53,351 bases of DNA from Crocinitomicaceae bacterium (GTDB lineage: Bacteria; Bacteroidota; Bacteroidia; Flavobacteriales_D; Crocinitomicaceae): contig JABURP010000120.1 of assembly GCA_014762645.1 (NCBI GenBank), positions 1 through 53,351 on the forward strand. The letters run 5' to 3'. Under the pieces are notes generated by a model. That model ran no database searches. It worked only from the letters and a program-made list of their open reading frames with translations, and was not told the origin of the DNA. Positions 1 through 53,351 of this stretch are shown here, in pieces (position 1 is the stretch's first letter; each line of letters begins with the position of its first letter). Made by a program: the position numbers and the translations under genes.

Positions 1-735
1 GTAAATTTGGGCTAGTTTCAGTGTCAATTCATCCAACCCACCTACGGCAACGACGGAATAAAAAGGAAAAATGTTAGATACAACCATGGCAATGACAACT
101 TGAAGCATGTCCGTCAAAATTACGCCGCGACTTCCACCGAGAGAACTGTATATCATTACAATTAAGAGTAGGGCTAAAATGGTTAGCGTTGCGTTTAGGT
201 CTCCTTTGAAAAGAAGAAAACTTGGATAGATGTCAGCAATGGCTGCGTACGTTGTAGAGCCGAGAATACTGTTCCAATGAATAAATGCACTGGCAATTTT
301 AACTGCGGCCGTAATTACCCACCCAAGAATAAAGACGTTTATAACGACACCATAAAAGAAAGCCTTGAACCCCCTTAAAAACCCCGCTTCTTTTCCTGAA
401 TATCTCAACTCAATGAATTCAACATCTGTAAGAACTTTACTTGCTCTCCACCGTTTGGCAAAAAATATAGATATGGTGATATAGGTCGCGGCCCAGCTCC
501 ACCAAAACCAGTTTCCAACTATACCGCCGTTTGCGGTAAGGCCCGTGATGGCCAGGGGAGTATCTGCTGCAAATGTTGTCGCAATAATTGAAATTCCCAA
601 CCACCACCAGGGAAGTGAACGGCTCGCAACAAAGTAGGAATCAATACCTTCACTTGATTTTCTAGACACAACAATCCCGACAATAAAGACTATTATCAGG
701 TAAGCAATGAATATAAGCCAATCAATGTTCTGCAT
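1..735 (-). CDS. sodium:solute symporter family (SSS) protein, 3' end outside window
   Basis: The reverse strand reads open from an ATG at 735 to the window edge (245 codons, no stop). The protein starts MQNIDWLIFIAYLIIVF and shows repeated hydrophobic segments, with the SSS-type stretch around residues 25-65 (SYFVASRSLPWWW, then TTFAADTPLAITG). This family couples Na+ influx to uptake of sugars, amino acids, vitamins or ions across the inner membrane; the substrate cannot be told from this half. Usual length is 450-600 residues, so roughly half is missing. It is divergent from the uridine kinase gene, with 157 bases between them. Confidence 0.85.
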   Translation of the reverse strand, partial: MQNIDWLIFIAYLIIVFIVGIVVSRKSSEGIDSYFVASRSLPWWWLGISIIATTFAADTPLAITGLTANGGIVGNWFWWSWAATYITISIFFAKRWRASKVLTDVEFIELRYSGKEAGFLRGFKAFFYGVVINVFILGWVITAAVKIASAFIHWNSILGSTTYAAIADIYPSFLLFKGDLNATLTILALLLIVMIYSSLGGSRGVILTDMLQVVIAMVVSNIFPFYSVVAVGGLDELTLKLAQIY

Positions 736-863
736 GAGTGATTATTTTTCGAATATAGTTCGATTTGATGAAAACTTTCCATCATTTACTGAATCTTATG
801 AACACTCACTTTTGATTTTGACATTGGAACTTCGCCTTACCTCCTGAGAAGTTTTATTATTGC

Positions 864-871
864 TATTTTTG
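864..871 (+). promoter_or_regulatory. Bacteroidota -7 box (TATTTTTG) for the udk operon
   Basis: TATTTTTG matches the TAnnTTTG consensus of the Bacteroidota housekeeping sigma factor and lies 21 bases before the udk ATG. No clear TTG element is seen at the expected distance upstream, so this is a partial match. Confidence 0.42.
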
Positions 872-892
872 CACTGATTTACTTATCGAATC

Positions 893-1510
893 ATGGAAAA
901 AGTCAAATTCATTGTAGGAATAACTGGAGGCAGTGGTGTAGGTAAAACTACCCTGATCGAAGGTTTGCGAGATGAATTTAAAGGACATGTTTCCACCTTT
1001 TCTCTGGACAATTATTACCTCCCAAAAGAGCAGCAGGAAAAAGATGATAATGGTGTAATTAACTTTGATCTTCCCACAGCTCTTGACGTTAAAGCCATGC
1101 AAAAGGATTTTGACAGTTTGTTAAGAGGCAATGTCATAAAACAATCGGTTTACAACTTTAATAACCCACATTTTAAAGAAGAGTATCTAGAAATAGCACC
1201 GCGGAGTTTGTTGATAGTGGAGGGGCTTTTTGTAATGCATTATGAGTTTTTAAGGGCTGCCCTAAACTATTCTGTTTACCTTTCAGTTGATCCTGAAATT
1301 CAACTTGAACGCAGGTTGATCAGGGATGTGAATGAACGGAATTACTCAAAAGATGATGTAATCTATCAGTGGGAAAACCATGTCCTTCCTTCCTATGAGA
1401 GCTATGTTCGACCTTATAAACAACAGGCCGACCTGATCATTACCAACAACGAGAGTTTTGACGAAAATATTCATATCTTAACGTCTGTAATTCACCAAAA
1501 TCTGGATTGA
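893..1510 (+). CDS. udk: uridine kinase
   Basis: Cytosolic pyrimidine-salvage enzyme that phosphorylates uridine and cytidine with ATP or GTP. The Walker A loop is GITGGSGVGKTT at residues 9-20, followed by SLDNYYLPK (about 38-46), the uridine-binding region of the family, and LIVEGLFVMHYE (about 105). Length of 205 aa is normal. The ATG at 893 is the first in frame and follows a promoter box. The next gene starts 22 bases after the stop, so the kinase probably heads an operon with the sensor kinase and antiporter, an association that has no obvious metabolic logic. Confidence 0.93.
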   Translation: MEKVKFIVGITGGSGVGKTTLIEGLRDEFKGHVSTFSLDNYYLPKEQQEKDDNGVINFDLPTALDVKAMQKDFDSLLRGNVIKQSVYNFNNPHFKEEYLEIAPRSLLIVEGLFVMHYEFLRAALNYSVYLSVDPEIQLERRLIRDVNERNYSKDDVIYQWENHVLPSYESYVRPYKQQADLIITNNESFDENIHILTSVIHQNLD

Positions 1511-1532
1511 TTGGCACAAACCGCCTAGTTGA

Positions 1533-4500
1533 ATGAAAAAAACTGCTCGCAAAAGGTTTATCCTCGGAGCCATCTTTGGCTTTTTATTTTGGGCACTGGG
1601 CTTATTTTTATATCATTTCGAACTTAAGGTAGACCTGGATGCTGAAGAAGTTGCTGACTTTCAGGAGGCCTATATTGAAATGTGTCATGATCTGTACCAT
1701 GCCACTGAGAACTTTGCCAATGAGATTTCCCAGAAACCGGAAGAGGAGAAGTTTGAAGCAGCCCTGAATTTTGCTGCTGTGACAGACTTTGATTTTTTTG
1801 TCTATCATGAAGACACACTAAAGACTTGGACAACAAATAACCCAGCTATTCCTGAATTTGCCAATTACGGGTTTTTCAAACAAGATGTGCTTTTACTGGA
1901 AAACGGGTGGTATAAAATTTCCAAAATTGTTATTGATGATAGGAGATATATTGGTGTCTTCAAGATCAAAAACCAATATAAACATGAGAATGATGACCTG
2001 GTAAATGATTTCAACCCGGATCTCGTAACGGGTTTTTCAGCAGATTTAACCTTCAAGGATGTAGCTTATCCGGTTAATGGACGAGATGGTGAACGTGATT
2101 TTTCGGCAGTACCGAAGGTAAAAGTCAAAGAAAATGAAGAGGTTGAGATCGCCATCTTTTTTCTGTATCTACTCTCGTTTGTGATAATTCTGCAATTGTT
2201 GATCAATGCATTTGAACGAATCCTCATTAAAAAACCTTTTCTATTAATTGTATTTCCAGTCTTAATTGTAACGTTGCGATATGTATGGTTAGTCTCAAAC
2301 TGGAATGGTTTTATCCAGGACTTTGAGCTCTTTAATCCTGAATTATTTGCTTCATCTGAATTCATTCCATCTTTGGGAGATTTAATCATCAATGTGACCA
2401 TATTCTACTTTTTGGTCCATTTTTTATTGAGAAGAACTCGAAATTGGTTTAAAAAAGGCAATACGAAACTGAAGTTGGTATTTTTTGTTGTTCCTCTTTT
2501 TTTAGTGAGTTTTTATGCCGCCTTTAAGATCAATGATATTATTTACTCGTTGGTATATGATTCCAAAATGTCATTTGATCTGGAAAAACTTTTTGACTTT
2601 TCCATCTATTCATTTCTTGGCGTAGCAGTGATAGGAACGTGTTTTTATTCTTATTTCAAACTCATCCAGTACATCATTATTCAACTCAAGAAGAACAATT
2701 TTGAATGGAACCGTCTGGCATTTTTATGGGTACTTGCCTCTTGTGCGTATATCGCAATCGACCAAATATATTTTGATCATTCCTTGTTAACGTCATTATG
2801 GCCGGTGATATTAAGTGGATCATTGCTTTGGTTTGAGTTTAAAGAGAAAGAATACAAGTTTGTACATGTAATCTCTATCCTCGCCTTTGTCTCTCTTTAT
2901 GCTTCTTACATCCTATTGGAATACACAGAACATAATGAGCGGGAGTTGAGAATGGCGGAAGCCGAAATGATTGCCAGGGACAAAGACCATTTTGCAGAAT
3001 TTGATTATGATGAAATTGAACAAGAACTAAGTGAACAGAATGCACTGGTGCCACATTTCAAAAACGATTTTGATCAAAACGTCTTCTCTGAGGAGCTGGA
3101 ATCAACGTATTTTTCACAGCTAAAGAATGACTACGAATTAAGTTTTTACCTCTTTAATTCCGATAAAAAAATGTTGCAGGACTTTGGGAATTCGGAGTTA
3201 AAGGATTATTCAAGGTATGAGGAGATTATCGCCCGTACCGGCCAGCAATCGGCTATTTGTAGAAATATTTATTTCATCAAAGACTATACAGATAAGCTAA
3301 CGTACCTTGCCAAGTACCCCGTATTCGGAGAACAAAGAGACACGCTATACGGATATCTTTTTACGGAGATGAGGTCAAAAAAATTCCCGGAAGACATTGG
3401 CTTGCCGTCGCTATTGTTGGATCAGGGATCTCACACTTACCACCGGCTTCAGGGCTACTCAATTGCAAAGTACGTAGACAATAAATTAGTCACACATAAA
3501 GGAGATTATGCATATCCGACAATTGGTGAGCAATGGCAAACAGAAAACGCGTTTACGGAAGAAGATGGCTACAGCCACTTTGTCTATGCAGAAGAAGAAG
3601 GATTTAAAACGGTCATTTCAAAGAAGACGAAATCCAACATGTACCTCTTCACTTCTTTTTCTTACTTGCTCATCATCTTTGGAATTCTCCTCCTGTTGCC
3701 CATAGGTTTTCAAGAGATTCGCCGTGGAATTTCATTCAAGCATATTAAGTTGAATGTTAAAATTCAGGTGGTTATTATTGCTTTAATACTGTCTACACTC
3801 ATTGCATTTGCTATAGGTGCCGGCGCATTTGTAAAAGATCAATATACGCAGAGCAATCAGGGCTTCATTCAGGAGAAGCTGGTTTCTGTGAAAACAGAGT
3901 TGGAGTCTAAATTAAAGAGAGAAAAGGAACTAAAATCAGATTTAGCAGGCTATTTAGAATTGATTCTAAAAAAATTCTCTAAGGTCTTTATGACGGATAT
4001 TAATATCTACAATACTTCCGGAAACCTTTTAGGTAGTTCCCAGCCTAAAATATATTCAAAAGGGTTGATATCGCGTAAAATGAACAGCATTGCGTATAAA
4101 GAAGTACACCTGGATAAGAAGAGTGAATTCATCCACGAAGAGCGAATAGGTAATTTGAATTACTTATCGGCGTATGCTCCGTTCTTTAATCAACAAGGAG
4201 AATTTCTGGCGTATGCAAATGTTCAGTATATCTCACGTCAGGAGAAGTTTGAAGATCAAATATCCAGCTTTTTGTTGGCGATCATTGATATAATGGTACT
4301 CATGCTGGCAATTTCTACAATATTGGGAATCACAGTATCTAACCGACTAACCAGACCGTTGAAATATATTCAGGACAGTTTAAAAAGCGTACAAATTGGC
4401 TCTAAATATAAACCCTTGGAATATGAAGGTTCAGACGAAATTGGAGAACTTGTAAAGGAGTATAATCAGAAAGTTGCAGAACTACAGGCTAATGTTGAGG

Positions 4501-5192
4501 TGTTGGCTAAAAGTGAGCGGGAAAGCGCCTGGCGGGAAATGGCCAAACAAGTAGCGCATGAGATTAAGAACCCGCTTACCCCTATGAAATTATCCATTCA
4601 ACACCTCAAGCGGACGGTAAAGGTTGCAGATGAAGAATCCAGTGAAAAATTAGACCGTGTGAGTAAATCACTTATTGAACAGATAGATGCGCTAACGACC
4701 ATTGCAAATGAGTTTTCGAATTTTGCAAAAATGCCAAAACCGGTTGAAGCCAAATTGGATCTGGTTGAGATTATTCGAAATGCAGTTGCTGTATTCAATC
4801 AAAATGAGCAGTACTCGGTTGAATTGCGAATTGAGGAAGAAGGAGAGCTGTATGTCTGGGCGGACAAGGACCTGTTGCTTCGGGTATTTAATAATCTAAT
4901 TAAAAATGCCATTCAGGCAATTCCTGCCGAAACCCAGGGTGAAATTGAAGTAATGCTTGAACAAAAAGATGATTCATACGTTGTTAGTGTAAAAGATAAT
5001 GGCGTAGGTATTGATGAAGACACACAAGAAAGTATTTTTGTCCCATATTTTACAACTAAATCAAAAGGAACCGGCTTAGGTTTGGCAATGTCTAAACAAA
5101 TTGTAGAATCTATGCAAGGTAAAATTTGGTTTGAAACAGAAAAAGGGATGGGTACAACTTTTTATGTATCTTTTCCGCTTTATAAAAACTAA
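1533..5192 (+). CDS. very large NtrY-like membrane sensor histidine kinase
   Basis: A 1219-residue inner-membrane sensor kinase. Residues about 8-27 form a first membrane segment, followed by an extracytoplasmic stretch to about 200, a block of seven or so membrane segments (about 205-465), a second extracytoplasmic region (about 470-705), further membrane segments near 710-770, a third sensor-like region (770-915) and a final segment near 920-945 leading into HAMP. The kinase core has H1009 in VAHEIKNPLTP, an N box NNLIKNAIQA near 1120, and G boxes DNGVGI and KGTGLGLAMS. The HEIKNPLTP phosphorylation site is typical of NtrY-like kinases, but those usually have about 700 residues. No response regulator lies nearby. 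The antiporter gene begins three bases after its stop. Confidence 0.9.
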   Translation: MKKTARKRFILGAIFGFLFWALGLFLYHFELKVDLDAEEVADFQEAYIEMCHDLYHATENFANEISQKPEEEKFEAALNFAAVTDFDFFVYHEDTLKTWTTNNPAIPEFANYGFFKQDVLLLENGWYKISKIVIDDRRYIGVFKIKNQYKHENDDLVNDFNPDLVTGFSADLTFKDVAYPVNGRDGERDFSAVPKVKVKENEEVEIAIFFLYLLSFVIILQLLINAFERILIKKPFLLIVFPVLIVTLRYVWLVSNWNGFIQDFELFNPELFASSEFIPSLGDLIINVTIFYFLVHFLLRRTRNWFKKGNTKLKLVFFVVPLFLVSFYAAFKINDIIYSLVYDSKMSFDLEKLFDFSIYSFLGVAVIGTCFYSYFKLIQYIIIQLKKNNFEWNRLAFLWVLASCAYIAIDQIYFDHSLLTSLWPVILSGSLLWFEFKEKEYKFVHVISILAFVSLYASYILLEYTEHNERELRMAEAEMIARDKDHFAEFDYDEIEQELSEQNALVPHFKNDFDQNVFSEELESTYFSQLKNDYELSFYLFNSDKKMLQDFGNSELKDYSRYEEIIARTGQQSAICRNIYFIKDYTDKLTYLAKYPVFGEQRDTLYGYLFTEMRSKKFPEDIGLPSLLLDQGSHTYHRLQGYSIAKYVDNKLVTHKGDYAYPTIGEQWQTENAFTEEDGYSHFVYAEEEGFKTVISKKTKSNMYLFTSFSYLLIIFGILLLLPIGFQEIRRGISFKHIKLNVKIQVVIIALILSTLIAFAIGAGAFVKDQYTQSNQGFIQEKLVSVKTELESKLKREKELKSDLAGYLELILKKFSKVFMTDINIYNTSGNLLGSSQPKIYSKGLISRKMNSIAYKEVHLDKKSEFIHEERIGNLNYLSAYAPFFNQQGEFLAYANVQYISRQEKFEDQISSFLLAIIDIMVLMLAISTILGITVSNRLTRPLKYIQDSLKSVQIGSKYKPLEYEGSDEIGELVKEYNQKVAELQANVEVLAKSERESAWREMAKQVAHEIKNPLTPMKLSIQHLKRTVKVADEESSEKLDRVSKSLIEQIDALTTIANEFSNFAKMPKPVEAKLDLVEIIRNAVAVFNQNEQYSVELRIEEEGELYVWADKDLLLRVFNNLIKNAIQAIPAETQGEIEVMLEQKDDSYVVSVKDNGVGIDEDTQESIFVPYFTTKSKGTGLGLAMSKQIVESMQGKIWFETEKGMGTTFYVSFPLYKN

Positions 5193-5195
5193 CCC

Positions 5196-6515
5196 TTGGA
5201 CACGTATACACTCATCATAGGTATTTCCGGAATTGTAATTATTTCGTTCTTTTTTAACATCATTGCCAAAAGGACGAACATTCCCAGTGTGCTATTATTG
5301 ATAGCATTGGGAGTAATTATCAAGCAATTTGTTCCGGATAAGTTTAACGCAGATGTATATGCAAACCTCAGTACCCTGGAGATTGTGGGGAATGTAGGTT
5401 TGGTTATGATCGTATTAGAAGCGGCGCTTGACTTAAAACTTGAGCGAGAGAAGCGTAAATTGATTATCAATTCATTTTTAGTGGCACTTATATCACTTGT
5501 GGCTACGACCCTTTTATTGGCGTGCATTATTTACTACTTCGTTCCTAACGCTAATGACTTTATGAAGAGCGTAGTGTATGCTGTACCACTATCCATTATG
5601 AGTTCGGCCATTATTATTCCTTCTGTTGGCGGATTGACCGGCAAAAAGAAAGAATTTATGGTATACGAAAGCACCTTCTCAGACATATTGGGAATTATGG
5701 TGTTTTATTTTCTCATTGGAGTAGAGGATGGACAAGGAGGAAAAGAGATTGCTCTGAGTATTGGGTTAAGTATTCTTGTAACGATTGTGGTTTCAATAGT
5801 ACTTGCGTATCTTCTTGTGTATATATTTCAACGGCTAACTTCCCAGGTTAAGCTGTTTTTGGTGATTGCTATCCTCATGTTGATGTACGCGTTAGGGAAG
5901 AAGCTTCACTTGTCTTCACTTTTAATCATACTGGCATTTGGGCTGGTGCTGAATAATGCAAGCGTTTTCTTTAGGGGGAAACGTTTGAGAAACTTGATTA
6001 ATGAAGAAAAAGTACAACCTGTTCTACACGATTTTCACATATTAACGCTTGAGTCTGCATTTGTTATCCGTACTTTTTTCTTTGTCATATTTGGAATGTT
6101 CATAACGCTGGAGGGGATATTTAATTTAACTGTTGCATTAGTTAGTGCGGGAATTATAGCAGCACTTTATATTGTTCGCTTCCTTGTGTTAAAACTGGTA
6201 GAAAGAAGGGATATTGTACCTCAGTTATATCTGGCGCCAAGAGGGTTAATTACTATTTTATTATTCTTTGTCATTAGCGCTCATGATGAGTATGTGATCA
6301 AGGATTTTGATCCTGGAATTTTATTGTTTGTAATCTTAATTTCAAGTCTTGTAATGACATGGGCCTTGATAAGATACAGGGGAGAAAAAGTTGCGGATGT
6401 TTTGCTTTCCCAGTTGCCTAGCAGAAAAGTAGATGAGGACGGTGATGGTATCAACGACTCAACGGAAGAAAATGTTGAAAGCAACGTAGAAAAGCAAGAT
6501 TTCAATCAGTTTTAG
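5196..6515 (+). CDS. cation:proton antiporter (CPA family, NhaP-like)
   Basis: 439 aa with about twelve hydrophobic segments and a CPA-type core (IPSVLLLIALGVIIKQ near residue 29, then IVLEAALDLKLE and IMSSAIIIPSVGG). Family members exchange Na+ or K+ for H+ across the inner membrane in pH and ion homeostasis. The start is a TTG at 5196, three bases after the sensor kinase stop, so translation is probably coupled. The cytoplasmic tail carries DEDGDGIND (413-421), which looks like a calcium-binding loop of the thrombospondin type-3/dockerin kind. Its stop codon overlaps that of the convergent rhomboid gene by four bases. Ion specificity is not visible. Confidence 0.85.
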   Translation: MDTYTLIIGISGIVIISFFFNIIAKRTNIPSVLLLIALGVIIKQFVPDKFNADVYANLSTLEIVGNVGLVMIVLEAALDLKLEREKRKLIINSFLVALISLVATTLLLACIIYYFVPNANDFMKSVVYAVPLSIMSSAIIIPSVGGLTGKKKEFMVYESTFSDILGIMVFYFLIGVEDGQGGKEIALSIGLSILVTIVVSIVLAYLLVYIFQRLTSQVKLFLVIAILMLMYALGKKLHLSSLLIILAFGLVLNNASVFFRGKRLRNLINEEKVQPVLHDFHILTLESAFVIRTFFFVIFGMFITLEGIFNLTVALVSAGIIAALYIVRFLVLKLVERRDIVPQLYLAPRGLITILLFFVISAHDEYVIKDFDPGILLFVILISSLVMTWALIRYRGEKVADVLLSQLPSRKVDEDGDGINDSTEENVESNVEKQDFNQF

Positions 6516-7288
6516 TTAGTTTCTGAAGTATTGCCGTTGTCCTTTTGATCTTTTTTATTTGATGTGTCGCCCTTTTTTTCAACTTCAACCTTTTTTGGAA
6601 CAATGGTGTAGTTTACGATAATTCTCGGTTCGTGATCGGCATGTGCCTTAGGTTGATCCTTCCAGTACTCACCTACAGGTTCAATGCCCATCTCTTCTTC
6701 AATTTCGTACTGAAGCTTTTTAGGCTGAGGCCCTTTTTTTCTAAGGATAAATGCCACGGTTATACCACCAATAAGGCCAAAGGCATGCGCCTCCCACGAT
6801 ACTCCGGGTTGATTGGGGAATATTCCCCAAACCATACTTCCATACAGAAAAATAACCACCAACGAAATGGCCGCCACCCTCATGTTCTTTCTAATAAATC
6901 CACTAAAAACAAGAAATGAAGTGAGTCCGTAAATAACGCCACTCATTCCAACGTGATAAGATTCTCGTGCTAAAAACCACATAGTGACTCCCGTAAAAAG
7001 ATAAATGAAAACGAAAGCACGTAAGGCTATAGTTCGGTAATGATAAAACAACATCCAACTCAACACAAAGGTGGGTATTGAATTGTTTATAATATGCGAA
7101 AAGTCTTTGGTGCTGTGAATAAACGGAGAAGTAAATATACCCACTAACCCCTCAATTTTACCAGGGTACAAGCCGTACCTGTATAGATGTAGTTCAAAAG
7201 CATAATCAAAGAAAAACACCACCCACATCAGGGCAACTATAGTCAAAGAAATAGCAAAGGATATTCGGGTGATCTTCTTCTGTAGCAT
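6512..7288 (-). CDS. rhomboid family intramembrane serine protease
   Basis: 258 aa with six hydrophobic segments. The catalytic pair is visible: S116 in GMSG (114-117) and H168 in EAHAFGLIGG. HIINNS near 65-70 is the usual oxyanion-supporting HxxxN region. Rhomboids cut within or beside membrane segments of substrate proteins. A hydrophilic C-terminal tail of about 75 residues, lysine-rich and ending in low-complexity sequence, follows the core and should be cytoplasmic or periplasmic depending on topology. The gene is monocistronic and convergent with the antiporter. Confidence 0.9.
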   Translation of the reverse strand: MLQKKITRISFAISLTIVALMWVVFFFDYAFELHLYRYGLYPGKIEGLVGIFTSPFIHSTKDFSHIINNSIPTFVLSWMLFYHYRTIALRAFVFIYLFTGVTMWFLARESYHVGMSGVIYGLTSFLVFSGFIRKNMRVAAISLVVIFLYGSMVWGIFPNQPGVSWEAHAFGLIGGITVAFILRKKGPQPKKLQYEIEEEMGIEPVGEYWKDQPKAHADHEPRIIVNYTIVPKKVEVEKKGDTSNKKDQKDNGNTSETN

Positions 7289-7353
7289 GTTTTCAGTTAA
7301 TCAACAACCGGGCCTCTGCAATATATGTGACAGAAAGGCAGTGGTTTACAGAT

Positions 7354-7401
7354 ATAGACGAAAAACAGCACCTAAATTGACAGAGAATTATATTCGTCTA
7401 T
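7354..7401. repeat. 9-base inverted repeat between glmS and the rhomboid gene
   Basis: ATAGACGAA (7354-7362) and TTCGTCTAT (7393-7401) are exact reverse complements separated by 30 bases. They lie between the glmS stop and the rhomboid start. This could be a 3' stem of the glmS transcript or an operator. There is no T tract on the minus strand, so it is not a classical terminator. Confidence 0.4.
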
Positions 7402-7413
7402 GAAAAAATAGGT

Positions 7414-9258
7414 TTATTCAACCGTTACTGACTTAGCAAGATTTCTCGGTTGATCGACATTACATCCGCGCATAACAGCAATATGATACGATATCAACTG
7501 GAATGGAACTGTTGCTAAAATTGGAACCAGTAACTCGTCCGTCTCCGGTATTTCAATGTAGTGGTCGGCAATATCTTTAACAATGGTATCCCCCTTAGTG
7601 ACAATAGCAATGATTTTACCTTTTCTGGCTTTCACTTCCTGAATATTGCTCACCACTTTTTCGTAATTAGGCCCTTGTGTGGCAATTACAAATACTGGCA
7701 TGTTTTCATCAATCAATGCAATAGGACCGTGCTTCATTTCTGCCGCCGGATAACCCTCCGCATGGATATAGGAGATTTCTTTGAGTTTAAGCGCGCCTTC
7801 TAATGCAATCGGGAAACAGCTTCCTCTTCCAAGGAAAAGTGCATTTGCTGCATCTTTATAGTTGTCCGCGATTCCTTTGATATAATCATTACTGGTGAGC
7901 AGATATTCAATTTTTTCAGGGATCGCTTCCATTTCATTGAGAAGGTTCTGAAAACGGGTTTGATTAATAGTGCCGCGTTTCTTGGCCAGTAACATTGCCA
8001 TCATAGCCAGGATAGTAACCTGTGTGGTAAAAGCTTTAGTAGATGCTACTCCTATTTCAGGTCCCGCATGTGTATAAGAACCTGCATCTGTGACACGTGA
8101 AATAGATGATCCTACAACGTTTACTATACCAAGTAGGGTTGCGCCCTCTTCCTTCGCCATTTTAAGTGCAGCTAACGTATCAGCCGTTTCTCCGGATTGT
8201 GAAATGGCAATCACTACATCATTAGGCCGTATTATTGGATTTCTGTACCTGAATTCCGAGGCATATTCTACCTCTACTGGAATTCGTGCAAGATCTTCAA
8301 TTAGATATTCACCTACTAAGCCGGCATGCCACGAAGTTCCGCAAGCAATAATTACTATTCGGTCAGCATTGGCTATTTGATTTTCATAGTCTCGAATACC
8401 CCCCAGCGCAATCCAGCTTTCTGCCGCATTCAAACGCCCACGGAAGGAATCGTGTATCGCACGAGGCTGCTCGTAAATTTCTTTGAGCATGAAATGGTCA
8501 TATCCTCCTTTTTCAAGCTCTTCTAATTGCATTTCAAGTTCCTGAACGTACGGAGATACTTCAGTATTTCCAATGCTAATAATACGCAATCCGTTTTTTC
8601 GATCAACAATAGCAATCTGTTCATCTTCCAAATACACCACATTCTTAGTGTATTCTACAATTGGTGTTGCATCTGAGGCTACGTAGTACTCGTCTTCACC
8701 TAAACCAATCACCAGTGGTGAACTTTTTCGTGCCGCTATAATCTTATCCGGCGAATCTTTAGAGATCAATACTATGGCATAAGCACCATGTACTTCTTTT
8801 AAAGCCATTCGAACAGCTTCTTCTATTGAAACCTGGCTGTTTTCCTTAATCTCTTCAATTAAGTGAACAAGAACTTCTGTATCAGTTTCAGTTTTGAATT
8901 CATGGCCCCTTTTTGTGAGCTCCTTTTTGATGATCTCGTAGTTTTCTATAATTCCGTTGTGAACCAATACAATGTTTTCATCTCCACTAAAATGTGGATG
9001 TGCATTGACATCATTGGGCTCTCCATGTGTTGCCCACCTGGTGTGCCCGATCCCCACGGTACCTTCTGTAGAAAAATCATTAGCAAAATCTACTAAATCC
9101 TGTACTTTCCCCTGGCGCTTATATACATTTAAAATTTTACCGTCCTGGATGAGCGCAACTCCAGCACTATCATAACCGCGATACTCCAATCTGCTTAATC
9201 CTTTTATGAGAATTGGATATGCTTTCTTGTCTCCTATGTATCCAACAATTCCACACAT
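7414..9258 (-). CDS. glmS: glutamine--fructose-6-phosphate aminotransferase (isomerizing)
   Basis: First committed step of UDP-GlcNAc synthesis for peptidoglycan and lipopolysaccharide: fructose-6-P plus glutamine gives glucosamine-6-P plus glutamate. 614 aa, full length. The N-terminal glutaminase starts with catalytic Cys2 (MCGIVGYIG) and contains GHTRWATHGEP; two SIS domains follow (CGTSWHAGL and ISQSGETADT near 300-355, then LGRGSCFPIALEGALKLKE near 475). The C-terminal DQPRNLAKSVTVE is the conserved GlmS end. It is the last gene of a three-gene unit, 11 bases after DUF4270. No glmS ribozyme is visible in this short junction. Confidence 0.97.
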   Translation of the reverse strand: MCGIVGYIGDKKAYPILIKGLSRLEYRGYDSAGVALIQDGKILNVYKRQGKVQDLVDFANDFSTEGTVGIGHTRWATHGEPNDVNAHPHFSGDENIVLVHNGIIENYEIIKKELTKRGHEFKTETDTEVLVHLIEEIKENSQVSIEEAVRMALKEVHGAYAIVLISKDSPDKIIAARKSSPLVIGLGEDEYYVASDATPIVEYTKNVVYLEDEQIAIVDRKNGLRIISIGNTEVSPYVQELEMQLEELEKGGYDHFMLKEIYEQPRAIHDSFRGRLNAAESWIALGGIRDYENQIANADRIVIIACGTSWHAGLVGEYLIEDLARIPVEVEYASEFRYRNPIIRPNDVVIAISQSGETADTLAALKMAKEEGATLLGIVNVVGSSISRVTDAGSYTHAGPEIGVASTKAFTTQVTILAMMAMLLAKKRGTINQTRFQNLLNEMEAIPEKIEYLLTSNDYIKGIADNYKDAANALFLGRGSCFPIALEGALKLKEISYIHAEGYPAAEMKHGPIALIDENMPVFVIATQGPNYEKVVSNIQEVKARKGKIIAIVTKGDTIVKDIADHYIEIPETDELLVPILATVPFQLISYHIAVMRGCNVDQPRNLAKSVTVE

Positions 9259-9269
9259 AATGCTGAGTT

Positions 9270-10637
9270 TTAGTAGTCTGTATACGTGACCTCAAGCCTG
9301 GCTTTGTCTTTAAGCGTGCTTTCCGGCCCATTAAAAATAGTTCTTTCTATAGATGATGCAAAGAAACTGGTCGTATAAATTCTGAAGCCATTATTTGCCA
9401 CGGTACCGTTTAAGATGCCCTGTATTTCCAATGTCATAATAAATCGGAATTCTTTGTTAGCTTGATCGTAAATAGGCAACGCGTTTATTGACTGATAATC
9501 TCGGGTGAAATCTGAGATACTGTCATTTATAACGCGAGCAATAAACAATCGCGTAGAAGGATCAAACCCATCTTGCTCAAAATCCTGCACGGGTAATACG
9601 AGTTCAGCTTTATTGATAATCTTTTTGTTTTCGTCCCCAAGTGAATCTTTGTTGAGGTCCATTATATGCGGGATGTGTACAATTGCCCAGGCACTTCCTG
9701 CCTGTGTATAAAATTGATCCTGCCCCTGAGTAGAATCCGTTAAAACCGCTTCAACATCTGTACCAGCTCGGCCAAAGTCAATCTTGTTATATCTGGCTGC
9801 TGAACTATTTATAGGGAAATCGTATTCTTTCAGAGTTGGGTCACTTACTTCATGAAAATAAAGTGTCAACTTAGACAATGAACTCTCCAGTGCAAAGTAA
9901 AGCACACCTCCCTGTCCAACAGCTAATCCTGAGCCGTTAACCTTCAGATAGATTCCTTTAAATGCATTCACAAATAATTCATCCGTCGCCATATTGCCAG
10001 CTTCATTAATAGAAACAAGTTTGTCTCCTAATAATGTAGAATCTAATCTAATCCGCAGATGTGCTGCAAGCGTATCTCCATTTGCCAGTGGAACATCTGA
10101 CACTACGTCTGGAGAAATAACTTCTTCTCCTATCGGAACAAGGTTTGTGGCGATATAATTGGGTGTCGTTGAGGTATGGTATTGCTGGTCTTCACGGATC
10201 AGGTCATCTGTGATTTCATAAGCTTCTACAGTTATGTCATCAAGGTTGCCATACCACTTTATGCCTGTATAGGCCAGTGACATAACCACAGAATCTACAA
10301 TAACATCACCCGGACTTGCTGAAAAGGAAGGGTTTGAAGAAGACAACCTAACTTGTGTAACGATTCCACAATCTACGCTTCCAAAAACCGGATCTCTATA
10401 ATATCCTAACAAATTGATGGCGGTTTCATCACTTGGCATTGGAGTAAGTTCATCCGTATAGGTGATGAGTGAAAACGTATCGATTGTCGTCACATCCAAT
10501 CCTTCTCCTTGCAATGATTGCCCAACGTCTGTTTCTTCTTTACGGCAAGACCACAAAACGAAAAGCGATATAAAAAAAGTAGCGGAAAGTTGAACAACTC
10601 TCCGCTTACTTATTATTGAAATTTTGTTGTTTGTCAT
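9270..10637 (-). CDS. DUF4270 family lipoprotein
   Basis: 455 aa starting with a charged N terminus, a hydrophobic segment and a lipobox ending at C31 (VLWSCRKEE), so probably exported and lipid-anchored. The stretch after it (QGEGLDVTTIDTFSL, then NLLGYYRDPVFG) is the typical start of DUF4270 proteins, a Bacteroidota family of unknown function predicted to be outer-membrane associated. The ATG overlaps the upstream gene's stop as TAATG, implying translational coupling. Placement between a GT5-like gene and glmS suggests an envelope or surface-polysaccharide role, which is an inference. Confidence 0.85.
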   Translation of the reverse strand: MTNNKISIISKRRVVQLSATFFISLFVLWSCRKEETDVGQSLQGEGLDVTTIDTFSLITYTDELTPMPSDETAINLLGYYRDPVFGSVDCGIVTQVRLSSSNPSFSASPGDVIVDSVVMSLAYTGIKWYGNLDDITVEAYEITDDLIREDQQYHTSTTPNYIATNLVPIGEEVISPDVVSDVPLANGDTLAAHLRIRLDSTLLGDKLVSINEAGNMATDELFVNAFKGIYLKVNGSGLAVGQGGVLYFALESSLSKLTLYFHEVSDPTLKEYDFPINSSAARYNKIDFGRAGTDVEAVLTDSTQGQDQFYTQAGSAWAIVHIPHIMDLNKDSLGDENKKIINKAELVLPVQDFEQDGFDPSTRLFIARVINDSISDFTRDYQSINALPIYDQANKEFRFIMTLEIQGILNGTVANNGFRIYTTSFFASSIERTIFNGPESTLKDKARLEVTYTDY

Positions 10638-11458
10638 TAATTCTCTACTAATTCTTCTATGATCTGGTCATAAAACTCGTCAACAGGTTTAACGCAAGAT
10701 TCCTCAGAATAGTATTCCAGGAAAGGCGTGCCGGTTGTCTGAATTTCTGAGAAGATATCCTCATCAATGCTTTCAGACCCCTGAATAACTCCGTCGGCAA
10801 CATTTACGGCCATTTTGTTAAGAGTAACAAAGTCTACGTCTTTCAACATTTCAATGTCCCCTTCATCAAAACCGTCAAATTTAAGTTTATTGTAGAAGTT
10901 TGAATCCCAATTTTTGTTAAATCCATTATCATATACTGAGTAGATGACTTTAGTATCTTCAAAATGAGGGTCGTTCTGATACAATTTTTTAATGTAAAGC
11001 GGCGTTAAAGCGGTCATCCAACCATGACAGTGAATGATGTCAGGTTTCCAACCTAATTTTTTAACAGTTTCTAAAACTCCTCTACCAAAGAACATAGAAC
11101 GTTCGTCATTATCTTCAAACGGCTCACCTTTTTCGTTTGTAAGTGTTGCTTTCCTCTTGAAAAAATCTTCGTTATCAATGAAGTAAACTTGAATTTTCGC
11201 CTGAGGTACCGAAGCAACTTTAATGATCAGTGGATGATCAACGTCGTTTATGATCAGATTCATACCGGACAAACGAATTACTTCGTGCAGTTGGTGTCTT
11301 CTTTCATTGATGCAACCGAAACGAGGCATGAAAGCCCTGATTTCTTTTCCTGCTTCCTGAATCCCCTGCGGTAATTTACGTGTTGTACTTGCTATGTCTG
11401 ATGCTGGTAAAAATGGAGCGATTTCTTGAGAGATAAATAGAACTCTTTTCTTTTCCAT
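10637..11458 (-). CDS. truncated GT5 'glycogen/starch synthase' relative, probably non-catalytic
   Basis: 273 aa from the ATG at 11458 (MEKKRVLFISQEIAPFLP). It aligns by eye with the N-terminal GT5 domain of bacterial glycogen synthases: the start, FMPRFGCINERRHQ near 45, VYFIDN near 90 and DIIHCHGWMTALTPLY near 140. Two things are missing: the KTGGL loop that binds ADP-glucose (here PASDIAS at 18-24) and the whole C-terminal nucleotide-binding domain. A true glycogen synthase has about 470-500 residues. I recognise this as a short form widespread in Bacteroidota; a glycogen-synthesis role is doubtful. No glgB or glgC is in the window. It is first in the operon with DUF4270 and glmS and has a good promoter. 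Confidence 0.75.
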   Translation of the reverse strand: MEKKRVLFISQEIAPFLPASDIASTTRKLPQGIQEAGKEIRAFMPRFGCINERRHQLHEVIRLSGMNLIINDVDHPLIIKVASVPQAKIQVYFIDNEDFFKRKATLTNEKGEPFEDNDERSMFFGRGVLETVKKLGWKPDIIHCHGWMTALTPLYIKKLYQNDPHFEDTKVIYSVYDNGFNKNWDSNFYNKLKFDGFDEGDIEMLKDVDFVTLNKMAVNVADGVIQGSESIDEDIFSEIQTTGTPFLEYYSEESCVKPVDEFYDQIIEELVEN

Positions 11459-11484
11459 AAAGTGTATTAACTGAATATTGTTTA

Positions 11485-11515
11485 CAAAATTACGAAAAAA
11501 ATGGCGAATATTCAA
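11485..11515 (-). promoter_or_regulatory. promoter of the GT5-like/DUF4270/glmS operon
   Basis: Read on the minus strand: TTG (complement of 11513-11515), 20 bases, then TAATTTTG (complement of 11485-11492). This matches TTG-N17..23-TAnnTTTG. The -7 box ends 27 bases before the ATG at 11458. Confidence 0.65.
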
Positions 11516-11525
11516 CGCTAAAGTA

Positions 11526-11533
11526 TAGATTTG
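11526..11533 (+). promoter_or_regulatory. -7 box (TAGATTTG) for panC
   Basis: Perfect TAnnTTTG 33 bases before the ATG at 11567. A possible in-frame TTG start at 11531 would lie inside this box, which argues for the downstream ATG. No TTG element at the usual distance is evident. Confidence 0.5.
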
Positions 11534-11566
11534 TCGGTTGCTTCAACCAATTTTGAACCTCATAAA

Positions 11567-12412
11567 ATGATCGTTGCAGAGCATATTCAACAGCTCAAAA
11601 AAGCCATTAACCATAAAAAAAATGCCAATCCTAAGGGAGTTATCGGCTTCGTTCCAACCATGGGAGCACTTCATAATGGCCACCTTCAATTAATAGAAAA
11701 AGCGTCACAAGAGTCAGACATAGTGATAGTTAGCATTTTTGTGAACCCCACTCAATTCAACGATCCGGAAGATCTTAAAAAATATCCGCGGACCATTAGT
11801 GCTGATATTGAAAAGTTAGAAAAAAGTAATTGTGACATCCTGTTTTTACCACATGAAAAAGAGGTATATCCGGACGGAATTAATTCGTATAAAATTGATT
11901 TTTCAGGTCTTGATAAGGTCATGGAGGGAAAATACCGGGACGATCACTTTGTTGGGGTAGCCATGGTTGTTGAACGACTTTTTGATATTGTACAGCCAAA
12001 CAAAGCCTTTTTTGGATTAAAAGACTTTCAACAAGTTGCTATTATTAAGCATTTAGTACGTGTCAGACAGATAGATGTGGAAATTGTGCCGGTAAATATC
12101 GTTCGTTCACCAGAGGGGCTTGCACTTAGTTCCAGAAACCAACTGCTGTCAAAAGAACAAAAGGAAGACGCTTTAATAATCTACAATACGCTCCTTTTTG
12201 GAAAAAGCCTGGCAAAGGAGTACGACAACACAGCGGACATCCTCAGACACATGAAAGCATATTTTGATAAAGGCAGTCTAAAGCTGGAATATATGGAAAT
12301 TGTGGATCCGAATACATTGAAACCATTACAGAGCCTGGAACCTGGTGCACATTGTTGCATTGCTGCTTATTGTGGAGAGGTAAGACTAATTGATAATATG
12401 CAAATTCGTTAA
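11567..12412 (+). CDS. panC: pantoate--beta-alanine ligase (pantothenate synthetase)
   Basis: Condenses pantoate and beta-alanine with ATP to pantothenate, the last step before the CoA branch. 281 aa from the ATG at 11567. The nucleotide-binding motif GFVPTMGALHNGHL lies at 27-40 with the two histidines H36 and H39; VSIFVNPTQFN follows, then FGLKDFQQ and ALSSRN. I chose 11567 over an upstream TTG (11531) because the latter falls in the promoter box. Divergent from the GT5-like gene. panD, commonly adjacent in related genomes, is not here. Confidence 0.95.
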   Translation: MIVAEHIQQLKKAINHKKNANPKGVIGFVPTMGALHNGHLQLIEKASQESDIVIVSIFVNPTQFNDPEDLKKYPRTISADIEKLEKSNCDILFLPHEKEVYPDGINSYKIDFSGLDKVMEGKYRDDHFVGVAMVVERLFDIVQPNKAFFGLKDFQQVAIIKHLVRVRQIDVEIVPVNIVRSPEGLALSSRNQLLSKEQKEDALIIYNTLLFGKSLAKEYDNTADILRHMKAYFDKGSLKLEYMEIVDPNTLKPLQSLEPGAHCCIAAYCGEVRLIDNMQIR

Positions 12413-12430
12413 GATTTCTAAATTCGCCAT

Positions 12431-14401
12431 ATGCGATTTTGCTTACTCCTATTATTGACGTTATTCTTTTCTGCATCACATAATTCTTTTGCTGGTGAGA
12501 AGATCGATAGTCTTGAACAATTGCTCGCAACCAACATACCGGATACATCCAGGGTTCTTGTTTACTCAGAACTTTGCTGGGAATATCGGATAGTGGACCA
12601 GAAAAAAGCCTTGAAGAGTGGACACCAGGCGGTTAATCTGGCCAGAAAATCAGATTTTAAACGCGGACTGGGAAATGCCTTAAACGATCTTTCGATCATC
12701 TATATTGATAAAGGAAGCTTAGACACCGCAGTTGTATTACTTGAGGAAGCAAAAACAATTCGTGATGAATTAAACGACGGACCTGGTCTGGCCGCCATCC
12801 ACAATAAGCTTGGTATAATTTACGAGCACCTCGTAAAGCTCGAAGAAGCTATGGTCAATCACATGGCAGCGTTGGAATATTATGAGTCCGTTGGCAACAA
12901 ACGAAACATGGGGTTTTGTCTGAACAATATTGGAAATGTCCATTTTAAACTAAAAAATTACGAGAAAGCAAATGAAATCCATAATCAGGCACTACAAATC
13001 CGGTTGTCAATAGATGACTTTTATGGTGTTGCAGGGAGCCACTCAAATCTGGCCAACTTAAAAATGAACATGGGAGATACTACCCAGGCAATATACCACT
13101 ACAAAGAAGCGATTAAAGTTTATCGAAAACATGAATTTGATAATGACCTTGCCGTAACGCTCAACAATTTAGGAACACTCTATATTGGGCAGGGGGAAAT
13201 AAACAAAGCAGAAGAGGTGATTACTGAAGCCTATGAGATTCGTAAACGACTGAATGACGGAAGAGGAATTTGCTCATCCTCAATATTGCTGGGTGAAATT
13301 GCAACTGAAAAAGGGCAGTACAATTCGGCACTTCGGTATTTACACACTGGTCTTAACAAGAGTATTGAAAGTGGCTTTCGCAATAAGGAGAAAGGGGCCT
13401 ATGAAAAACTAGCCAAATTGCACTTAAAGCTCAACAACGCCGATAGTGTTTACCACTATTATAGTTTGTTTTTTAGCATAGAAAAATCACAATACGAGGA
13501 GAATCTGAATCAACAGGTGCTGGAACTACAAACCGTATATGAAACAGAGAAAAAAGACAGAGAGAATGAGCGCCTGGCTCGCGAAAAAGCGGAAGAAAAA
13601 CAGCTAAGAGCAGAAGCAGAACTCAAAGTAGCAAACAGGAACAACTGGATTATTGTAATAACCGGCATCACCTTTATTTTGATCTTACTGGGGTTATTTC
13701 TCTATCAACGTAAAATGAAAATCGCACAGGAAGAGAAAAACAAGGCTGTGCTGGACGAAAAACAAAAAGGACTTGAGGCAGTTTTTGATGCTACCGAGGA
13801 AGAAAGGCAACGAATTGCCAAAGACCTTCATGATGGCGTTGGGCAACAGATGAGTGGATTAAAACTCGCATGGGAGAATCTTTCCATTGAGTTAAAACAG
13901 AAATCTATTAAAGAGTCGGAAAGATTAGAAGAACTTTCCGGGGTGCTGGACGAAACAGCCCAGGAGGTTCGGGAAATCTCCCATCAAATGATGCCGAAAG
14001 TCCTAAAAGAGTTTGGTCTTGTGCCTGCCATTGATGAAATGCTGACGAAATCGCTAAAACACACAAAATTGAGCCATGAATTTGAACACTTCAACATCAA
14101 TGACCGATTTACAGATCGAATTGAGATAAGTTTGTACCGCATAGCTCAGGAGCTCATCAATAATGTGATCAAGCATTCTGGCGCATCAACGGTGTCCGTA
14201 CAGTTGTTTATGAATAAAGAACAACTAATTCTAATTGTCGAAGACAATGGTTCCGGTTTTGAACAGGATGATACTGACGGACACGGACTGCTGAATATTA
14301 AATCCAGATTGAACACCATTAACGGTGAGGTGAATTATGAAGCAAGCACTCAAAGCGGAACAATAGCGACAATAAGAGTCGATCTTTCTCAAACTGCCTA
14401 A
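12431..14401 (+). CDS. TPR-containing sensor histidine kinase (NarX/HisKA_3 type)
   Basis: 656 aa with an N-terminal signal peptide (MRFCLLLLLTLFFSASHNSFA), about seven tetratricopeptide repeats over roughly 35-370 (for example SNLANLKMNMGDTTQAIYHY), a coiled coil (370-400), one membrane segment (about 403-423) and a cytoplasmic kinase. The phosphoacceptor is H467 in AKDLHDGVGQQ (HisKA_3); the N box is ELINNVIKHSG near 575 and a G box is DNGSGF. TPRs therefore sit in the periplasm as the sensor. The gene follows panC by 18 bases, and a cognate-type LuxR response regulator lies 1 kb downstream. Confidence 0.92.
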   Translation: MRFCLLLLLTLFFSASHNSFAGEKIDSLEQLLATNIPDTSRVLVYSELCWEYRIVDQKKALKSGHQAVNLARKSDFKRGLGNALNDLSIIYIDKGSLDTAVVLLEEAKTIRDELNDGPGLAAIHNKLGIIYEHLVKLEEAMVNHMAALEYYESVGNKRNMGFCLNNIGNVHFKLKNYEKANEIHNQALQIRLSIDDFYGVAGSHSNLANLKMNMGDTTQAIYHYKEAIKVYRKHEFDNDLAVTLNNLGTLYIGQGEINKAEEVITEAYEIRKRLNDGRGICSSSILLGEIATEKGQYNSALRYLHTGLNKSIESGFRNKEKGAYEKLAKLHLKLNNADSVYHYYSLFFSIEKSQYEENLNQQVLELQTVYETEKKDRENERLAREKAEEKQLRAEAELKVANRNNWIIVITGITFILILLGLFLYQRKMKIAQEEKNKAVLDEKQKGLEAVFDATEEERQRIAKDLHDGVGQQMSGLKLAWENLSIELKQKSIKESERLEELSGVLDETAQEVREISHQMMPKVLKEFGLVPAIDEMLTKSLKHTKLSHEFEHFNINDRFTDRIEISLYRIAQELINNVIKHSGASTVSVQLFMNKEQLILIVEDNGSGFEQDDTDGHGLLNIKSRLNTINGEVNYEASTQSGTIATIRVDLSQTA

Positions 14402-14466
14402 GGCATAAACCGCTGAGTCACAAACCTTTTTTGTCGCTGACGCGTTTATCTCCAACAAATGGATTT

Positions 14467-15297
14467 ATGAAAAAGTTTAGTCTTCTCTTGCTAGTTAGTT
14501 TGCTTACACAGTTATCGATAGCACAAAATATGATTCCCAACCCGGACTGGGAAATTGGGCCCGTGGATTCTTCAGACCCATTTACCGGATGGAATAGCAA
14601 TGGCTCACCAAACGAATGGGCTCCTATTGCAACACCTGACAGAATCGTCTACGGCAGTCCGGCTATTTCAAGAGACGGACATCCACCCTATTCTGGAAAT
14701 GCCTATTGTGTATTTTACGGCCCGCAATTTTCAGAAGGAGGAAGGTGTGCGCTAACTTACCCTATTGAAACTGGCAAAACATATTGCTTGAGCGCTTGGT
14801 TAGATGTTGACGACAACTTTGACAATGGTCCCGGACGAATGCAGTTTATGTTTGATACGGACACGATTAATACGCCATTTGTTACCAACGCAGGCGATTG
14901 GCAGTTTTTTGACACTACTTTTACCGCTACTGGCTATTCAGATAGTTTATATCTATTTGCAGACGGCGAAAACTTGATGAAGATTGATTATATGATTATG
15001 GATACTGTGGGATGTTCTTCGGGTCAGGCGGCTACCATTCAAGAACAAACAGAGAATATCTTCTCCGTTTTTACAAATACCGCAAATAATGAACTCATCC
15101 TTTCACTAAACGAAATCCCAACTACACCTATTCAAATTGCTGTTTATGACATTTTAGGAAGAGAAACCTATTCCTTTGTCATACCTGCAGGCGTACTTAG
15201 CCACAATATTAACACCGCAAAAATTACACCTGGCGTTCATGTTATCATGATGAGTTATCTAGGGAAGGAATACAGCCACAAAGTCTTTATAGAATAA
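14467..15297 (+). CDS. secreted protein with T9SS type A sorting domain
   Basis: 276 aa from the ATG at 14467, chosen because a signal peptide follows directly (MKKFSLLLLVSLLTQLSIAQ); an ATG at 14431 would bury it. Residues about 20-190 look like a beta-rich carbohydrate-binding type jelly roll (NPDWEIGP, SGNAYCVFYG, WQFFDTTFTATG), with no enzyme motif I recognise. The last 75 residues (IAVYDILGRETYSF, then GVHVIMMSYLGKEYSHK) fit the C-terminal signal used by type IX secretion for export and surface attachment. It lies between the sensor kinase and the response regulator genes. Confidence 0.82.
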   Translation: MKKFSLLLLVSLLTQLSIAQNMIPNPDWEIGPVDSSDPFTGWNSNGSPNEWAPIATPDRIVYGSPAISRDGHPPYSGNAYCVFYGPQFSEGGRCALTYPIETGKTYCLSAWLDVDDNFDNGPGRMQFMFDTDTINTPFVTNAGDWQFFDTTFTATGYSDSLYLFADGENLMKIDYMIMDTVGCSSGQAATIQEQTENIFSVFTNTANNELILSLNEIPTTPIQIAVYDILGRETYSFVIPAGVLSHNINTAKITPGVHVIMMSYLGKEYSHKVFIE

Positions 15298-15360
15298 CTT
15301 CTGAAAACCTCTCCATCAATACAGTTGATTTATCTCATGTTCTGGATTTCTGAATTTGAA

Positions 15361-15368
15361 TATATTTG
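15361..15368 (+). promoter_or_regulatory. -7 box (TATATTTG) for the response regulator
   Basis: Perfect TAnnTTTG ending 16 bases before the ATG at 15385, suggesting that the regulator can be transcribed apart from the kinase. No TTG at standard spacing. Confidence 0.42.
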
Positions 15369-15384
15369 AATTACAGATTGCTAC

Positions 15385-16035
15385 ATGAGTCAAAAAAGGA
15401 TCCTGTTAGTTGATGATCATCAACTTATTATAGATGGTTTACGCGGTTTTATTGAAATGGAACCCGATTATAAAGTGGTGGGCGAGGCGAATAATGGAAA
15501 TGAAGCTATTCGCTTAGCAGAAATTCTTCAGCCGGACGTTATTTTAATGGACATAGAAATGCCGGAGGTAAGTGGTATTCAGGCCTCCGAGGAAATTAAA
15601 CGAACCCACTCACAAATAAAGGTGATTATTATTTCCATGCATCAAGAGAAAGAGCTGATAAAAAAATTGGTAGAAAGAGGGATAGACGGATACCTTTTGA
15701 AAAACTCATCCAAGGAAGATGTTCTCAGTGCAATTCAAACTGTCCTGGAAGATCAACCGTATTTTTCTCAGGACGTCACCGATTCATTACTGAACAAAAG
15801 CAAAACTACCAACAGCAACAGTGCAGATGTGGCAACCTTGGCCAGTCTGACTGAAAGAGAAATTGAAATTCTGAAACTCGTTGCAGAAGGGCTAACCAAT
15901 AAAGAAATAGGAGACCATCTATTTATTAGTCACAGAACGGTAGATACCCACCGAACGAATTTGATGAAGAAACTGGATATTTGTAATGTGGCTGGCCTTA
16001 TTCGTTTTGCCTATAAATCAGGTTTGATCCAATAA
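15385..16035 (+). CDS. LuxR/NarL-family response regulator
   Basis: 216 aa. Receiver domain with acidic pair D10/D11, phosphorylation site D56 (VILMDIEMP) and the conserved lysine in GYLLKN near 109. The C-terminal LuxR helix-turn-helix runs from LTEREIEILKLVAEG (about 152) through NKEIGDHLFISHRTVDTH. Cytosolic transcription factor expected to be phosphorylated by a HisKA_3 kinase, and the TPR kinase upstream is exactly that class, so they are probably a pair. Its targets are unknown; the T9SS gene lying between the two is a candidate. Confidence 0.93.
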   Translation: MSQKRILLVDDHQLIIDGLRGFIEMEPDYKVVGEANNGNEAIRLAEILQPDVILMDIEMPEVSGIQASEEIKRTHSQIKVIIISMHQEKELIKKLVERGIDGYLLKNSSKEDVLSAIQTVLEDQPYFSQDVTDSLLNKSKTTNSNSADVATLASLTEREIEILKLVAEGLTNKEIGDHLFISHRTVDTHRTNLMKKLDICNVAGLIRFAYKSGLIQ

Positions 16036-16051
16036 TTAGTGGAGAGGGCAT

Positions 16052-16079
16052 TTTGTATTGCGTAAATTGGTTATTTTTG
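16052..16079 (+). promoter_or_regulatory. metK promoter
   Basis: TTTG (16052-16055), 16 bases, TATTTTTG (16072-16079). This fits the Bacteroidota consensus with slightly short spacing. Transcription would start some 20-25 bases before the metK ATG, leaving no room for a SAM riboswitch. Confidence 0.58.
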
Positions 16080-16108
16080 CGCCTCTATCATTTTGAAAAG
16101 AATACATT

Positions 16109-17362
16109 ATGTCTTACCTATTTACATCAGAGTCAGTCTCTGAAGGACACCCGGACAAGATCGCTGATCAAATTTCAGATGCCCTTATTGATCACTTCAT
16201 GGCTTTTGACCCGAATTCAAAAGTGGCATGTGAAACACTGGTAACAACTGGTTTGGTTACACTTGCAGGAGAAGTAAAGTCCAATACTTATTTGGATGTA
16301 CAGCAAATTGCCAGGGATACCATACAGAAAATTGGATACACTAAATCGGAATATCAGTTCGATTCTAAGTCATGTGCGGTAATATCTGCCATTCATGAGC
16401 AATCAGATGATATTAACCGAGGTGTGGATAGGGAAGACCCTATGCAGCAAGGTGCAGGAGACCAGGGAATGATGTTTGGTTATGCTACCAAAGAAACGAA
16501 CAACTTCATGCCAATGGCACTTGATCTTTCTCACAGAATTTTGATAGAGTTGGCCAAACTGAGAAGAGAAAACAAGGAGATTCCCTACTTACGACCAGAT
16601 GCTAAAGCGCAGGTAACCATTGAATATTCGGATGATAACGTACCACAAAGAATTGAGGCGATTGTCGTTTCAACTCAACATGACGATTTCTCTGAGAATG
16701 ATGAAGAAATGTTGGCCCGGATCAAATCGGATATTATCAACATTCTGATTCCACGCGTTAAGAAAGCCCTAAGCCCCGATATTCAGAAATTGTTTAATGA
16801 CCAAATTAAGTATCACATTAACCCTACTGGGAAATTCGTAATTGGAGGTCCTCATGGTGATGCAGGTTTAACAGGTAGAAAAATTATTGTGGATACTTAC
16901 GGCGGAAAAGGTGCGCATGGTGGTGGTGCATTCTCTGGTAAAGATCCTTCAAAAGTTGACAGGTCAGCGGCGTATGCAACCAGACACATTGCTAAAAATC
17001 TTGTGGCTGCAGGTGTTGCAGATGAAATTTTAGTACAGGTTTCCTACGCTATCGGTGTTGTTGAACCTATGGGAATTTTTGTAGATACTTACGGAACATC
17101 TAAGGTAGATATGACAGACGGAGAGATTGCCGCTAAAGTATCAGAGATCTTTGATATGCGACCGGCTGCAATTGAGAAAAGGTTAAAGCTTAGAGCTCCA
17201 ATTTATTCTGAAACTGCGGCGTATGGTCACATGGGAAGAACGCCAGAAATAAAATCAGTGACGTTTCAAAATGCCGGACAATCCAGAACTGTAGAAGTGG
17301 AGACATTTACCTGGGAAAAACTGGATTACGTAGACAAGGTGAAAGAAGCATTCGGATTATAA
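16109..17362 (+). CDS. metK: methionine adenosyltransferase (SAM synthetase)
   Basis: Makes S-adenosylmethionine from methionine and ATP. 417 aa, normal to slightly long. Diagnostic motifs: [17 protein letters not shown] (about 10-26), [12 protein letters not shown] (near 118), [21 protein letters not shown] (near 248) and [19 protein letters not shown]. Start ATG is preceded by a promoter, and a strong terminator follows the stop, so it appears to be transcribed alone. Confidence 0.97.
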
Positions 17363-17386
17363 ATTACAATTACCTCAATAACATTT

Positions 17387-17428
17387 AAGCCCGCTTCTCT
17401 TTTTAAGGAGAAAGGGGCTTTTTATTTT
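17387..17428 (+). terminator. intrinsic terminator after metK
   Basis: Arms AAGCCCGCTTCTC (17387-17399) and GAGAAAGGGGCTT (17408-17420) pair at 11 of 13 positions, with an 8-base loop, and TTTATTTT follows. It ends only a few bases before the next ATG (17434), so the next gene may depend on readthrough. Confidence 0.8.
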
Positions 17429-17433
17429 AGCAC

Positions 17434-17784
17434 ATGAATCTCAACAAAGAACTAATGCTCGCTATATCTGAGCGAAATGTTGAAAGAGTTAAAGAACTTT
17501 TGGAAACAGGGGCAGACGCTAATTACTATGATGACGGTGTATTCAATAACCCGGATATACAACCTTCCACACCATTGAAGTCCGTGATTTTTTATATTTC
17601 TGACGCCCTTTTAAATGACGAGGACTTACAAAACCATTATGATATTGCCGAAATGTTGTTAAAAGCAGGTGCAAATACCGAGGCGGCAATGGAATTAGCT
17701 GAAATCAGGTATGGTAAGTATGATCCGAGTGCATCTTCATCCCCTTTTACCGATATATTACACCTGGTGGCACAAACATCTTAA
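17434..17784 (+). CDS. small ankyrin-repeat-like protein
   Basis: 116 aa, no signal peptide or membrane segment. MLAISERNVERVKELLETGADANYY near the N terminus and YDIAEMLLKAGANTEAAMELA near 70-90 look like two ankyrin repeats (the LLxxGAdxn pattern), separated by an acidic insert. Function probably protein binding; no partner is evident. The start follows the metK terminator by a few bases with no obvious own promoter, so expression is uncertain, although the reading frame and codon use look genuine. Confidence 0.65.
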   Translation: MNLNKELMLAISERNVERVKELLETGADANYYDDGVFNNPDIQPSTPLKSVIFYISDALLNDEDLQNHYDIAEMLLKAGANTEAAMELAEIRYGKYDPSASSSPFTDILHLVAQTS

Positions 17785-18086
17785 TAGGGCACTTCGCTTA
17801 CGAAAGATCAAAAGTTAGTCTACAAAAACACAAGGTTAGTCGAAAAGGAGAGCGCTACTTAATATGCGCGCATAACATATTGAAAAAGTAGTGCTTATAG
17901 GAGTTTAGAGGTTTGCTAAGCATGGATTTCATTATTGTAAGGTCGAAAAGCACTTGACCGGTTAAGATGAAAATGCATAAATTATAGGTTGAACCTATTA
18001 TCCAATCACGGTGGACCTCTATTACTAATTCGTATTAAATCATAAGAGTAGGCCCCCATTGGTTAGATAAGTAAAAAATTAACCTC
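17785..18086. other. 302-base gene-free gap with palindromes and a strong hairpin
   Basis: No reading frame longer than a dozen codons is seen. It holds a 16-bp hairpin (17850-17896, listed separately), a perfect palindrome TATGCGCGCATA (17863-17874) inside that hairpin, the near-palindrome ATAGGTTgAACCTAT (17984-17998), and a pair of AGTTAGTC/GGTTAGTC-like direct repeats near 17813-17841. No TAnnTTTG box is found before the next gene. Confidence 0.6.
17850..17896 (+). ncRNA. possible structured RNA element (long hairpin)
   Basis: AGCGCTACTT AATATG (17851-17866) pairs with CATATT (17876-17881) and AAGTAGTGCT (17886-17895): 16 base pairs including one G-U, a 9-base loop and a GAAA bulge on the 3' side. 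A second small stem GGTC/GACC (17941-17959) displays AAGCACT in its loop, complementary to the 3' arm. No known family is recognised. It may be a 3' or 5' untranslated element or an operator. Confidence 0.35.
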
Positions 18087-18761
18087 ATGTCTAGTAAAGC
18101 CTTCTCACTTATCTTTCTGTTTATTGCTTCATCTACCATATCACTGGCGGGAGATAATATTGTGATAGAAATAGTTGAAATTGTCCTACCTACCTGCAAC
18201 GGTCAAAGTAATGGATCTGCCACCATAGAAGCCAAAGGAGGTGAGGCTCCATATACATATAGTTGGAATACGTTCCCAAATCAATATGAAAGGACAGCAT
18301 ATAATTTAGCCGCCGGAACTTATTTTATTGAAGTAACAGATGCTAATGGAGACGTGTCTTTCCGTACAGTATATGTAGATGACCCAAATAAGTCAGTTTT
18401 GGTGGAAAAGGAAAATGTTGATATCAATGAAGTTGACCTCACAACAACGGTACAAGGGAAAAACTCACCCTATAGCTACACATTGAATGATTCTCCAGTA
18501 ACATCAGTTACCCTTAATGACCTAAGTGTTGGAATTCACCGACTGGTGGTAACAGATGCTGAAGGATGCGAAATGGTTCAGTATATACAGCTATCCGAAT
18601 TAGAAACAGCAGATGGGTCAGGTGAAATTGTTTCGAGTGTACACTACTCAGCAGGAGAGTCACGAACAGTTTATATTACTAATTTGTCCCCAAATGACCC
18701 AAATAAAAGTACGAGTCGTGAACATCCCTCAACTCAAATAAAAATTCAAGAGCATAAATAA
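18087..18761 (+). CDS. secreted protein with a SprB-type repeat
   Basis: 224 aa. Signal peptide at 1-21 (ending SLAG). Residues about 30-95 (PTCNGQSNGSATIEAKGG, then PYTYSW, GTYFIEVTDANG) match the SprB repeat of gliding-motility adhesins, and a second degenerate copy follows at about 110-170 (SPYSYTLNDS, GIHRLVVTDAEGCE). In SprB-like adhesins such repeats occur in long arrays; here there are two, and no T9SS sorting tail is visible, the C terminus being polar (KIQEHK). It could be a fragment of a larger adhesin or a small periplasmic protein. Confidence 0.72.
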   Translation: MSSKAFSLIFLFIASSTISLAGDNIVIEIVEIVLPTCNGQSNGSATIEAKGGEAPYTYSWNTFPNQYERTAYNLAAGTYFIEVTDANGDVSFRTVYVDDPNKSVLVEKENVDINEVDLTTTVQGKNSPYSYTLNDSPVTSVTLNDLSVGIHRLVVTDAEGCEMVQYIQLSELETADGSGEIVSSVHYSAGESRTVYITNLSPNDPNKSTSREHPSTQIKIQEHK

Positions 18762-18773
18762 TTGGAACGAAAA

Positions 18774-19490
18774 TTATTGGAGGCCAAGTAAGCCAAGCGT
18801 CTCATTAGATGCATGCTGCTCAGCTTCTTTTTTAGATTGACCTTTACCCATTCCCCACTCCTGGTCATTAATGACCACACAGGCTGTGTACTGGTAATCG
18901 TTTTGTTTAGAGGCCTCTTCAGTAATTTTAAACTCGACCGTGTGCTTGTTCTTCTGTCCCCAAATTAGTAACGCACTTTTAAAATCAATTTCTTGTTCAA
19001 GTACTTCACTGAGGTTAATGTAGTTTCGAATTATTCTGGAATTAAATAAATTTCGTGCGGTTTCGTAGTCAGAGTCAAGATAGATCGCTCCCACCAGTGC
19101 TTCAAGCGCATTACCTTCAATAGTGGCAATTCGGATTGATCTACCGGTTTTATACTTAATGTATTTTGCCAATCCCAGCTCTCCACCGATCATAGACAGC
19201 ATTTTTCGGTTGACCAGTTTTGCTTTAACTTTTGTGAGAAATCCTTCGTCTTTATCGGGGAATTTATCGAACAGATATTCGGCTACGATTAGGTCAATAA
19301 CAGTATCGCCCAAATACTCTAGCCGTTCGTTACTTTGCACATCATCTTTCGTATTGCTGTACGATTTATGTGTTAATGCGCGTTTAAACAGCTCGAGTTT
19401 TTTTGGTCTGTAACCAAATTTCTTTATCAAAAAAGAAACTAACTCCAGGTCACTTTTACTTCTCTTCTTTGAAAAGAATAAACGTAACAA
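18774..19490 (-). CDS. rnc: ribonuclease III
   Basis: Double-strand-specific endonuclease for rRNA and mRNA processing. 238 aa. The catalytic signature NERLEYLGDTVIDLIVAEYL lies near 55-74, with a second acidic motif EALVGAIYLDSDYE near 128. The C-terminal double-stranded RNA-binding domain (about 165-235) has KGQSKKEAEQHAS. Six bases after fabF, giving the acpP-fabF-rnc arrangement common in bacteria. Its TGA/TTA end faces the SprB-repeat gene. Confidence 0.95.
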   Translation of the reverse strand: MLRLFFSKKRSKSDLELVSFLIKKFGYRPKKLELFKRALTHKSYSNTKDDVQSNERLEYLGDTVIDLIVAEYLFDKFPDKDEGFLTKVKAKLVNRKMLSMIGGELGLAKYIKYKTGRSIRIATIEGNALEALVGAIYLDSDYETARNLFNSRIIRNYINLSEVLEQEIDFKSALLIWGQKNKHTVEFKITEEASKQNDYQYTACVVINDQEWGMGKGQSKKEAEQHASNETLGLLGLQ

Positions 19491-19496
19491 TATATA

Positions 19497-20750
19497 TTAA
19501 TCGTTGTATGCCTTGAAAATGACGGACGTGTTGTGTCCTCCGAAACCGAATGTGTTCGACAAAGCATAAGTCACGTTGCGCTCTTGTGCTTTGTTGAACG
19601 TAAAGTTCAGTTTGTTATCAATTTCAGGGTCATCAGTAAAATGATTTATAGTCGGTGGCACAACATTGTTTTCAATTGCTTTAATACAAGCAATAGCTTC
19701 AATGGCACCAGCAGCACCTAGTAAGTGGCCCGTCATTGATTTAGTGGATGAGATGTTGAGATCATACGCGTGCTCGCCGAAAACTTCTTTGATTGCAATG
19801 GTCTCCGCAATATCTCCTAAAGGGGTAGATGTTCCGTGCACGTTGATATAATCAATATCTTTTGGCTCAATTCCAGCTTCGTCAAGCGCCTGTTTCATCA
19901 CAGCTTTTGCACCAAGCCCATCCGGGTGAGGCGCAGTAATGTGATAAGCATCAGCTGACAAACCACTTCCTACAATTTCACAATAAATCTTAGCGCCTCT
20001 TGCTTTAGCGTGTTCTAGTTCCTCTATAACAAGCGCACCAGACCCTTCTCCTAAAACAAAACCTTCCCGATCATTGTCAAATGGTCTTGAAGCCGTTTTA
20101 GGGTCATCATTTCGTGTAGAAAGTGCCTTCAGGGCATTGAATCCACCAATTCCTGATTCGTTAACACATGCTTCTGATCCTCCACTGATAATAATATTTG
20201 CTTTTCCTAAACGAATCAGGTTGAAAGCATCAATCATTGCATTATTGGAAGATGCACATGCCGAAACAGTTACATAATTAGGCCCTCTGAATCCATATTT
20301 GATAGAGATATGCCCCGCGGCAATATCTACAATCATTTTAGGGATAAAGAATGGATTAAATCGTGGGGTTCCATCTCCGTCATTGAAGTTTTTAGATTCC
20401 TCCTGAAAGGTCTTTAAACCACCAATCCCGGATCCCCACACGACCCCTGCACGGTCGAGGTCGATTTTTTCCAGATCGATCCCAGAATCTGCCATAGCCT
20501 CCGCAGAGGAAACCATGGCATACTGAGAAAATTGATCTAATTTTCTTGCTTCCTTACGATCAAGATGATCTTGAACATTGAAGTTCTTTAATTCGCAAGC
20601 AAATTGCGTTTTAAATTTAGAAGCGTCAAATGACTGGATAGTCGCACTACCTGAAACACCATTTTTTAATGAATCCCAATACTCATCAATAGTGTTTCCA
20701 ATTGGCGTTATGGCTCCTAAGCCCGTTATAACAACTCTTTTTAACTCCAT
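19497..20750 (-). CDS. fabF: beta-ketoacyl-ACP synthase II
   Basis: Condenses malonyl-ACP with acyl-ACP in fatty acid elongation. 417 aa, full length, thiolase fold. Active-site cysteine in TVSACASSNNAM (about 165), and the two histidines in INVHGTSTPLGD (about 303) and SMTGHLLGAAGA (about 340). N terminus RRVVITGLG-type (KRVVITGLGAITPIG) confirms the start at 20750. Fifty bases downstream of acpP and probably co-transcribed. Confidence 0.97.
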   Translation of the reverse strand: MELKRVVITGLGAITPIGNTIDEYWDSLKNGVSGSATIQSFDASKFKTQFACELKNFNVQDHLDRKEARKLDQFSQYAMVSSAEAMADSGIDLEKIDLDRAGVVWGSGIGGLKTFQEESKNFNDGDGTPRFNPFFIPKMIVDIAAGHISIKYGFRGPNYVTVSACASSNNAMIDAFNLIRLGKANIIISGGSEACVNESGIGGFNALKALSTRNDDPKTASRPFDNDREGFVLGEGSGALVIEELEHAKARGAKIYCEIVGSGLSADAYHITAPHPDGLGAKAVMKQALDEAGIEPKDIDYINVHGTSTPLGDIAETIAIKEVFGEHAYDLNISSTKSMTGHLLGAAGAIEAIACIKAIENNVVPPTINHFTDDPEIDNKLNFTFNKAQERNVTYALSNTFGFGGHNTSVIFKAYND

Positions 20751-20800
20751 GAATTGACGTTAAAACAATTTAAAACAATTTTTTTCGGAATAGTAACTCC

Positions 20801-21037
20801 TTACTTTGCGTTACCTTCAATGTAGGCAATAGCATCACCAACAGTTTGGATCTTTTCCGCTTGGTCGTCAGGAATTGCAATGTTGAATTCTTTTTCGAAC
20901 TCCATAATCAATTCAACCGTATCCAAAGAATCCGCCCCAAGGTCATTTGTGAAGCTTGCTTCCGCAGTTACTTCATCTTCAGCTACTCCTAATTTGTCTA
21001 CGATAATAGACATTACTCTTGATTTTACATCAGACAT
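20801..21037 (-). CDS. acpP: acyl carrier protein
   Basis: 78-residue acidic carrier of acyl chains in fatty acid synthesis. Phosphopantetheine is attached at S37 in [11 protein letters not shown]. Helices II and III ([17 protein letters not shown]) are canonical. First gene of the acpP-fabF-rnc unit; a promoter match lies just upstream, overlapping the end region of the preceding gene. Confidence 0.98.
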
Positions 21038-21068
21038 AATAATCTGTTTTAAGGTTTAATTCAGTGTG

Positions 21069-21099
21069 CAAAGAAAATACTTAAAAGCAATAAATCAAA
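21069..21099 (-). promoter_or_regulatory. acpP promoter
   Basis: On the minus strand: TTTG (complement of 21096-21099), 19 bases, TTTCTTTG (complement of 21069-21076). The -7 box differs from TAnnTTTG at one defined position. Leader about 25 bases. Confidence 0.5.
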
Positions 21100-21101
21100 A
21101 T

Positions 21102-21776
21102 TTACTCATAAATAATTGCAATGTCCTTAAATGACTTGCGTTGTAGGTCAGGAACAGTGCAATCTTCAGCAGGGTATCCTACCGGTAGTAATAAATAGGG
21201 CTTTTCATTTTCTGGCCGTTTTAAGGCTTTTGCAATAAAGTTCATTGGACTTGGTGTGTGTGTAAGCGTCACCAGTCCTGCATTGTGTATAGCAGTAATT
21301 AACAATCCGGCGGCTATACCCACCGACTCATTAACATAATAATTTTGTGTCTTCTCACCATTCTCATCAAAATCATACGAACGCTTTAGTACAATAATTA
21401 CCCACGGAGCAACGTCAATAAATTCTTTTATAGGATCAGTGCCCAATGGCTCAAGATCCTTTATCCAACGTTCGCTCATCCGACCTTCATAATTTTTTTC
21501 TTCCTCTTCCTCTGCAAGCTTTCTGACCTTATGTTTTAACTCGCTGTTGCGAATAATACAAAAGGTCCAGGGTTGTTTATTTGCACCTGATGGCGCCGTT
21601 CCAGCTGTTTTTACAAGGTTTTCAATTACTTCTTGCGGAATATCTTTGTCCGAATATTCACGAACGGATCTGCGTTTGTTCATGAATTCATAAAATTCCC
21701 TGGATTTTTTTATAGTTTCTTCTGTTGAATAGGAAGGAACATTATAAGGAATAAACGGGTGTTTAACGGAAGACAT
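21102..21776 (-). CDS. nitroreductase-fold flavoprotein resembling iodotyrosine deiodinase
   Basis: 224 aa. FMN-binding RRSVREYS (35-42) and APSGANKQPWTF (61-72) are typical of the IYD branch of the nitroreductase superfamily. The three residues that in IYD close over the halotyrosine substrate appear conserved: E92 and Y96 in EEKNY and K117 in GTDPIK, with the expected 4 and 21-residue spacings. The C-terminal half (TPSPMN, YLLLPVGYPAEDCTVPDLQRK) also follows IYD. Expected reaction is FMN-dependent reductive dehalogenation of iodo-, bromo- or chlorotyrosine. It could still be a general nitroreductase. Single gene upstream of acpP. Confidence 0.8.
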   Translation of the reverse strand: MSSVKHPFIPYNVPSYSTEETIKKSREFYEFMNKRRSVREYSDKDIPQEVIENLVKTAGTAPSGANKQPWTFCIIRNSELKHKVRKLAEEEEEKNYEGRMSERWIKDLEPLGTDPIKEFIDVAPWVIIVLKRSYDFDENGEKTQNYYVNESVGIAAGLLITAIHNAGLVTLTHTPSPMNFIAKALKRPENEKPYLLLPVGYPAEDCTVPDLQRKSFKDIAIIYE

Positions 21777-21812
21777 ACAGTATGTTAATTTTACACTAAA
21801 TGTAGTATTTAT

Positions 21813-21846
21813 TTTGTTTTCCTCCCGGGGATTAACTATACCTTTG
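21813..21846 (+). promoter_or_regulatory. purN promoter
   Basis: TTTG (21813-21816), 22 bases, TACCTTTG (21839-21846), matching both Bacteroidota elements. The leader to the ATG at 21876 would be about 22-25 bases. Confidence 0.6.
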
Positions 21847-21875
21847 CACCACCATTTGATGAACGGTTTAAAAGA

Positions 21876-22460
21876 ATGACAAAAACAGTCAAAATAGCAA
21901 TATTCGCCTCAGGTGGAGGAAGCAACGCCCTGGAGATCATCCATCACTTTAGTAAGGTGCCTTCAGGTGAGGTTTCACTTGTTGTATCAAACAACAAAAA
22001 TGCAGGTGTATTGCAACACGCATTAAATCATAAAATTGATACCTACATCCACACCAAACAAGAGGCAGAAAATGGCAGATTATTGGAGGTCCTCCGGGGA
22101 AAGAAAATAGACTTCATTGTATTAGCAGGATATTTAAAGAAAATCAGCAGTGACCTAATAAAAGCATACCCCAACCGAATTGTGAACATCCACCCTGCAC
22201 TTCTGCCAAAATTTGGAGGAAAAGGAATGTATGGAATGCATGTGCACAACGCCGTGGTTCAAGCAGGTGAATCAGTATCGGGTCCAACGATACATTATGT
22301 AAATGAAAATTACGACGAAGGAGATATAATAGAACAGTTCAAATGTAAAATTGACGCCAGTGATACAGCAGAAGATGTTCAAAAAAAAGTACTTGCACTT
22401 GAACACAAACACTTCGCAGGTGTTATTGAGCGAGAAATAAATAAGTTATATGGGATTTGA
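21876..22460 (+). CDS. purN: phosphoribosylglycinamide formyltransferase
   Basis: Third step of purine synthesis: transfers formyl from 10-formyl-THF to GAR. 194 aa, normal. GGGSNALEII near residue 13 binds the phosphoribosyl phosphate; NIHPALLPKFGGKGMYG near 108 carries the catalytic histidine, and NENYDEGDII near 145 the conserved aspartate. The last eleven bases overlap the start of marC, suggesting coupling. Confidence 0.95.
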   Translation: MTKTVKIAIFASGGGSNALEIIHHFSKVPSGEVSLVVSNNKNAGVLQHALNHKIDTYIHTKQEAENGRLLEVLRGKKIDFIVLAGYLKKISSDLIKAYPNRIVNIHPALLPKFGGKGMYGMHVHNAVVQAGESVSGPTIHYVNENYDEGDIIEQFKCKIDASDTAEDVQKKVLALEHKHFAGVIEREINKLYGI

Positions 22461-23040
22461 TTGGGTACAGACCGGCAAGGCGTTTATGATATTGTTCGCC
22501 GTTATTGATGTAATTGGGAATATTCCGGTAATTATTAAAATTAAAAAAAAGACAGGGGACATTCAGTCGCTTAAAGCTTCATTGGTGGCACTTTGTATTA
22601 TGCTGGTGTTCTTATTTGCCGGTGAAATGCTACTCAGCGTTCTGGGAGTAAACATTAAAGCGTTCGCAGTGGCGGGTTCATTGATTTTATTTGCGCTTGC
22701 TTTTGAAATGATCTTTAATGTTGAATTTTTCAAAGAAGATAAAACAAGCTACAAGGTGGCATCAATTGTTCCTTTGGCCTTTCCATTAATAGCGGGTGCC
22801 GGAACAATGACCACATTAATCTCTTTAAGAGTTGAATACGAACCGATCAATATTGCCATTGCGGTTTTCTTAAATATAATAATCGTATATTTTGTTCTGC
22901 GAATGACAAAACGTATAGAAAAATTGTTGGGTGCTGGTGGAATGGCCATCCTACAAAAAGTGTTTGGCATAATTTTATTGGCTATTGCTGTAAAACTATT
23001 CGCCGATAACGCAAAAGAGTTATTTTCATTCGTTGAATAG
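22450..23040 (+). CDS. MarC family integral membrane protein
   Basis: 196 aa with six membrane segments. The opening (FMILFAVIDVIGNIPVII) and PLAFPLIAGAGTMTTLISL near 115 are typical of MarC/YhgN proteins, a conserved inner-membrane family without an established transport activity. ATG at 22450 overlaps the purN end. The next gene begins 16 bases later, so all may be one transcript. Confidence 0.88.
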   Translation: MGFDWVQTGKAFMILFAVIDVIGNIPVIIKIKKKTGDIQSLKASLVALCIMLVFLFAGEMLLSVLGVNIKAFAVAGSLILFALAFEMIFNVEFFKEDKTSYKVASIVPLAFPLIAGAGTMTTLISLRVEYEPINIAIAVFLNIIIVYFVLRMTKRIEKLLGAGGMAILQKVFGIILLAIAVKLFADNAKELFSFVE

Positions 23041-23056
23041 CTGACAAATTAATTTT

Positions 23057-23896
23057 ATGAGATTTATATTATCTGCTCTTACCATACTAATGTTTACAGC
23101 TTCATTCGGACAGGTGTTTAATTACGGATACAAAGACCTGGCTTTTAAAAACCTGGAGAAAAACGGAATCTGTTTTATGAAAACAGGGAATGCGGATTTT
23201 GACAGCACAATGCTTGAGGCATTGGATAAATACTGGACATTGAGCGAGTATTCGTATGTAGAGCAGTATAAACATCCACCCAAAGAAACAACGGCACTTT
23301 TTGTGACTACGAAAACCCGGACCAAGAAACATGTAATGGACCGAAAAAATCAACACGTATTGGTACTTCAACCTGCCAAACACTGGAAAAAAGATAAACA
23401 GGTTCCGTTTGATCAAACCTTGGGATATATGTATTTCAATGGGTTTTATGAACTCCTGGAAGAAGATGAAGAATATCTTTTCGTCCGCTATATTGTTCAA
23501 TGTTTCGACAAAGGACTCAACATTATTAAAGAAAATAAACTCCACAACACTAACCTCGATCTGAATGAGAAAATTGCTGAGGTCATCAATGAAAAGCACC
23601 GAAGTCAAATGGGGAATACACTTATTTTGAACAGAGATTTTCTAGTACACTTTGTGGACATTGAAAAAGTGAAGAAATATGATATTACCCATAGATTGCA
23701 CGCGAAGGAAGAGTTTTTTAAAGCCTTGAACACTACCTTCCGAACCCATTATCTGTTGTACTATTCGGTGAATACGAATACCGAATTATCACTGATCAAT
23801 ATTCTTACAGGCGAGTTGATTTACACCAAACAATTTCCAGAAGGATACACGCAAATCAAACCGAAGGACCTAAAGGAAATTGCACATTATTTCTAA
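23057..23896 (+). CDS. secreted protein of unknown function
   Basis: 279 aa beginning with a signal peptide (MRFILSALTILMFTASFGQ). The mature part is rich in lysine, aromatic residues and glutamate, with no internal membrane segment or motif I recognise. DKYWTLSEYSYVEQYK near 55-70 and a C-terminal LINILTGELIYTKQFPEG resemble hypothetical Bacteroidota periplasmic proteins. Sits between marC and a SUMF1-fold gene on the same strand, so possibly co-expressed. Confidence 0.7.
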   Translation: MRFILSALTILMFTASFGQVFNYGYKDLAFKNLEKNGICFMKTGNADFDSTMLEALDKYWTLSEYSYVEQYKHPPKETTALFVTTKTRTKKHVMDRKNQHVLVLQPAKHWKKDKQVPFDQTLGYMYFNGFYELLEEDEEYLFVRYIVQCFDKGLNIIKENKLHNTNLDLNEKIAEVINEKHRSQMGNTLILNRDFLVHFVDIEKVKKYDITHRLHAKEEFFKALNTTFRTHYLLYYSVNTNTELSLINILTGELIYTKQFPEGYTQIKPKDLKEIAHYF

Positions 23897-23959
23897 TGTA
23901 ACTTTTTCTGGGTTTGGGGATTATGTTATCAACTTGAGAAAAAAATTAAACCAAATCCA

Positions 23960-24814
23960 ATGAAAAAATTAATTTTTGCCTGCGCTATTCTCGCAGCATT
24001 TTCTTTCACGCAGAAACAAAAAAAGCTTAAAAAACTGGACGGTTACGTATTTGTCCCTTCCGGTAGTATCGAACGAGAAGGGCAACAGTATTCTTGTGCT
24101 GCGTTCTGGATGTCGGATCATGAAGTGACAAATGGTGAATACGGGTTTTTTCTAAAACATTTATTGAAAGAAGGGCGAACGGACGCATATAAAAAAGCAC
24201 TTCCGGACACTTCGGCATGGACCAATATAGGAGGACATCTAACTTCTATGAGGGATCACTACCTGTCTCATCCTGCCTACATGAATTATCCGGTAGTAAA
24301 TGTCTCAACGGAAGGTGTAAAACTCTATTGTGAATACCTGACTGAACAACTCAAGACCATTTACGGTGATCAGATTAATCCATTTCGGCTTCCAACGCGT
24401 AAAGAATGGATGTATGCGGCGTCAGGTGGAAATAATCGGTACATTTACTCCTGGGGTGGACCCGAAATGAGGAATGATAAGGGTGACTATCTGGCAAATT
24501 TCAGGAGAGTTGGCGATTATAATATTACCCTAACACCTGAAGGGCCAAAAGTTGTTGAAGATTCATTACGGTTTAGTTATCCTATTGATGATAACGCGTA
24601 TATCACAGCTCCTTCAAAGTCATACTATGAAAATGAATTTGGCCTTTACAACATGTGCGGCAATGTGGCTGAATTGGTTGCGGATGAAAAAACAGTAGTT
24701 GGCGGAGATTGGCACTCGCCAGGTTATGATATTAGGATTGAAAGTAAGCGAAAGTTTACCGGCCCAAGTCCATTTGTTGGATTCCGACCAGTGATGACCT
24801 TTATCCAAAATTAG
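23960..24814 (+). CDS. exported SUMF1/formylglycine-generating-enzyme-fold protein, catalytic cysteines absent
   Basis: 284 aa with a signal peptide (MKKLIFACAILAAFSFT). The C-type-lectin-like SUMF1 fold is shown by FWMSDHEVTNGEYGFF (near 50), NYPVVNVSTEGVKLYCEYL (near 112), RLPTRKEWMYAASGG (near 143), GLYNMCGNVAELV (near 230) and the FVGFRPV end. The cysteine pair that makes formylglycine-generating enzymes active (in the CRxxxR-type C-terminal segment) is replaced by residues without cysteine (GDWHSPGYDIR). It is closer in style to the SUMF1-like gliding/T9SS proteins such as GldJ and GldK, but shorter. Function unknown. Confidence 0.8.
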   Translation: MKKLIFACAILAAFSFTQKQKKLKKLDGYVFVPSGSIEREGQQYSCAAFWMSDHEVTNGEYGFFLKHLLKEGRTDAYKKALPDTSAWTNIGGHLTSMRDHYLSHPAYMNYPVVNVSTEGVKLYCEYLTEQLKTIYGDQINPFRLPTRKEWMYAASGGNNRYIYSWGGPEMRNDKGDYLANFRRVGDYNITLTPEGPKVVEDSLRFSYPIDDNAYITAPSKSYYENEFGLYNMCGNVAELVADEKTVVGGDWHSPGYDIRIESKRKFTGPSPFVGFRPVMTFIQN

Positions 24815-24815
24815 C

Positions 24816-26417
24816 TTAAACTACTTCATTGATCATATCTGTCATGACATAGTATCTTGGATCGTCTACATCTTCCTCAATGATCGGATGAAAGGTTTTA
24901 CTGGCTTTTTTGAGCAAGCGAACGCAATCAGGACTCAGGTGCTTTAGAACAATTGTCTTGCCTGCTTTTTGATAGCGTTGTACCAATCCAAATATGGCTT
25001 CTATACCCGAATGATCAGATACCCGGGATTCAATAAAGTCAATCTCGATTTTTTCAGGATCTTCATCCACATTGAACTTTGAAAGGAATACCTGAACGGA
25101 TCCGAAGAACAAAGGACCCCAGATTTCATAGACTTTTGTGCCATCTTCCTTGAAGTGTTTCCTTGCACGAATTCTTTTTGCATTTTCCCAGGAAAACACC
25201 AGAGCAGAGACTATAATTCCACAGAGCACAGCAATAGCCAGGTCAAAAATCACGGTCAAGGCTGACACCAGAATCAACACAAAGGAGTCCATGACTGGAA
25301 TCTTATTGATAATTCGGAAACTTGACCACGCAAATGTTCCAATCACAACCATAAACATCACCCCAACAAGAGCGGATATAGGAACTTGTTCTATAAGTGA
25401 TGATCCAAACAGGATAAACATCAGTAATGTTACCGCGGCAATTATTCCTGACATTCGGCCTCTACCACCAGAGTTGATATTAATGATGGATTGACCGATC
25501 ATGGCGCATCCTCCCATTCCTCCAAAAAGTCCGTTTACGACATTGGCGCTTCCTTGGGCAATACATTCGCGGTTACCATTACCGCGGGTTTGTGTAAGCT
25601 CATCAATCAGATTTAGTGTCATAAGGGATTCAATCAATCCAATTGCAGCAAGTATGAGTGCATACGGAAGTATAGTTTTGAAAAACTCCAGATTCAGAGG
25701 CACATCCATTAGTGTGCTCACTTGCAGAGATGGTAATCCTCCTGAAATACCTTCGCCGCCCCCATTTTGAATAAAAGAGCCTACTGTGCTCACATCAATA
25801 TTGCCAAAGATTGTAATACAAGCCACCACTAAAATTGCGGTTAATGCTGCTGGAATCTTTTTGGTGAGTTTTGGGAGAAAATACATTATTCCCATGGTCA
25901 AAGCCACAAATGCCAGCATGATAAACAGTTCTTGCCCCTGAATAAATTGAGAAACTTTTTCTCCGTTCACCACAACTTTTTCTTTAAACATTCCCAGCTG
26001 TGAAAGAAAAATAACAATTGCCAATCCGTTAACAAACCCCATCATTACCGGGTGTGGAATTAACCGAACAAATTTCCCAAGTTTCAAAACCCCGGCGAGT
26101 ATTTGGATTAGTCCTACAAATAATAAGGTGATGAAAAGATATTCCAAACCAAAGCCGCCATTGTCATTTCCAGTTTTGACGAGTGCTACCATTACCACGG
26201 CCATAGCACCCGTAGCTCCGGAGATCATGCCGGGTCTGCCTCCAAAAATTGAAGTAATTAAGCCCATCATAAAGGCGCCGTACAAACCCACCAACGGTTC
26301 CACTCCCGCTACAAAAGCAAAAGCTACCGCTTCAGGAACCAAAGCTAGTGCTACCGTAAGCCCTGAAAAGAGCTCGTTCTTGAAGTTTTTCTGTTGATTT
26401 CTGATGAGTTTGAACAT
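24816..26417 (-). CDS. SulP family inorganic anion transporter
   Basis: 533 aa. N-terminal domain with about twelve membrane segments, including GLTVALALVPEAVAFAFVAG (about 20-39) and GGMGGCAMIGQS (about 300), the SulP transmembrane signature. The C-terminal STAS domain occupies about 435-525 (VSDHSGIEAI). Family members carry sulfate, bicarbonate or other anions, often with Na+ or H+; the substrate is not visible. One base separates its stop from the SUMF1-fold gene stop. Confidence 0.9.
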   Translation of the reverse strand: MFKLIRNQQKNFKNELFSGLTVALALVPEAVAFAFVAGVEPLVGLYGAFMMGLITSIFGGRPGMISGATGAMAVVMVALVKTGNDNGGFGLEYLFITLLFVGLIQILAGVLKLGKFVRLIPHPVMMGFVNGLAIVIFLSQLGMFKEKVVVNGEKVSQFIQGQELFIMLAFVALTMGIMYFLPKLTKKIPAALTAILVVACITIFGNIDVSTVGSFIQNGGGEGISGGLPSLQVSTLMDVPLNLEFFKTILPYALILAAIGLIESLMTLNLIDELTQTRGNGNRECIAQGSANVVNGLFGGMGGCAMIGQSIININSGGRGRMSGIIAAVTLLMFILFGSSLIEQVPISALVGVMFMVVIGTFAWSSFRIINKIPVMDSFVLILVSALTVIFDLAIAVLCGIIVSALVFSWENAKRIRARKHFKEDGTKVYEIWGPLFFGSVQVFLSKFNVDEDPEKIEIDFIESRVSDHSGIEAIFGLVQRYQKAGKTIVLKHLSPDCVRLLKKASKTFHPIIEEDVDDPRYYVMTDMINEVV

Positions 26418-26520
26418 AGTCTATCGAAAAAAGAGCGCGAAGTTAGGATATTCTTCAGCCAAAGCACAAGAAAATCTAAAGGATTAGACAAAAGAGCTAA
26501 TTACTGGGATGTGCGTTATT

Positions 26521-26530
26521 TCCGATCGGA
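26521..26530. repeat. 10-base palindrome in the SulP/ygiQ intergenic region
   Basis: TCCGATCGGA is a perfect palindrome in the divergent 189-base spacer between the SulP and YgiQ genes. It might be an operator; nothing else supports that. Confidence 0.25.
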
Positions 26531-26590
26531 TAACATGAAATAAATAATTGAAGCCTAGCCTGATATCATGCTCATGTGGATTCACTGTTG

Positions 26591-26598
26591 TATCTTTG
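26591..26598 (+). promoter_or_regulatory. -7 box (TATCTTTG) of ygiQ
   Basis: Exact TAnnTTTG followed by C, ending eight bases before the ATG at 26607. The transcript would start almost at the start codon. No TTG at standard spacing upstream. Confidence 0.52.
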
Positions 26599-26606
26599 CA
26601 AGAGAA

Positions 26607-28505
26607 ATGGAGGAGAGAAGACCATTAACAGATTGGCTCCCAATTACAAAGAAGGAGCTTAAATATCATGGATGGGAGGAGTTGGATGTCATACTTGTCT
26701 CAGGGGATGCCTATGTGGATCACCCAGCGTTTGGCCCTGCAGTTATTGGGCGAATTATTCAAAGTGAAGGACTCAAAGTCGGAATCATTCCACAGCCGAA
26801 CTGGCAGGATGATTTAAGAGATTTCAAAAAGTTTGGAAAACCCCGATTGTTTTTTGGTGTCACTTCTGGTTGTATGGATTCAATGGTGAATCACTACACG
26901 GCCTCTAAAAGAAAACGATCAACAGATTCATATACTCCAGGAGGAGAGGCGGGGTTCAGACCGGATTATGCCACGACGGTTTATACAAAAATTCTGAAAG
27001 AACTTTATCCGGATGTTCCGGTAGTTTTGGGTGGAATTGAAGCCTCCTTGCGCCGGGTAACACATTATGATTACTGGGAGGACAAATTGTTTCCGAGTAT
27101 TTTAAAAGATTCTGGAGCTGACTTGCTGGTTTACGGAATGGGCGAGCAACCTTTGCGTGAAATATTGACCCTTCTTAAAAAAGGCGTGCCATTTGAATCG
27201 TTAAAAACCACTCCGCAAACGGCTTTTATACAAGATCTTGATGAAGACATCCCCAAAAATAAAAACTGGGAAGATATTGGCCTGGCGTCACATGAGGATT
27301 GCCTCAACGACAAAATCAAATTTGCGTCTAACTTCAAAATTGTTGAGGTTGAATCGAATAAATTGATTGCAAGAAGAATCACGCAGGAAATAGGTAACCA
27401 AAGGTTGGTGATCAACCCACCTTTTAAAACCATGACAGAAAAAGAGATTGATGCCTCTTTTGATTTACCCTATACCCGATTACCACATCCTAAATACAAT
27501 AAGCGTGGTGATATACCGGCGTACGAGATGATCAAATTCTCTATCAATATGCACCGCGGCTGTTTTGGAGGATGTAGTTTTTGCACCATTTCGGCACACC
27601 AGGGTAAATTCATAGCATCCCGATCCGAAAAATCCATTTTGAAAGAGGTGGATCAGGTTGTAAATGATCCTGACTTTAAAGGGTACATATCTGATTTGGG
27701 AGGACCATCTGCCAATATGTACAAAATGAAAGGGATTGATGAAAGCATCTGCGAGAAATGCGTGAGCCCTTCCTGTATTCACCCGGTAATCTGCTCAAAT
27801 TTGGATACCACGCATCAGCCCATGACCGAATTATATAAAAAAGTAGATGCTCACCCAAAAGTGAAAAAAGCTTTTGTCGGTTCAGGCATTCGTTACGATT
27901 TGTTGGTCAATGATTACAACAAGCAGCTTAAAAAAGAAGATGCGGACCAGTACATGGAGCAGGTAATTACCAGACATGTTTCGGGAAGATTAAAAGTAGC
28001 CCCGGAGCATACTGCAGATGATACCTTGCGTGTTATGAGAAAGCCGTCCTTTAAGTACTTTCATAAATTTAAGGAAGCCTATGATCGCATCCAGAAAAAG
28101 CATGGCTTAAATCAACCATTGATTCCCTATTTTATTTCGTCACACCCCGGATGCAAAGAAGAGGATATGGCAAATCTTGCCGCAGAAACCAAAGATCTTG
28201 GTTTTAAACTGGAGCAAGTGCAGGATTTTACACCGACACCAATGACGGTGGCAACGGTTATTTATTACTCAGGGGTTCATCCGTATACCCTTAGGCCGAC
28301 ATTCGTGCCCAAATCAAAGAAAGAGAAGAAAGATCAGCACCGGTTTTTCTTTTGGTACAAAAAGGAAAATAAGCAGTGGGTACGAGATAAGCTTTTGAAT
28401 ACCGGGAACAAAGATCTTTTAGATAAGTTGACCGGTAAATCTTCACCGCAGCAAAAAGAAATGCCGGGTTGGTTAAAGGAGAAAAGAAAGCAGCGGAAGA
28501 GGTAA
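26607..28505 (+). CDS. YgiQ family radical SAM protein
   Basis: 633 aa from the ATG at 26607 (MEERRPLTDWLP); in-frame starts at 26568 and 26574 lie upstream of the promoter box. The radical SAM cluster motif CxxxCxxC is C319, C323 and C326 (GCFGGCSFCTI). An N-terminal domain (DVILVSGDAYVDHPAFG near 26-42) and a C-terminal tail rich in lysine are as in the UPF0313/YgiQ family. A second cysteine cluster ICEKCVSPSCIHPVIC near 380 may bind another cluster. Reaction not known for the family. Confidence 0.92.
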   Translation: MEERRPLTDWLPITKKELKYHGWEELDVILVSGDAYVDHPAFGPAVIGRIIQSEGLKVGIIPQPNWQDDLRDFKKFGKPRLFFGVTSGCMDSMVNHYTASKRKRSTDSYTPGGEAGFRPDYATTVYTKILKELYPDVPVVLGGIEASLRRVTHYDYWEDKLFPSILKDSGADLLVYGMGEQPLREILTLLKKGVPFESLKTTPQTAFIQDLDEDIPKNKNWEDIGLASHEDCLNDKIKFASNFKIVEVESNKLIARRITQEIGNQRLVINPPFKTMTEKEIDASFDLPYTRLPHPKYNKRGDIPAYEMIKFSINMHRGCFGGCSFCTISAHQGKFIASRSEKSILKEVDQVVNDPDFKGYISDLGGPSANMYKMKGIDESICEKCVSPSCIHPVICSNLDTTHQPMTELYKKVDAHPKVKKAFVGSGIRYDLLVNDYNKQLKKEDADQYMEQVITRHVSGRLKVAPEHTADDTLRVMRKPSFKYFHKFKEAYDRIQKKHGLNQPLIPYFISSHPGCKEEDMANLAAETKDLGFKLEQVQDFTPTPMTVATVIYYSGVHPYTLRPTFVPKSKKEKKDQHRFFFWYKKENKQWVRDKLLNTGNKDLLDKLTGKSSPQQKEMPGWLKEKRKQRKR

Positions 28506-28509
28506 TAAC

Positions 28510-29334
28510 TTATTGTTCTTTAATCTCTTCATCCAGGCGAATTCCCGTAGTAGCAATAGTCATTTTACACGTTAACTCATCTTTTTCTACAATTTCTTCC
28601 AGCGTTTCATAATCTTCTTCGCCCCATTGATCTAGACTATGTAAAGTAATTTCATCCTGTGTAATCTTTGAAGTCACCAACTTTGCACCCCACATAGGTG
28701 GATCCCCACCACCGGAAATTTCTCCCAACAAGGTAGTGTTCAAAGCCGCGTCATCCATAAAAAAGGTGCCAAATACGCAAGTTCCGTAACCATACGGGCA
28801 AGCTTCATAAGTAGCATAATCAGTAGTCCAAAGCAGTAAAAAATTGCCTCCACCAAAGTTGATACGCCCAATAGCATTTGCGGTAGAATAGCGTGCCATA
28901 CCCAGATCTAAACTGCTTTCATAATCGTCCCAACCTCCGGCTGTAATAATTGAATCCAGGTAAATAAATGTAGAGATAAAATGAGACGTCATATTGGTAG
29001 GTGTATTTTCTACCGTGTATTTACTTAAGTATTTTACCTCCGCCCCAGTCAAATTGTAACCTTCTCCTTCACTATTGGTATATTCCGAAATAAAAACTGA
29101 GTCAATAGCCACGGGTGGGTCATAGCTTTTTTTAGCCTTCGCTATTAATACATCTACATCAACTTCCTGATTGGAAGTTTCAAATGTATTTTGCAGGCTA
29201 TCCACTGAAGCTAGGGTGTCAACAGTAATTGTATCTGCTTCCTGTTGGGATTGATCATTATTTGTGCCCTCAGGCGCATTACCACCACAGGCAAAAATCA
29301 GGAAGGGGATAAAGAAACAGAAGAATTTATTCAT
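28510..29334 (-). CDS. hypothetical lipoprotein
   Basis: 274 aa. Lipobox near the N terminus (FLIFACGGN, cysteine at 16), followed by a glutamine/threonine-rich linker, then a globular region with no motif I recognise (TAGGWDDYESSLDLG, LLLWTTDYATYEACPYGYGTC with a possible disulfide pair). Probably a surface or periplasmic anchored protein. Four bases separate it from the ygiQ end, stop to stop. Confidence 0.7.
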   Translation of the reverse strand: MNKFFCFFIPFLIFACGGNAPEGTNNDQSQQEADTITVDTLASVDSLQNTFETSNQEVDVDVLIAKAKKSYDPPVAIDSVFISEYTNSEGEGYNLTGAEVKYLSKYTVENTPTNMTSHFISTFIYLDSIITAGGWDDYESSLDLGMARYSTANAIGRINFGGGNFLLLWTTDYATYEACPYGYGTCVFGTFFMDDAALNTTLLGEISGGGDPPMWGAKLVTSKITQDEITLHSLDQWGEEDYETLEEIVEKDELTCKMTIATTGIRLDEEIKEQ

Positions 29335-29353
29335 TTGGAATTTGTTTTGCTTT

Positions 29354-29361
29354 CAAATATA
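29354..29361 (-). promoter_or_regulatory. -7 box (TATATTTG) for the lipoprotein gene
   Basis: Complement of 29354-29361 reads TATATTTG, 19 bases before the ATG at 29334. No good TTG element. Confidence 0.4.
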
Positions 29362-29375
29362 TAAGGTTCAGGTAT

Positions 29376-29744
29376 TTAATCCCCTAAAAATTTTCGGATG
29401 TTTCTCTTGTCCTTTTTAGAGGGTTTGCTATATCCCGTTTGGCGATATTGTTTCTGAGCAAGTTGATACGCCTTATATTTTTCAAGTTCTTCTTCGGTTG
29501 TAATATCCCGCAGATATTGATCTACCAGTTTAGCCCCAACTCTTTTTTCAAGTAAATCGACGACTTCATACTCAAAAGTTGCTGTGTTTTTTTTGAGGGC
29601 TAAATGATCACCCGCCTTTAAATCTTTTGACGGCTTGACCACTTCTCCATTCACTAACACTTTTCCCAGTTTCACGTGGTTACTTGCCATACTACGGGTT
29701 TTGAACAACCGCACGGCCCAAAGATATTTGTCAATTCGCGCCAT
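29376..29744 (-). CDS. S4-domain RNA-binding protein (Hsp15-like)
   Basis: 122 aa. The S4 fold spans residues 1-60 (IDKYLWAVRLFKTRSMASNHVKLGKVLVNGEVVKPS), as in Hsp15, which binds nascent-chain-stalled 50S subunits. The basic C-terminal tail (YSKPSKKDKRNIRKFL) is typical. ATG overlaps the MmcQ/YjbR stop as TAATG, so the two are translationally coupled. Confidence 0.88.
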   Translation of the reverse strand: MARIDKYLWAVRLFKTRSMASNHVKLGKVLVNGEVVKPSKDLKAGDHLALKKNTATFEYEVVDLLEKRVGAKLVDQYLRDITTEEELEKYKAYQLAQKQYRQTGYSKPSKKDKRNIRKFLGD

Positions 29745-30097
29745 TATAAACCCTGCAATTCTGCCTGTAATTTTTTAGTAAGAGAATTCACCACCAGGCT
29801 ATACGAGTGGTCAGTCAGTTCATAGATTATTTTGTCCGGAACATCATCATTCACATATACTGAGTTCCAAAGCTTTTTGTTCATGTGGTAACCCGGCTTA
29901 ACGGCATTGAATTGTTCCCGAAGCTCAAAGGATCTTTCCGGATCACATTTCAGATTGATAAATTCAAAATGGTCTATTCCGGTTAGGGCAAACATTTTCC
30001 CCATAACCTTAAAAACAAGAGTATCCGGACCAAAAGGAGTTTCTTCAACGACACCCTTTTTTTTAAGACAATATTCACGAAAATCCTCTATGTACAT
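29744..30097 (-). CDS. MmcQ/YjbR family protein
   Basis: 117 aa. CLKKKGVVEETPFGPDTLVFKVMGKMFAL (residues 10-38) and KKLWNSVYVN (near 80) are the family landmarks; the fold is related to double-wing DNA-binding proteins. Biological role not established. First gene of the coupled pair with the S4 protein. A weak promoter (TACCTTCG on the minus strand, about 15 bases before the start) may serve both. Confidence 0.85.
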   Translation of the reverse strand: MYIEDFREYCLKKKGVVEETPFGPDTLVFKVMGKMFALTGIDHFEFINLKCDPERSFELREQFNAVKPGYHMNKKLWNSVYVNDDVPDKIIYELTDHSYSLVVNSLTKKLQAELQGL

Positions 30098-30219
30098 ACC
30101 GGCACGAAGGTAAGAAACCTCTTACTTTAAAACCAGTGGGTATTTGATGTATGTTTTTTAGAAGCGGAATAAATCGCATTAATTGGCGGGTTTTATCAGT
30201 ATTCAGGAGCTAAAAAACC

Positions 30220-30227
30220 TATATTTG
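30220..30227 (+). promoter_or_regulatory. -7 box (TATATTTG) for the PfkB operon
   Basis: TATATTTG ends 24 bases before the ATG at 30252. No standard TTG element seen upstream. Confidence 0.48.
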
Positions 30228-30251
30228 TAGTATACTAATACTAAATCATAG

Positions 30252-31178
30252 ATGAGCTTAATTACAGTTGGTAGTGTAGCATTTGATGCGATAGAAACAC
30301 CTTTCGGGAAAACAGATAAAATAATTGGTGGAGCAGGCACTTATATCGCCCTGTCTTCTTCCTATTTTACTAAAGATCAGAAAATCGTTTCAGTGGTTGG
30401 GGAAGATTTTCCTGAAGAAACACTTAAAGATCTACAAAAAAGAGGAGTAGATGTTGAAGGCATTCAAATTAAAAAAGGGGAGAAAACTTTCTTTTGGTCC
30501 GGTAAGTACCACAACGATATGAATTCACGTGATACACTGGTAACCGAGCTTAACGTACTTGAAAACTTTGACCCTATCGTTCCGGCTTCATACCAGGGGG
30601 CCGACTTTTTAATGTTAGGGAATTTGGCACCATCCGTTCAGAAAACTGTTATTGAGCGCATGGAGAATAGACCTAAACTAATTGCCCTTGATACCATGAA
30701 TTTCTGGATGGATATTGCCTGGGATGATTTGGTTGAAACATTAAAACTGGTAGACGTTCTAATCATAAATGATGAAGAAGCAAGACAGATGTCCAAAGAA
30801 TATTCTTTGGTAAAAGCTGCTCAGAAAATTATGCGCATGGGACCGAAATACCTGATTATCAAAAAAGGAGAACACGGAGCGTTATTGTTTTATAAAAACT
30901 CAGTATTCTTTGCTCCTGCACTTCCTCTTGAGGAAGTATTTGATCCTACAGGCGCGGGAGATACATTTGCCGGTGGATTTATTGGTTATTTGGCCAGATC
31001 TGGCGATATTTCATTTGATAACATGAAAAGTGCTGTTATCGCTGGGTCAGCAATGGCGTCTTTTTGCGTTGAAAAATTTGGAACCGAACGATTAATGAAC
31101 TTAACACAAGACGAGATTTACGAAAGAATCATGGAATTTGTCAACCTGGTTAATTTTGAAATGGAGCAGGTAATTTAA
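30252..31178 (+). CDS. PfkB-family carbohydrate/nucleoside kinase
   Basis: 308 aa. The N terminus SLITVGSVAFDAIETPFG and GGAGTYIALSSSYF (about 26-39), and the C-terminal signature DPTGAGDTFAGGFIGYLA (about 233-250) with the catalytic aspartate in GAGD, define the ribokinase/PfkB superfamily. Substrate cannot be assigned from sequence (sugars, adenosine and others are possible). Followed after 21 bases by the DUF349 gene. Confidence 0.85.
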   Translation: MSLITVGSVAFDAIETPFGKTDKIIGGAGTYIALSSSYFTKDQKIVSVVGEDFPEETLKDLQKRGVDVEGIQIKKGEKTFFWSGKYHNDMNSRDTLVTELNVLENFDPIVPASYQGADFLMLGNLAPSVQKTVIERMENRPKLIALDTMNFWMDIAWDDLVETLKLVDVLIINDEEARQMSKEYSLVKAAQKIMRMGPKYLIIKKGEHGALLFYKNSVFFAPALPLEEVFDPTGAGDTFAGGFIGYLARSGDISFDNMKSAVIAGSAMASFCVEKFGTERLMNLTQDEIYERIMEFVNLVNFEMEQVI

Positions 31179-31199
31179 AGTCTTGATAAAACCGCCCTT

Positions 31200-33065
31200 A
31201 TGAAATCTGAAATAATTGAGAAACTCAAAGAATTAGCCCAACAAGATAAAGTATTGGACTCTCTTACAGAGTTTACAGAGCTGGTTAACGAATTTCATAA
31301 GCTTCAAAGTGAAGAAGAGCGGCAATGGGAACTCAAAAAAATTGAGCGAATTGAGGCGGGTGAAAAACCGGAAAACATTGAAAAACCGGTTTATGAATAC
31401 ATGGAAGATTTCAAGAAATTAACCGCGTTGTTCAAGGACAAGAAAAAGATAGAAGTCAATGAAATCAAAGAGCGGGAAAAGGGGAATCTGGACAAGAAAA
31501 AAGCACTAATTGCCGCACTGGCAGATCTCATTCAAAACGAAGAAAACATAGGTCGTGCAATTGCTCGATTTAAAGATATCCAGGACAGCTGGAATGAAGC
31601 AGGAACAGTTCCGCGGGAACACCGTCAGGAAATTCAAAATGAATTTTCAAATCTGGTGGAGAGCTTTCGCTATAACATCAATATCTATAAAGAAATAAAA
31701 GATCATGACCTTGGTCGGAACTTAAAACTGAAGAAGGAACTGATTGAAAAACTCAAGCAACTTCTGGATCTTAAAATCATTAAAGAAGTTGAGGAAAAAC
31801 TACATGCTTATCAGGATGAATGGAATAACATTGGTGGAACCCATCAGGAAGAATGGGAAAAAATCAAAGGAGAATACTGGGAAACGGTAAACGCGGTCTA
31901 TGAGAAAATCCATCAATTTTATAAAAGCAGAAGAGAAGAACGCTCAGAGAATATAGAAAAGAAAAAAGCCTTAATTGAAAAGGCCAAGAGCATTGCTTCC
32001 AAGGAAATTAATAGCCACAAAAGCTGGAAAAAAAATACGGATGCCCTCATTGCGCTGCAAAATGAATGGAAAACCATTGGTTTTGGACCCAAAGATGAAA
32101 ACAAGGAAGTTTGGAAGGAGTTCAGAAGCATTTGTAATGAATTTTTTGCGCGTAAAAAAGAGTTTTATGGCGAGCGAAATGAACAATTTGATGGGGTAAA
32201 AGAGGCCAAGGAGAAGCTAATAGCTGAAGTGGCTTCACTCAAAGAATCAACGGATTGGAAGGAGACCACAAAAAGGATTATGAATATCCAAAAAAAGTGG
32301 AAAGAAGCAGGGTCAGCCGGTCCAAAGCATGAAAACAGACTTTGGAAAGAATTTCGCGGCCATATTGATCAATTCTTTGAGTCCAAGGACAAACACTTCA
32401 AAAATGCCGAGGCGGGACAGAAGGAAAACCTGAAAGCAAAAGAAGAGTTAATAAAAAAGATAAAGGCCTACAAGCCTGTAAAAGATGCTAAAAAGGCTGC
32501 TGAGAAGTTAAAAGAGTTTGCCACCCAATTTGCGGAAATTGGAAATGTACCCTTCAAACAGAAAGACAAGATCTACAAGGCTTATAAGGACGCAATGAAG
32601 GAGCAATATGAGGCACTTGATCTGGACCCGACAGAAAAAGAAGAAATCATGTTTGAAGCGAAATTGGAGAGTATACGAAACTCCAATGATCCTGAAGAAA
32701 TGATTGACAGAGAACGCAGGTTTATCCGAAGGAAGATGGGTAAACTCAAAGAGGAGATTGCTAAATTTGAAACCAACATGTCATTCTTCAATGCGGATGA
32801 AGACAATCCGTTGTTGAAAACAGCCAATGAAAGCCTGGAAAACAGTAAAGCCGAATTTGAAGGAATGAAAGTGCAGCTTACAATGCTAAGAGAATTGGAG
32901 GACGAGCTGGAAGAAGAGGAGGTGGAAGAAGAATCAGAAGTGGCAGAAGTGGCAGAAATGGAAACAACTGCCGAAAACCAAGAAGAGCAGCCGCAAGGAG
33001 AAACCCCGGCTGAAGAAGAAAATGAAGAAGCACCTGTAGACCAGGAAGACAAGACGAATGAATAA
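31200..33065 (+). CDS. DUF349 protein with five tandem repeats
   Basis: 621 aa, highly charged and mainly helical. DUF349 units with the W-x(n)-G...P core are visible five times (for example WNEAGTVPREHRQE near 131, WKTIGFGPKDENKE near 290, WKEAGSAGPKHENR near 367, and FAEIGNVPFKQKDK near 440). The last 50 residues are almost entirely Glu/Ala/Val/Thr, a disordered acidic tail. Family function is not established. Last eight bases overlap the next ATG. Confidence 0.85.
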   Translation: MKSEIIEKLKELAQQDKVLDSLTEFTELVNEFHKLQSEEERQWELKKIERIEAGEKPENIEKPVYEYMEDFKKLTALFKDKKKIEVNEIKEREKGNLDKKKALIAALADLIQNEENIGRAIARFKDIQDSWNEAGTVPREHRQEIQNEFSNLVESFRYNINIYKEIKDHDLGRNLKLKKELIEKLKQLLDLKIIKEVEEKLHAYQDEWNNIGGTHQEEWEKIKGEYWETVNAVYEKIHQFYKSRREERSENIEKKKALIEKAKSIASKEINSHKSWKKNTDALIALQNEWKTIGFGPKDENKEVWKEFRSICNEFFARKKEFYGERNEQFDGVKEAKEKLIAEVASLKESTDWKETTKRIMNIQKKWKEAGSAGPKHENRLWKEFRGHIDQFFESKDKHFKNAEAGQKENLKAKEELIKKIKAYKPVKDAKKAAEKLKEFATQFAEIGNVPFKQKDKIYKAYKDAMKEQYEALDLDPTEKEEIMFEAKLESIRNSNDPEEMIDRERRFIRRKMGKLKEEIAKFETNMSFFNADEDNPLLKTANESLENSKAEFEGMKVQLTMLRELEDELEEEEVEEESEVAEVAEMETTAENQEEQPQGETPAEEENEEAPVDQEDKTNE

Positions 33066-33747
33066 AGTTGTTAATGTATTTTCTATTGTCGTGCTGGCTG
33101 TATTCGTTCTGCTGAGCATGGTTATTATCTACGATCTATCTATTTCGAATATTCACTTGAAAAATTTGCCCTATAAGGTTGAAATTCTTTCCACCCTGGC
33201 CGTGCTACTGTTTTTAATAGGGCTTATTCGCGTGAGAAGACGCTGGCAAGGCTATAAGGACATGAAGAAGTTTTCACAATTTGATTTTAGCTCGCCCGTT
33301 TCACAGACATTTATGAAGCGCGCCCTCATGTTTACTTCTTTGGAGATTCTTTTTATGTTGGCCGCCCTGTTCTTATTTTTACAACTCTATGACATAGAAC
33401 CGCAGATGATGGTGGTGATGCTGTGTGTTATGTTTGTGCTAATTCTGGAGTCTATTTTCTTCTTGTTTCAGCTCATTCGTGCAGGACAAGCTTTTCGAAT
33501 TGGAGTCAATAGCCGTGTGATTGCATATTACGGACGCGAAATGCATCTGTTTTTTTATTCAGGGTTGCGACGGGTAGAACTCCATCAAAAAGACCTTTTT
33601 AGTTTCAAGTACAAAGATGATATGGTACTATTTTTTCCAGCAAGTGTGCTGGAGGAGGAAGATAGAATACCGTTTCGGGAGGCGCTTCTAAAACAATTAG
33701 AAGAAAAAAATATCTATTTTGACGACGCACTAAGAAACTGGAAATGA
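33058..33747 (+). CDS. membrane protein of unknown function
   Basis: 229 aa with four predicted membrane segments (about 7-27, 43-60, 88-110 and 118-138), then a soluble C-terminal domain (MHLFFYSGLRRVELHQ) that reads like a small pleckstrin-homology-type bacterial domain. Overlaps the DUF349 gene by eight bases and the next gene by four, so it belongs to that operon. No motif identifies a function. Confidence 0.72.
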   Translation: MNKVVNVFSIVVLAVFVLLSMVIIYDLSISNIHLKNLPYKVEILSTLAVLLFLIGLIRVRRRWQGYKDMKKFSQFDFSSPVSQTFMKRALMFTSLEILFMLAALFLFLQLYDIEPQMMVVMLCVMFVLILESIFFLFQLIRAGQAFRIGVNSRVIAYYGREMHLFFYSGLRRVELHQKDLFSFKYKDDMVLFFPASVLEEEDRIPFREALLKQLEEKNIYFDDALRNWK

Positions 33748-35468
33748 TTGGATTTCTCAAAAGAGAACGCGTACTCATTCTTTTTGTCGGACTGTTGTTT
33801 GTTTTTCACTGGTTTTCCAAGGACATCACAAATCCGTATGAACGCCCTATAGCAGGAGATGCACAGGGATACTATTCGTACTTACCGGCTTTGCTGATTT
33901 ACCAGGATTTGGATTATACTTTTATTGAAACGGAAGCCAGCCAGTATTATCCACCGGGCGGAATGAAAGATTTCATTTTTGAAGTGGAGGGGGAAAAGGT
34001 GAATAAGACGTTTCCCGGCGTTGCGGTACTTTATACACCATTTTTTATCATGGGGCATGTTTCTGCCTGGATGTTTGGCTTTGAGCCGGATGGTTTTTCA
34101 AGTATTTACCAACTTTGGTTTGACCTGGGAATGTGGGTTTATTTCTTTTTTGGCCTCGTTTTTCTTCGAATATTGCTCGAAAAGTTCAATTTTTCATCAA
34201 AAATCGCACTTTTTAGTACAATTTTGATTGGTTTGGGAACCAATGTGTTCTTTTATACGGTTTACGATCAGTCCGTAACCCATATCCACAGTTTTTTTAT
34301 GATTAACGGTATGTTGCTGTGCCTTTATTTGTGGCAAGAACAAAAGAAATTACCGTGGTTAATTGTTGCCTTGAGCCTGTTGGCATTGATTGGTATTACC
34401 CGACCCACCAATATTTTAGTTTTTGGACTTATTTTCTTCTTTTTTAGCAAAAAATCGTTCTTTTTGGATGTTTTTCACGTAGTTTTTAGTAAAAATTGGT
34501 GGAAAATTGCAGTTTTTGTGATTCCCATTTTAAGCATCCCTTTTTTACTCTGGAAAATACAAACCGGAAAGTGGATGGTTTATTCTTATGGAGATGAAGG
34601 TTTCAATTTTGCAGATCCTCATTTTTTTCAATTTTTGTTTTCATACACCAAGGGGTGGATTACCTATACCCCAATTGTAGCAGTAATCATTGTGCCTGCT
34701 CTTGTCATCCTGTTTAAGCAAAAACCCAAAAAGGCACTTATCGCATTGGGTTTTTACCTATTCAGCATCTATGTTTTTAGTAGTTGGTGGTGTTGGTATT
34801 ACGGTGCCGGGATGTCACAAAGGGTAATGATCGATCACTACGTATTACTGGCCTTTTTTATGGCAACAGTTCTGACCTATGTTTGGCATAAAAAGATATG
34901 GCGGAATGTTTATCTGGGCGTATTAATTTCTCTCGCCTTTCTGAATGTAGCACAGGCGTATCAAATCAAAAATGGAATTATACAATACGGGTCTACAACA
35001 CAAGAAGGGTATTGGGATAGTTTTTTAGTATTTCAAACCAGGGCAAGGGTATATCCTTATGATCACTGGGAATTTATTGAAGGGAAAGATTTATCCTCTC
35101 CCAGCTGGCAATCAGAGGTAAATGAAACGCAATGGTATTCGGATATGGTATTCGCTCCAATGCAAGATTTAACTCCTGGCAGCAAACTGATTCTTTCATT
35201 TGAAGCAAAGGCAGAAGTAAGTGTTGAACACAGCAGGGCGGTGCTGCAATTAAAGCCGAAAGCTAACCCGGAAGAGGAAGTAGGGTTTCCATACTTTATA
35301 AAAGAATTTACACGACAAGGCGAGTGGGTTTATATGGAGTTCATGTTTGAGCCTTCCATTGAATACACCGATACACTCAAAGTTTACTTTTGGAATGGTG
35401 ATACGGGTGAAAAAGTCAAGTTCAAAAACGTCAAATACGAACATTATTATTCAGAAGATTACCTCTAA
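33744..35468 (+). CDS. polytopic membrane protein, GT-C glycosyltransferase-like
   Basis: 574 aa with about ten membrane segments and a C-terminal soluble domain of roughly 150 residues that looks beta-rich. The first long loop after the first segment has GDAQGYYSYLPAL (about 38-50), reminiscent of the acidic catalytic loop of GT-C enzymes that use lipid-linked sugars. Assignment is by resemblance and not firm. Next to GT2 and GT9 genes, which supports an envelope-polysaccharide role. Confidence 0.6.
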   Translation: MIGFLKRERVLILFVGLLFVFHWFSKDITNPYERPIAGDAQGYYSYLPALLIYQDLDYTFIETEASQYYPPGGMKDFIFEVEGEKVNKTFPGVAVLYTPFFIMGHVSAWMFGFEPDGFSSIYQLWFDLGMWVYFFFGLVFLRILLEKFNFSSKIALFSTILIGLGTNVFFYTVYDQSVTHIHSFFMINGMLLCLYLWQEQKKLPWLIVALSLLALIGITRPTNILVFGLIFFFFSKKSFFLDVFHVVFSKNWWKIAVFVIPILSIPFLLWKIQTGKWMVYSYGDEGFNFADPHFFQFLFSYTKGWITYTPIVAVIIVPALVILFKQKPKKALIALGFYLFSIYVFSSWWCWYYGAGMSQRVMIDHYVLLAFFMATVLTYVWHKKIWRNVYLGVLISLAFLNVAQAYQIKNGIIQYGSTTQEGYWDSFLVFQTRARVYPYDHWEFIEGKDLSSPSWQSEVNETQWYSDMVFAPMQDLTPGSKLILSFEAKAEVSVEHSRAVLQLKPKANPEEEVGFPYFIKEFTRQGEWVYMEFMFEPSIEYTDTLKVYFWNGDTGEKVKFKNVKYEHYYSEDYL

Positions 35469-35514
35469 TCAGAAAACGCACAATTCCTTGCTAAAAACTA
35501 AGTCAAATAGTTGA

Positions 35515-35543
35515 TTGTTCCTTCGCAGTAATCCTTAATTTTA
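35515..35543 (+). promoter_or_regulatory. possible promoter before the GT2 gene
   Basis: TTG (35515-35517), 18 bases, TAATTTTA (35536-35543), one mismatch to TAnnTTTG. It lies only five bases before the GTG start. Confidence 0.35.
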
Positions 35544-35547
35544 ATGC

Positions 35548-36318
35548 GTGGATAAACTTTCCGTGGTCATAATTACCCTGAATGAAGAGCGCAATATTGC
35601 ACGTGCAATTGACTCTGTACTCAAAGTGGCGGATGAAATAATAGTTGTTGACAGCTACTCAGAGGACAGGACGAAAGAAATATGCGAACACAAGGGCGTG
35701 CGGTTTATCCAACGCAAATGGGAGGGATATGCCCAAACAAAGAACTATGCCAACGATCAAGCCGAGAATGAATGGATATTTTCACTGGATGCGGATGAAG
35801 CACTGGATGAAAAGATGCAAATGGCGGTACTTAAACTCAAACAAGAAGGATTTAAAGGGGTTTATTTAGTTAACAGGCTAACAAATTACTGCGGCAAATG
35901 GATTAAACATTCCACCTGGTATCCGGACTGGAAAATTCGGATCTTCCCCAAATCCAAAACCAAATGGGTGGGAGAATATGTGCATGAAGAACTCGAATTT
36001 TCTGAAGAAATGGAAGAATTTAAACTGGAGGGACATCTTCATCACTATTCATACTACAGCTATAAGGAACACAGGAAAAGGGCGGATAAATATTCCATTT
36101 TAACGGCTAAAAAACTACATCAGGCTGGAAGAAAAGTAGGGCCACTGAGGCCTGTGATATCGCAAATTGGGCGGTTTATTACCATGTTTTTCCTGAAACT
36201 AGGTTTTTTGGATGGTTGGGAAGGGTTTAAAATAGCACAAATTTCAGCTCAATCCAACAAGGTTAAATACAAAGAGTTGCGCAGATTAAATAAGGAAGAT
36301 GATCAAAGTCGATCCTAA
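35548..36318 (+). CDS. family 2 glycosyltransferase (WaaE/KdtX-like)
   Basis: 256 aa, GTG start. GT-A fold: SVVIITLNEERNIARAIDSV (5-24), VDSYSEDRTKEI (34-45), FSLDADEALDEKM (near 76, with the DxD motif) and a C-terminal WVGEYVHEEL region common in lipopolysaccharide core glucosyltransferases. Cytosolic or membrane-associated; uses a nucleotide sugar. The end overlaps the next gene by 20 bases, indicating co-expression with the heptosyltransferase. Confidence 0.88.
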   Translation: MDKLSVVIITLNEERNIARAIDSVLKVADEIIVVDSYSEDRTKEICEHKGVRFIQRKWEGYAQTKNYANDQAENEWIFSLDADEALDEKMQMAVLKLKQEGFKGVYLVNRLTNYCGKWIKHSTWYPDWKIRIFPKSKTKWVGEYVHEELEFSEEMEEFKLEGHLHHYSYYSYKEHRKRADKYSILTAKKLHQAGRKVGPLRPVISQIGRFITMFFLKLGFLDGWEGFKIAQISAQSNKVKYKELRRLNKEDDQSRS

Positions 36319-37291
36319 AAAAATTGTCATATCAAGAACGGATAGCATTGGAGATGTAGTATTAACACTCCCGCTTGCTGGAATTCTAAAAAAGAAATTT
36401 CCAAATGCCCAGGTTATCTTTCTGGGAAATACCTATACCAAACCCATTATACAATGCTCAGAGCATGTAGATGAAGTTTGGGAATGGGCTATTATGAAGT
36501 CCTGGAGTTATGACGAACAGGTCGAATGGCTAATAGAACAGAACGTTGATGTGTTTTTACATGTTTTTCCCCGGCGTGAAATTGCGAGAATTGTAAAAAA
36601 GGCCAATATTCCTTTTCGCATTGGGACATCACACCGCATCTATCATTTGCTGACCTGTAATAATCTGGTGAATTTTACACGGAAACGGTCTGAACTACAC
36701 GAAGCGCAGCTAAATACAAAGCTTTTAGCCCCTTTTGGGATTCGAAAATCGTATTCCCTGGACGAGCTGACTCAAAATTTAGGGTTTAACCGCATTCCTG
36801 AGCTACCGGATAACTTAAGCACCTTAATTGATAAAGAAAAACAATCGGTAATTCTTCATCCAAAATCTCAGGGTTCAGCCATTGAGTGGGGAGTAGATAA
36901 TTTTATGAAACTCGCCGCTGAAATAAACGACAAGAAATTCCAGGTTTTTATAACCGGCACTGAAAATGAGGCAAAACATTTTAGAGATAAAATTCCATCC
37001 AGAAATAATGTTATTGACCTATCAGGGCAACTGACGCTGGAAGAGCTGATTGCCTTCATTGATGCATGTGATATCTTGGTAGCTGCCAGTACAGGCCCCT
37101 TGCACATTGCGGGCATCTGCAATACACATGCAGTAGGCCTTTTTTCATCCCAAAAACCAATTCATCCCGGGCGTTGGAAACCTCTAGGCAACAAGGTCTC
37201 CATTCTTACTTCCGGAAAAAATTCAACCTCTACCCAACCTTTACAAATAGATATTCGTGATGTACTAAAAGCGATAGAAAAAATCGTGTAA
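36299..37291 (+). CDS. family 9 glycosyltransferase (ADP-heptose:LPS heptosyltransferase-like)
   Basis: 330 aa, GT-B fold. The opening IVISRTDSIGDVVLTLPLAG (9-28) is the classical heptosyltransferase start; HPKSQGSAIEWGVDNFMKLA (near 183) is the donor-binding region, and ASTGPLHIAGICNTHAVGLF (near 262) the conserved loop. Likely adds a heptose or similar sugar to the lipopolysaccharide core. Ends nine bases before an inverted repeat. Confidence 0.9.
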   Translation: MIKVDPKKIVISRTDSIGDVVLTLPLAGILKKKFPNAQVIFLGNTYTKPIIQCSEHVDEVWEWAIMKSWSYDEQVEWLIEQNVDVFLHVFPRREIARIVKKANIPFRIGTSHRIYHLLTCNNLVNFTRKRSELHEAQLNTKLLAPFGIRKSYSLDELTQNLGFNRIPELPDNLSTLIDKEKQSVILHPKSQGSAIEWGVDNFMKLAAEINDKKFQVFITGTENEAKHFRDKIPSRNNVIDLSGQLTLEELIAFIDACDILVAASTGPLHIAGICNTHAVGLFSSQKPIHPGRWKPLGNKVSILTSGKNSTSTQPLQIDIRDVLKAIEKIV

Positions 37292-37299
37292 AAAAGACA

Positions 37300-37321
37300 A
37301 GTCCCGATTTCTATCGGGACT
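37300..37321. repeat. perfect palindromic hairpin after the GT9 gene
   Basis: AGTCCCGAT (37300-37308), TTCT loop, ATCGGGACT (37313-37321). Nine perfect base pairs and no T tract after it. It resembles short intergenic palindromes repeated through many Bacteroidota genomes. It could act as a weak transcription or mRNA-stability element. Confidence 0.55.
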
Positions 37322-37518
37322 CATCAACTTTTGAAATGAAAAAAACTACTTACTCTGTGCTTAAATGTACGGAGTTTTCTTATTTAAAACAAATTTTTCT
37401 TTAACAAAGTTTTTTATGTAAGCATACAATTGATTGAGGTGTATTTCTCGGCTTATGAGCGGTTTTTGGCACTGATTTTGATTTAATAGTAAGCGTAAAC
37501 CATAAAACAAACATCATC

Positions 37519-38343
37519 ATGCAAAAATTCACATTGGCTGTCGTGGCTTTGAGTTTTGCACTTGCGGCTACAGCACGTAACAACGACCTACAGGTTCCTG
37601 AAACTAATCAAACAGAGAAGGAACAGAAGCTAATTAACATCTCACATAATGCATTTAAACCCGGCGAAAAGCTTGTGTACAGGCTAACATACGGAGTATT
37701 TGATGCGGGAGAGGCAACATTCAGAGTAGTTGATACCAAACGAACGATTAAAGGAAGAAAATTGTGGCGAACGATTGCTACAGGTAAAACCGTATCTGCC
37801 TTTGAATGGTTCTATAAAGTAGATGATTATTATGAATCGTACATAGATGCAGATGCCCTGGTCCCTTGGGTATTTAAAAGAAGAGTTGATGAAGGAGGCT
37901 TTAAATTCAGCCAGGATTACACTTTCTTTCAACATAAAAATGAAGTAGAAACCGAGAAAGGAAATGTTCATGAAGTTCCGGATAAGGTGCAGGATATGAT
38001 CTCTGCATTCTATTACGCAAGAACGTTTGATTTTTCAAAAGCAAAAAAGGGAGATACATTTCTCGTTAATATTTTTATTGATGAAGAACTTACTCCTACG
38101 AGAATCAAATACCTCGGTAAGGAAGTCATCAGAACACGTAAAGGAAAGTATAGATGCCACAAATTTGCGCCGGTGGTTGTTGAAGGAAGAATTTTTCCAA
38201 GTGATGACGCAGCAACAATTTGGATTACTGATGACGAAAATAAAATACCGATTATGGCCAAAGCTAAATTGCATTTTGGATCTGTAAAAATGCATTTGGT
38301 CAGATGGGAAGGATTAAACAACCCCATAGCTGAAGTAAAATAA
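37519..38343 (+). CDS. DUF3108 family secreted protein
   Basis: 274 aa. Signal peptide at 1-19 (MQKFTLAVVALSFALAATA). The DUF3108 motif begins FKPGEKLVYRLTYG (about 47) and continues through DDYYESYIDADALVPWVF. The family is a beta-rich periplasmic domain of unknown function. The end is followed by two hairpins, one a good terminator. A 227-base spacer lies upstream without a clear promoter box. Confidence 0.88.
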   Translation: MQKFTLAVVALSFALAATARNNDLQVPETNQTEKEQKLINISHNAFKPGEKLVYRLTYGVFDAGEATFRVVDTKRTIKGRKLWRTIATGKTVSAFEWFYKVDDYYESYIDADALVPWVFKRRVDEGGFKFSQDYTFFQHKNEVETEKGNVHEVPDKVQDMISAFYYARTFDFSKAKKGDTFLVNIFIDEELTPTRIKYLGKEVIRTRKGKYRCHKFAPVVVEGRIFPSDDAATIWITDDENKIPIMAKAKLHFGSVKMHLVRWEGLNNPIAEVK

Positions 38344-38371
38344 AAGATCGGTTGGCGAAACAACCGATCTT
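38344..38371. terminator. perfect 11-bp hairpin after DUF3108 gene
   Basis: AAGATCGGTTG (38344-38354) and CAACCGATCTT (38361-38371) flank a GCGAAA loop. The T-rich side is on the minus strand (downstream TTTTATTTTAC), so it may terminate transcription from both directions or only stabilise a transcript. Confidence 0.6.
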
Positions 38372-38439
38372 AAAAATACAGACTACTAACGTCTTATGAT
38401 TTTATGGTTTAGTAGTTTCCGCAGTAAGTGCGGAGGAAA

Positions 38440-38468
38440 CAGTTCCAGTGATGCGGAACTGTTTTTTT
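38440..38468 (+). terminator. intrinsic terminator (7-bp stem, seven T)
   Basis: CAGTTCC (38440-38446), 8-base loop, GGAACTG (38455-38461), then seven T (38462-38468). A smaller hairpin TCCGCA/TGCGGA lies just before it. Reads for the plus strand, protecting the regulator gene from upstream transcription. Confidence 0.85.
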
Positions 38469-38751
38469 ATTTCATATTGAGCAACTGCTTAAGGTCCTTT
38501 ACATATTCATCCAAAGCATTTCTGCCGTCATCTGTAATTTTACATTGCGTTAAGGGATAATTGTCCTTGAATGATTTTTTGATCTCCAAATAACCTGCAG
38601 CCTCTAGCTTTTTTATCTGAACACTGAGGTTGCCTTTTGTTGCTTCAGTGATATCCAACAACTTGTTAAAGTTTACCCATTCTACCCCCGCCAAATAACT
38701 GACTATAGCTAGCCTTAATTCCTGATGTAAGAGCTTATTCAGCTTATTCAT
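38467..38751 (-). CDS. winged-helix transcriptional regulator
   Basis: 94 aa with one winged helix-turn-helix domain: RLAIVSYLAGVEWVNFNKLLDITEATKGNLSVQIKKLEAAGYLEIKK, split as helices near 12-26 and 33-53 and a wing (SFKDNYPLTQCKITDDGRNAL). Resembles the HTH_34/PadR-like small regulators common in Bacteroidota. It overlaps the membrane protein gene by eight bases. A palindrome sits inside the operon promoter, consistent with autoregulation. Confidence 0.87.
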   Translation of the reverse strand: MNKLNKLLHQELRLAIVSYLAGVEWVNFNKLLDITEATKGNLSVQIKKLEAAGYLEIKKSFKDNYPLTQCKITDDGRNALDEYVKDLKQLLNMK

Positions 38752-39298
38752 TTTCGATATTTCTTAATATAAATCCTGGAATAATGTATCCGAGTAAAAT
38801 GCCAACGGCAAAGATAAGGCTATGAAATTCTCCGGGGATGAAAAATGCACAGGCAATTGCGGCAAGTTCAAGCGCCAAACCACCATAAATAAATGGCTTG
38901 AACTTTGAAATACCACCACTAATAAAGGTAGCTCCACCTGCTAACATCAACACAAGCGTGTGTGGCGGTTTTTGTATACTAACAGCATACGCAATGGCCA
39001 ATATCAAACAAAATCCAAAGGCGCCCCAGGTGTAACCAATTACCCTGTCCATGGCTGAGGAGGCCTGTTGCTTTTTACTTTGTTTATTACCCACAATAGC
39101 AGATAGAACACCACCAATAATAGAGGCAATGGGCCAAACGATCCAACGGTACTCATAATCAATCAAAAGGTATTCAGCAATTCCGGCAGGAGCCATTACC
39201 ATACCCCAAATAATAAAATAAGCAGAATAGTTGTGAAGCGTTTTTTTGCTTTCGTTCATCATCCGCTCAATGATCTTTACACTTTCTGTAATTTCCAT
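38744..39298 (-). CDS. membrane protein partnered with a winged-helix regulator
   Basis: 184 aa, first gene of the pair. Residues 1-20 look amphipathic and polar, followed by about five membrane segments (YSAYFIIWGMVMAPAGIAEYLLI at 23-45 and others) and a short polar tail. No catalytic motif. A signal-sensing or regulator-sequestering role is suggested only by the operon arrangement. Function unknown. Confidence 0.75.
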   Translation of the reverse strand: MEITESVKIIERMMNESKKTLHNYSAYFIIWGMVMAPAGIAEYLLIDYEYRWIVWPIASIIGGVLSAIVGNKQSKKQQASSAMDRVIGYTWGAFGFCLILAIAYAVSIQKPPHTLVLMLAGGATFISGGISKFKPFIYGGLALELAAIACAFFIPGEFHSLIFAVGILLGYIIPGFILRNIENE

Positions 39299-39321
39299 TT
39301 TAAATTCGTATTAGTTTTTTA

Positions 39322-39353
39322 CAAATGTAAACTAGTTTATGAAATAAACCAAA
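39322..39353 (-). promoter_or_regulatory. promoter of the regulator operon with an embedded palindrome
   Basis: Minus strand: TTTG (complement of 39350-39353), 20 bases, TACATTTG (complement of 39322-39329). The 12-bp palindrome TAAACTAGTTTA (39328-39339) covers the spacer just before the -7 box and two bases of it, a position from which a bound regulator would block polymerase. Confidence 0.7.
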
Positions 39354-39522
39354 TTATTTAAGATATTTTAATCCGTCATATCTTTTTAAATAGTCTATCC
39401 ATACCGAAATCAGTCAATATCAGCCTTTATATTCAAACAGGTAAACTGATCAAAAAATAGAACTGACAACTGTCATCTTTTCAAAAGCCACTTTTGTTTA
39501 ACTTAGACCCAAATTTGGTAAA

Positions 39523-40548
39523 ATGGACTTATCAGAAGCAACACTGGAGCGCATCAAACTCCTTAAAGAAAAGTATGCGGCTATTGGCCAGGATCTCGAT
39601 TCCTATTTGGATGGATTAATTTTTTCAAACCCCTTAACATATTGGGATTATATTGAAGTAGATGCTTTACTGAGTCTTCAAAAACCGAAAACAGACTTTC
39701 CGGATGAGAAGATTTTTATTGTCTATCATCAGATCACAGAGCTCTATTTTTATCTTATTCAACATGAGATTGATCAAATATGCCGAAATGGTAAAATCAT
39801 TTCAGATATAGGGCAGGACCTTGGGTGGAACAAAGAATTACCTGTTGAGGTTTTTATTTCAAAGCTCAAGCGGTGTAATATGTACTTTGGAGCGTTGACA
39901 AGGTCTTTTGACATCATGCGATTAGGGATGGAGAAGGAGCAATTTACCAAGTTCAGGATGTCACTACTATCAGCCAGCGGATTTCAAACAGCTTCTTACC
40001 GTAAAATTGAGATTTCGTCAACGGACCTTCGTTATTTGGTTCATGAAACGAAACGGGATGAATTGTGGGATTCTGATATTCACGTGCAGTTAGATAACAT
40101 CTATTGGAGAGCAGGAGCCATTGTTGAAGAAACAGGCGAAAAAACACTCACCCTCCGTGATTTTGAAGAGAAATATCTGGAAGACTTCCATGAGTTCGCA
40201 GAAGAGTATCAACCTATGAATCTTTGGAAAAAATACAGGGCACTTTCCGAAAAAGACCAGAAAAACCCGGAATTAATCAAAGAACTTAGAGAGTTGGATG
40301 TTAATGTAAACATTAATTGGCCCTTGGTACATTTTAGAACGGCAGCACATTATTTGGCTAATAAAGGAGAATCTAAAGGGACCGGCGGAACGAATTGGCA
40401 AAAGTATTTACCTCCGAGTTTTCAACGCAGAATATTTTATCCTGAACTCTGGTCAGAACAAGAAATAGCTGAATGGGGTAAAAAATGGGTTGATGAAGTT
40501 TTTGCAGATTCAATTTCAACAGAAAATCAGCTGAAAGATAAAATTTAA
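39523..40548 (+). CDS. tryptophan 2,3-dioxygenase family protein
   Basis: 341 aa, cytosolic haem enzyme family that opens the indole ring of tryptophan to N-formylkynurenine. FIVYHQITELYFYLIQHEID (near 64-83) is the HxxxELWF-like substrate/haem region; SGFQTASYRKIEI (near 151) and GTGGTNWQKYLPPSF (near 286) are family landmarks. The sequence is divergent from animal TDO. No kynureninase or formamidase gene is nearby. Its stop overlaps that of the convergent T9SS gene. Confidence 0.85.
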   Translation: MDLSEATLERIKLLKEKYAAIGQDLDSYLDGLIFSNPLTYWDYIEVDALLSLQKPKTDFPDEKIFIVYHQITELYFYLIQHEIDQICRNGKIISDIGQDLGWNKELPVEVFISKLKRCNMYFGALTRSFDIMRLGMEKEQFTKFRMSLLSASGFQTASYRKIEISSTDLRYLVHETKRDELWDSDIHVQLDNIYWRAGAIVEETGEKTLTLRDFEEKYLEDFHEFAEEYQPMNLWKKYRALSEKDQKNPELIKELRELDVNVNINWPLVHFRTAAHYLANKGESKGTGGTNWQKYLPPSFQRRIFYPELWSEQEIAEWGKKWVDEVFADSISTENQLKDKI

Positions 40549-41978
40549 CGTTTAATAAACTTCATTTTTGATGTCCCGGTAGCGTGCGCGATTACCAGGA
40601 AGTAAATGCCTGATGGGAGTTCGGAAACATCCAAACTTTGAACATAATTTCCATTTTGCAGTACTCTACCTTCCAGAGACATAATAGAATAACTGGTCCA
40701 AACCTTATCAGATTGTATCACAAGTTGATTACTTACCGGGTTGGGATACAGTGAAATTTCGGGCAGGATCTGTTCTTCAAGACCAACAACAAAGTTCTCT
40801 CCACATGTTTCAACCGTGTTGGATTTATATTTAAAAATCTCTCCAAAATCACAACCTCCAATCTGAGGGTCATCACAACGATAATATCCTTCCAGCCCTC
40901 GGGTAATTGAAGTCCAGGATTGGTGAGCACCGTGCCAGTTATCCATACAATACAAAGAATTAGTGTCTACAGGATAAGCACCCCAGGTTTCTAATACCGA
41001 TTTAAAACCACAGTCATCAGAATATGACAAGTGTAATGTCAGGTCATTATACCCAAGATAAAGCCTTCCTGGGATATATGCATCCATATACGTGTTGGCA
41101 ATATAATATTGCTCAGTTACCTGATAAGAAGTGTCAGAAACATAAAAAGGATCTGACGGCCCTGTCCCCTGATAGACGATCAGATAATTAATATCAAAAA
41201 CGTACTCTACACTATCATTTGGAAGGTAAGACTTGGATGCCACGGTTTTTTCGAAATACTCAGTTTGAATCGGATTATAGGCTTCATATTTAACAACGTC
41301 TCCAATATTTAAGCTATTGACATCATAATATGTAGGCTTGGTAATTCCTGTTTTTGGAAACTCTTTACCTACTAAATGAAATTGTTCTTCTACATCCGGA
41401 TAATCATGTGTTTCCGGGAAATGATATAATGGTAAAACAGAAACAAACCCTGAATTCAATCCAACTCTGAATTCTGGTACGGCAAGATTAAAAGCCGCAT
41501 TAGTCGAGCTCAGAGTAAAGGTTTTAACGGAGTCCATAACTCCAAGCACCATTTCCTGAGTTACACTGGTTACTTCTGCCATGATAGAGTCTCCGGTGTC
41601 GTAGGTGTACACTAAAAACGTATCTCCAAGTGCAGCTTGAGTTTCCAGGCGAATGGTGTCGGCGTCTTTATTAAAGAATAAATGCGTGCCGGTAGGTTTA
41701 ATTATTACATGAGAACCCATCCACCCATCTGCATATTGAAACCCACAGGCAATGGTGGTATCTACAAACTCTTGTCGCAACTGCTTAAAAGGATAAAGAA
41801 TGGAGTCTCCAGCCACAAATTCAGCCGAATCACAGTTTAAACCCAGCATGGGCCCGTAGCCGTCTAACGTGTTGTGTGCCTTAAAGTAATGTAAATCATT
41901 TGAGCGAATACACTGGTAGTTCTGCCCAAATGTGAACAGAGTAAAACTAAGGAGGGATAAGGTTATTAGTAGCTTCAC
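40545..41978 (-). CDS. secreted protein with T9SS type A sorting domain
   Basis: 477 aa, GTG start. Signal peptide at 1-18 (MKLLITLSLLSFTLFTFG). Middle region of about 380 residues without an enzyme motif I recognise; it has few repeats and several cysteines (YRCDDPQIGGCDFGE near 370). The last 80 residues (SLYPNPVSNQLVIQSDK, MSLEGRVLQNG, SGIYFLVI, MKFIKR) are the T9SS sorting signal. Exported to the surface. Tail-to-tail with the dioxygenase by four bases. Confidence 0.85.
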   Translation of the reverse strand: MKLLITLSLLSFTLFTFGQNYQCIRSNDLHYFKAHNTLDGYGPMLGLNCDSAEFVAGDSILYPFKQLRQEFVDTTIACGFQYADGWMGSHVIIKPTGTHLFFNKDADTIRLETQAALGDTFLVYTYDTGDSIMAEVTSVTQEMVLGVMDSVKTFTLSSTNAAFNLAVPEFRVGLNSGFVSVLPLYHFPETHDYPDVEEQFHLVGKEFPKTGITKPTYYDVNSLNIGDVVKYEAYNPIQTEYFEKTVASKSYLPNDSVEYVFDINYLIVYQGTGPSDPFYVSDTSYQVTEQYYIANTYMDAYIPGRLYLGYNDLTLHLSYSDDCGFKSVLETWGAYPVDTNSLYCMDNWHGAHQSWTSITRGLEGYYRCDDPQIGGCDFGEIFKYKSNTVETCGENFVVGLEEQILPEISLYPNPVSNQLVIQSDKVWTSYSIMSLEGRVLQNGNYVQSLDVSELPSGIYFLVIAHATGTSKMKFIKR

Positions 41979-42119
41979 AATTCTTCAATTTACGTTAATT
42001 TACCTTACGAGTCAAGGGAAAAGTCATTTGCTTGATAATACCTTGAATACAGATGATAGCTAACAGCAAACTCTTAATAAACCAATGAAGAATTAACAAA
42101 ACTTAAAGGAACTCCTTTC

Positions 42120-42127
42120 TATTTTTG
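42120..42127 (+). promoter_or_regulatory. -7 box (TATTTTTG) of the M23 gene
   Basis: Exact TAnnTTTG 18 bases before the ATG at 42146. No good TTG element. Confidence 0.5.
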
Positions 42128-42145
42128 TAATTATATCGTGTGCGT

Positions 42146-43435
42146 ATGAAAAAGGTCTTGTATTTGAGTAGTTTGTTAGTGGCGGTGCTGGTGTCCTGTG
42201 GATCAGAAGAAAAGGTTCCGGATATTGAGAAAGAGGAAGTGGTAATTCCGGATCCTGTAATTGAATATGGCTTTATTCTGGATTCGTTTAGCGTAGTTAG
42301 GGATACAGTAAAACCAAATTGGACCATGAGTCACATGTTCCAGGGATACGGACTAACTCAGTATCAGATAAATCTGGCCGCAGAAAAAGCGGCAGATACG
42401 CTCGTAGGATTAAAGTACATTAAAGAAGGTAATGGATTTATGATGTTGTGCGACCCAAAAGACACCGCAAAAAGGGTACAATATTGTATTTATCCCAAAA
42501 ACATGGTTGATTATATTGTTTTCGACTTTACCCGGGATTCAATCATTGTGGAACGCAAGCAGAAAGAATACGAGGTAACGGAAAAAATGATATCTGGAGA
42601 AATTGTAAAAAACTCAAATCTAACGTTTGCGCTTGATCAACAATTAGAGAACATAAACATGACAGGGGAGATGGCAGAATATATTGCCGGAGTATTTGCA
42701 TGGACCATTGACTTCTTTAGGTTGTATCCAGGAGATTCCTTTAAAGCAATTTATACTGAAAAATCAGTTGAAGGAGAACCTTTTGCCGTTGGTGAAGTAA
42801 AACATGCCTGGTTTTTACATCAGGGGGCCGAATATTACGCATTTAAATATGTTATTGATGAGGATAGCAATAAGGTGGGATTCTTTGATGAGAAAGGGAA
42901 AGAAATGAAGCGCCCTTTCCTGATGGCGCCCGTAAAATATTCACGCATTAGTTCTGGCTTCACTATGAGAAGGTTTCACCCGGTTCAAAAAAGATGGAAA
43001 GCACACCTGGGGACAGATTATGCCGCACCACACGGAACCCCCATATTAGCCACTGCAGACGGAACAGTAATCAAAGCATCATATTCCGGCGGAAATGGGA
43101 ACTATGTTAAGATCTATCATAATGATGTTTACTCTACGCAGTATTTACACATGTCAGGTTTTGGGGCCGGGATACGAAAAGGAGTACGGGTTAAGCAGGG
43201 ACAGGTAATCGGATATGTAGGAAGCACCGGTCTGGCAACAGGACCACACGTTTGTTACCGGTTTTGGAAAAATGGCAAACAGGTAGATCACCGTGCTGAA
43301 AAATTTCCACCATCACTGCCAATGCCAGACTCACTGTTACCAGCATACCTGGAGTTTATTGAACCAATTAAAGCAAGATTGGATTCAATGCCAGTAACTC
43401 CTTATATAGTAGAAAGTGATTCAATTGTAGGCTAA
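42146..43435 (+). CDS. M23-family peptidase lipoprotein (unusual HxC metal motif)
   Basis: 429 aa from the ATG at 42146; an in-frame GTG at 42140 is less likely. Lipobox LVSCGSEE near 18. N-terminal part of about 270 residues is a non-catalytic domain; the LytM/M23 domain follows with HLGTD (H287, D291) and GPHVCYR (H368). In normal M23 enzymes the motif is HxH with the second His as zinc ligand; here it is Cys370. Expected to cut peptidoglycan cross-links, anchored to a membrane by a lipid. Confidence 0.88.
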   Translation: MKKVLYLSSLLVAVLVSCGSEEKVPDIEKEEVVIPDPVIEYGFILDSFSVVRDTVKPNWTMSHMFQGYGLTQYQINLAAEKAADTLVGLKYIKEGNGFMMLCDPKDTAKRVQYCIYPKNMVDYIVFDFTRDSIIVERKQKEYEVTEKMISGEIVKNSNLTFALDQQLENINMTGEMAEYIAGVFAWTIDFFRLYPGDSFKAIYTEKSVEGEPFAVGEVKHAWFLHQGAEYYAFKYVIDEDSNKVGFFDEKGKEMKRPFLMAPVKYSRISSGFTMRRFHPVQKRWKAHLGTDYAAPHGTPILATADGTVIKASYSGGNGNYVKIYHNDVYSTQYLHMSGFGAGIRKGVRVKQGQVIGYVGSTGLATGPHVCYRFWKNGKQVDHRAEKFPPSLPMPDSLLPAYLEFIEPIKARLDSMPVTPYIVESDSIVG

Positions 43436-44037
43436 GCTGGCACTATAGGACCCACAGGGATGACTAACATTGCGTTTTCCCATTCAAAAACAATTGCTCC
43501 CTCAGCCTCAGAAATACTAAAGGTCATTTCTTCCTTACTTTCTTGCTGCCATTGTGGTTCAATATCCACACGCAATACGTCTTTATCTTCCTTGTAATCG
43601 TAAGCCCCCCAAACACCGTGTTCATCCTGGCTCCACTCTTCATTCAACACAAGCGTCCAGGGTTCATCTTTTTTAGGAATAATAAACAAGCCATAAGTTC
43701 CGGGATCAACCTGGTTTCCGTCAATCATAGCTGCTTTATCGAATGTAACTGCTGTTACTTCGTCGGCTCCAGCTCGCCATATTTCATTATAAGGGACCAA
43801 CTCCCCCCAAATTTCACGACCTTTTACGCGTGGTGAGCCATAGTCAATAGCGATAGTCAATCCGTAAATTTCTCCCGAAGCCTCTTGTCTTGGACTTTTA
43901 CGTTCAACGTTTTCCTCAATAACATCAGTGCCGGTTTCAATAGACTCGTTTGTAGTTTCTTCGTCTGTTTTGGCTGTCTCTTGCCCACTACACGCAACCA
44001 ATAAGATCGGCAAGAGGAGAAAGAATATATTTTTCAT
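43432..44037 (-). CDS. DUF2911 family lipoprotein
   Basis: 201 aa from the ATG at 44037 (MKNIFFLLLPILLVACSGQ, cysteine 16 lipobox); an upstream ATG at 44067 would bury the signal. The DUF2911 core is IDYGSPRVKGREIWGELVPY (near 68), then WRAGADEVTAVTF and YGLFIIP. A Bacteroidota family of unknown function. Convergent with the M23 gene by a four-base stop overlap. Confidence 0.88.
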   Translation of the reverse strand: MKNIFFLLLPILLVACSGQETAKTDEETTNESIETGTDVIEENVERKSPRQEASGEIYGLTIAIDYGSPRVKGREIWGELVPYNEIWRAGADEVTAVTFDKAAMIDGNQVDPGTYGLFIIPKKDEPWTLVLNEEWSQDEHGVWGAYDYKEDKDVLRVDIEPQWQQESKEEMTFSISEAEGAIVFEWENAMLVIPVGPIVPA

Positions 44038-44052
44038 TGTAAATCTTTCTAC

Positions 44053-44060
44053 CAAAAATA
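44053..44060 (-). promoter_or_regulatory. -7 box (TATTTTTG) of the DUF2911 gene
   Basis: Complement of 44053-44060 reads TATTTTTG, 15 bases upstream of the ATG at 44037. It lies between the sigma operon terminator and the gene. Confidence 0.45.
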
Positions 44061-44081
44061 GCAACATAATTTATGATTGAA

Positions 44082-44111
44082 TAAAAAAACAGCCCGGGAA
44101 CTCCCGGGCTG
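44082..44111 (-). terminator. intrinsic terminator of the sigma factor operon
   Basis: Minus strand: CAGCCCGGG, AGTT loop, CCCGGGCTG (complement of 44090-44111), then seven T. Nine GC-rich base pairs. Ends the sigma/membrane-protein transcript. Confidence 0.85.
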
Positions 44112-44171
44112 CACTTAACTCAAGTTAAACCTACTAACTATGATTACTAACGAGGCTTTATATTTTGCTAC

Positions 44172-44462
44172 TTAAACTCCCCCATTAGTGTTTTCCGGCC
44201 TGTTATGCTTTACATGACAGTAAGCATAGGCGTGTCTTTTTCTCATTCCCCAGTGCCTGTGTTTTTTGAATCCCCCAAAGAGTATTCTTCCCAGAATTAA
44301 AATTCCAAGGGCCTGCCAAAATGTGATGAGGCCCAATCCAAATACTGAAGGCATGATCCAGTTCCAAAGGCCCATTACTATGAAGCCAATTATTGTTGCG
44401 GCTGCTACCATAAAAACCGGTATCATCCACATTTTTCGTCTAATTTTCTTTTTAATATCCAT
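44172..44462 (-). CDS. small membrane protein with a His-rich tail, sigma-factor partner
   Basis: 96 aa: basic N terminus, two membrane segments (about 13-33 and 38-60) and a C-terminal tail with five histidines and one cysteine (HRHWGMRKRHAYAYCHVKHN). ATG overlaps the sigma factor stop as TAATG, so both are made together. It could modulate the sigma factor, but it has no anti-sigma domain long enough to be recognised. Metal binding by the tail is an inference. Confidence 0.75.
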   Translation of the reverse strand: MDIKKKIRRKMWMIPVFMVAAATIIGFIVMGLWNWIMPSVFGLGLITFWQALGILILGRILFGGFKKHRHWGMRKRHAYAYCHVKHNRPENTNGGV

Positions 44463-45025
44463 TATTTCTCTAAAATTTCGTTGTACAATTCATTCAGCTT
44501 TTTGCGCAAGTGAACCGTGGCATATCGTTTTCTTGAAAGCAAGGTGTTAACTTGAATACCCGTGACTTCAGAAATTTCCTTGAAGGACATTCCCTCAAAT
44601 TCGTGCATTTCAAAAACCTCGCGTTGGGCCTGGGGCAACTCATCCAGGCCTTGCTCCAATACATCCCATACATGGTCGCGGGTTAACAGATCGTCCTGTA
44701 AATCCCCTTCATCTGAAATGAAATCTTCAAAGAACATACTGCCTTCCTCTTGTTCAACAGTGCGCTTATCCAAAGCGGAGAAACTGATGCTTTTTTTCTT
44801 CCGATAATTGTCAGTTATTTTATTTCTGGCAACCTGAAATAACCAGGCGCTCATTCGCTCAATCGAATTTATTTCTGTAGAAATTTTTGCGAGCTGGTAA
44901 TATACGTCCTGTAAAATATCTTCAGCATCAAGTTTTGATTTTACCCGTTTCCGAATAAAATTAAAGAGTCGATTTCCTTCTTTGAGGATAACATCTGATA
45001 CTGTGATTTGTGATGATAATTGCAT
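44462..45025 (-). CDS. ECF-type sigma-70 family RNA polymerase sigma factor
   Basis: 187 aa. Region 2 includes DAEDILQDVYYQLAK (about 36-50) and MSAWLFQVARNKITDNYRKK (about 59-78); an acidic insert follows, and region 4 starts at LPQAQREVFEMHEFEGMSFKEISEVTGI (about 134-160). Directs polymerase to a stress or envelope regulon; no ligand is visible. The upstream 282-base region holds a pair of direct repeats. Confidence 0.92.
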   Translation of the reverse strand: MQLSSQITVSDVILKEGNRLFNFIRKRVKSKLDAEDILQDVYYQLAKISTEINSIERMSAWLFQVARNKITDNYRKKKSISFSALDKRTVEQEEGSMFFEDFISDEGDLQDDLLTRDHVWDVLEQGLDELPQAQREVFEMHEFEGMSFKEISEVTGIQVNTLLSRKRYATVHLRKKLNELYNEILEK

Positions 45026-45103
45026 AATTCATTACTTGCGGTATATGGTTAGACGCACCATTCACAACAATATTTTAAAAAGTCTTCAAATAAGAAAAAA
45101 TAC

Positions 45104-45132
45104 TCAATGAACAGCCCAATTTGTTCAATGAA
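45104..45132. repeat. direct repeat pair (TCAATGAA), 21 bases apart
   Basis: TCAATGAA at 45104-45111 and again at 45125-45132. The spacing is two helical turns. It lies about 80-105 bases upstream of the sigma factor start and 180 upstream of purH, and could be a regulator site. Chance occurrence is not excluded in AT-rich DNA. Confidence 0.3.
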
Positions 45133-45266
45133 AAGAACAGATGAAAGCGAAACATGTTGGCAAGAAATTTTAGGGATGCCAAATCGAATAATTAACAAAT
45201 GCTATCACTTATTAAAAATAATTGAGAATTATTAATATGAATAAGCACTATATGCCTTTTAAATCC

Positions 45267-45274
45267 TACCTTTG
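45267..45274 (+). promoter_or_regulatory. -7 box (TACCTTTG) for purH
   Basis: Exact TAnnTTTG. An in-frame TTG start at 45272 falls within it, so the ATG at 45308 is the start. No TTG at normal spacing. Confidence 0.5.
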
Positions 45275-45307
45275 CAAAGCATATTAACCACCCAAGTCTA
45301 TCGCTTA

Positions 45308-46837
45308 ATGGCCGCTAAAAAAACGATTAAAAACGCTTTGATATCAGTTTTTGATAAACAGGGACTCGATTCAATCGCGCGAAAACTAGACGAATTAGGA
45401 GTAACGATCTATTCAACAGGAGGAACTCAAAAATTTATTGAAGACCTTGGTATTTCTGTTGAACGGGTAGAAGACCTGACATCCTATCCTTCAATTTTAG
45501 GTGGAAGAGTTAAGACATTACACCCCAAAGTTTTTGGTGGAATCCTGAACAGAAGAAGCAATGAAGGTGATCAAACAGAGGTTGCAGAATATGAAATCCC
45601 TGAAATTGATTTGGTGATCGTTGATCTTTATCCATTTGAAGACACGGTTGCATCTGGAGCATCACACCAGGATATTATTGAGAAAATTGATATTGGTGGG
45701 ATATCCTTGATAAGAGCGGCAGCAAAGAATTATGACGACGTGGTGATTATTCCTTCAAAGCAGCAGTATCAACCGTTGTTGGAAATACTCAATACATCAG
45801 GAGGAGAAACATCAGATGAAGAAAGAAAGGCCTTTGCCATGAATGCTTTCGACGTTTCTTCTCATTACGATACAGAAATCTTTAAATACTTCAATAATGG
45901 AGTGACGGATGTGTTTAAGCAAAGCATCTCTCAATCACAGGTCTTAAGGTATGGAGAAAACCCGCATCAAAAAGGGGTGTTTTATGGAGATTTGGAGCAG
46001 ATGTTTGACAAACTGCATGGAAAGGACCTTTCGTATAACAACTTGTTGGATATTGATGCTGCTGTAAACTTGATGGAAGACTTTAAAGCGGACAAACCTT
46101 CTTTTGCTATTCTTAAACACAACAATGCTTGCGGTTTTGCCACTAGAGACACTTTGTCTGAAGCCTATTCAGATGCGCTTGCCGGTGATCCGGTTTCCGC
46201 ATTCGGAGGTATATTGATCTCTAATACCAAAATTGATTTGGCAACTGCTAATGAGATCAACAAGTTATTCTGTGAAGTTGTCATTGCTCCGGGATATGAA
46301 GCAGACGCGCTTGACGTGTTGAAAGAGAAAAAGAATCGGGTGATTTTAGTTCAAAAACCCGTTGAACTCCCTAAAAAGCAATTTCGAACAATCTTAAACG
46401 GAGTTCTTGAGCAGGATAAAGATTTTATTACCGATAACAAAGAAAACTTTGAGACCCGTACAAAAACTGCTCCTACCGAGCAGGAATTGAATGATCTCGA
46501 ATTTGCAAATAAACTGGTAAAGCATACCAAATCAAATACAATTGTACTGGCCAAAAATGGACAGCTACTGGCAAGTGGAACAGGACAAACATCCCGTGTA
46601 GACGCTTTGCGACAAGCAATTCACAAAGCCAAGTCATTTGACTTTGATTTAAATGGTGCCGTTATGGCGTCAGACGCTTTCTTTCCTTTTCCTGATTGTG
46701 TGGAAATTGCACATGAAGCAGGAATAACAGCTGTTATTCAACCCGGAGGATCAATTAAAGATGAATTGTCCATCAATTATTGTAATGACAAGGGATTGAG
46801 CATGGTATTTACCGGAAACCGACATTTTAAACACTAA
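45308..46837 (+). CDS. purH: bifunctional AICAR transformylase/IMP cyclohydrolase
   Basis: Last two steps of IMP synthesis. 509 aa from the ATG at 45308. The cyclohydrolase half begins KNALISVFDKQGLDSIARKL with STGGT near 43; GGRVKTLHPKVFGGIL lies near 66. The transformylase half has RYGENPHQKG (near 215), LKHNNACGFA (near 266) and DAFFPFPDCVEIA (near 457). Upstream of the rod operon, as in many Bacteroidota. Confidence 0.97.
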   Translation: MAAKKTIKNALISVFDKQGLDSIARKLDELGVTIYSTGGTQKFIEDLGISVERVEDLTSYPSILGGRVKTLHPKVFGGILNRRSNEGDQTEVAEYEIPEIDLVIVDLYPFEDTVASGASHQDIIEKIDIGGISLIRAAAKNYDDVVIIPSKQQYQPLLEILNTSGGETSDEERKAFAMNAFDVSSHYDTEIFKYFNNGVTDVFKQSISQSQVLRYGENPHQKGVFYGDLEQMFDKLHGKDLSYNNLLDIDAAVNLMEDFKADKPSFAILKHNNACGFATRDTLSEAYSDALAGDPVSAFGGILISNTKIDLATANEINKLFCEVVIAPGYEADALDVLKEKKNRVILVQKPVELPKKQFRTILNGVLEQDKDFITDNKENFETRTKTAPTEQELNDLEFANKLVKHTKSNTIVLAKNGQLLASGTGQTSRVDALRQAIHKAKSFDFDLNGAVMASDAFFPFPDCVEIAHEAGITAVIQPGGSIKDELSINYCNDKGLSMVFTGNRHFKH

Positions 46838-46940
46838 AAATTAAGCCTTGGTCTAAAAAAAGACCCGGGATAGTAACTAAATTGACAGAATTGAGTAAAA
46901 TAGAAGGAATAGACTGTAGTGTCTAACCGTTTTAAATTAA

Positions 46941-46958
46941 TCTGCCGCTAGTGGCAGA
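46941..46958 (+). other. hairpin in the mreB leader
   Basis: TCTGCC (46941-46946) and GGCAGA (46953-46958) flank GCTAGT; with a G-U pair the loop is CTAG. Twenty-one bases separate it from the mreB ATG, so it could influence ribosome access or be a dispersed palindrome. Confidence 0.4.
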
Positions 46959-46979
46959 CCCAAATTACACGAGAAGAGA

Positions 46980-48008
46980 ATGGGATTATTTGATTTTTTA
47001 TCGCAAGAAATTGCAATCGACCTGGGGACGGCAAACACCCTGATCATCATGAACGATAAAGTGGTGGTCGACGAACCTTCTATTGTTGCCAGAGACATTC
47101 AAAGTGGTAAAATAGTGGCCATTGGAAAAGTGGCCCAGCAAATGCATGGTAAAACGCACAAGCTTATTGAAACCATTCGGCCATTAAAAGATGGTGTTAT
47201 TGCTGATTTCGAATCTGCAGAGCAAATGATTAGAGGGATGATCCGTATGATTAATTCGGGTCCAAGAATTATCAACCCTTCATTGAAAATGGTGATATGT
47301 ATCCCTTCTGGTATTACGGAAGTGGAAAAGCGTGCGGTACGTGATTCAGCAGAACATGCCGGGGCAAAAGAAGTGTACCTGATTCATGAACCTATGGCAG
47401 CAGCGATTGGTATCGGAATTGACGTGGAAGAGCCAATGGGAAATATGATCATTGATATAGGAGGTGGTACTTCTGAAATTGCTGTAATTGCTTTGGGTGG
47501 AATTGTTTGTGATAAATCCATTCGTGTTGCAGGAGACGATTTTACCAACGACATTGAGGAATACATGAGACGTCAGCACAATATTCTCGTTGGAGAACGG
47601 ACCGCTGAGCAAATAAAAATTCAGGTTGGGTCAGCATTAACTGAACTTGATAGTGCGCTTGAACCAGAACCATTTGCTGTTCGTGGACGTGACTTGATGA
47701 CAGGTATACCAAAAGAAATATTAATCACTTACTCTGAAATTGCGCATGCACTTGATAAATCCGTTTCAAAAATTGAAGAGGCGATTTTGAGTGCGTTGGA
47801 GATGACTCCGCCGGAGTTATCTGCCGATATATACAAAACTGGAATTTACCTTGCCGGTGGAGGATCAATGCTGAGAGGATTGGACAAGAGAATCTCAATG
47901 AAAACAAAATTGCCGGTTCACATTGCAGAAGATCCACTTAGAGCGGTAGCTAGAGGTACCAGTATTGCCCTCAAAAATATCGACAGATTCCAATTCTTAA
48001 TGCGCTAA
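46980..48008 (+). CDS. mreB: rod-shape actin homologue MreB
   Basis: 342 aa, full length. The actin-like ATPase site shows IDLGTANTLI (14-23), IDIGGGTSEIAVI (near 160) and AGGGSMLRGLD (near 296). Polymerises under the membrane and organises the elongation machinery. First gene of mreB-mreC-mreD-mrdA-rodA, all in the same direction with small gaps or overlaps. Confidence 0.98.
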   Translation: MGLFDFLSQEIAIDLGTANTLIIMNDKVVVDEPSIVARDIQSGKIVAIGKVAQQMHGKTHKLIETIRPLKDGVIADFESAEQMIRGMIRMINSGPRIINPSLKMVICIPSGITEVEKRAVRDSAEHAGAKEVYLIHEPMAAAIGIGIDVEEPMGNMIIDIGGGTSEIAVIALGGIVCDKSIRVAGDDFTNDIEEYMRRQHNILVGERTAEQIKIQVGSALTELDSALEPEPFAVRGRDLMTGIPKEILITYSEIAHALDKSVSKIEEAILSALEMTPPELSADIYKTGIYLAGGGSMLRGLDKRISMKTKLPVHIAEDPLRAVARGTSIALKNIDRFQFLMR

Positions 48009-48035
48009 ATGTGTTTTTAGAAAGAAGGAATTTAA

Positions 48036-48878
48036 ATGCGAAGACTGCTCCAATTTTTAAAGAAATTTAGAGATTTTATTATCTTTTTATTGTTGCAGGC
48101 ATTTGTATTGAGCCTTTTCATCAATTCTAAAAATTATCACAAAGCTCAAATGGTAAACACCTCTTCTGGTGTGGTTGGATGGTTCATTGAGAAAAAACAC
48201 AATATCACCCGTCATTTTCATTTAGGTGAAGCAAATGATAGCCTGGCAATAGAAAATGCTGAATTAAGATCTCAGCTTCCAGAGAGTTTCTACAAACTAC
48301 AGGATCGAATTTATTACATCAACGATACCTTGTACGAACAACAATACGAATATATTCCCGCGCAGGTAATTAACTCATCTGACAACCGCCGCAATAACTA
48401 TTTTACCTTAAACAAAGGAACCAAAAGTGGCGTCCAGGAAGGAATGGGCGTTATCACAAAAGAGGGAATTGTTGGATTTGTTGTAGATGCATCTCCACAT
48501 TACGCCATTGTGCGAAGTGTGTTGTCTGAAAACATAAACATCTCTGTTAAATTACGCCGGAATAATGAACATTGGCCCCTTAAATGGAATGGAAAGGATA
48601 ACTCAATTGTCCAATTAAATGGGGTGACACATGATATAGACATCAGAGAAGGAGATACAGTAGTAACACGTGGAAACAAGGGGATGTTCCCGGAAAACCA
48701 AACTGTAGGCTATGTCAATGAGATTTCCTTAACAGATGGGAAATCTACCAAGAATGTGAACGTGAAACTAGCTGTAGATTTTAGCTCTGTATATTATGTT
48801 TATGTCGTTCAAAATTTTTTAAAAGAAGAACAATTAACGTTAGAGGGAGACCTGTTTAAACCAAAAGGGGATGAATAA
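48036..48878 (+). CDS. mreC: rod shape-determining protein MreC
   Basis: 280 aa: one membrane segment (about 13-32), a coiled coil to about 100 and the beta-barrel MreC domain (AQVINSSDNRRNNYFTLNKG near 109, then GVVDA-like GFVVDASPHYAIVRSV near 147). Bridges the cytoplasmic and periplasmic parts of the elongasome. Overlaps mreD by eight bases. Confidence 0.95.
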   Translation: MRRLLQFLKKFRDFIIFLLLQAFVLSLFINSKNYHKAQMVNTSSGVVGWFIEKKHNITRHFHLGEANDSLAIENAELRSQLPESFYKLQDRIYYINDTLYEQQYEYIPAQVINSSDNRRNNYFTLNKGTKSGVQEGMGVITKEGIVGFVVDASPHYAIVRSVLSENINISVKLRRNNEHWPLKWNGKDNSIVQLNGVTHDIDIREGDTVVTRGNKGMFPENQTVGYVNEISLTDGKSTKNVNVKLAVDFSSVYYVYVVQNFLKEEQLTLEGDLFKPKGDE

Positions 48879-49386
48879 TACGTGGGTAAAATATGCATTG
48901 GTCTTTGTACTGGTGGTTTTAATCCAGGGTTTGGTTGTCAATAACATCCAACTCAGTGAATACGTCATGCCTATGGTGTACCCAATCATGATTCTGTTAC
49001 TCCCTTTTAACCAAAACGCACTTACCTCAATGTTAATTGCCCTGGTGCTGGGCTTGTGTGTAGATGCTTTTAGCGACACGTTTGGAATTCACGCGTCTGC
49101 TGCTCTACTCATTGGTTATGTTCGACCGACGCTTTTAAAGTACATCCAACCAAAAGAAGGATATGACACCTCGCTTTTACCAACAGTTCATGATATGGGG
49201 TTTGTCTGGTTCGGACTGTACGCTTCTATCATGTTGCTCATCCATCACCTGTGGTTTTTTTCAATAGAGGTTTTCAGACTGGACCTGATATTACTTATTC
49301 TTGGAAAAACTTTCATGTCTTTTGTGATGTCAATTGGATTGATCGTTCTATTTCAGTTTATATTCTATAAGCCGTCCCGGTCATGA
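48871..49386 (+). CDS. mreD: rod shape-determining protein MreD
   Basis: 171 aa with five membrane segments. LGLCVDAFSDTFGIHASAALL (near 60-80) resembles the MreD core. Overlaps mreC at its start and mrdA at its end by four bases. Poorly conserved family, identified mainly by context and topology. Confidence 0.88.
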   Translation: MNNTWVKYALVFVLVVLIQGLVVNNIQLSEYVMPMVYPIMILLLPFNQNALTSMLIALVLGLCVDAFSDTFGIHASAALLIGYVRPTLLKYIQPKEGYDTSLLPTVHDMGFVWFGLYASIMLLIHHLWFFSIEVFRLDLILLILGKTFMSFVMSIGLIVLFQFIFYKPSRS

Positions 49387-51263
49387 AAAACATTGACAAT
49401 AGAAAATATATAATTGCCCTGATCTTTACCCTGATCCCCTTAATTTTTATTGTTCGGTTGTTTTACATGCAAGTGGTAGATGACAAATGGAAGGAGCGTG
49501 CGGCACAAATTTCGGAGAACAAAGTTATAACGTATCCTGCCAGAGGGATTGTATATGATCGCAATAACACAAAATTGATCGCCAATGAAGTGTATTATGA
49601 TATAGAAGTGATCCCCAATCAAACGGAAAACCCGGATAGTGTTACCCTGGCCGGATTACTGGGCATTTCTTTGGAAGAATACACCGAACAAATGAATAAG
49701 GCCCGGCATCATTCAAAGATTAAGTCTTCGGTAATCGTGAAACAAATGCCACCGGATGAGTTTGCTATGATTGCTCCGGATATGTACAAATTCCCTGGAT
49801 TTTACGAGGTGGAGCGGACGTTAAGGGTGTACCCAAAACCAATTGCTCCTCACGTATTAGGGTATATGTCAGAAGTGGATTCAGGGGATATAAAACGTGA
49901 TTCATGGTACAGGTCCGGAGATATGATCGGAAAATCAGGGATTGAAAAAAGCTACGAAAAAGTACTGCGTGGAAAAAAAGGGGTAAAGTATTATTTACAG
50001 GATGCTGTCGGCAGGGAAACCGGGAGATATGAAGGGGGAGAATACGATACTCTGGCCGAGCAGGGAGATAACATTTACATAAGTCTGGATGCTGAATTAC
50101 AAGAATATGGTGAGAGACTCATGCATAATAAACGAGGTAGTATTGTTGCTATTGAGCCATCTTCCGGGGAAATATTAGCCATGATTTCATCACCGTCTTA
50201 TGACCCAAATTTATTGGTTGGGCGAAGATTGGGGCAGAATTTTGGGAAACTGCAACAGGACACCTTGATACCACTTTATAATCGTGCGGCTCAGGCCAAA
50301 TATTTGCCCGGATCAACATTTAAATTGCTTATGGCGCTTATTGCCATGCAAGAAAGGGTGATTGACTCAACGGCCACTTTTGCCTGTGATAAAAGTCTTG
50401 TTGGATGCCACAACCACCCGACGGCAAGAGGAGTATCTGACGGAGTAAAAATGTCTTGCAATCCGTATTTCTACCAGGTTACCCGAAGAATTATACAGCA
50501 AGGAAAACACAAAAGTCATTTTAAAGATGCCGCTGTTGGGCTGGATATTTGGGCAGATTACCTGTACAGTTTTGGTTTGCATAAGGGATTAAAAACGGAT
50601 CTTCCGGCGGTAGAATCAGGCTTTATTCCCAATACAGATTTTTATAATAACCATTTTCCATCTGAATCAAATCCTTATGGTGAATTCCGTTGGGCCTTCA
50701 GCACCATTTATTCAAACGCTATCGGCCAGGGGGAAGTGCTTTTAACCTCCCTTGAGTTAGCTAATGTAGCAGCTATTATGGCGAATAGGGGGTGGTTCTA
50801 TTATCCACATTTTATTAGGGAAATCGAAGGGGGAACTGTCCCTGACGTTTACAAAACAAGACAACACACAAAGGTTGATCCGGAAAAATTTAGTCCGGTC
50901 ATAGACGGAATGTGGCGTGTAGTTCATGAGCCTGGTGGAACAGCCAGAAGAGCTCGCGTTGATAGCCTTGATATTTGTGGAAAGACAGGAACCGCAGAGA
51001 ACTTTAAAATATATAATGGGAAACGCTACCAGTTGAAGGATCATTCTATTTTCATTGCGTTTGCGCCAAGAGATAATCCGAAAATTGCTATTTCGGTATA
51101 TATTGAGAATTCTGGGTTTGGTGGAACATGGGCCGCTCCAATTGCAAGCTTGATGATTGAAAAATACATTAACGGAGATGTAAAAGACAAACGGAAAGAA
51201 GATAGGATTTTGGAGGCGGATTTAATGCCAATTGAAATCATGAACTATAAGAAGAACAGGTGA
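49383..51263 (+). CDS. mrdA: penicillin-binding protein 2 (peptidoglycan transpeptidase)
   Basis: 626 aa: one membrane segment (about 11-28), a non-catalytic dimerisation domain with GIVYDRNNTKL, and the transpeptidase. Active-site SxxK is S311-K314 (GSTFK), SxN is S358-N360 (SCN) and KTG is K534-G536 (GKTGTAENF). Cross-links lateral-wall peptidoglycan together with RodA. GTG of the next gene overlaps its stop. Confidence 0.96.
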   Translation: MKNIDNRKYIIALIFTLIPLIFIVRLFYMQVVDDKWKERAAQISENKVITYPARGIVYDRNNTKLIANEVYYDIEVIPNQTENPDSVTLAGLLGISLEEYTEQMNKARHHSKIKSSVIVKQMPPDEFAMIAPDMYKFPGFYEVERTLRVYPKPIAPHVLGYMSEVDSGDIKRDSWYRSGDMIGKSGIEKSYEKVLRGKKGVKYYLQDAVGRETGRYEGGEYDTLAEQGDNIYISLDAELQEYGERLMHNKRGSIVAIEPSSGEILAMISSPSYDPNLLVGRRLGQNFGKLQQDTLIPLYNRAAQAKYLPGSTFKLLMALIAMQERVIDSTATFACDKSLVGCHNHPTARGVSDGVKMSCNPYFYQVTRRIIQQGKHKSHFKDAAVGLDIWADYLYSFGLHKGLKTDLPAVESGFIPNTDFYNNHFPSESNPYGEFRWAFSTIYSNAIGQGEVLLTSLELANVAAIMANRGWFYYPHFIREIEGGTVPDVYKTRQHTKVDPEKFSPVIDGMWRVVHEPGGTARRARVDSLDICGKTGTAENFKIYNGKRYQLKDHSIFIAFAPRDNPKIAISVYIENSGFGGTWAAPIASLMIEKYINGDVKDKRKEDRILEADLMPIEIMNYKKNR

Positions 51264-52630
51264 GAGGGAAAAGTGAAAAAATATGGTCAGATGTTGATTG
51301 GACGATTGTTTTGATCTACCTGATTCTGGTTAGTTTAGGTGTTTCAAATATTTATTCTGCTGTTTACAACCCAGAAAACCCCGGACTTTTTAATCTGCAA
51401 ACTGAGCATGGGAAACAAATCATGTGGATTGGTGTTTCTATGTTTCTAGGGTTAATTATTATGTTCCTTGATGGCTCCTTGATTAGACAGGCTTCCTTCT
51501 GGATTTACGGTGTTATTATATTGATGCTTGTAGTTGTGCTATTTATGCCGGCAATAAACGGGGCACACTCGTGGTTTGCCATAGGTTCTTTTGGTATACA
51601 ACCGTCTGAATTAGGGAAGCTGGGGGTTGCACTTGCACTTTCTGCTCACCTGGCCAATTCACCTCCCGCTAAAACAAGGATGTCTCCTAGTATTTCCCTG
51701 TCGTATTTAACACATCTCTTCAGAGTTAACTGGAAAACTCTTGTAATATTAGGTATTCCCGCAATACTAGTATTGTTGCAGCCAGATGCTGGGACGTTCA
51801 TCATTTTTACTTCGTTTATTTTAGTGCTCTATCGAGAAGGACACGCTGGAAACGCACTGTTATTTCTTGTTATTGCAATTATAATTGCTGTAATTACTTT
51901 AATTGTAGCGGACACCACATTTATGTTGCCTTTCCTGAAAATAAAGATGGGTGGTAAAGTAGGTATAGTGATTGCATTACTCATTATGGCCCTAATCTTT
52001 TTGTTGTTGATTAGATATGTGGTGCTGAAAAGAAACAGGCCACCCTTGTACAGGGCATTGATTGGGTCCTTAATTGTCGCAATTTTATTTGTAAATTTTA
52101 TAGAATGGGGATATTCTACTTTTCTTGATGATCACCAGAAAACAAGAATTGATCTTGTGTTGGGAAAAATTGAAGATCCCGACGGAGAGGGTTATAACAT
52201 CAATCGGGCTAAAGCGGCAATTGGTTCGGGTGGGTTTTCAGGTAAAGGATACCAACAAGCCACATTGGCCAACGCGCATCAAAAACACGTACCCATGCAG
52301 TCTACAGATTTTATCTTCTGTACCTGGTCGGAAGAACGGGGGTTTATAGGATCATTTTTCTTAGTTTTATTGTATACGATACTATTAATCAAGATAGTTT
52401 CTGTAGCCGAACGCCAAAGGTCCACATACACAAGAATTTATGCGTATTGTGTAGCCGGAATTTTCTTCTATCATTTTATGATCAATGTTGGAATGGCCAT
52501 TGGTCTTGCACCGGTAATTGGAATTCCATTGCCACTCTTTAGTTATGGTGGATCTCAGGTACTGGCTTTTTCTTTACTATTGTTCATATTAATTAAGTTA
52601 GATTCGGAAAGAAAAATCGTTTTACAGTAA
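51260..52630 (+). CDS. rodA: rod shape-determining protein RodA (SEDS glycosyltransferase)
   Basis: 456 aa, GTG start at 51260 that overlaps the mrdA stop by four bases. About ten membrane segments. SEDS features include WFAIGSFGIQPSELGKLG (near 110), LQPDAGTFIIF (near 172) and STDFIFCTWSEERGFIGS (near 350). Polymerises glycan strands with PBP2. An insertion of about 70 residues in the middle is longer than in E. coli RodA (370 aa). Confidence 0.95.
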   Translation: MRGKSEKIWSDVDWTIVLIYLILVSLGVSNIYSAVYNPENPGLFNLQTEHGKQIMWIGVSMFLGLIIMFLDGSLIRQASFWIYGVIILMLVVVLFMPAINGAHSWFAIGSFGIQPSELGKLGVALALSAHLANSPPAKTRMSPSISLSYLTHLFRVNWKTLVILGIPAILVLLQPDAGTFIIFTSFILVLYREGHAGNALLFLVIAIIIAVITLIVADTTFMLPFLKIKMGGKVGIVIALLIMALIFLLLIRYVVLKRNRPPLYRALIGSLIVAILFVNFIEWGYSTFLDDHQKTRIDLVLGKIEDPDGEGYNINRAKAAIGSGGFSGKGYQQATLANAHQKHVPMQSTDFIFCTWSEERGFIGSFFLVLLYTILLIKIVSVAERQRSTYTRIYAYCVAGIFFYHFMINVGMAIGLAPVIGIPLPLFSYGGSQVLAFSLLLFILIKLDSERKIVLQ

Positions 52631-53314
52631 ATGAATTGGAGGCAAATACCGGGTGTCCAGATATTTGGATTATTACTATTAGTAATTCTAGGATTGGCAG
52701 TAGTTGGTACGATTTTATTCACCCTACTTTACGCCGTTTTTGGTGATACCACAGTTGAAAAGATTGACTCCAATGATCTCAACACATTTTATTTGCTGGC
52801 ATTTTCCGGACAGCTCGGTATCTTGATAACCGGGTTTTTTGGTTTTCTGCGCATATTTAAATTGAAAGCGAGATCCGAAATACAAACCAAAAAGTTTAAT
52901 TGGATTTTTTTCTTTGGGAGTTTTGTTGCCCTGATATTGGTTTGGTTACCTGTTACAGGCGCCGAGTTGATAAATTACTGGCTCATTGAACAGTTTCCTG
53001 CTTCAGGGTTTCTGGAAGCACAGAAAGAATTGGAAGGAATTTATCTCAACGCCTTTAATCCGGAAAAAGTAAAATACTATCCTTATGCAATCTTCATTTT
53101 TGCGTTACTGCCGGCAATCTCAGAAGAGTTAATATTTAGAGGTTTGTTACTGAAAAAACTCATGGAATCCAGTGAGGGGAAAACGCATTTTGCTGTGATT
53201 GTTACTGCCCTTTTATTTGCGGCCATCCATGTCCAACCCTGGAACCTGTTGCCTATGATTATAATGGGAATTTTATTAGGGTATGTGTACGTCTATACAA
53301 AAGACATCCGATAC
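52631..53314 (+). CDS. CPBP family intramembrane metalloprotease, 3' truncated
   Basis: ATG at 52631, immediately after the rodA stop. 228 codons up to 53314, beyond which the sequence matches an adapter, so the native end is absent. Several membrane segments; the CPBP (Abi) motif EExxxR is SEELIFRG with E165, E166 and R170, and a second motif has H200 in AAIHVQPWN. These proteins cut within membranes or process prenylated substrates. Position after rodA may be incidental. Confidence 0.85.
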
Positions 53315-53351
53315 CTGTATCTTATACAAATCTCCTATCCCACGAGACGTA
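53315..53351. other. likely untrimmed Nextera adapter at the contig end
   Basis: Positions 53315-53348 match the 34-base Nextera read-2 transposase adapter (starts CTGTCTCTTATACAC, ends CCCACGAGAC) at 30 of 34 bases by eye, and all four mismatches are C-to-A or G-to-T. The remaining three bases could be the start of an index. Artefact, not chromosome. Confidence 0.85.

Follow-up and report, generated by a model that had tools for sequence, protein, structure and literature searches.

What does a protein named after glycogen synthase do once it has lost the donor-sugar-binding half of the enzyme, and what is its gene doing at the head of a run that continues with a DUF4270 gene and glmS? The question is raised by a protein of 273 residues encoded in a stretch of 53,351 nt from a Crocinitomicaceae bacterium (the window hereafter), for which an earlier note had proposed a repurposed protein rather than a role in glycogen synthesis. 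As the best explanation of the whole we favour a retired glycosyltransferase that now works in the cytosol, without catalysis, as a binding or regulatory protein, with a probability of about 0.5. The relevant features of the window are as follows.

10637..11458, minus strand: protein of 273 residues with only the N-terminal domain of GT5 enzymes, apparent first gene of a bamH operon (PF08323, AF2 model, structure alignment with 6gne_A)
9270..10637, minus strand: DUF4270 lipoprotein, BamH homologue (PF14092, E 2.6e-39; NF053686 BamH_fj; PDB 9n2d_C)
7414..9258, minus strand: glmS, third gene in the run (TIGR01135, E 1.6e-252)
11531..12412, plus strand: panC, divergent neighbour (divergent at 61/76 homologous loci)
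11485..11515, minus strand: promoter-like TTG-N20-TAATTTTG, also written TTG-N20-TAnnTTTG
11393..11407, minus strand: PASDI in place of KTGGL, residues 18–22 (alignment with full-length relatives)
11150..11332, minus strand: residues 43–103, segment with a gain of conservation after domain loss (R53, H58, R62 and K80 in 42/42 short rows)
11018..11032, minus strand: HCHGW, residues 143–147, derived from HC[HN]DW of the enzymes (alignment)
10643..10693, minus strand: C-terminal helix, residues 256–272, probable match to the terminal crossover helix of glycogen synthases (AF2 model and structure alignment)

Domain content and gene neighbours in the window

The 273-residue protein matched PF08323, the GT5 N-terminal domain, over residues 5–239 (E 2.7e-52, 178.3 bits against a cut-off of 22.7), and this was the sole Pfam family above its cut-off. 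The Pfam scan detected no C-terminal glycosyltransferase domain of the PF00534 type, the NCBIfam GlgA/starch synthase models all fell far under their cut-offs, and no signal peptide was apparent on inspection of the sequence. As the earlier note had stated, the KTGGL loop is gone: residues 18–24 read PASDIAS, against KTG[GS][LV] in 19/19 linked-type full-length relatives (see below). The AF2 model of the protein (pLDDT 87.5, pTM 0.89) aligned with 6gne_A at Z 26.9 and 2.6 Å over 252 residues, model 2–269 against chain 23–515, and also spanned both ends of 1rzu and 2qzs (Z 23.7–26.9 over 243–252 residues across the GT5 structures). The terminal helix of GT-B enzymes completes their N-terminal domain (PMC11046441, figure legend). 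We infer from the end points and aligned lengths, which are what the structure aligner reports, that the last helix of the GT5 remnant matches the terminal crossover helix of glycogen synthases. The remnant appears to share with GT5 GlgA (1rzu, 2qzs and 6gne) this helix as well as the N-terminal Rossmann domain and PF08323, but it has no second Rossmann domain and no KTGGL, carries HCHGW instead of HC[HN]DW, and does not conserve the TIHN/QG and TVS motifs. The claim that the C-terminal half is missing is therefore correct for the second Rossmann domain, but apparently not for the crossover helix, and since this helix seems to have been kept, the loss looks in the model like the excision of a domain.

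The operon position was borne out, with the DUF4270 gene and then glmS, 11 nt further on, lying downstream on the same strand. The stop codon of the remnant does overlap the DUF4270 start by 1 nt (TAATG) in the window, but such an overlap is rare among homologues (1 nt in 5/80, 4 nt in 1/80); the spacing to the next ATG is short at many loci. The promoter-like motif, which we take to be of the Bacteroidota type, occurs within the window itself no more often than chance would allow (two found, 1.56 expected). Among homologous upstream regions, however, it was present with a spacing of 18–22 in 37/71, whereas shuffled sequences gave a mean of 0.47 and two in-gene control regions 0/80 each. A rhomboid-family gene follows glmS (window 6512–7288, minus strand; PF01694, E 2.6e-16), and its protein gave tblastn matches (E 1e-3) at only three of 80 homologous loci (L001, L003 and L004). 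At 12431–16035 on the plus strand, ahead of metK, lie three genes in a row which, judged from their translations, encode a 656-residue TPR-sensor-kinase-like protein, a 288-residue secreted-looking protein and a 216-residue LuxR-type response regulator.

The DUF4270 protein of the window is BamH, a subunit of the outer-membrane assembly (BAM) complex. It matched the solved Bam H chain 9n2d_C in a PDB profile search (E 1.6e-10), and the NCBIfam model NF053686 BamH_fj at E 1.6e-30, under the cut-off of that model. According to passages of the BAM papers (PMC12578637 and PMC12611786), BamH is Bt4306 in B. theta and Fjoh_0823 in F. johnsoniae, BamH and BamG of the latter are essential for growth, and the fjoh_0824 promoter was employed in a depletion system. 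Locus numbering and conserved gene order suggest that BT_4307 and Fjoh_0824 belong to the GT5-remnant family, in which case the promoter of that depletion system would apparently be the remnant's own. BamH and BamG, a surface lipoprotein and a β-barrel, are neighbours of the remnant, which is itself not among the BAM subunits named in those passages (PMC12578637 and PMC12611786). The word 'glycogen' occurs 0 times in the main texts of both papers; going by its legend, Extended Data Fig. 3 of PMC12611786 maps the bam genes and may show the neighbour. A term search of the main texts of the essential-gene papers PMC3547785 and PMC4072883 found no mention of the gene, and among the papers listed in a literature search none tied the remnant to bamH.

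Could the protein still be a glycogen synthase, working as a single domain? Its database names say so, BT_4307 is annotated 'putative glycogen synthase', and a passage of one paper takes BT_4307 as a potential glycogen synthase. Glycogen synthesis is, however, very unlikely because there is no donor domain, no KTGGL and no GlgC over the cut-off. In a search of the source genome for GT5 and GlgC, one GT5 was over the cut-off and no GlgC was (best 72.2 bits, cut-off 424.9); a classical glycogen route was rejected on this result. Moreover, a single sentence in a review gives Bacteroidetes a GT3 glycogen synthase and a conserved fragment of a GT5 gene. This fragment evidently belongs to the same family as the remnant, although its gene order, BamH link, origin and function are absent from the passages of the review that concern it. 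We give almost no weight to a single-domain synthase, and the 273-residue protein is almost certainly not a glycogen synthase of any kind.

Gene order in Bacteroidia and in outgroup lineages

A profile of 70 rows (alignment A1: the window and 69 of 80 homologous loci, with L017, L019, L045, L056, L030, L034, L036, L067, L069, L070 and L079 left out) had exactly one match in 137/139 Bacteroidia genomes, in open frames of 247–336 aa, and exactly one in 208/217 once incomplete genomes were admitted. Of the nine genomes without the gene, seven are <90% complete; the others are G462 (98% complete, 410 contigs) and G438 (95% complete, 300 contigs). The 80 loci came from a named genome collection and 77 of them had room downstream. 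At 76 of these 77 testable loci a DUF4270-like ORF in the same orientation lies directly downstream and opens no more than 300 nt away, as counted with a profile (dufx) trained on 21 other loci (16 outside the class and five inside), none from the 80. glmS is found within 2.3 kb downstream at 38/69. Four Bacteroidia loci chosen as apparent exceptions (L172, L173, L175 and L176) have no DUF4270-like ORF within 10 kb. No BamG-like ORF was found at any of the 80 Bacteroidia-type loci, and an HAD gene of the gmhB-like type was found downstream at 0/71 of those with 3.2 kb of room.

Short spacing to the next ATG at many loci, together with the decayed catalytic motifs, would suit a gene in decay, or a leader ORF whose sole use is to start bamH translation. 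The sequence is nevertheless held too firmly for that. The alignment has 46 invariant columns over its 70 rows and a mean column identity of 65%, and the best tblastn segments have a median identity of 58% to the protein of the window (80 loci), above the 46% of panC (64 loci); the values for DUF4270 and glmS were 28% (49 loci) and 69% (41 loci). The conservation list comprised the window and all 80 loci, including L017, L019, L045 and L056, whose frames run past their stop and which are also in short.hmm. The rarity of the 1-nt overlap and the persistence of the gene with no adjoining bamH-like gene at the four exceptions and at L216, a locus discussed below, also argue against this reading, which we consider extremely unlikely. 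The 273-residue protein has very probably been repurposed rather than left to decay.

The short and the full-length family were both sought in fifty genomes that we selected by hand from the sample of the phylum. Outside Bacteroidia, a DUF4270-like gene accompanies 20/23 short-form loci, and each of these 20 also has a FadL-like gene; of the three remaining loci, L160 stops at a contig edge. The profile of the FadL-like family matched 9hiv_F at 1.1e-80 and the Bam G chain 9n2d_B at 2.7e-71, and by these profile matches the family is BamG; the member at L168 matched no Pfam family and takes its identity from the match of the BamG profile to the PDB chains. Among the linked-type full-length GT5 loci a DUF4270-like gene lies downstream in 17/19 (2.2 kb off in L196), an HAD phosphatase gene, presumably of the GmhB type, in 16/19 and a BamG-like gene in 15/19, with bamH-like and bamG-like genes both present in 14/19; these loci were selected among the top PF08323 matches, and for 17 of the rows linkage was itself the reason for grouping them, so the counts hold for this selection and cannot be read as a survey. 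Pfam HAD families were matched in both gmhB-like proteins scanned. Among the other full-length GT5 loci, L187, L188, L195, L208 and L209 had no DUF4270-like match, and L186, which is outside the alignment, had a BamG-like but no DUF4270-like match; the flanks of Bacteroidia's own full-length GT5 proteins (L134, L136 and others) were too short for the neighbour test.

We call the outgroup DUF4270-like proteins BamH-like because, in a profile–profile comparison, they align with the Bacteroidia family over 375 columns (E 1.2e-30); the dufx-versus-A2 profile comparison shares L168 and was not relied upon. Against the PDB the outgroup profile found no BAM chain and two weak unrelated matches, and of four proteins scanned against Pfam, that of L156 matched DUF4270 below the cut-off and that of L168 matched CBM96 weakly. 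The 17/19 and 20/23 counts draw in part on an earlier DUF4270 profile, whose training set consisted of 61 neighbours at the 80 loci and of 21 others, which the profile afterwards recovered; L153, L163, L164, L179, L185–L190 and L192–L211 were outside its training.

New here is the full-length glgA-like gene that heads a glgA – gmhB-like – bamH – bamG cluster in outgroup lineages. These full-length enzymes (L192, L197, L198, L205 and others) occupy the same first-gene position as the remnant, are its close relatives in the tree and share its R53/H58/R62 segment, but unlike the remnant they keep KTG[GS][LV], have frames of 488–570 aa and contain PF00534 where scanned (L198). The outgroup clusters, taken with the absence of BamG-like and HAD genes at Bacteroidia-type loci, indicate that the cluster is probably older than the domain loss, and that gmhB and bamG left later. 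The bamH- and bamG-like genes adjoin each other behind the glgA-like and gmhB-like genes at L192, L197, L198, L203–L206, L211 and L168.

Domain loss and the residues that were kept

The 63-row tree unites all 31 short forms of the main clade (100/100), with the linked full-length enzymes and the Chlorobia type as their neighbours; this clade lost its C-terminal Rossmann domain in a single event. The two trees used 73 of 80 and 63 of 81 rows, others being dropped for redundancy or speed, the KTGGL columns were excluded, and the placement of L203 is uncertain. In the family f39, represented by two genera (L168 and L212), short forms of 290 aa with KTSAI or KTGSI, HCNDW and a gmhB-like gene are nested inside the full-length rows (96/88), which suggests that the domain was perhaps lost a second time there; a single origin of all short forms was not rejected (AU p 0.058).

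Conservation was compared in one alignment of 42 short, 19 linked full-length and 15 other full-length rows (L168 omitted) as the mean frequency of the top residue. From linked full-length to short rows it falls at residues 15–25 (0.93 to 0.48), 141–150 (0.87 to 0.61), 169–185 (0.79 to 0.42) and 221–240 (0.73 to 0.34), and rises at 43–70 (0.64 to 0.74), 71–103 (0.52 to 0.71) and 126–140 (0.67 to 0.77). The rise is the more telling because the short rows cover a wider range of lineages. The first glycine of KTGGL is G in 0/42 short rows, and the G of HCHGW replaces D in 31/42. Thus the proposal of a repurposed protein was well founded: KTGGL and the nucleotide domain are lost throughout the short family, the source genome has no second GT5 or GlgC over the cut-off, and conservation was gained in a different segment. 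Within that segment, R53, H58 and R62 are already present in 17/19, 17/19 and 18/19 linked full-length rows, compared with 2, 1 and 0 of the 15 other full-length GT5 rows, so that the 43–103 segment predates the domain loss. Apart from the last three residues, the AF2 model is least certain at 51–70 (pLDDT 64 and 68), which would suit a mobile, exposed segment.

The residues E12, D116, N117 and H143, conserved in the enzymes, are kept in 40 to 42 of the 42 short rows, and some pocket may therefore remain. Alg13/Alg14 is an example of a split GT-B enzyme, and the remnant could likewise be one half of a transferase whose nucleotide-binding half is supplied by a separate protein. The four kept residues would agree with this, as would the N-domain and closing helix, which look intact in the model, but KTGGL and the HN motif are lost, and none of the 20 PF00534 matches in the source genome (19 over the cut-off, all in open frames of 325–428 aa) is a lone C-half. 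This search for a partner covered C-halves of the PF00534 family. We regard a split enzyme as very unlikely.

Three full-length loci of the Chlorobia type (L180, L181 and L207) have RTSAL or RVS[AS]L at the position of KTGGL, followed by an HAD gene. They carry R53/H58/R62 and have no DUF4270-like neighbour, so the residue pattern is not tied to BamH. None of the 135 genomes with a DUF4270 match, out of 392, belongs to f18, which we take to be Chlorobia from the bchL-like neighbour in L180.

Possible functions of the remaining domain

The analysis shows the domain content, the missing catalytic loop, one copy of the gene in nearly all Bacteroidia, the order of the genes and a conservation that has moved to residues 43–103. 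On the explanation that we favour, a full-length GT5 transferase would have headed the ancestral glgA – gmhB-like – bamH – bamG cluster, and would then have lost its nucleotide-binding Rossmann domain and KTGGL loop while retaining the N-domain together with the former C-terminal helix that closes it. What remained would be cytosolic and non-catalytic, and that it works in a binding or regulatory mode seems to us about as likely as not. The charged segment (R53, R54, H58, E59, R62, K80 and R102) may serve to bind either a partner that is itself conserved or some anionic ligand, for example a nucleotide sugar or a sugar phosphate. In free-living species, co-expression with bamH might keep envelope sugar supply in step with outer-membrane assembly, a specific coupling that we consider rather doubtful, and the protein would have an additional job basic enough for survival in a 0.49-Mb genome. 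On a bolder reading, a core Bacteroidota protein could have arisen when a glycogen-synthase-like enzyme had its catalytic domain excised, perhaps repeatedly, since the 43–103 face of the N-domain already had a second function. This would be the function of a sensor or adaptor in the cytosol that connects sugar metabolism with the building of the envelope (bamH/bamG, gmhB and glmS), and it would be basic enough for a half-megabase genome; this, too, is doubtful.

The ligand could also be cobalamin. Passages on two B12 photo-probe screens in B. theta list BT_4307 as one of 16 proteins enriched in both, which would make the family cobalamin-binding or B12-responsive and counts against our explanation. 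However, the same list includes trigger factor, aspartokinase and a porin, the family membership of BT_4307 rests on a locus tag beside BamH (Bt4306), and a B12 role in a 0.49-Mb genome seems unlikely. The enrichment would fit another ligand or non-specific capture equally, and we treat it as a lead only, towards a function that we hold to be most improbable.

The link to the envelope, one of the options named in the earlier note, is stronger as an association than that note could know, in that the neighbour is BamH, the two genes go together across the phylum and BamG joins them in outgroups. Such an association does not by itself establish a function. A dedicated BAM or envelope factor would act from the cytosol on the synthesis or export of BamH and BamG and have no role beyond outer-membrane assembly. 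The DUF4270-like ORF directly downstream at nearly every testable Bacteroidia locus, the joint presence of bamH-like and bamG-like genes at 20/23 outgroup short-form and 14/19 full-length linked loci, and the essentiality reported for both proteins in F. johnsoniae are consistent with such a factor. Against it stand the Chlorobia-type loci, the four Bacteroidia exceptions and reduced genomes. G510 is a single contig of 489,825 bases (0.49 Mb; 21% G+C in the 14 kb read) that keeps a 262-aa copy (locus L216), which shares 97 identical residues with the protein of the window; HCHGW has become SCQGW there, and much of the 43–103 pattern is retained. In the 14 kb around this copy there is no DUF4270-, BamG- or HAD-like ORF. 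A published BLAST search found no BamG in any endosymbiont Bacteroidota, as stated in part of the BAM papers (PMC12578637 and PMC12611786), yet a 'glgA', which may or may not be the short form, is listed among the genes of the symbiont Uzinura. Retention of the gene in a 0.49-Mb genome without an adjoining bamH argues against a purely BAM-specific role, and we consider a dedicated BAM factor unlikely.

The favoured reading is a retired transferase turned binding or regulatory protein. The same gene exists in full length, with a domain excised and in a reduced genome, a natural series from enzyme to non-enzyme in which the role of a glycosyltransferase N-domain without its donor-sugar-binding half becomes a testable question. 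The gene heads the cluster of bamH, whose product is a newly found BAM subunit and is essential in F. johnsoniae according to the passages cited above. As a near-universal single-copy gene of Bacteroidia that bears the name of a glycogen enzyme, and that has once been so read in print (BT_4307), it can mislead metabolic models. At the reduced-genome locus (L216, 6928–9073, minus strand), the short GT5 gene lies approximately 80 nt behind a gene on the same strand whose translation is enolase-like.
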